Origin: a bacterium
GTDB lineage: Bacteria; Omnitrophota; Gorgyraeia; Zapsychrales; Fredricksoniimonadaceae
Assembly: GCA_021783915.1 (NCBI GenBank)
Contig: JAJXTI010000005.1
Location: forward strand, 1-32,586
Direction: 5' to 3'
DNA: 32,586 nucleotides
Each line of letters starts with the position of its first letter. Position 1 is the stretch's first letter. A model generated the notes under the pieces. It ran no database searches. It saw only the letters and a list, made by a program, of their open reading frames with translations, and was not told the DNA's origin. The position numbers and the translations under genes were made by a program. Positions 1 to 32,586 of this stretch are shown here, piece after piece.

Positions 1-743
1 TCTACGGGCTTCCTTATCAGACACGCGATACTTTTAAAAAAACCGTGGATGCTGTCATTAGCCTTAAACCCGACCGTATTGCCCTGTATAGTTTCGCTTA
101 TGTTCCCTGGATTTCTAAACCGCAAAATAAGTTCAATCTAAGGGCCATCCCTCTTCATGAAGAAAAATTAGATATTTTTGTCCACTCCCGCAACAGCCTG
201 TTAGAAAATGGTTACCAAGCCATTGCCATGGACCATTTTGCTTTGGAAACAGATGAAATGGCCAAAGCTTTTAATGAAGGCAGACTTTACCGTAATTTTA
301 TGGGCTATACCGTCAAACCAGCGGATGAATTCATAGGCATGGGGCCTTCGGCCATTGGTTTTTTGGAAAACACTTTTGTGCAAAACGTTAAAGTGTTGCC
401 TGAATACTATGAAATTATATCTAAAAACCACTTTCCTGTTGAACGCGGTAAGATATTAAGCCAGGATGATATTGTCCGTCAATGGGCCATCAGATGTCTT
501 ATGTGCCAATTTCAGTTGAGCAAACAGGAGTTCTTCAATAAATTCGGGTTTGAATTTGAAGATTATTTTATGCAGGAAGAGGAACATATCCACCATTGTA
601 TTGAGGATGGGCTCATCAAAGAAAACCATGAGATCATTTTTGTGACGGACTTAGGAAGGATTTTTATCCGTAACATATGTATGGGTTTTGACTGGTATTT
701 AAGGCAAAAGGATGCCCATAAACGGTTTTCAAAAACTGTGTAG
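1..743 (+). CDS. hemN: Oxygen-independent coproporphyrinogen III oxidase, C-terminal part (5' end outside window)
   Basis: Frame is open from base 3 (YGLPYQTRDTFKKTVDAV...). Contains 'ALYSFAYVPW' and 'AMDHFALETDEMAKAFNEGRLYRNFMGYT', typical of HemN. Confidence 0.93.
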   Translation, partial: YGLPYQTRDTFKKTVDAVISLKPDRIALYSFAYVPWISKPQNKFNLRAIPLHEEKLDIFVHSRNSLLENGYQAIAMDHFALETDEMAKAFNEGRLYRNFMGYTVKPADEFIGMGPSAIGFLENTFVQNVKVLPEYYEIISKNHFPVERGKILSQDDIVRQWAIRCLMCQFQLSKQEFFNKFGFEFEDYFMQEEEHIHHCIEDGLIKENHEIIFVTDLGRIFIRNICMGFDWYLRQKDAHKRFSKTV

Positions 744-763
744 GGAGAATAAGGGAGGCATTA

Positions 764-1762
764 ATGAAAAAAGACAAAACCCAGGAAGAAAGCGACTTTT
801 TACTGGCCTTTGAAGGCAAGAACAAGCGCGTGCCTGTGTGGTTCATGCGCCAGGCAGGCAGGTATTTACCCCAGTATCAATCGCTCAAAGCCAACCGCCC
901 TTTAAGGGATCTTTTTCGTGATCCGGAGATTGCGGGGGCCATTACTTTGCAGCCGGTAGAAATTTTAGGCGTCGATGCCGCTATTTTGTTCGCGGACATC
1001 CTCACCATGCCTTCAGCCATGGGTTTTGACATTGACTTTATTGATGGGAAAGGGCCCCTCATAAAAAACCCTATTTATAACGGCACGGATTTAAAACGCT
1101 TGGGTAAATTCAGCGGTCTGGAGCACGTCAACCGCACGATCCAATTGATTAACGCGGTTTTACCCTCATCGATACCGTTGATCGGTTTTGCAGGGTCTCC
1201 TTATACCGTTTTTACATATCTGTGCCATAAGCACAACCGTTTAATGTTCTCTGACCCTAAAAGTTTCCATGCTTTTATGGAACTATTGACCGCGAACACA
1301 ATTGCGTATCTTAAACAACAACAGCAAGCGGGGATCAAGGCGTTTCAGCTTTTTGATACCTGGGCGGGTTCGTTGCGCCATGAAGAATACGAGAAATTTG
1401 TCCTGCCTTATGTGCAAAAGATTTTTAAGTCGGTCAAATTACCTTCGATTTATTTCCTTAAGAATTGTGCGCATTTGATGGGCCTGATGGATAAATGCGG
1501 GGCACAGGTGTTGTCGGTATGCGAGACAGTCAATATCGCGGACATCAAAACAACCAAAGGCATTCAAGGCAATCTTTTAAACAGCTTGCTTTACGCTGAT
1601 GAGAAGACCATTATCGAAGAGACCAGAAAAATCTTAAAAGCTGCCAAGGCCAAACACCGCAAATATATTTTTAATTTAAACCACGGTGTCATGCCGGACG
1701 TTGATCCGATGAAATTAAGACTCATCGTTAAGGAAACGCATAAATTCGCCTGGCGTAAATAA
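764..1762 (+). CDS. hemE: Uroporphyrinogen decarboxylase
   Basis: 'RVPVWFMRQAGRYLPQYQ' and 'GFAGSPYTVFTYL' motifs; strong SD 'gggaggcattaatg'. Confidence 0.96.
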   Translation: MKKDKTQEESDFLLAFEGKNKRVPVWFMRQAGRYLPQYQSLKANRPLRDLFRDPEIAGAITLQPVEILGVDAAILFADILTMPSAMGFDIDFIDGKGPLIKNPIYNGTDLKRLGKFSGLEHVNRTIQLINAVLPSSIPLIGFAGSPYTVFTYLCHKHNRLMFSDPKSFHAFMELLTANTIAYLKQQQQAGIKAFQLFDTWAGSLRHEEYEKFVLPYVQKIFKSVKLPSIYFLKNCAHLMGLMDKCGAQVLSVCETVNIADIKTTKGIQGNLLNSLLYADEKTIIEETRKILKAAKAKHRKYIFNLNHGVMPDVDPMKLRLIVKETHKFAWRK

Positions 1763-1764
1763 AC

Positions 1765-2997
1765 ATGAAACGAATAGCCATCATCGGTGGAGGGATTTCT
1801 GGTTTAGCGGCCCTTCACTATCTCAAGAAACGTTTCGCCCAGAATGTCGATGTCACCCTTTACGAACGCAATCCTTATGTCGGCGGGTGCATTGCGACCT
1901 TGGAAACCCAAGGGTTCCTGTTTGAGACTGGCCCTAATTCCTTTTTGACCAACCAACCCAATACGCTGGAATTTATCGAAGAACTGGGTTTCTCTGACCA
2001 AATGATCGAGGCCAATAAAGATGCCAAGCGCCGTTATATTCAAATCAAAGGGAAATTGCACCTTCTGCCCGCAGGCCCGATAAGCTTTATTAAGACCCCA
2101 CTTTTGTCGACTAAAGATAAATTTCGCCTTATAGGCGGCCTCTTTATCAAAAACATCTCCAAAGACCAAAGTGTTTATGATTACACTTCCCAACGTTTTG
2201 GCGCCGCCGTCACCCAACGGCTGGTCGACCCTTTTTTAACAGGAATCTACGCGGGGGATATCCAACGTCTGCACATGGCTTCAGTTTTTTCAAAGTTGTG
2301 GGCCGCCAAAGGCCAGAAAAAAAAGAAGACCAGACTATGCACATTTAAAAATGGCATGGGAAGTTTTATTAAACATCTGTCTCAACAGCATAAAGCCTGT
2401 ATCCAAACAGGCATTGAAATTGGCAATCTAGAGCAAATCAAGGCAGATATTATTATTTGTTCAACCCCCGCTTATATCACCTCTCGATTGCTTAATATGG
2501 ATGTTCTTAATCGAATTCCTTATGCGCCGGTGGCTGTGGTTGGTTTAGTTGTTAAAAAGAATTCGTTAAAGAATTCACCGGATGGGTTTGGGTATCTGGT
2601 CCCCTCACAGGAAGGCAAAGAGGTCTTGGGTGTCCTTTTAGAAAGCAACGTATTTGTTCGTCAAAATAAAGAAGAAAAAATGTTCATCCGTATCATGTTA
2701 GGAGGGTCCCGCCATCCCGCCATCATCAATGATTCTACGGAAACAATTTTAGCCAAAGCCATGCGGGAAATTGATGAAATTTATGGATTCAATGAACGCC
2801 CTTTAAGTGCCTCTGTCAAATTATGGCCCCGGGGAATTCCCCAATATGAACTCGATTATCCCGTCTTACGCCAAGCCATCAGGGACGATCTTCAAAAGAG
2901 ACCTAATTTATATTTGTGTGCTAATTATCTGGATGGTATTTCATTTAACGACTGCATCAAAAATGCCCGGGAATTAATAGATAGATTGGTTGTCTGA
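1765..2997 (+). CDS. hemY: Protoporphyrinogen oxidase (HemY/HemG, FAD-dependent type)
   Basis: N-terminal 'IAIIGGGISGLAALHYL' FAD motif, 'GGCIATLETQGFLFETGPNSF', 'RLVDPFLTGIYAGD', and a C-terminal 'NYLDGISFNDCI' region; sits in a heme gene cluster. Confidence 0.93.
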   Translation: MKRIAIIGGGISGLAALHYLKKRFAQNVDVTLYERNPYVGGCIATLETQGFLFETGPNSFLTNQPNTLEFIEELGFSDQMIEANKDAKRRYIQIKGKLHLLPAGPISFIKTPLLSTKDKFRLIGGLFIKNISKDQSVYDYTSQRFGAAVTQRLVDPFLTGIYAGDIQRLHMASVFSKLWAAKGQKKKKTRLCTFKNGMGSFIKHLSQQHKACIQTGIEIGNLEQIKADIIICSTPAYITSRLLNMDVLNRIPYAPVAVVGLVVKKNSLKNSPDGFGYLVPSQEGKEVLGVLLESNVFVRQNKEEKMFIRIMLGGSRHPAIINDSTETILAKAMREIDEIYGFNERPLSASVKLWPRGIPQYELDYPVLRQAIRDDLQKRPNLYLCANYLDGISFNDCIKNARELIDRLVV

Positions 2998-3069
2998 TCT
3001 CAGAAATGCCCTTAGAAATTCAAAAAATTCTTATATTTTTTTTATAACTTTATGTTATCATAGCAACCT

Positions 3070-4251
3070 ATGGTTTGGATAATTTGTATTTTTATTTTGG
3101 TTTTTAGCGGTTGCCAACAAAAAACTTCTGAGCGTCATTATACAGAAGTTGTATTGCAAGCCCCTGACCAACCATTACCCAAAGCCTCTGAAGGTATGGA
3201 TGCCACTGATCCTCACGCGGGGCTAGACATGTCTTCCATGGTCTTGCCGCCGTCCGTTACAACTTCAATGAGCGGTATGTTTTCTTGGACTACACCGCAA
3301 GGCTGGAAACAAGAAGCCGGAAGTGGTATGCGCTTGGCGACTTTCCATCTGGTTTCTGACACAAAGGCCATTGATTGTTCGATAGTTTCTTTAGGGGGCA
3401 TGGCTGGCGGCCTGGAGGCTAATTTGCGCCGTTGGATGGGGCAAATGGGAATTCAAGCCTCCCGGGATGAACTCGCTACCCTTATTAGTTCCGCCTTAAG
3501 CACTAAAATTAAAAGCGGGCAGGAAGCCAAGATTTTTGACTTTACTACCATTCAATCCAAAGCCAAGCCGACAGATAAGAGCATGGTCACAGTCATGGTT
3601 TCCATTGGTGATGTGACCTTGTTTGTGAAAATGACAGGGACTGTTAATACTGTCAAGAAAAACAAAGCCGACTTCTTAAAACTTGTCGAATCTATTGAGT
3701 CCCATATGCCTTCAGGAGATGTTTCCACTGCTGGCAATGATGTGAGCAATCCTCATGCCGGTTTAGACATGTCTGCTATGGCTGGATTCATGGGAGGGGG
3801 AACGGGGAATTCGCAAAACATGCTGGTTTGGGAAAATCCCCAGGGTTGGAAAGAAGAACCAGGCACCCAAATGCGTCTTGCTACTTTCCACATGGCCTCT
3901 GATCCAAAAGCCATAGATTGTTCCATTATATCTTTAGCGGGTTCCGCCGGAGGACTGGAGGCCAATTTGGCCCGTTGGGCAGGACAACTTGGGTTGCAAG
4001 ATTCCCAAGACAATTTAAAACAACTGACCGGTTCAGCCCAAAGCCTTACAACAAAAGGGGGACGGGAAGCCATGGTCTTTGATTTTACGGTTATACAATC
4101 CAAGGCCGCTCCGTCAGATCAAAGCATGATTGCAGCGATGATTGCCATGGGCCAGTCAACTGTTTTTGTAAAAATGACTGGTTCTGTCGAGTCTGTGAAG
4201 CAGAATAAAAATAATTTCTTAAAACTAGTACGCTCCATTTCCCATAAATAA
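3070..4251 (+). CDS. Putative lipoprotein with two tandem copies of a ~180-aa domain, each beginning with [DN]PHAGLDMS[SA]M
   Basis: Hydrophobic N-terminus ending in 'LVFSGC' (lipobox-like). Copies include 'WTTPQGWKQEAGSGMRLATFHLVSDTKAIDCSIVSLGGMAGGLEANLRRWMGQMG' and 'WENPQGWKEEPGTQMRLATFHMASDPKAIDCSIISLAGSAGGLEANLARWAGQLG'. Confidence 0.85.
   Translation: MVWIICIFILVFSGCQQKTSERHYTEVVLQAPDQPLPKASEGMDATDPHAGLDMSSMVLPPSVTTSMSGMFSWTTPQGWKQEAGSGMRLATFHLVSDTKAIDCSIVSLGGMAGGLEANLRRWMGQMGIQASRDELATLISSALSTKIKSGQEAKIFDFTTIQSKAKPTDKSMVTVMVSIGDVTLFVKMTGTVNTVKKNKADFLKLVESIESHMPSGDVSTAGNDVSNPHAGLDMSAMAGFMGGGTGNSQNMLVWENPQGWKEEPGTQMRLATFHMASDPKAIDCSIISLAGSAGGLEANLARWAGQLGLQDSQDNLKQLTGSAQSLTTKGGREAMVFDFTVIQSKAAPSDQSMIAAMIAMGQSTVFVKMTGSVESVKQNKNNFLKLVRSISHK
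3208..4251 (+). repeat. Intragenic tandem domain duplication (units start 3208 and 3748, exactly 540 nt apart)
   Basis: 'gatcctcacgcggggctagacatgtcttccatg' at 3208 and 'aatcctcatgccggtttagacatgtctgctatg' at 3748; protein similarity persists through both units. Confidence 0.9.
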
Positions 4252-4252
4252 T

Positions 4253-5353
4253 ATGATCAAAGCGTTAAGTTCCACCCGTATCACTGTCGTTTGTCTGTTT
4301 TTGCTATTTATCCTTACCTTTTGGGGTACCATCGCTCAAGTCCAACAGGGTTTATATGTGGCGCAAGAACGTTTTTTTAATTCCTTTTTCTTCTTGGCCG
4401 CAGGATTTATACCATTTCCAGGCGCCCAACTGGTCCTTTGGGTCTTATTTATCAATTTAATTTGTATGTTGGTTGCGGATTTCGCTAAATTCCGCCATTT
4501 GTCTAATATTGGCAACCTTATTATTCATTGCGGCCTAATTTTATATTTTGTCGCGGCTTTCATGGTCTTTCAAGTTTCCCAAGAATCTAACGTGCATTTA
4601 AGGGAAGGACAGGGGACCAATGTTTCCACTTCTTACCAGGATTGGGAGGTGGCCTGCTGGACGGATAATTCCGAAAAACACCAGGTAACGGCCTTTGATA
4701 CAAAAAATTTTAAACCTGGTTTCCATGTCCCTTTTAAAAATAAAAATTTTACCCTCACAGTCAAACAATTTTACCCCAACAGTGACGCTTTTAACGCTCC
4801 CGACAATAAAAAGAACCCGATAATCCTTAATGATTCAGGCATTACAATGTTAACGCCTAAACCTGTCCTTAAAGAAAAAGAACGGAACATAGCTGGTGGC
4901 GTCTTTACACTAAAATTCGATGATAAATCTTACACTTTGATTCTCTTCGGGGCCGAAGCCCAACCGACAAAAGTACCCATTGCCGGCAAAACTTATTATT
5001 TTATATTGCGCCATAAACGCTACCAATTGCCATTTACAATCAAACTGGATCATTTCAAAGCTGAATTCTACCCTGGCACGGACATGGCTAAAAGCTATGA
5101 AAGCATGGTCACGATTTCCACAGGTTCATTGCAGCGCCAGGTGCGCATTTACATGAACAACCCTCTAAGGTATAAAGATTACACCGTCTACCAGGCTTCC
5201 TATGATGTGGACAATATGGGAAGGCAATATTCAACATTGGCCGTGGTCAAGAATTTTGCCAGGGTCTTGCCTTACATAGCTTGCTTGGCTGTTTTTCTGG
5301 GGTTGGCTTTGCATTTTCTTATTCAAGCGTTTATTTCAAAGGCCAAAGAATGA
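4253..5353 (+). CDS. resB: ResB-like cytochrome c biogenesis protein (System II)
   Basis: Three N-terminal TM segments and a C-terminal TM around an extracytoplasmic domain; 'NPLRYKDYTVYQASYD' ResB-like motif; directly precedes ccsA. Confidence 0.88.
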   Translation: MIKALSSTRITVVCLFLLFILTFWGTIAQVQQGLYVAQERFFNSFFFLAAGFIPFPGAQLVLWVLFINLICMLVADFAKFRHLSNIGNLIIHCGLILYFVAAFMVFQVSQESNVHLREGQGTNVSTSYQDWEVACWTDNSEKHQVTAFDTKNFKPGFHVPFKNKNFTLTVKQFYPNSDAFNAPDNKKNPIILNDSGITMLTPKPVLKEKERNIAGGVFTLKFDDKSYTLILFGAEAQPTKVPIAGKTYYFILRHKRYQLPFTIKLDHFKAEFYPGTDMAKSYESMVTISTGSLQRQVRIYMNNPLRYKDYTVYQASYDVDNMGRQYSTLAVVKNFARVLPYIACLAVFLGLALHFLIQAFISKAKE

Positions 5354-7206
5354 AAAGAAAAATATTTTTTACCTTAGCCTTAAGTCTGTCTTTTTTGGGT
5401 GTCGCTTTTGCCGATCCAGGGGTCAAGGACTTTAAAAATTTTAAAAGCATTCCGGTGCTTGACGACGGACGCCTGAAGCCTTTAGACACTTACGCCCGTG
5501 GCCTGTTGACCCAATTTTCAGGTAAAGACCATTATGAAAAACAAGAGGCCTCTGCCTGGCTGGCCTCTCTTTTCTTTGACCCTGAATCCACACTCAACGA
5601 TAAAATTTTCTTAATCAATAACCCCGATGTCGCGACAGCCTTGGGGATCACTCCGCAACGGCAGCGTCAATATACTCCCGCTCAATTACAAAAAAGTTAT
5701 CCCAAACTGGCAGAACTCCAAGAGGCAGCAAGAAAAATCCCTGAAAAAGAACGGAGCGTCATCGAGAACGAAATTTTACGCGTCTTCGACAATATTAACC
5801 TTTACGCGGACCTTTCCCGTTCTTTTTTATTTGCCTACCCACAAAATGATTTTACTATCACCTCTCAAACGACCAAAACTCAATTGGGACTGCCATTGGG
5901 GCAAAATCAATTCAGTTTTATCGATCTGGCCCTTAAAGCCAAGAAAATGAGGGAAGCGGCCCAAAACTTAGGAAACAAACCACCCTCTGAATACACACCA
6001 GACGAGACAGAGCTTCTCCAGACGGTGACCAATTTGTTCCGTTGGTCAACGGACTACAAAGATTTCCCTTTTACGGTCATACCATCTAGCCAGGGCGGCA
6101 GGTGGTTAAGCCCATGGGACGCCATAGCGACGGATTTTAGCAATGACCAGACCCGTAAGCTGGTTATGCTTTGGAATAATATGGCCATCAGTTACGTGCA
6201 GGGTAACGACGTGGAGTTTGATGTGGCCGCGCGTTTATATCTTGATACGGTGCGCAATTCACTGTCCCCGGGACAGCTTAAAAAGATGGACAAATTCCCC
6301 TTAGAATTGTTCTACCAGGCCAGCAGCCCTTTTACCTGGGCCATTATGTTTTATATCTGCGCTTTTATTTTCTTTATCATCTCTTTTTCATCCGCGAAAC
6401 CGCTTTGGTACCGTTTAGGGCTGCTGAGCGTCATCGCAGGCTTTGTCCCGCATGTTTTAGGCCTGATTATGCGCATTATCATCATGGCGCGCCCGCCGGT
6501 GTCCAGTCTTTATGAAACTTTCATCTTTGTCGGTTTTATCACCGTTTTTCTTGGGCTTGTAATTGAGCACTACAACAGGCAATGGTTGGGCATTGTCACG
6601 GCGGCCATTAGCGGCACGGCTTTATTGTTTATTGCCAATAAATACAGCGCTGAAGGGGACACCCTTAAGATGCTCATTGCCGTGCTTAATTCTAATTTTT
6701 GGCTTGCAACGCATGTTACAACCATCACCATGGGCTATGGGGCCACATGTGTAGGGGGAGTGCTGGGGCATATTTGGCTTTTACAGGCGGCCTTTGGTCA
6801 GGACAACCAGACCCTGGACAAAACTTTTAAAACAACCCTTGGTATTTTGGGGGTGGCCCTCACCCTGACCTTCCTGGGGACAAATCTCGGAGGTATTTGG
6901 GCCGACCAAAGTTGGGGAAGGTTCTGGGGTTGGGATCCTAAAGAAAATGGGGCCCTCATGATCGTTCTTTGGACAGCACTGCTCTTTCATGCCAAGATTG
7001 CCAAAATGATAGGCCCCCTGGGGCTTGCCATAGGAGCTGTCATCGGTATGATGGTTGTCATGTGGGCCTGGTTTGGTGTCAACCTTCTAAGCGTAGGCCT
7101 CCACTCCTACGGTTTTACCTCTGGGGTTGCTACAAGCTTGATCGTCTATGCTATTTGTGAGATAATCTTTCTAATAGCCATCTCTTGGAGAATCTGTAAA
7201 AAGTAA
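5350..7206 (+). CDS. ccsA: CcsA/ResC-type cytochrome c biogenesis protein with long N-terminal extracytoplasmic region
   Basis: WWD-type motif 'WADQSWGRFWGWDPKENGALMIVLWTALLFHAKI' and 'GVNLLSVGLHSYGF'. Likely start is ATG 5350, overlapping the resB stop (ATGA), not 5281 as in the ORF track; it begins with a signal-peptide-like MKRKIFFTLALSLSFLGVAFA. Confidence 0.93.
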   Translation: MKRKIFFTLALSLSFLGVAFADPGVKDFKNFKSIPVLDDGRLKPLDTYARGLLTQFSGKDHYEKQEASAWLASLFFDPESTLNDKIFLINNPDVATALGITPQRQRQYTPAQLQKSYPKLAELQEAARKIPEKERSVIENEILRVFDNINLYADLSRSFLFAYPQNDFTITSQTTKTQLGLPLGQNQFSFIDLALKAKKMREAAQNLGNKPPSEYTPDETELLQTVTNLFRWSTDYKDFPFTVIPSSQGGRWLSPWDAIATDFSNDQTRKLVMLWNNMAISYVQGNDVEFDVAARLYLDTVRNSLSPGQLKKMDKFPLELFYQASSPFTWAIMFYICAFIFFIISFSSAKPLWYRLGLLSVIAGFVPHVLGLIMRIIIMARPPVSSLYETFIFVGFITVFLGLVIEHYNRQWLGIVTAAISGTALLFIANKYSAEGDTLKMLIAVLNSNFWLATHVTTITMGYGATCVGGVLGHIWLLQAAFGQDNQTLDKTFKTTLGILGVALTLTFLGTNLGGIWADQSWGRFWGWDPKENGALMIVLWTALLFHAKIAKMIGPLGLAIGAVIGMMVVMWAWFGVNLLSVGLHSYGFTSGVATSLIVYAICEIIFLIAISWRICKK

Positions 7207-7210
7207 TCCT

Positions 7211-8395
7211 ATGGTTTCCGTTTACCAAGCTGAACACATTATTTTAAATAATGTCAGGCTCTTGGATTGTCAGACCATTCCCTTATCCCAAGCCTACGGC
7301 CGTTTGCTGCGTGAAGATATCCGCAATGACCGTGACCAGCCGCCTTTTGATAAAGCCCTTGCGGACGGCATAGCTATTCATATCAGCAGCTACGACAAGG
7401 GTTTAAGGGAATTTCCTATAGAAAAAACTATCACCGCAGGAGACAAACCTTATCAGTTAAAGAATATAAACCATTGTGTGCGTATTATGACCGGCTCCGT
7501 GCTCCCAAATGGTTGTAACGCTATCGTACCCATTGAACAAGTTGCCATTGATGCGGACACGGCGGGACTAAAGGGGTGGACATTAGTCAAATTAAAACAA
7601 AATATACGTTTTAAATCCAGTGATAGTAAGAATCGACAATTGCTCATTAAAGAACCTTGCCAACTGCTGACACCGCAAATCGGTATTTTAGCGGCTGTAG
7701 GTAAAACCAAGGTCAAGGTCAGTGTACAGCCTAACATCGCCGTTATTTCTACGGGAGACGAACTTGTAGATGTCGATAAACAACCAAAAACTTATCAAAC
7801 CAGGCTTTCCAATAGTTACGCTCTTAAGGCCCTGCTTGAAGGTAGCGGGTTGGCCAGGGGGACCCTTTTCCATTACTCTGACAATAAAAAGGCCCTTATT
7901 AAAGGCCTTGCTAAAAATTTGGAAGATTTTGATATGCTTATATTAAGTGGCGGAGTGTCCATGGGGGAATTCGACTATGTGCCGGAAGCCCTGAAACAAT
8001 TAGGTGTTAAAGCGCTTTTCCATAAAGTCGCCCAAAAACCAGGCAGACCTTTTTGGTTTGGCAAAACCAGAAAAGGTAAGGTGGTGTTCGCATTACCTGG
8101 AAACCCCGTCTCAACCCAAATTTGCGCTTACAGGTATGTTATCCCTTTTTTGAAGAAAGCGGCTGGATTCAAGTTAACCCAGGAGCACACGTTTTTATCT
8201 CACGGGACAGAAAAGACGGAAGATCTGACATTATTTCTACCGGTAAGCACCAATGAAAAAAACGGGGTTCGTTATGCTGAGGTTGTAGCTATGGGAGGAT
8301 CTGGAGATTTTGCCGCACTGGCCAAAGCTGACGGATTTATCGAATATGACCAAAATCAAAAATCTTTATGGCCTTATTTTAGCTGGCGGGTCTAG
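7211..8395 (+). CDS. moeA: Molybdopterin molybdenumtransferase
   Basis: 'ISTGDELV', 'LSGGVSMGEFDYV', 'KVAQKPGRPFWFGK', 'VFALPGNPVST'. Confidence 0.95.
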   Translation: MVSVYQAEHIILNNVRLLDCQTIPLSQAYGRLLREDIRNDRDQPPFDKALADGIAIHISSYDKGLREFPIEKTITAGDKPYQLKNINHCVRIMTGSVLPNGCNAIVPIEQVAIDADTAGLKGWTLVKLKQNIRFKSSDSKNRQLLIKEPCQLLTPQIGILAAVGKTKVKVSVQPNIAVISTGDELVDVDKQPKTYQTRLSNSYALKALLEGSGLARGTLFHYSDNKKALIKGLAKNLEDFDMLILSGGVSMGEFDYVPEALKQLGVKALFHKVAQKPGRPFWFGKTRKGKVVFALPGNPVSTQICAYRYVIPFLKKAAGFKLTQEHTFLSHGTEKTEDLTLFLPVSTNEKNGVRYAEVVAMGGSGDFAALAKADGFIEYDQNQKSLWPYFSWRV

Positions 8396-8975
8396 CAAAC
8401 GCATGGGGCAGGACAAGACCCTCATGGATTATCATGGCAAGCCACAAATTGAACATGTCCATAACCTGCTTGAAGTCCATTGTACCAAAGTTTTTTTATC
8501 CAAACGGGCAGACCAAAAAGCTCACAAAGGGGTCCTCTCAATTGATGATGACCAAAGTTTCCTTAATATAGGCCCTTTAGGGGGGATTCTGTCTGCCATG
8601 AAAACTTGCCCTGAAAGTTCGTGGCTGGTGATGGCCTGTGATTTACCTTTTGTGACCCAAGAAACTTTGGGATTTCTTATTCAAAATCGTGATCCTCAAA
8701 AAATAGCCACAGCTTTTAGAAGCGTCCATGATGGTTTACCTGAACCTTTATGCGCTATTTGGGAAGGACCCGGATATCCTGAAATTCTTGGATTTTTTAA
8801 AAAAAATGTCCATTGTCCCCGGAAAGTCCTTATTAATAGTAATACAAAATTGCTGGAACAAGAAGACCCAAGGTGGTTGGACAATGTCAATGACCAAACG
8901 GAATTCAAACAGGCCATAAACCATTTTAAAAAAGGAAATATTTATGTTGAATATTTTGACACCACTGCACCCTAA
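8346..8975 (+). CDS. mobA: Molybdenum cofactor guanylyltransferase
   Basis: 'GLILAGGSSKRMGQDKTLMDYHGKP', 'GPLGGILSAM', 'VMACDLPFV'. Start set to ATG 8346 (MTKIKNLYGLILAGG), overlapping moeA. Confidence 0.92.
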   Translation: MTKIKNLYGLILAGGSSKRMGQDKTLMDYHGKPQIEHVHNLLEVHCTKVFLSKRADQKAHKGVLSIDDDQSFLNIGPLGGILSAMKTCPESSWLVMACDLPFVTQETLGFLIQNRDPQKIATAFRSVHDGLPEPLCAIWEGPGYPEILGFFKKNVHCPRKVLINSNTKLLEQEDPRWLDNVNDQTEFKQAINHFKKGNIYVEYFDTTAP

Positions 8976-9369
8976 ATTGGTCCATTTTCCCATTGCTCTT
9001 TTGACTACGGCGTTTCTCTTCGAAGTTTTAAGCCGTTTGTTTAAAAAAGACCTGCTTTCGCAAGCGGCCATACTCATCTATTGTTTTGCCGCTGTTTTTA
9101 CCCCTGTAGTTGTTTATAGCGGGCTTTTAGAACAAGCCAGGCTCCATTTGCATCATCCTGTTTTGACCCACCATAAAACTTTTGCGCTTTTGACCATGTG
9201 GATTTCCTTGGTTTCTTTACCGGTCCTTGGGTTGTTCAACAAGATATTTCCTAAGGCCTTTAGAAATTTCTTTCTTATTCTGTTGTCCATCCTTGTGGTA
9301 ACAGTCACAATAACAGCCTACTACGGAGGTGAAATGGTATACGAGTATTCCGTAGGAGTCAGCTCATAA
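8944..9369 (+). CDS. DUF2231-like integral membrane protein
   Basis: 'LHPKLVHFPIALL' at the N-terminus, four hydrophobic segments, and terminal 'YYGGEMVYEYSVGV' characteristic of DUF2231. Confidence 0.8.
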   Translation: MLNILTPLHPKLVHFPIALLTTAFLFEVLSRLFKKDLLSQAAILIYCFAAVFTPVVVYSGLLEQARLHLHHPVLTHHKTFALLTMWISLVSLPVLGLFNKIFPKAFRNFFLILLSILVVTVTITAYYGGEMVYEYSVGVSS

Positions 9370-9420
9370 TCCATTAACTTCTATTGCCAGCTAACCTGGT
9401 TTTTGATATATTTTATCATT

Positions 9421-10479
9421 ATGTTAGTTATCGGATTAAACCATAAAACAGCCCCCATAGAAGTACGTGAAAAATTTTTTTTAAACCCCAACCAACAAGA
9501 CCTGTTGCTTTTGGAACTTAAGAACCATCCGCTGGTCAGTGAAGCCTTTGTGCTGTCCACCTGTAACCGCATTGAAATTTACTTAAAAAAAACGGATAAA
9601 GCCATTGACTGCGGTTTTGTGGTTGGTTTAATCGCGAAAGTCAAAAAGACTCCTATTGAGGCCGATCTTAAGCAGCATTTGTACTGCCATGAGGAAAAAG
9701 AAGCCATCGAACACCTTTTAAGGGTGGCTGCCGGATTAGATTCATTGGTCTTGGGGGAAAAACAAATCTTGGGCCAACTCAAGACCTCGGTGGATCGTTC
9801 AAGGGAACTGGGGTTCTTGTCTAAATATTTTAATGTTCTTACTAATATCGCCATTCGAACAGGCAAAAAGGCGCAGACAGAAACAGATATCAGTTACGGA
9901 GGTTCTTCCGTCAGCTGGGCCGCCATCGAGATGGCCCAACAAACCCTGGGGACTTTGGAAGGGAAATCCGTGCTTGTTATCGGTGCCGGTAAGATGGGGA
10001 AGCTGGCTTTAAGCAACTTGCATAACCATTTAGTGTCAAAAATTTATTTAATGAACCGTACGGGTGAAAAAGCAGAAAATTTGGCCCAACAATATGAGGG
10101 CATCGCCGCTTCCTTTTGGGACATTAAAGAAATCTTGTCAGAGGTGGATGTGTGTTTTTGTTCCGTTGGGGCGCCCCACTATATTTTAGACCAGGAAAAA
10201 ATCAGCCAAATCATGAAACTTCGTGAAGGCCGCAGATTAGTGCTTATCGACATTTCCATGCCGCGCAACATTGACCCTGCCGTTGGCCAACTGTCCGGTG
10301 TGCATTTAAGTTCCATTGATGCCCTCGATGGTGTCGTACAGGCCAATATGAAAAAACGTCAGGAAGCCATTGTTCAAGTAGAAGCCATCATCTCCCAAAA
10401 AATGGATGAATTTGTTCAGAAATGGGAGAAACTCCAATCCTTAAATGATTCAGATTTCTTTAAAGCAGCTCAAATTTAA
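9421..10479 (+). CDS. hemA: Glutamyl-tRNA reductase
   Basis: 'MLVIGLNHKTAPIEVREKF', 'VLSTCNRIEIYL', 'LDSLVLGEKQILGQLK', 'VLVIGAGKMGKLA'. Start refined to ATG 9421. Confidence 0.97.
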   Translation: MLVIGLNHKTAPIEVREKFFLNPNQQDLLLLELKNHPLVSEAFVLSTCNRIEIYLKKTDKAIDCGFVVGLIAKVKKTPIEADLKQHLYCHEEKEAIEHLLRVAAGLDSLVLGEKQILGQLKTSVDRSRELGFLSKYFNVLTNIAIRTGKKAQTETDISYGGSSVSWAAIEMAQQTLGTLEGKSVLVIGAGKMGKLALSNLHNHLVSKIYLMNRTGEKAENLAQQYEGIAASFWDIKEILSEVDVCFCSVGAPHYILDQEKISQIMKLREGRRLVLIDISMPRNIDPAVGQLSGVHLSSIDALDGVVQANMKKRQEAIVQVEAIISQKMDEFVQKWEKLQSLNDSDFFKAAQI

Positions 10480-10482
10480 CTT

Positions 10483-11763
10483 ATGTTTTTTCCTTTTATC
10501 AGCATTTCCATTATTTTCCTGGCAGGTTTTTGGGGTGGTATTTATCGTGCCCGTCAGACCAAATTTTCCCCGCAATGGTTCCTAGGATTGCGCATCCCGT
10601 TGTTGGTTTTAATGCTGGTTTTCTTAATGTATCCGGTGGCCTGGTATTGGATCATAGCCCAACTTTTGACTTTATGCTCGGGGCAGACCCTGGGAGGACT
10701 TTTTCAAAAAAATAAACTGACTATCCAAGACATCGAAAAAATAGAGCGTATCGGTGACCTGCAATTGCCCAAACTTTTACCTGAAAAGATCAAAGATGAA
10801 GACATCGCCGTTGTCCTCATGAACATGGGCGGGCCTGTTGACCTTGATGAGGTGGAGCCATTCTTAAGAAGGTTGTTTAACGATTCATTGATCATTCGTT
10901 TTCCTTTTGCCCAATCATTGTTTGCTAACATGTTGGTCCGAGCAAGGCTTAAAGAAGTCAAGGAACGTTATAAGCTTATCGGTGGGGGGAGCCCTCTTTT
11001 GGCCTCTTCACTTCAACAAGTTGGGGCCCTGGACGGCGAACTTAAAAAACGCGGCCGAAAATTGGATCTTTTTTTGTCTTTTAACTACTCTGCCCCCTTG
11101 CCAGAGGGCACAATCGCACAAATAAAACAAAAAGGGAAAAAATTTATTTTACCTTTGAGCCTTTATCCCCATTATTCATTTTCAACCACAGCTTCCAACA
11201 TTTTTTATCTTAAACAGGCATCTCGGGCCAAGCACCCTCAAGCCATTTTTTTGGAAAGTTATTCTTACCATCTTTACGATGGTTACATCCAGGCTTTTGT
11301 GGACCGCATTAAAGAGGCCCTTAAACCAAACGAAGAATTGGATGATTTTTATTTGCTTTTTTCAGCCCACGGCACTCCTTTGTACTTTGTGCAGGAAGGC
11401 GATGCTTACTCATATTTGGTCTCCCAGTCCATCGGCAGTATTTTGGCCAACCTTAAACGTAAGCACAACTGGAGTGTTTGTTATCAAAGTGCGGTTGGGC
11501 CATTGGTGTGGCTAAAACCGTCAACGGAAGCGGCCATTAAGGCTTTGGGGGGGCGCGGGGCCAAAAAAACTATTGTCATACCTATTTCTTTTATCACAGA
11601 CCATATTGAAACGCTCTGTGAAATTGACATTGAATACCGCCATCTGGCCCAAAAGCATGGCATTGAAGATTTTCGTATGAGCAAAGCCATTGAATGCCAT
11701 CCGGGATTTATTTCATCTTTAGCAGATTGCATTGAGGGTTCTTTACGAACGGCAAGATTTTAA
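10483..11763 (+). CDS. hemH: Ferrochelatase with N-terminal multi-TM extension
   Basis: Residues ~1-75 very hydrophobic (MFFPFISISIIFLAGFWGG... LLVLMLVFLMYPVAWYWIIAQLLTL), then 'AVVLMNMGGPVDLDEVEPFLRRLFND', 'GGGSPL', 'LFSAHGTPLYFV', 'YQSAVGPLVWLKP', 'VIPISFITDHIETLCEIDIEY'. Confidence 0.94.
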   Translation: MFFPFISISIIFLAGFWGGIYRARQTKFSPQWFLGLRIPLLVLMLVFLMYPVAWYWIIAQLLTLCSGQTLGGLFQKNKLTIQDIEKIERIGDLQLPKLLPEKIKDEDIAVVLMNMGGPVDLDEVEPFLRRLFNDSLIIRFPFAQSLFANMLVRARLKEVKERYKLIGGGSPLLASSLQQVGALDGELKKRGRKLDLFLSFNYSAPLPEGTIAQIKQKGKKFILPLSLYPHYSFSTTASNIFYLKQASRAKHPQAIFLESYSYHLYDGYIQAFVDRIKEALKPNEELDDFYLLFSAHGTPLYFVQEGDAYSYLVSQSIGSILANLKRKHNWSVCYQSAVGPLVWLKPSTEAAIKALGGRGAKKTIVIPISFITDHIETLCEIDIEYRHLAQKHGIEDFRMSKAIECHPGFISSLADCIEGSLRTARF

Positions 11764-11773
11764 AGGGGGAGCC

Positions 11774-12091
11774 ATGTTAGATAAAATTGTTCTTGCAGCT
11801 TATGGTGTTTTTTTATTGGTGGGAGGATACTTTGGGTTTAAGAAGGGCAGTATGGTCTCTTTGGCCATGGGGACAGGTTCCGGCCTTATAGTTTTCTTAG
11901 GGCTATGGCTCATGACGATTAACCCCGCAGGCGCATGGATTTTTTTAAGCTGTGTTTCAGGTTTTTTGACATCAACATTCCTTCTGAGGACCATCAAGAC
12001 CCAGGCGTTCATGCCATCAGGCATGCTATTAATCATTTCTTTATTGGTCTTGGTTTTTTGTCTGGCCCATTTATCCCAAATTTCGCATTAG
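11774..12091 (+). CDS. TMEM14-family small membrane protein
   Basis: 105 aa, ~4 hydrophobic segments; 'GYFGFKKGSMVSLAMGTGSGL' and 'FMPSGMLLIISLLVLV' resemble TMEM14 'GYxKxGSxxSLxxGxxxGxL' and 'FMPAGLxxxxSLLMV'. SD 'aaggggga' before ATG 11774. Confidence 0.82.
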   Translation: MLDKIVLAAYGVFLLVGGYFGFKKGSMVSLAMGTGSGLIVFLGLWLMTINPAGAWIFLSCVSGFLTSTFLLRTIKTQAFMPSGMLLIISLLVLVFCLAHLSQISH

Positions 12092-12127
12092 GAGATGCAA
12101 TACGAAATTAAGGGATTACCCCCAGGT

Positions 12128-12169
12128 TGATTTAATCCCTGAATTAAAATCTAATAAGGGATTAAATCA
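12128..12169 (+). promoter_or_regulatory. Perfect 13-bp inverted repeat with 16-nt loop (hairpin; possible attenuator/terminator-like element)
   Basis: tgatttaatccct (12128-12140) ... agggattaaatca (12157-12169); a further agggatta at 12111-12118 could compete for pairing with the left arm. Confidence 0.6.
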
Positions 12170-12223
12170 GTGGGCCCCTAGGGTGAATTTTGTAACAGTA
12201 AAATCCTGGTTTAAAATAAAATT

Positions 12224-12382
12224 ATGAACTATTACGCGGCTTTTGGGATCGTATTTTTGTTTTTTGGCGGCCTTTTTTTGGATCAAAAATTCCATACAGG
12301 CTATTTTTGGGCCTTTACCGGTATTGTCCTGGGTATTATCTATGTGATTTATGAGATTTGGAAAAGCATGCATAATCATTAA
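12224..12382 (+). CDS. Small AtpZ/AtpI-like membrane protein (F1Fo ATPase-associated), missing from the supplied ORF track
   Basis: Manual translation: MNYYAAFGIVFLFFGGLFLDQKFHTGYFWAFTGIVLGIIYVIYEIWKSMHNH*. Two TM segments around 'GLFLDQKFHTGYFWAFTGIVLGI', the AtpZ-like pattern; immediately upstream of atpB. Confidence 0.75.
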   Translation: MNYYAAFGIVFLFFGGLFLDQKFHTGYFWAFTGIVLGIIYVIYEIWKSMHNH

Positions 12383-12410
12383 CCGTTAATTCTTCTTGCA
12401 CAAGCAAATT

Positions 12411-12438
12411 TTGTCGTCTATGATATCCGCAATATAAT
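12411..12438 (+). promoter_or_regulatory. Candidate sigma70-type promoter for the atp operon
   Basis: TTGTCG (12411-12416), 16-nt spacer, TATAAT (12433-12438), ~25 nt before the atpB ATG. Confidence 0.45.
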
Positions 12439-12462
12439 AAATATATATTTTTTATATTATCA

Positions 12463-13236
12463 ATGAATGAATCTTTTCATACTTTTAAATTAGATCAATA
12501 CATCTTGCACCATGTCATGGATTCTCATGAATGGCATTTACCTTTTGTCCCTCCAATCCATTTGCCTCCGTATCTAAGCGTCCATGGCCTTATGGTCATC
12601 CTGTGCGCGATAATTTTATTGGTCCTTTTCTGTGGGTTTTACCGTAAAGAAGAACGCGTACCTACAGGGTTGACCAATTTATTAGAGGCCTTTGTGCAAT
12701 TTATCAGGGATGAAATCGCCACTCCCTCTTTGGGGGAAGAGGAAGGGGAAAGGTTGACCCCCTTACTATGCACTTTTTTCTTCTTTATTTTAGGGCTTAA
12801 CCTTCTGGGACAAATCCCTTTGTTTGCGGTAGCGACCGCTGATATGAGCGTCACCGCCCCTCTGGCCATGGTCACTTTTTATTTAATGACTGCGGACACC
12901 ATCCGTAAAAATGGGATTGGGGGTTTTATTAAAGCATTCATACCTTCAGGGGTGCCTATTTTCGCCTTGGTTCTTATCGTCCCTCTTGAAATCTTGGGAG
13001 TCTTTATTAAAACATTCGCTTTGATGGTCCGTCTTTTTGCCAACATGCTTGCCGGTCACATGGTCATTTTATCTTTGTTGGGTCTGGTTGTCCTGTTTGG
13101 GATATGGGGGGTATTGGCCGTACCTCTGGCTGTAGGCATATCTCTTTTGGAAATTTTGGTGGTTTTTTTACAAGCATATATTTTTGTGCTTTTGTCGGCC
13201 GTGTTTATCGGCCAAATGTATCATCCGGAACATTAA
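12463..13236 (+). CDS. atpB: F1Fo ATP synthase subunit a
   Basis: 'FALMVRLFANMLAGHMVILSLLGLVVLFG' with the essential Arg, and 'LEILVVFLQAYIFVLLSAVFIGQMYHPEH'. Confidence 0.96.
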   Translation: MNESFHTFKLDQYILHHVMDSHEWHLPFVPPIHLPPYLSVHGLMVILCAIILLVLFCGFYRKEERVPTGLTNLLEAFVQFIRDEIATPSLGEEEGERLTPLLCTFFFFILGLNLLGQIPLFAVATADMSVTAPLAMVTFYLMTADTIRKNGIGGFIKAFIPSGVPIFALVLIVPLEILGVFIKTFALMVRLFANMLAGHMVILSLLGLVVLFGIWGVLAVPLAVGISLLEILVVFLQAYIFVLLSAVFIGQMYHPEH

Positions 13237-13264
13237 AACAACTTAAAACGAAAGGAAATACATT

Positions 13265-13501
13265 ATGCAACCTTTAGACATTGCCCATTTGGGAAGGATT
13301 TTTGTCGGTGTTGGTTTCGGCCTGTGCTCGATCGGTGCCGGTATCGGGGTCGGCCAAATCGTGGCCGCTGCTTTGAACGGCATGGCCCGCCAACCCGAAC
13401 AGGCCGGTAAAATCCAAACAGTCATGTTTATCGGCGCGGCTTTAGTGGAAGGGGTCGCTTTATTGTGTGCAGTATTTTGTTTTATGGCCCTTCAATCCTA
13501 A
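13265..13501 (+). CDS. atpE: F1Fo ATP synthase subunit c
   Basis: 'GAGIGVGQIVAAALNGMARQPEQAGKIQTVMFIGAALVEGVALLCAVFCF': RQP loop and carboxylate in TM2. Confidence 0.96.
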   Translation: MQPLDIAHLGRIFVGVGFGLCSIGAGIGVGQIVAAALNGMARQPEQAGKIQTVMFIGAALVEGVALLCAVFCFMALQS

Positions 13502-13519
13502 ATTTAACAGGGAATCTCT

Positions 13520-14044
13520 ATGGAAAACACAGCTATGGAACATAGCACCTCCGGTCCTGGGGCCAACCTTTTGACACCAGAAACACTGATGGTCATATTG
13601 ACCTGGGTGACATTTTTTATCCTTCTTTTCATCTTGCAGAAATATGCCTTTAAGCCGCTTATGGCAAACATGCGCAACCGGGAAAAGGACATTCGAGAGG
13701 CCTTGGAAAACGCGGATAAAGCCAAGGCGCAATTGGCCCAAATTGAAGAAGAAAAGCAAAAGGTCCTTAATGAAGCAAAGACCCAGGCCACCCAAATCAT
13801 TGACCAGGGCCGTAAAACAGCCAGGGATCTGGCCGCGGACATAGAGGCCAAAAGCCGCCAGCACGCGCAGCAAATCATGCAGAGCGCCCATGAAGAAATA
13901 ATAGCCGAGAAGCAAAGGCTTTTAAAGACCTTGCGTCAGGAAAGCGCCGAAGTAGCCATTTCTTTGGCCGGGAAAATCATTCAAGAGAACATGGACCAGG
14001 AAAAGAACCGACGTTTGGTCCAGGAAGCCATCGATCAATTATGA
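13520..14044 (+). CDS. atpF: F1Fo ATP synthase subunit b
   Basis: N-terminal TM then long charged helix 'KPLMANMRNREKDIREALENADKAKAQLAQIEEEK'; position in operon. Confidence 0.93.
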   Translation: MENTAMEHSTSGPGANLLTPETLMVILTWVTFFILLFILQKYAFKPLMANMRNREKDIREALENADKAKAQLAQIEEEKQKVLNEAKTQATQIIDQGRKTARDLAADIEAKSRQHAQQIMQSAHEEIIAEKQRLLKTLRQESAEVAISLAGKIIQENMDQEKNRRLVQEAIDQL

Positions 14045-14577
14045 GCCAGACCGAAACCGCACATCGTTACGCCAAGGCGTTGTTTGCCTTATCCGAGGAG
14101 GAAGATTCTTTATATCCTGTTTATATCTCTTTCCAGGAAATAGGCGCCATTTTAAAAGAAAGGAATGAATTAAAGGTCTTTATCCAAAATCCTTTATTTT
14201 CCAGGGAAGAACGCGCTCCCATCCTACAGCGGACATTTGACGGTAAAGTACCGAAACTTCTTTTAAAATTCTTTATGTTTTTAAATGAAAAGAACCGTTT
14301 GAATATTTTAGGCCATATCTGTGAAAGTTTTGATGAACTTTACCTGGAAAAGAACAACCAGATGAAAGGCGCCTTAGAGACATCTTTTTCTTTGCAGGAA
14401 GACCAGAAACAGGGCATCCAACAAAAGTTACACCGTAACTTCCAGAAGGAAGTTTTCTTAGACTGCCAAATTAAACCTGAACTTTTAGGTGGTTTTCGCC
14501 TATTGGTGGCAGGGATGTTATTTGACGGCAGTGTTAAAAGTCGACTGGAACAATTCAGACAAAAAGTATCAGCATAA
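14041..14577 (+). CDS. atpH: F1Fo ATP synthase subunit delta
   Basis: 'RYAKALFALSEEE' N-terminus, 'FMFLNEKNRLNIL', 'KPELLGGFRLLVAGMLFDGSVKSRLEQFRQKV'; ATGA overlap with atpF. Confidence 0.95.
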   Translation: MSQTETAHRYAKALFALSEEEDSLYPVYISFQEIGAILKERNELKVFIQNPLFSREERAPILQRTFDGKVPKLLLKFFMFLNEKNRLNILGHICESFDELYLEKNNQMKGALETSFSLQEDQKQGIQQKLHRNFQKEVFLDCQIKPELLGGFRLLVAGMLFDGSVKSRLEQFRQKVSA

Positions 14578-14589
14578 AAAAGGCTAGGT

Positions 14590-16104
14590 ATGACACAACA
14601 CTTAAATCCTGATGAAATTACAACAATCCTAAAAAAAGAATTGGCCGCATTCGATAATAAAATCCAGACGTATGAAATCGGTACTGTTCTTAACGTGGGG
14701 GACGGTATTGCCCGTGTCCATGGGCTCAATAATGTCATGTCGGGAGAGCTGGTTGAGTTTAGCAACGGTGTCCAGGGTATGGCGCTCAATTTGGAACAGG
14801 ACAATGTGGGCGTGGCCATTTTCGGGATCGACAGCGACATTAAAGAAGGTGACGAAGTCAAACGAACAGGCAAAATCGCCTCTGTACCCGCGGGGGACGC
14901 TCTTTTGGGACGTATCGTCGATGGCTTGGGTAATGCTATCGATGGTAAAGGCACTCTGGTAACTAAAGACCTGCGTCAAATTGAACTGAAAGCCCCAGGA
15001 ATTATCGAACGTAAAAACGTCCATGAACCCATGCAAACGGGGATTAAAGTTATCGACGCTTTAACACCCATTGGCCGGGGACAGCGTGAACTTATTATCG
15101 GGGATAGAAAAACCGGCAAGACCACTCTGGCCATTGACGCCATCATTAACCAAAAAGGGCAAAGCGTTTATTGTTTTTACGTGGCCATCGGTCAAAAGCG
15201 TTCGACGGTCGTCGGTGTCTACGAAAAATTGCGCAAATACGGTGCCATGGAATACACAACCATTGTGGCGGCGACCGCTTCTGACCCGGCCCCCATGCAA
15301 TTTCTGGCCGCTTACTCGGCCACGGCCATGGCCGAGCATTACCGTGATAGCGGACGTCATGCCCTGATTATTTATGATGATTTGACCAAACAGGCCCAGG
15401 CGTACCGTCAATTGTCCTTGCTTTTACGCCGCCCACCGGGCCGCGAAGCTTATCCGGGGGACATTTTTTATTTGCATTCACGCCTTCTGGAACGTGCAGC
15501 CAAGCTTAGCGACAAGAGGGGGGCCGGCAGTTTGACGGCTTTGCCTATCATTGAAACACAGGCCGGGGACGTGTCCGCTTATATCCCGACCAACGTCATT
15601 TCGATCACAGACGGCCAAATTTTCCTGGAGGCCGACCTTTTTAACGCGGGCCAGCGTCCGGCCATCAATCCGGGTATTTCAGTATCGCGCGTTGGTGGTG
15701 ACGCCCAAGTCAAGGCCATGAAACAAACGGCGGGGTCTTTACGTCTGGAGCTGGCCCAATACCGTGAGTTGGCGGCGTTTTCACAATTTGCCTCGGACCT
15801 GGACGCGGCCACTAAAAAACAACTTGAACGCGGCCGAAGGCTTATGGAGATCATCAAACAAGGCATTCAATTGCCACTGCCTGTTGTCAAACAGGTCGCC
15901 ATTATTTTTGCCGGAGTGAACGGTTATTTGGATGATATCCCGGTAAACAGAATCAAAGAGTTTGAAGAGTACTTACATGTCCAATTAGACAACAAATATT
16001 CTGATTTTGTCAAACTGTTTAACAAGACTTTAGTCATGACGGATGAAATCAAGGCCGTCCTTAAAGAATTATTGGAAGAAGTCAAGTCCACATTCCAAAC
16101 ATGA
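14590..16104 (+). CDS. atpA: F1Fo ATP synthase subunit alpha
   Basis: '[18 protein letters not shown]' P-loop, '[50 protein letters not shown]'. Confidence 0.98.
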
Positions 16105-16970
16105 TAAGCATAAAAGAGTATAATAAAAAAATCGTATCATTAAAAAACACGTGCAAAATGACTAAGACCATGAAAATGGTCTCAGCCAGCAAGTTCAAGC
16201 GCGCTTATAAAGCCCAGGCCAATTCCCTGGACTACGCTTTCAGGTTGCAGGAGCTCATCTCACGCCTGTCCTTGGCCAGTGGGCAGAGCAACCACCCATT
16301 AATCCGGCACAAAAAACTGCCTGGCAAGGTTCTTGTGATCCTTTTTACTTCTGATAAAGGCCTTTGCGGAGGGTTCAACAATAACTTGATCCGTAAATTA
16401 CGGAACTGGCTTAAAGAGAACCATTATAAATACCACCATATTTCCATGGGTTTTTGCGGCCGCCGTGGGTACATGGCTTTTCGTAAATCCCAGGATGTCG
16501 TGAAATATTATGAAGAGGTCACTTTGAAACCGAATTTTCCGGACGCACAGAAGATCGCCGATGATTTGTCCAATTTTTATTTAATAGGTGAGTATGATGA
16601 AGTGTATTTGGCTTACAACCATTTCAACGGCCCGTTGTCGCAGACGCCCATGATTGAAAAATTCTTACCTTTGGATCCTGCGGCCTTATTAAAAGGGGCC
16701 AAGCCTCAAAAGGCCGATTACCACTATGAGCCGGACCAGGGGGAACTGATAAGTTTTTTGATCCCTAAATTTATTAACTTTAAGGTGTTCTTTACGCTTT
16801 TGGAAAACTCAGCTGGTGAACATGGGGCACGCATGTCAGCCATGGACAAAGCGTCCCAGAATACGGCGGAATTGATTGACCGCTACACGCTTTTACGTAA
16901 CCGTGCCCGGCAGGCTTCGATCACCAAAGAACTTATTGAAATTATTTCAGGGGCGGAAACATTAAAATAA
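16101..16970 (+). CDS. atpG: F1Fo ATP synthase subunit gamma
   Basis: '[17 protein letters not shown]', '[15 protein letters not shown]', C-terminal '[52 protein letters not shown]'. Confidence 0.96.
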
Positions 16971-18386
<1,416 letters not shown>

Positions 18387-18388
18387 TT

Positions 18389-18643
18389 ATGTTCCAATTA
18401 TCTGTTGTAACTCCATCCGGCAAAGCTTTTGAAGAGATGGTCGAAAGCGTCGTTGCACCTGGACTTATGGGCGGTTTTGAGGTCTATTCTCATCACATGC
18501 CTATGTTATGCGCTCTTAAAATAGGCAAGGTACGAATTAAAAAAGAAGGGAAAGATATCAAATCTTTCAAGATTGACAGCGGGATCCTTGAAGTCAATGC
18601 CCGCCATGATGTTTTATTGTTGGCTGACCAAATCACGGGCTGA
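18389..18643 (+). CDS. atpC: F1Fo ATP synthase subunit epsilon, short form (N-terminal beta domain only)
   Basis: 'FQLSVVTPSGKAFEEMVESVVAPGLMGGFEVYSHHMPMLCALKIGKVRI'; 84 aa ending after the beta-sandwich. Confidence 0.9.
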   Translation: MFQLSVVTPSGKAFEEMVESVVAPGLMGGFEVYSHHMPMLCALKIGKVRIKKEGKDIKSFKIDSGILEVNARHDVLLLADQITG

Positions 18644-18724
18644 AATCCCACAAATACCTTAAGATTTTCCAAGAGAAAAAAATAAGTCCTTGAAAAATAT
18701 GGCATTTAGGTATAAAAGATTACA

Positions 18725-19969
18725 ATGCAAAAACGTCGTATAGTAGTGACTGGACTTGGGTACGTGGCCTGCAATGGCACCGGTAAGGACAAATTTTGGC
18801 AGGCCAATGTCCATGGTCAGTCAGGTCTAGACATAATTTCTCATTTTGACACGGAAGGGTTTGACTCACATGTGGCCGGTTATGCCAAAGACTTTGACCC
18901 AAGTCAATACATAGCCGCCCCGTTAGTTAACAGAATCGACCGCTATGTTCATTTCGGCTTGGCCTCAGCTAAAATGGCTTTGGAAGACAGCCAATTACAT
19001 TTGGCCGATGAAGATAAAGACAGGATAGGTGTTGTCATTGGTTCTGGCCTGGGGGGTATTTTGTTCCATGAAGAACAGATGATGGTAGCCTTCGACAAAG
19101 GAGCGCACCGGTTAAACCCTTTGTGCGTGCCTAGAATCACCCCTAATGCTGTCTCCAGCCATATTGCCATTCAATATGGTCTTCTTGGCCCCAATATGGT
19201 CATTTCAACGGCCTGCGCTTCAGGTACACAAGCCATAGGTGAAGCTTTCCGTAAAATCCAGTATGGTGACATGGATATATGCGTAACAGGTGGTGTTGAG
19301 GCGCCATTGACCAGATTTACCTATGGAGCTTATTGTGCTTTACGTGTGATTTCCAAAAGAAACGACCCTCCCCAGGAAGCTTCCCGTCCATTTGACCGTT
19401 TAAGGGACGGTTTTGTCCTGGGAGAAGGGGGAGGGGTGTTAATTTTGGAAGAATTGGAGCATGCTCTTAAAAGAAACGCACCTATTTATGCGGAATTAAC
19501 GGGTTATGCGGGCAATTCAGGGGCCCATCATATGGTCATGCCGGACGCCCAAGGCAAAGATGCCATGCGGGTCATGGCAGGGGCCATTAAAGATGCTGAA
19601 CTAACAATTGAAAATATAGATTATATCAATGCTCATGCCACATCAACCACAGCCAATGACCAGGCTGAAACCAGGGCCATAAAGGCCCTTTTTGGCCAGC
19701 AGGCCTATAAGGTACCTGTTTCTTCTACAAAATCCATGATTGGCCACAGCATTGGGGCGGCCGGGGGTATTGAAGCGGTCGTTTGCGCTTTGGCCATCCA
19801 AAACCAATTTATTCCGCCCACCATTAATTACAAAGAAAAAGACCCTGCGTGTGATTTAGATTACGTGCCAAATCAAGGCAGAAATGCTAAAATAAATAAT
19901 ATATTGTCGAATTCTTTCGGGTTTGGTAATTGCAACGCTTGTTTAATTTTTTCAAAATTGAAAGGGTAG
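18725..19969 (+). CDS. Beta-ketoacyl-ACP synthase (FabF/KAS II-like)
   Basis: 'STACASGTQAIGEAFRKI' catalytic Cys, 'NAHATSTTANDQAE' and 'MIGHSIGAAGGIEAV' catalytic His motifs. Confidence 0.93.
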   Translation: MQKRRIVVTGLGYVACNGTGKDKFWQANVHGQSGLDIISHFDTEGFDSHVAGYAKDFDPSQYIAAPLVNRIDRYVHFGLASAKMALEDSQLHLADEDKDRIGVVIGSGLGGILFHEEQMMVAFDKGAHRLNPLCVPRITPNAVSSHIAIQYGLLGPNMVISTACASGTQAIGEAFRKIQYGDMDICVTGGVEAPLTRFTYGAYCALRVISKRNDPPQEASRPFDRLRDGFVLGEGGGVLILEELEHALKRNAPIYAELTGYAGNSGAHHMVMPDAQGKDAMRVMAGAIKDAELTIENIDYINAHATSTTANDQAETRAIKALFGQQAYKVPVSSTKSMIGHSIGAAGGIEAVVCALAIQNQFIPPTINYKEKDPACDLDYVPNQGRNAKINNILSNSFGFGNCNACLIFSKLKG

Positions 19970-19972
19970 AAA

Positions 19973-20221
19973 ATGGCTGACGTAAATATTGAACAAACAG
20001 TCAAAGAAATCCTGGCCAAACAACTCAACATCGATGTAAGCAGCATCACAATTAGTTCCCGTTTAGCGGAAGATTTAGGGTTGGATTCTTTCGGCGCAGT
20101 GGAAATTGCTTTTGCTTTAGAAGAGACGTTTGGTTTTAAAATCTCGGATGACGCCATTTATACCGCAAAGACAGTCCAGGACATTGTCAACTATATTGCA
20201 ACCCAAAAACCCCAAAAATAA
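19973..20221 (+). CDS. Acyl carrier protein
   Basis: 82 aa with phosphopantetheine site 'LAEDLGLDSFGAVEIAFALEETFGFKISDD'. Confidence 0.93.
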   Translation: MADVNIEQTVKEILAKQLNIDVSSITISSRLAEDLGLDSFGAVEIAFALEETFGFKISDDAIYTAKTVQDIVNYIATQKPQK

Positions 20222-20362
20222 ACTCCACCTTATTGGGGGAGGGGTCGTCATGGTAATTTGCTTGGCCCAATGTTAATTTCCGTCAAATTAATGCGATCCC
20301 GCTTAATAGCGCAATCATGAATTTAATAAAAGCACAGATAGATAAATAAGCTGTCTTAATAT

Positions 20363-20391
20363 TTGACAATCCAATATTCATACGTTACACT
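20363..20391 (+). promoter_or_regulatory. Near-consensus sigma70 promoter for the toxin-antitoxin module
   Basis: TTGACA (20363-20368), 17-nt spacer, TACACT (20386-20391). Confidence 0.75.
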
Positions 20392-20404
20392 TCTTACGTA
20401 AGAA
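20391..20404. promoter_or_regulatory. Perfect 14-bp palindrome TTCTTACGTAAGAA, candidate antitoxin operator
   Basis: Self-reverse-complementary sequence abutting the -10 box and covering the predicted transcription start. Confidence 0.65.
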
Positions 20405-20416
20405 ATGAGGGTACAT

Positions 20417-20671
20417 ATGGACAAAATATTATCTGCAAGAGTTGACGAAACGGTTCTAAATAAGATTTCCTTCCTAGCTCAAAGACTTCACCTTACAAAA
20501 AAGAAGGTGATCGAAGGGGCTGTGCAGCTATATGCACAACGAGTGGAATCGGCAGGGGACATGAACATATTTACACAAACCAGCGGCACATGGAAAAGAA
20601 GTGAATCCATCGATCAAACAGTAAGTCATGCCAAAAAGGCTTTTAAAAAACCCATGGAAAGGCATCAATAA
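20417..20671 (+). CDS. RHH-like antitoxin (VapB-type)
   Basis: 'MDKILSARVDETVLNKISFLAQRLHLTKKKVIEGAVQLYAQR' fits a ribbon-helix-helix fold. ATG 20417 has SD-like 'gagg' 6 nt upstream; the ORF-track start is 20405. Confidence 0.78.
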   Translation: MDKILSARVDETVLNKISFLAQRLHLTKKKVIEGAVQLYAQRVESAGDMNIFTQTSGTWKRSESIDQTVSHAKKAFKKPMERHQ

Positions 20672-21054
20672 TGAGAGCCTATATTGATTCCGACATCTTG
20701 ATTTGGCATTTGCGTGGAAATTCTAAAGCTCTTCATTTTTTAAAGGAATTACAGGAAAAGAAAGAATACGAGTTCTGGACAGGAGTTATCCAGCGGGCCG
20801 AAGTCGTTTTTTTTATGCGAAAGGAGGAAGAAAAAAACACCTTATTATTCTTATCTCAGTTCAAAACCGCACCGGTTGACCAAACCATAGTAGATGTCGG
20901 TGGAATCTTGTATCGTAAATGGAACCCCACGCATGGAACGGATATTAATGACGCTCTCCTGGCGGCTACAGTGAAACATACAGGCGGAAAGATTTACTGT
21001 TTAAATAAAAAACATTATCCGATGCCTGAGATCATTGTCGAGAAACCATTTTAA
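20671..21054 (+). CDS. PIN-domain toxin (VapC-type)
   Basis: 'YIDSDILIWHLRG', 'QRAEVVFFM', 'THGTDINDALLAATVKHTGGKIYCLNKKHYP' give the acidic residue pattern of PIN ribonucleases; start overlaps antitoxin stop by 1 nt. Confidence 0.88.
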   Translation: MRAYIDSDILIWHLRGNSKALHFLKELQEKKEYEFWTGVIQRAEVVFFMRKEEEKNTLLFLSQFKTAPVDQTIVDVGGILYRKWNPTHGTDINDALLAATVKHTGGKIYCLNKKHYPMPEIIVEKPF

Positions 21055-21093
21055 ATTCAAAAATATTCAGCTCTAGTTGCAGGTATACCCACA

Positions 21094-22296
21094 TTAACGT
21101 CGGCGCCTATGGAAGTGTCGGCTTTTTTCTTTGGCCAGCTTTTTGGGGTGGGTGAAATATTCCTTGGGCATGTCCGGATGTTCCTGGATGACAATCTTTG
21201 TTTGGATGCTTTTTTCAATGGCCTTAATATTGTCCAATTGATCGGGACAGGCGAAAGAGATGGCCAGGCCCGCACGTCCGGCGCGTCCGGTACGGCCTAT
21301 GCGGTGCACATAGTTATCCGGGTCATCCGGCAGATCGTAATTGACCACCAAACCGATATCTTTAACGTCAATCCCGCGGGCCGCGATTTCAGTGGCGACC
21401 AAAATACGGACATGGTTCTTTTTAAAAGATTCCAAGGCCATTTGCCGGTCTTCCTGGTTCTTGTCCGAATGGATTTCCGCTGTTTTAAAATTCTTTAATT
21501 TTAGGTTCCTGGCCAAACGCGCGGCGCCCATCTTGGTGCGGCAAAAAATGAGCGTGCTGACTTTATGTTTATGGAGAAACTTTTCTAATAAATGGAGTTT
21601 ATTGGCATGGCTGACGATATAAAGAGTTTGGTCGATGTTTTCGGCCGCGGTTGCCGGAGGTGTTATTTCAATATGCGTCGGATGGTGCATGTATTGATGG
21701 GCTATCTTGATAATGGCTTCAGGCATGGTGGCTGAAAACAATAAAGTCTGGCGTTTTTGGGCCACATATTTGAATATTGTTTCCACCTGAGGTATGAAAC
21801 CCATGTCCAGCATACGGTCAGCTTCATCCAAAACGATGATAATAGCATCATCTAAACGGGTGGTTTGCTGACGCAAATGATCCAGCATGCGCCCAGGTGT
21901 TGCTATAATGACACGGATATCGGAGCGTAATTCTTTGATTTGCTTTCTGATATCTTCACCCCCGATTAAACAGGCTGAATAAATACCTAACGGTCCGCCA
22001 ATTTTCTTGAAAGTATCATGGATTTGGACGGCCAATTCACGCGTAGGGGCCAAAACCAGGCCACGGCCTTGCGTATGCATCAGGCGGGCCAGCATAGGGA
22101 CACCATAGGCCAGGGTCTTGCCTGTGCCTGTTTGGGCAATACCTACCAAATCCTGGCCTTCAATGCCAGGAGGTATGGTTTTAGCTTGAATAAAGGAAGG
22201 GTGGCTTAGTCCTAAACGGTCTAATATCTCAATAATTTTAGCCGGGATATGTAAGTCGTGAAAGGTGAGTTGAAAGTCTTGAAAAACTGTTTCCAT
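21094..22296 (-). CDS. DEAD-box RNA helicase (RhlE-like)
   Basis: 'AQTGTGKTLAYGVPML', 'PTRELAVQI', 'VLDEADRMLDMGF', 'LFSATMP', 'HRIGRTGRAGRAG', basic C-terminus. Confidence 0.95.
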   Translation of the reverse strand: METVFQDFQLTFHDLHIPAKIIEILDRLGLSHPSFIQAKTIPPGIEGQDLVGIAQTGTGKTLAYGVPMLARLMHTQGRGLVLAPTRELAVQIHDTFKKIGGPLGIYSACLIGGEDIRKQIKELRSDIRVIIATPGRMLDHLRQQTTRLDDAIIIVLDEADRMLDMGFIPQVETIFKYVAQKRQTLLFSATMPEAIIKIAHQYMHHPTHIEITPPATAAENIDQTLYIVSHANKLHLLEKFLHKHKVSTLIFCRTKMGAARLARNLKLKNFKTAEIHSDKNQEDRQMALESFKKNHVRILVATEIAARGIDVKDIGLVVNYDLPDDPDNYVHRIGRTGRAGRAGLAISFACPDQLDNIKAIEKSIQTKIVIQEHPDMPKEYFTHPKKLAKEKSRHFHRRRR

Positions 22297-22353
22297 ACCT
22301 GATTTATATACAAAAAGTTAACATAACATATATTATAAGAAGTTATGTAAAGA

Positions 22354-23253
22354 TTAATTTGTCAGTGTTTTCGGGTTTGTTGTAATGATGATGCCCTTAC
22401 CTTTAAGCAGCTGCAAGCCCGAGATTAATTTTTTAATGACCGGAATCGCCGGATGTTTGGGGTATTTATTTATAAATTGCCTATAATACCCTATCGCTTC
22501 ATCGTAATTATGTAATTTTGTGATGCAAATCTCGTTAATACCCTTTAAGGTTTCCTCCAGGATCAACCCTGATGGATATTTCATCATCAATAGGTACATG
22601 TCTTGGACAGCATCATTCCAGCGCTCCTGGGACAACCTGCAAACAGCCATCATTTTAAGCGCGCTGTATTCAATCCTTGATTTTGGATTTTTGGCCGCCA
22701 TGTTTTTATAGAACAAAACCGCCTTTTCATAGGCATTATTGGCTTCATTTTTCAGTCCGTTGGCCTTGTAATATCTGGCGATATATTCCGGGGCCCCGAA
22801 GCCTGTCGCTGTTAAAGGATAATCATGGCTAAGTTGTTTGTATATGGCAACGGCCTTGGGCCAGTTGTTTTCATATTCATAGGTTTTTCCCACTGCCGCT
22901 TCCGTTTCAGCCATCAGTTCTTTATCTTTCGGATAAACGGAAAGCGCTTTTAAGAATTCTGCCCTGGCCTTGGTGTAATTCTTTTTAAACAAATAAAGGT
23001 TCCCCATCGTAAATTGCGCACGCATGGTGAATGGAGATTTCGGGTAAGTTTTGATAAAAGCGCGGTATCTGTCCGCCAGTTTCTCAACTGCGTACTCAGG
23101 GGTGGATTCCTGCTGGTAGGACATCTTCACAAGGTCACGGTTTAACCCCCATAATTCGCGTTCAGCATCGTAGCTCCCTCTCCAATTAATGGCCGACAGC
23201 ACCAGGAAAATGGCGGCAAGAACGCTTAAAAGAATGGTAATTGTTTTTTTCAT
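22354..23253 (-). CDS. Tetratricopeptide-repeat protein with N-terminal membrane anchor/signal
   Basis: N-terminal hydrophobic segment then TPR-like repeats ('FTMGNLYLFKKNYTKARAEFLKALSVYPKDKEL', 'YDEAIGYYRQFINKYPKHPA'). Confidence 0.8.
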   Translation of the reverse strand: MKKTITILLSVLAAIFLVLSAINWRGSYDAERELWGLNRDLVKMSYQQESTPEYAVEKLADRYRAFIKTYPKSPFTMRAQFTMGNLYLFKKNYTKARAEFLKALSVYPKDKELMAETEAAVGKTYEYENNWPKAVAIYKQLSHDYPLTATGFGAPEYIARYYKANGLKNEANNAYEKAVLFYKNMAAKNPKSRIEYSALKMMAVCRLSQERWNDAVQDMYLLMMKYPSGLILEETLKGINEICITKLHNYDEAIGYYRQFINKYPKHPAIPVIKKLISGLQLLKGKGIIITTNPKTLTN

Positions 23254-24113
23254 GGGTTTTCTTTAATGAATAGATAATTGATCGTCACCGCCGTGATGAT
23301 AAAAATATTAATGGCCGTGCTCACCAGGATGCTCAAGGCAATGACCCACACCTGGATGCCCGGCACGGTCAAGGACCCCAAAAAGACCATGTTGTCGCGC
23401 AGCAACAAGACCGGGACGTAAAGCAAATTCGGGACAAGCACCAAAACCAAGGTCAACCAAAAAGAAGCGAACAGGAACTTAAAATTACCAAACAACGCCT
23501 TAAATATTTTTTTTTGTTCCAGGACTATGATAGGGGCCATATAAATGAGCAAGGCCGTGATGAACACGCTAAATATAAGTTGCATATACGGTACCCCTAA
23601 AACGACTAATTTCTTTATCCAAAAGTAAATACCGCTGGTGGAATGTATCTTAAGGGCACGTTGAAAAACCAGGCCGTAGGCGGAATTCAACCCTTGAAAC
23701 AAAGCAAGAGACAATATGGCAGATAAAACAATATGGATGTAGCTTGATGAACATTTCCGCAGTGATTTTTTTAAATTAACGGTCTCTTCATTATTAATCC
23801 CGGCAACCATGTGTGCGGTAACGCCAAGCAAAAAGCTCCCTATAAACAAATAAATGCATAATTGCGCGTAATAAAATGTTTTCGGAAGGAGCAACAAATC
23901 CATGGGGTAATGCGCATACACTTCCCCCCAAATGTGGCTGACGATAGGGGCAAAAAAAACGGACAATGGATATTGCGGTGAAAAATAAAGGATTTCAAGG
24001 GCCAAAAGATTTATAAAGACAAGGAGAATAAAGGGATAAAAAAGCTGCTTATTGGCTTTGAAAATATTAAAAGAGGAGCGTAAAAGCGTGAATGGCGGGC
24101 TTAATTTAGGCAT
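23250..24113 (-). CDS. Polytopic membrane protein of unknown function
   Basis: 287 aa with about six hydrophobic stretches; ATGA overlap with the TPR gene. Confidence 0.75.
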   Translation of the reverse strand: MPKLSPPFTLLRSSFNIFKANKQLFYPFILLVFINLLALEILYFSPQYPLSVFFAPIVSHIWGEVYAHYPMDLLLLPKTFYYAQLCIYLFIGSFLLGVTAHMVAGINNEETVNLKKSLRKCSSSYIHIVLSAILSLALFQGLNSAYGLVFQRALKIHSTSGIYFWIKKLVVLGVPYMQLIFSVFITALLIYMAPIIVLEQKKIFKALFGNFKFLFASFWLTLVLVLVPNLLYVPVLLLRDNMVFLGSLTVPGIQVWVIALSILVSTAINIFIITAVTINYLFIKENP

Positions 24114-24394
24114 AGCTTACGTCGCAAGGTCAAAACTCCCATGCCCAGTAAACCGATACCAAACAAACTTATTGTCACTGGCTCCGGGACAGGGGCCACC
24201 GCTGATCCCGCCTTTCCGGGTTTAGCACCATCTATGAGAAACATATAATCATTGTAATCTTCATCGGATTTCTTGCCGTTGTGGCTGGGGTCAAAAGAAT
24301 CCGCGGCCAAGGGGGACGCATACGATCCATCTGCCCAGGCCGCGGGAATTCCAAATAAAAATAATGCTGTTAACATTGAAAATGTTTTATTCAT
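24101..24394 (-). CDS. Very small PEP-CTERM sorting-domain protein (97 aa)
   Basis: Signal peptide 'MNKTFSMLTALFLFGIPAAWA' and C-terminal 'VPEPVTISLFGIGLLGMGVLTLRRK'; contains 'DEDYNDYMFLIDG'. Confidence 0.88.
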   Translation of the reverse strand: MNKTFSMLTALFLFGIPAAWADGSYASPLAADSFDPSHNGKKSDEDYNDYMFLIDGAKPGKAGSAVAPVPEPVTISLFGIGLLGMGVLTLRRKLCLN

Positions 24395-24412
24395 TTTCTT
24401 CTATATTGACAA

Positions 24413-25240
24413 TTACGCCAAGACCATTTTACGGCGAAGGCCAAATGCCGCGATCCCCATCAACCCTAAGGTAAATAAAGCCAAGGTCATCGGTTCAGGG
24501 ACAGGAACAACACGGTCGACCACATACATCATGTCGTTATAATCCTGGTCGCTGTAGACGCCATTATGGTTTAACTGCTGGTCTTCCCAGGCCAGTAAAT
24601 AAGGATCCTGATAAGTATATTGTTTAAGTTTGAGTGTTTGTGTGTCTTGAATCCAAACGGTCTTCCCCGCTAAGGGAGTTAAATGATAGACCAGCAAGTG
24701 ATCAATGTGGTCCCAGTTACTGGCAGGATTGGAATCCCATACATTGGAAGTATGACCAACGCTATTAAGGCTCCAACCAAATGAAGTCCCTGTCGCAAAA
24801 GGCACCGCGGCCCCGGGAAATGGATGGGTTGATGTGCCGTCACCGACAAAACCAAAACCGGAAAAAGAACCGCCAAAGATATCGACCTTTGTAGCAGGGG
24901 TAGCGGTATTATACACTTCCAGTGTATTGGCGTTTGCCGCGCTTAACCCGACCAAAGCGGCCCCGCCATGATCAGAAGCACCGACATTTTCCCAAACACT
25001 TGTCGGCCCCGTATATTCAAGAGGGTCAACAGCGGCATTACTGCCATAGGACGAGCCCAATAATAAATTAATGGCATTATAAACATCAGGCACATGATTT
25101 GAAGGTGTCCCCGTTTGGTGCGGAGTAGGGATACCTCCCACTCTAGGCAATGAAGCCGTGTAGGGTCCGTTGGCCCAAGCTGCAGTATTCATAGCTGCTA
25201 GCAGCATTACTGCGAAAATGGTTAATAGTATTTTTTTCAT
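24413..25240 (-). CDS. PEP-CTERM sorting-domain protein with DUF4114-like 'DQDYND' segment
   Basis: Signal peptide, C-terminal 'VPEPMTLALFTLGLMGIAAFGLRRKMVLA', 'AWEDQQLNHNGVYSDQDYNDMMYVVD'; SD 'gggggag'. Confidence 0.9.
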   Translation of the reverse strand: MKKILLTIFAVMLLAAMNTAAWANGPYTASLPRVGGIPTPHQTGTPSNHVPDVYNAINLLLGSSYGSNAAVDPLEYTGPTSVWENVGASDHGGAALVGLSAANANTLEVYNTATPATKVDIFGGSFSGFGFVGDGTSTHPFPGAAVPFATGTSFGWSLNSVGHTSNVWDSNPASNWDHIDHLLVYHLTPLAGKTVWIQDTQTLKLKQYTYQDPYLLAWEDQQLNHNGVYSDQDYNDMMYVVDRVVPVPEPMTLALFTLGLMGIAAFGLRRKMVLA

Positions 25241-25291
25241 TCGTCTCCCCCTTGTTTAATTAATCCACATTTGGTTTAGTAATATATTAAA

Positions 25292-26152
25292 TTATTTAGC
25301 TCCTGCTCCTGTAAAAACAACAAGGACAGTCCTTCCTAAAATCGTCAGGTCTGTCCAAAAACACATTTTTTTAATGTAAAGAAGGTCGTATTTGATTTTT
25401 ATACGGACATCATTGATGTTTTCATCATAACGGTGGCACACCTGGGCCAGTCCGGTGATACCGGGTTTGATGTCCAGGCGTTTGGGATAATCAGTGATTT
25501 GCCGCTTGAATTGCTCCACGAACACCGGGCGTTCCGGGCGCGGGCCTATGACGCTCATGTCCCCTTTGATCACATTGATAAATTGCGGGATTTCATCGAT
25601 ATGGGCCTTGCGCATGAATTTCCCGGCAGGGATAAGCCGGTTGTCATTCTTGGCCGCCCACACAGGGCCGGTCTCTTTTTCCGCGTCGACCTTCATGGTG
25701 CGGAATTTGTAAATAAGAAAATGCTTGCCGTTTTTCCCGACCCTGACCTGGGAATAAAAAACCGGACCTTTGGAGGTCGCCTTAATTAAGATGACCGCCA
25801 GAAGCATCAGCGGTGAAAGCGCGACCAGGCCCAGGGCCGCGCAAAAAACATCAATGGCGCGTTTGGCCAAGGCGTAAGTCCTGCGGAAAAAGCTCAAAAG
25901 CATGCTTACCAGTCCGCTGCCGAACAAAGCCAGGCTGGTCGGTTCAGGGATGCTGGATTTGACCGGATGCGCCCCGGAAAAAAGAAAACTCTGGGAAATT
26001 TGGCGGTCACTGTCGTCAGGTTTAATAAATTCCGACGATGACCAGGCCCTGGAAAGAAAAAATACGCACAATGGGCAGGCGAAAAACAGGACAAATAATT
26101 TTCTTTTTGAAAAACGCATATGTTTTTTTGAGTTTGGAGTCTGTGCTGTCAA
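25292..26152 (-). CDS. Undecaprenyl-phosphate sugar phosphotransferase (bacterial sugar transferase family) with N-terminal signal peptide and internal PEP-CTERM-like segment
   Basis: C-terminal 'AKRAIDVFCAALGLVALSPLMLLAVILIKATSKGPVFYSQVRVGKNGKHFLIYKFRTM...MRKAHIDEIPQFINVIKGDMSVIGPRPERPVFV'. N-terminal 'KRKLFVLFFACPLCVFFLSRAWS' then 'SIPEPTSLALFGSGLVSMLLSFFRR'. Confidence 0.92.
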   Translation of the reverse strand: MTAQTPNSKKHMRFSKRKLFVLFFACPLCVFFLSRAWSSSEFIKPDDSDRQISQSFLFSGAHPVKSSIPEPTSLALFGSGLVSMLLSFFRRTYALAKRAIDVFCAALGLVALSPLMLLAVILIKATSKGPVFYSQVRVGKNGKHFLIYKFRTMKVDAEKETGPVWAAKNDNRLIPAGKFMRKAHIDEIPQFINVIKGDMSVIGPRPERPVFVEQFKRQITDYPKRLDIKPGITGLAQVCHRYDENINDVRIKIKYDLLYIKKMCFWTDLTILGRTVLVVFTGAGAK

Positions 26153-26355
26153 ACTTGTTTCTATTGTCGACTGATTTTACTAATGGGATAAGGCCAGGTT
26201 TGCGGAAGATAAATATAATTATATGATAAACCCGTAACAACCAACCTTAAAACAGTAAAATTTAGTGCCTCTATTATATAAAGTACAAAGAACAATCTAA
26301 GATTTTGTGCCCGCTTTGGCAAATTCTGCTTCGCTAAAAAGTACAACAGGGAGGT

Positions 26356-26383
26356 AGTATAGCATAAATATCTTGTTTGTCAA
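26356..26383 (-). promoter_or_regulatory. Strong sigma70-like promoter upstream of the sugar transferase/PEP-CTERM genes
   Basis: On the minus strand TTGACA (26383-26378), 16-nt spacer, extended -10 TGCTATACT (TATACT 26361-26356). Confidence 0.72.
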
Positions 26384-26402
26384 GCCCGTTTGAAAAAATT
26401 TT

Positions 26403-27041
26403 TTATGGTAAGTATGTAAACAATTCCCGCGTAATGAGATCGGTAAATGTTTTTATTCTTTGGGAGGCTTTCTCAGTGTTTCCCGTAGTTATATCAGTAG
26501 AAATACGGACTAAAGCGCTGCTTGTTTTTTTGCCAAGCAGTGTGTTAAACGCGATCAATATTTGCTGTTTCCAGTAACTGGGGGTAAACCTGTCCCCCAC
26601 CTTGAACCAATAATAGACTACTTGGTTGAAATCCCCTTTGTTTAACCGCAAACAATTGCTCGTAATCAACATGTTCTTGTAGTTTACCTTGATTTTGACA
26701 CGCGGCCTTTCCTGGACCGATATGCCGCTTCCCGTGTAACAAACTTCCGGCGGGTGCGCCACCTTGCGGTTGTCCTGGGAGTAGACAATGTATAAATAAA
26801 CAACGCTTTTGTCAATGGCGTTCGTGTATTTACGGGCGAAAGCGTTGTTGGTCTCCAGGATCGCGAATTCGTCCTTGGTAATGTGCATGTCCACCGATGA
26901 CCATGTCCCTATCGTTTTGGGGAATTTGGTGATGTCCACGGAATCTTCCTCTTTGACCTGGCGGTAGTACAACGACCAGGAAACAATCATGGTCAAGGCC
27001 AGCGTAAGACAAATGATGAGAAAAGGTCTGGGAAGGTTCAT
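26403..27041 (-). CDS. epsI: EpsI-family exosortase-associated protein
   Basis: 'IGTWSSVDMHITKDEF', 'AHPPEVCYTGSGISVQE', 'VVYYWFKVGDRFTPSYWKQQ'. Start refined to ATG 27041 (MNLPRPFLIICL); the ORF-track start at 27203 overlaps exosortase. Confidence 0.9.
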   Translation of the reverse strand: MNLPRPFLIICLTLALTMIVSWSLYYRQVKEEDSVDITKFPKTIGTWSSVDMHITKDEFAILETNNAFARKYTNAIDKSVVYLYIVYSQDNRKVAHPPEVCYTGSGISVQERPRVKIKVNYKNMLITSNCLRLNKGDFNQVVYYWFKVGDRFTPSYWKQQILIAFNTLLGKKTSSALVRISTDITTGNTEKASQRIKTFTDLITRELFTYLP

Positions 27042-27042
27042 T

Positions 27043-27876
27043 TTATTCAAGGGTCTTTCCAACGGTATAAAGCAACAGGAACGCGCAGGCGAAAACGATA
27101 AACCCGGAAAGCTCGTGCAGGGGCCCCGAGGCGTAATGGGACCCCCAAATTTCATTGACAGCAGCCAGAAAAATGATCCGCACGACATTGGCCATGACCG
27201 CAATCGGGACAGAAAACAGGAACAAAATGATTTTATTGGCCCTTGAGGACTTCATCCAGTAGGCGAAAAGGCTCCCTAAGGCCATCAAGGCAATCAACGA
27301 ACGCAGCCCGCTGCAGACATCATCCACCACCACATAGGCGTGGCGCATGATGATCGCGCTGCCGTCCTGGATGCACACGATCCGCATATTGTTCAACAGG
27401 ACCACGGCCATATGGGCGGCGAACATTTTCAATTTAAAACTGATGTTGGCCACGAGTACCAGGGGCAGGGGCACCATAAAGGCCAAAAAGGACAACGGAA
27501 ACAGGATCTCTTTGAGCGTTTTTGTCCCATAAAAATACAAGGCCAGTCCGAACAGGACAATAATAAGGGAAAACCCGGAGGTAAAATATACCCTGAAAAA
27601 AGCGCTCAAGAGGTGGACCCCAATGCCTAAAAAAAACAGCCTCATCCCCCATTTTGAAGGTTGCGGCTTGATCGCTTTTAAAACATCTTTTTTCAGCCAG
27701 ATCAAATACAGCGTGACAAAGGGGACCAGGATACCGTGGCTGTAATAGGAGTCACGGGCGAACCAACGCTCCCACATCCATATAAAAGTAGGCAGATAGA
27801 TGAGCAGAATGAATGCACCGGCAATGGCCACTTGGTGGGATTTTTTTATGGGTCCTGCTGCCTGGCTTTTTGCCAT
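27043..27876 (-). CDS. xrt: Exosortase
   Basis: Polytopic; catalytic-type motifs 'VDDVCSGLRSL' (Cys), 'MANVVRI' (Arg), 'LHELSGF' (His). Confidence 0.93.
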   Translation of the reverse strand: MAKSQAAGPIKKSHQVAIAGAFILLIYLPTFIWMWERWFARDSYYSHGILVPFVTLYLIWLKKDVLKAIKPQPSKWGMRLFFLGIGVHLLSAFFRVYFTSGFSLIIVLFGLALYFYGTKTLKEILFPLSFLAFMVPLPLVLVANISFKLKMFAAHMAVVLLNNMRIVCIQDGSAIIMRHAYVVVDDVCSGLRSLIALMALGSLFAYWMKSSRANKIILFLFSVPIAVMANVVRIIFLAAVNEIWGSHYASGPLHELSGFIVFACAFLLLYTVGKTLE

Positions 27877-29009
27877 GTAATTTCCTGTTTGGCGTTAATA
27901 AAACGGTAAAACCCTGTCAATGCCGAAAAATTGAGAAGACAAAACACGTATGGACAATAGCAAATCTTCGCAATGGCTGTAAAGATACCACACTTTTGGT
28001 CCCTTGACAAGGCCCCTGCAACGGCTGCCGCGTAAAAACACAATTGCGCACTAAAAAAGACCGGATAGGCGCGGCCCTCATCAAGGACAAAAAAATTGAT
28101 TGGTATCAAAAGTATCATCAAAAAAGGAACGATGACCCTAAGGAGTTTATGGGAAAAAAGCTGGATGGCCACAGGGCTCCTTAAGGGGTTAAACAGGCCG
28201 GGAAAAAGAAAAAATATCTGGTAATTGCCGTAAAGGGTCCTGGCCTTGCGCCGGTGCTCTTCCCTGGCTGAACACGCGGCCTGGTCATGTGCGTGGGCCG
28301 TACCGTCAAAAACGGCCCTGTGGCCTTTTTGAATGATTTTTAAAGGGGTGAACATATCGTCCAAAACGACATCCGCAGGGCCCGGTGTGAACAGCTCTTT
28401 ACGGATGGCATAAATGGCGCCCGTGGCCCCCAGCATGGAATGGATCCGGCTTTCACAGCCGCGTATAAATTTTTCATATTCCCAATACGCGTTGACCCCC
28501 TTGGCTGTGCCGCCCCCTTGTTCATGGGAAAAAATGAGTTCCCCGCTGGCGCACCCGACGCGAGGGTCGGCGAAATTGCGGACCAATTCTTTAAGCGCAT
28601 CTTTTTCCAGGACCTGGCGCGCGTCGTTAAAAAGGATGATTTCCCCCCGGGAGCGCGCCACCAGCTCATTGACGGTCAGCATTTTTCCCCGCCTTTGGCC
28701 ATGGGCCAGCAAACATACGCGCGTATCTTTATAGTTTTGGATAATTTCATTCGTCCTGTCCGTGGAGCCGTCTGAACCAACCAGGATTTCCATTTTTTGC
28801 GGCGGGTAGTCCAGGGAAAGCAAATTGTCGATTTTACGGGCGATGACGTCCTCTTCGTTGTACGCGGAAATGACGACGGACACCATGGGGACGAAGTCCC
28901 CTTTACGCACAGGCCTGGAAAAGAGCTTGGACACAAGGGCAATCAACAAAGGATAGCCCAGGTAACAATAAACAATCAAAAATAAAAAGACCCAAAAAAT
29001 AATTTTCAT
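27846..29009 (-). CDS. Family 2 glycosyltransferase, membrane-associated
   Basis: 'MVSVVISAYNEEDVIARKIDNLLSLDYPPQKMEILVGSDGSTDRTNEII', 'GEIILFNDARQVLEKDAL', C-terminal TM helices. Confidence 0.92.
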   Translation of the reverse strand: MKIIFWVFLFLIVYCYLGYPLLIALVSKLFSRPVRKGDFVPMVSVVISAYNEEDVIARKIDNLLSLDYPPQKMEILVGSDGSTDRTNEIIQNYKDTRVCLLAHGQRRGKMLTVNELVARSRGEIILFNDARQVLEKDALKELVRNFADPRVGCASGELIFSHEQGGGTAKGVNAYWEYEKFIRGCESRIHSMLGATGAIYAIRKELFTPGPADVVLDDMFTPLKIIQKGHRAVFDGTAHAHDQAACSAREEHRRKARTLYGNYQIFFLFPGLFNPLRSPVAIQLFSHKLLRVIVPFLMILLIPINFFVLDEGRAYPVFFSAQLCFYAAAVAGALSRDQKCGIFTAIAKICYCPYVFCLLNFSALTGFYRFINAKQEITWQKARQQDP

Positions 29010-29740
29010 CGCAATATTTTAATCAGGACCTTTCGCATGTAATTATACCCGTCCCCCCCCAGGATTGTTTTGGCCGATTTCTTAAAAAAATTACCGACGA
29101 TTTCATTAAGGGGGGTTTCCCCCATCAATGCTTGTTGAAAACGCCTTAAAGACCAATTGCCTTTGACGGCCACGCGCGCTATGCAAGGGGACTTGATGTG
29201 GTAAGGCCTTTCAGAAATAAAAACATTCTTGTACCCTTGCGCATAGGCCATTTGAATGATTTTATCGTTACAAAACCCCCTGGGGACGGACAGGTCATTG
29301 ATGGGAACGCCTAAATTGGCCTCGAGGGTCATTTTAGAGGCCTTTAACTCCTGCTTGATTTGATCATCGGTCAACCCGGTCAAGATTTCATGGGTCAGGC
29401 CGTGGGAGCCCACCTTCATCCCTGCCTGGATGAGCTTTCTGATTTCTTCCCATCCCAGGTACCCTTGGGCCCCCACCCTTTTGACAATAATAAAGAAAAT
29501 GGCCGTTAATTGGAGTTCTTTTAAAATGGGCAGGGCGATTTCATAGTTGTTCATTTCCCCATCATCGAATGTGATGATCGCCCGGTCATTTTGCCTTTTC
29601 AATAGTTCCATTTGCGCGCAAAAGTCCCCGGCCTTGACGTCGTAAATGTCGGCCCCTTCTTCCCGTCTTTCAGGTGAAACGGACAAGGCGGAAACAATCC
29701 CGTGGTACATGAGGACTTTCAACGGCCTATCTCCTTCCAC
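29006..29740 (-). CDS. Polysaccharide deacetylase-family protein
   Basis: 'LKVLMYHGIV', 'AIITFDDGEMNNYEIALPILKELQLTAIFFI', 'KVGSHGLTHEILTGL' (NodB homology motifs). Confidence 0.92.
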   Translation of the reverse strand: MEGDRPLKVLMYHGIVSALSVSPERREEGADIYDVKAGDFCAQMELLKRQNDRAIITFDDGEMNNYEIALPILKELQLTAIFFIIVKRVGAQGYLGWEEIRKLIQAGMKVGSHGLTHEILTGLTDDQIKQELKASKMTLEANLGVPINDLSVPRGFCNDKIIQMAYAQGYKNVFISERPYHIKSPCIARVAVKGNWSLRRFQQALMGETPLNEIVGNFFKKSAKTILGGDGYNYMRKVLIKILR

Positions 29741-30834
29741 GCGATGGGTTTAACGGCCACAGTTGATGTACTGGCCCCGGTCAATTGTTCAAAACCGGGG
29801 GGATAAAGGTCATTGGTGGTCATGTCCGCGTAATTGAATATTTTTGTCGACCATATCTCTCCCAGCACAACACCGCCGTCGGCGATGACGCCGCCGTTGG
29901 TCACCGAAGGGTATTTTATATTGTCGAATGTGGCCACCCCGTGGGTATAAATCAACCCCCGGTAGGTACTGGGCGCGCTGACAGTTTCATTGTACCCGCC
30001 CCACGCGATGATGTTTAACTGCGAATTGGGGGCCTGGTCCCCGGATTGGTTGAAGGTCACCGTGCCGCTGGCAATGATGGTCACGTTTTGCCCCGACTTG
30101 ACCAGCAAGTTGGAATTGATGGTCACGTTCCCATCGACATAAACTATTTGTTTGCCATCGACAGAGTCCGCAGACAATGTGTAGTTGTTGTCCTGGACAT
30201 GGAGCACCTGGTCCGGCGGGTAACCGGAAACCATCTGGCCCATGTTGTTGGTGAAATTTTCCAGCGACCTGTCGTCAAAATTTTGCGAATTATTGAAATT
30301 CAACGACGTAAAACTATTGTCCGGGCTTTTCGCTATGTTTTCAAAAAAAACATCGGCGTTTTCGGAAGATCCGTTGACTTCACCGCTTACGAGCGCCTGC
30401 CCGTTGAAGACCGCCGTTGTCCTGTCCCCGTTGATGGAAACATTGCCGCTGGTGGAAAGGACGTTCTTGTAAACTTCCGGGACGCCGGCCAGATAAGTGA
30501 TCCGGATTTTCCTTTGGGTGCCCCCGTAAGTGCCGGTTGAATAGATGGAGCGAAAAGCGGGCCTTGAATCATCTTTGCTTAAATAAATTGTCCCGTTGCC
30601 GTAAGTGATTTGCCTGGAGGGCGTGTTATCGAGCATGGTAGGGTCTTTCATATACATGTTGGCCCCCGCCTCCGCCAGCCAAAACGCGGCCGTTGAATGG
30701 TAATACCTGCGGGTGTCATTGATCTCGCTGGAGCACACCAAAGCGAAGCCGGTGGACAACAAGATAATGATATACAAAATTATCGTGGAAACAAGAAGAA
30801 GAGAGCCTTTTTTATTTAATTTTTTCATCGGCAC
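29719..30834 (-). CDS. PilX-like pilus assembly/minor pseudopilin protein
   Basis: 'MKKLNKKGSLLLVSTIILYIIILLSTGFALVCSSEINDTRRYYHSTAAFWLAEAGANMYM' is PilX-N like; no Glu at +5; beta-rich remainder. Confidence 0.78.
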   Translation of the reverse strand: MPMKKLNKKGSLLLVSTIILYIIILLSTGFALVCSSEINDTRRYYHSTAAFWLAEAGANMYMKDPTMLDNTPSRQITYGNGTIYLSKDDSRPAFRSIYSTGTYGGTQRKIRITYLAGVPEVYKNVLSTSGNVSINGDRTTAVFNGQALVSGEVNGSSENADVFFENIAKSPDNSFTSLNFNNSQNFDDRSLENFTNNMGQMVSGYPPDQVLHVQDNNYTLSADSVDGKQIVYVDGNVTINSNLLVKSGQNVTIIASGTVTFNQSGDQAPNSQLNIIAWGGYNETVSAPSTYRGLIYTHGVATFDNIKYPSVTNGGVIADGGVVLGEIWSTKIFNYADMTTNDLYPPGFEQLTGASTSTVAVKPIAWKEIGR

Positions 30835-31318
30835 TTTGGGCGAACAACCCGGTCCTGGACCTTAACGCCACCTTTTCCTCCAAACTGTAATCTTTATTTG
30901 CTCCGGCGCTGACTTTAATGATGATTTCATTGTTGATGGGCTCCGTGAAAGAAAGCCCCGTGATGCCGCCTGCCAGGGCCCTGCGGTTTGAGTCATTGGT
31001 CCTGATGATCTTCCCCGCGTCCTTGCCGGTGTCAGTCCATGAATATTGGACCTCACCGTAATCAGGCCGTTGAAAGGTCAACCGGGTGCCGTGGCCGTCT
31101 TTGACGATAAAAAGACCGTCGGCCTCACGCAATTCAGTGACCATGGACACCAGGGCCCGGCGCAATTGCTGTTTTGGTTCGATGCTCTTCCAATTAACAT
31201 CCCACGAGCGTTGGGCCACAACCAAGGCCGTGTAAACGGCCTCCAAAATGACCGTAAAAACCGCCAAAGTGACCAACACCTCCACCAGGGTAAACGCTTT
31301 TGGCCGTGTTTTCTTCAT
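30812..31318 (-). CDS. Type IV prepilin-like protein (PilW/GspJ-like)
   Basis: 'MKKTRPKAFTLVEVLVTLAVFTVILEAVYTALV'; start refined to ATG 31318 (ORF track 31372). Confidence 0.85.
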   Translation of the reverse strand: MKKTRPKAFTLVEVLVTLAVFTVILEAVYTALVVAQRSWDVNWKSIEPKQQLRRALVSMVTELREADGLFIVKDGHGTRLTFQRPDYGEVQYSWTDTGKDAGKIIRTNDSNRRALAGGITGLSFTEPINNEIIIKVSAGANKDYSLEEKVALRSRTGLFAQSADEKIK

Positions 31319-31698
31319 TTTGTCAACCCCGTCTCCAAAGTGATACTGTTTGCGCCGGCCCTGCTTTGCCACTGCACCTGGACCTTGATGTCCAACGGGT
31401 CCACCATCTGGTTGGCGTAAACAACAAGGACTTTTTCCCGGGGCAGGGTCTTAAGGCCCTTGTCCTTGGCCCATTTGTCCCAATCGGTCGCGATAATATC
31501 AGGAAGGGTCTGCGTGTTTTGCATTTCTTCAAGGACATTTTCCGCGTGCGAAACGGCGACGGTGGTCTCCCAGGACGATTGGGTCGCCTGCATTAAATTC
31601 ACATACAATAAAAGGATGCCGCATATCCCGATCAAGAGGATATAAGCGCAAACAAGCACTTCAACAAGGGTGAACGCTTTGGGTGATTTTAAAACCAT
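31315..31698 (-). CDS. Type IV prepilin-like protein (PilV/GspI-like)
   Basis: 'MVLKSPKAFTLVEVLVCAYILLIGICGILLLYVNLMQATQ' prepilin N-terminus. Confidence 0.85.
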   Translation of the reverse strand: MVLKSPKAFTLVEVLVCAYILLIGICGILLLYVNLMQATQSSWETTVAVSHAENVLEEMQNTQTLPDIIATDWDKWAKDKGLKTLPREKVLVVYANQMVDPLDIKVQVQWQSRAGANSITLETGLTK

Positions 31699-31707
31699 TC
31701 GCCAAAA

Positions 31708-31716
31708 AGTATAGCA
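31708..31716 (-). promoter_or_regulatory. Candidate extended -10 promoter (TGCTATACT) for the prepilin-exosortase operon
   Basis: Minus-strand TGCTATACT, the same 9-mer found at 26356-26364; -35 region is weak. Confidence 0.45.
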
Positions 31717-31736
31717 GAGATTATGAACATTTGAAC

Positions 31737-31765
31737 AAAAAAAGGGCGGGGATTTGTCCCCACCC
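31737..31765 (-). terminator. Rho-independent terminator-like hairpin on the minus strand
   Basis: Minus strand: GGGTGGGGA-CAAA-TCCCCGCCC followed by TTTTTTT; one mismatch in a 9-bp stem. Confidence 0.7.
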
Positions 31766-31974
31766 CGTTAAAAAGATCACACTCATTGAGATCTTTAAAG
31801 TTCATTTCTTTGATTTTGTCCAAAATTTTTATTCGCAGCATTTGGGCGTTTTTACACCCAAATTTTAACTGTAGGTAGCCGTAGTTAGGTCTTGCTAATG
31901 AAAACAGGAATACAATGTCATAAAAATCACGCCCTTTGGGACGTTTACGGTTAACCGAGGCATAAATCTTAATG

Positions 31975-32005
31975 AAAGGGGGGTAGGATGTTTCCTACCC
32001 CCTTT
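31975..32005. terminator. Strong hairpin, probable terminator for the upstream minus-strand gene
   Basis: aaaggggggtagga-tgtt-tcctacccccttt; lies ~27 nt after the stop at 32032 of the minus-strand CDS. Confidence 0.55.
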
Positions 32006-32031
32006 TAACATAAATTCTTTTGATACCAAGA

Positions 32032-32586
32032 TCAATGCCTAGTAAAAAACCGCATCCACATCGGTTTAGCGGTAATTGTTGTAGATGTTGTCGAGCTTGA
32101 CGTTGAACCTGATATTGTTGAAGTTGAGGTTGTTGAGCCTGTCGTAACAGCGGCTGTCGTTGTTGGTGACGTTACGCCGGGAGCATGGTTGATGGCCCCG
32201 ATGCTCCAAAGCGATTTGCCGCGATCAATGCCATAATAGTCCAGACTGGAGACCCCTGAAAGGACCAGGCCGGCCCCAATGGCCGGAGATTTTGATTGCA
32301 GTGCCACATTAGGTAGGTTGCTGTCAGCACTCTGGCTGATAGGGGCGACCCATTGGGGATTTGTGGCGCATTTATTGTGTGCTCCTCTTGGGCATGTGTT
32401 TCCAGACACATTATAAATAATGGAATAATCCGTGTTTAAAGGCGCAGTCAGGCAAGCACCGCTTAACTGATTGATATATAAATTTTTTCCACTACTTACA
32501 TCAATGTTATTTCTGAAGGTATAGGTTTCTGTGCCATTGCATGTTTTACTATTGTTGACAAAAAGGGCATTGGAATTTCCATCAGA
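32032..32586 (-). CDS. C-terminal part of a secreted right-handed beta-helix-like protein with Thr/Ser-rich tail (5' end outside window)
   Basis: Frame stays open from 32409 to the window edge (SDGNSNALFVNNSKTCNGTETYTFRNNIDVSSGKNLYINQLSG...). 'VALQSKSPAIGAG...DYYGIDRGKSLWSIGAINH' resembles beta-helix C-termini; tail 'TSPTTTAAVTTGSTTSTSTISGSTSSSTTSTT'. Confidence 0.7.
   Translation of the reverse strand, partial: SDGNSNALFVNNSKTCNGTETYTFRNNIDVSSGKNLYINQLSGACLTAPLNTDYSIIYNVSGNTCPRGAHNKCATNPQWVAPISQSADSNLPNVALQSKSPAIGAGLVLSGVSSLDYYGIDRGKSLWSIGAINHAPGVTSPTTTAAVTTGSTTSTSTISGSTSSSTTSTTITAKPMWMRFFTRH

Follow-up and report, generated by a model that had tools for sequence, protein, structure and literature searches.

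A TMEM14-family gene in the terminal heme operon of an order of Omnitrophota

Introduction

In a genome of the Omnitrophota (order Zapsychrales; contig JAJXTI010000005.1, of which a stretch of 32,586 nt, hereafter the window, was analysed), a gene for a small membrane protein lies directly behind the ferrochelatase gene hemH. This raises the question of whether a bacterial member of the TMEM14 family takes part in heme synthesis and, if so, how far its role corresponds to that of human TMEM14C, which red-cell mitochondria need for making heme. An earlier note on this DNA had proposed that the protein moves or channels porphyrin between a membrane protoporphyrinogen oxidase (PPO) and a membrane-fused ferrochelatase, and that the eukaryotic role might thus have bacterial roots.

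In bacteria, HemY and HemH both act at the cytoplasmic side. In mitochondria, protoporphyrinogen IX (PPgenIX) arises outside the matrix and cannot enter it without TMEM14C (PMC4673221, PMC9272004), whose presumed task is import from the intermembrane space. TMEM14C and FECH also co-purify with PPOX in mitochondria, as reviewed in PMC9272004. Direct porphyrin transport by TMEM14C is undemonstrated, its mechanism and substrate being uncharacterised (PMC9272004, PMC7511413), and deletion of a TMEM14-type gene in Toxoplasma left porphyrin levels unchanged (PMC7511413). A search of open-access papers turned up no mention of a bacterial TMEM14 gene within a heme operon, and we found no earlier description of the order-specific heme-operon setting of this known family that is reported here.

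The TMEM14 protein and its gene block

The 105-aa product of the ORF, whose ATG is preceded by a good ribosome-binding site, AAGGGGGAG, is a TMEM14-family protein, as the earlier note had claimed: the Pfam search matched Tmemb_14 with E = 3.7e-15 and 56.8 bits against a gathering cut-off of 24.8 bits, placing residues 8-95 on profile positions 3-91 of 92. A phmmer search against the PDB matched human TMEM14C (2los) over residues 10-93 at 2.1e-6 and TMEM14A (2loo) at 0.15. The protein also has the length (about 100 aa) and the four hydrophobic helices of the family, which an AlphaFold2 model built with 24 relatives (mean pLDDT 81, pTM 0.66) predicts at residues 2-23, 27-49, 51-76 and 82-104. 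A Foldseek search of this moderate model against the PDB, where the TMEM14 references are human NMR models, gave no match at E<=0.001, and TMEM14 entries were absent among the matches listed; family membership therefore rests on sequence.

The ORF is the only Tmemb_14 gene in its genome, and the family was absent from all 14 named control genomes. The protein is 78% and 70% identical to the copies of two close relatives, with dN/dS values below 1 (0.15-0.49 depending on the method, one value being saturated), so the gene is under purifying selection. Residues invariant in the TMEM14 group of the order concentrate in two loops, one following helix 1 and one preceding helix 4, and the conserved loops are basic and glycine-rich (GxKxGSxxSL and RxxKTxxFMPSG).

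As had been claimed, the TMEM14 gene starts 10 nt past the ferrochelatase stop (hemH ends at 11763, TMEM14 begins at 11774), and all five genes of the proposed heme cluster, hemN, hemE, hemY, hemA and hemH, were confirmed by NCBIfam, hemN by its 3' part only (Table 1). ResB/CcsB-type cytochrome c genes and moeA/mobA are interspersed in this cluster. The heme block continues into an ATP synthase operon (atpZ at 12224, atpB at 12463), on which the earlier note was silent, and behind the atp operon lie fabF and acpP, named by eye from sequence.

Table 1. Features of the heme block and the start of the ATP synthase operon in the window
Feature	Coordinates	Strand	Evidence
hemN (oxygen-independent coproporphyrinogen III oxidase), 3' part, truncated at the start of the window	45..743	+	TIGR00538, 243 bits, profile 226-454 of 454
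hemE, uroporphyrinogen decarboxylase	764..1762	+	TIGR01464, 318 bits
hemY, protoporphyrinogen oxidase	1765..2997	+	TIGR00562, 240 bits, cut-off 97.85
ResB-like cytochrome c biogenesis protein	4253..5353	+	PF05140
CcsB/ResC-like cytochrome c assembly protein (frame coordinates)	5353..7206	+	PF01578, 77 bits; TIGR03144 below cut-off
hemA, glutamyl-tRNA reductase	9421..10479	+	TIGR01035, 363 bits
hemH, ferrochelatase with N-terminal hydrophobic domain of ~100 residues	10483..11763	+	PF00762, residues 108-418; N-terminal profile A4
TMEM14-family (Tmemb_14) protein, 105 aa	11774..12091	+	PF03647, 56.8 bits; PDB 2los, 2e-6; AF2 four helices
TMEM14-atpZ intergenic stretch, 132 nt	12092..12223		strong stem-loop
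atpZ-like small ATP synthase accessory protein	12224..12382	+	PF09527, 26.9 bits, cut-off 26.6
atpB, first main gene of the following F-ATPase operon	12463..13236	+	PF00119, 184 bits

Between TMEM14 and atpZ, a long inverted repeat (TGATTTAATCCCT ... AGGGATTAAATCA) occupies 12126-12172, and the surrounding 131 nt have an RNA folding z-score of -3.7. The stem-loop is not conserved: in most relatives the two genes nearly abut, and the spacers are too short to hold it. A terminator that splits the heme and atp units was considered and rejected, since the + strand has no U-tract and most relatives lack the spacer.

Several further genes of the window are recorded here as observations. Upstream of resB, the frame at 3070-4251 encodes a hypothetical lipoprotein-like protein whose two halves resemble each other in tandem (DPHAGLDMS / NPHAGLDMS) and which matches no significant Pfam family and occupies the same position in several relatives. 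At 24413-26152, a PEP-CTERM-like protein adjoins a sugar transferase with a PEP-CTERM-like stretch of its own near the N-terminus, and an exosortase-like gene follows further on at 27043-27876.

Linkage and co-occurrence with heme genes in the order

The order was sampled with 83 Omnitrophota genomes, 25 of which carry TMEM14, and the neighbourhoods of all 25 loci were read. At 24 of them, spread over six families, a heme gene is the closest one upstream on the same strand: window-type hemH at 16 loci, hemA at seven, and at one a second-type (E. coli-type) hemH at a distance of 547 nt. The sole exception is a copy that lies among other genes (G329). On the other side, the direct neighbour is atpZ or atpB at 16 of the 25 loci, and the remaining downstream neighbours are mostly a 564-aa cation antiporter-like ORF, with a permease-like ORF and others. 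The heme side of TMEM14 is therefore the more constant one. At one locus (L021), the genes after hemH-TMEM14 were judged by eye to resemble those for cytochrome bc, and atpB is found on a different contig.

The locus has also lost or exchanged its parts. In six genomes (G266, G272, G296, G297, G307 and G308), hemH is gone and TMEM14 directly follows hemA; a ferrochelatase was found elsewhere in four of these six, and it was of the second type in both cases inspected. Three loci (L038, L041, L043) kept hemH and lost TMEM14, so that hemH directly precedes the atp genes, and in a member of the genus of the window (G302, counted as hemH+) both genes are gone from an otherwise intact locus. TMEM14 is therefore neither essential for heme synthesis nor tied to one ferrochelatase type.

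Across the genomes of the order, hemH is present in 23 of the 25 with TMEM14 and in 16 of the 58 without it (Fisher p = 3.5e-8, shared descent ignored), and the two that have TMEM14 and no detected hemH are 70% and 51% complete. Counted by genus, the corresponding figures are 19/19 and 6/28. The association persists among the 62 atpB+ genomes (p = 6e-6, again with shared descent ignored); all 25 TMEM14+ genomes have atpB, as do 37 genomes without TMEM14. In two inspected genomes without hemH, the F-ATPase is a more distant one. Since heme, respiratory and ATPase genes change together, co-occurrence cannot separate heme from respiration. In the lineage of the window, TMEM14 is genetically associated with heme synthesis. 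The 16 relatives that have hemH and lack TMEM14, one of them G302, show that it is dispensable and at most accessory.

Ferrochelatase and PPO types

The ferrochelatase of the window is indeed fused to a hydrophobic domain, as the earlier note had described, but the fusion does not track TMEM14. This domain (10483-10800) has the consensus FLVNIPxGYIRENxPKFSLxWxFWIHASIPLI, has no Pfam match, and is fused to hemH in our sample only in the order of the window. In other Omnitrophota, several of them without ferrochelatase, its profile matches short frames of about 85-250 codons, and in one genome (G197) it is a separate 95-aa ORF apart from the replaced hemH. A membrane-anchored ferrochelatase as the partner of TMEM14 was rejected, because TMEM14 is found with both short and extended hemH, judged by frame lengths, and extended hemH is also found without TMEM14.

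The ferrochelatase of the order alternates between two distant types with about 24-26% identity (L022/L032 with L045/L046; L155, L157, L160), the second, E. coli-like type often lying outside the heme block and replacing the in-locus hemH. Dependence of TMEM14 on the window-type enzyme was likewise rejected, because TMEM14 keeps its place next to hemA in genomes with an unlinked, second-type hemH. The type of PPO does not determine the presence of TMEM14 either: HemJ exceeded its cut-off in only one of the 83 genomes, and among hemH+ genomes HemY did not separate those with TMEM14 from those without (p = 0.23).

TMEM14 outside the order

Other phyla were scanned in GTDB species genomes with the pattern [RKH][KQH]FMP[SA]GM, as the two TMEM14 classes together gave a profile too diverse for scanning genomes. 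The pattern misses class B-like members (see below), so this survey is biased toward MPSG/MPAG forms. In the flanks of all 69 loci obtained (Cyanobacteria, Obscuribacterales, Verrucomicrobia and others; median locus 19 kb), hemA, hemE, hemH, hemY and hemN were absent, and the flank queries detected ferrochelatase in 5/5 positive controls from the scanned phyla. In a sample of 190 genomes of a verrucomicrobial class, each at least 85% complete, TMEM14 exceeded the cut-off in 60 and ferrochelatase was present in 76; both occurred together in 26, against 24 expected (p = 0.53), and 34 genomes had TMEM14 without a detected ferrochelatase. Within the rest of the Omnitrophota, TMEM14 was found in eight sampled genomes, four of which lack ferrochelatase. 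The linkage beyond this genome on which the earlier note made its proposal depend is found in 24 of 25 loci within the order, together with co-occurrence, but in none of the 69 loci from other phyla, and co-occurrence is missing from the verrucomicrobial sample. Taken across bacteria, TMEM14 is therefore not a heme family.

The Tmemb_14 proteins of Cyanobacteria, Obscuribacterales, Verrucomicrobia and class B, a second TMEM14 type of Omnitrophota (L024, L026, L027, L030, L033), share domain and length with the protein of the window and have similar first-loop and MP motifs, whereas they have no heme-gene neighbours. Four of the class B members (L024, L026, L027, L030) carry GYVKAKSxASL and, where the group of the window has MPSG, MPD or MPE; they lie near ORFs that by eye resemble MFS transporters, in two cases with a DUF2231-like ORF close by as well, and ferrochelatase was undetected in their genomes. 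Verrucomicrobial copies often have a large ATP-dependent helicase, HrpB-like by eye, downstream on the same strand (L094, L101, L103, L128, L130, L137, L145, L148, L151, L153). Four Obscuribacterales copies (L082, L096, L100, L110) are upstream of succinate dehydrogenase / fumarate reductase-like genes.

Relation to human TMEM14C

The protein of the window has in common with human TMEM14C, a protein of the inner mitochondrial membrane, the Tmemb_14 domain, a glycine-rich first loop ending in S-x-x-S-L and an MP(A/S)G motif. They differ in that the bacterium needs no crossing of PPgenIX between compartments. As HemY and HemH work on one side, with no membrane between them, the mitochondrial transport role transfers badly to bacteria, leaving escort, scaffolding, channelling or heme export as the roles that would make sense there. 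The PPO/ferrochelatase gene context of the window does parallel the mitochondrial complex of PPOX, FECH and TMEM14C (PMC9272004). Of the proposal that the protein moves or channels porphyrin in a heme operon, a role in terminal heme synthesis is plausible within the order, given the 24 of 25 loci and the co-occurrence.

The further step to bacterial roots of the eukaryotic role is unsupported, as bacterial TMEM14 genes are linked to heme only exceptionally (0/69 loci outside the order; p = 0.53 in Verrucomicrobia). A profile comparison with human TMEM14C gave 49.3 bits for the group of the order and 50.0 bits for that of Obscuribacterales, whose TMEM14 genes lack heme linkage. In a tree of 71 sequences, the two human TMEM14 proteins are nominally placed among the heme-linked group, with a support of just 62/2 for the joining branch and too few columns (105). 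A heme role in common with human TMEM14C is possible; its antiquity is neither shown nor excluded.

Alternative functions

The main rival to porphyrin or heme handling is a lipid role like that of the plant FAX proteins, in which TMEM14 would move or flip free fatty acids or other lipid and the block would serve membrane bioenergetics together with lipid supply. Genetic evidence supports fatty-acid export by plant FAX1, itself a member of Tmemb_14 (PMC4344464), and the plant and algal FAX1-FAX7 have the Pfam domain and the four-helix layout in common with the protein of the window (PMC4344464, PMC9470853). Compared by description only, the plant proteins differ from it in their extra N-terminal parts, organelle targeting and lipid function, and FAX1-FAX7 are not reported to adjoin heme genes. 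Family members that lack heme linkage are common in bacteria, and in Verrucomicrobia their presence does not depend on that of ferrochelatase, so the basic activity of the family is unlikely to be heme-specific, and fabF and acpP behind the atp operon of the window would also suit a lipid function. However, the neighbours of TMEM14 in the order are heme genes (24/25 loci) and not lipid genes, none of which were recognised among the immediate neighbours at the 25 loci, and all but two of the genomes without hemH lack TMEM14 although they need fatty acids too. We regard a lipid role as unlikely, yet as the best placed of the alternatives.

Less probable still is that TMEM14 is a passenger with a general membrane function unrelated to its neighbours, its association with heme being the product of shared descent and whole-block deletion. 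The synteny moeA-mobA-hemA-hemH-TMEM14-atp is conserved, so that adjacency is not independent between genomes, and the family-wide absence of heme linkage points the same way; on the other hand, tight spacing, mostly below 40 nt, has been kept across six families despite hemH swaps and rearrangement on the atp side, which suggests selection.

We consider it quite improbable that TMEM14 is a helper of F-ATPase or respiratory-complex assembly, positioned like AtpI/AtpZ, because, despite the 16 loci with atpZ or atpB directly downstream, the presence of atpB in all TMEM14+ genomes and the succinate dehydrogenase-like neighbours in four Obscuribacterales loci, 37 atpB+ genomes lack it, it follows hemH among atpB+ genomes, and the atp side is interrupted by other genes in several loci where the heme side is fixed.

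Proposed role

We tentatively favour, at somewhat less than even confidence, an accessory and dispensable role for TMEM14 in the terminal heme operon of the order (hemA-hemH-TMEM14), handling porphyrin(ogen) or heme at the membrane. The gene was probably inherited from the ancestor of the order and then repeatedly lost, usually along with the heme pathway. In such a role, TMEM14 would sit in the inner membrane as a small four-helix protein, with its conserved loops GxKxGSxxSL and RxxKTxxFMPSG turned to the cytoplasm, the workplace of HemY and HemH; both loops lie on the same side in a four-helix topology and carry basic residues, which by the positive-inside rule suggests the cytoplasmic side. 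It may bind or escort an amphipathic anion, most likely protoporphyrin(ogen), on its way from HemY to ferrochelatase, or, alternatively, new heme leaving ferrochelatase for the cytochrome c machinery. It would thereby raise efficiency or limit porphyrin leakage and would not be an obligatory transporter. The role that might carry over from mitochondria is that of a partner in the membrane by which an amphipathic tetrapyrrole is held or passed on.

A more specific and rather doubtful version, to which we give about the same weight as the lipid role, would make TMEM14 part of a complex HemY-TMEM14-HemH, bound to the membrane and devoted to terminal heme synthesis, in which protoporphyrin(ogen) or heme is escorted; TMEM14 would then be the functional equivalent of TMEM14C, whether ancestral to it or independently recruited. 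If true, it would offer a simple system for measuring the unproven biochemical activity of TMEM14C. Tied to ferrochelatase in gene position as well as in evolution, the bacterial TMEM14 homolog offers a small, expressible system for finding out what the family binds. Most bacterial TMEM14s examined here have no tie to heme, so that labelling them porphyrin transporters would be wrong; the heme role, if real, would be a specialised one within a broader family to which fatty-acid exporters also belong.
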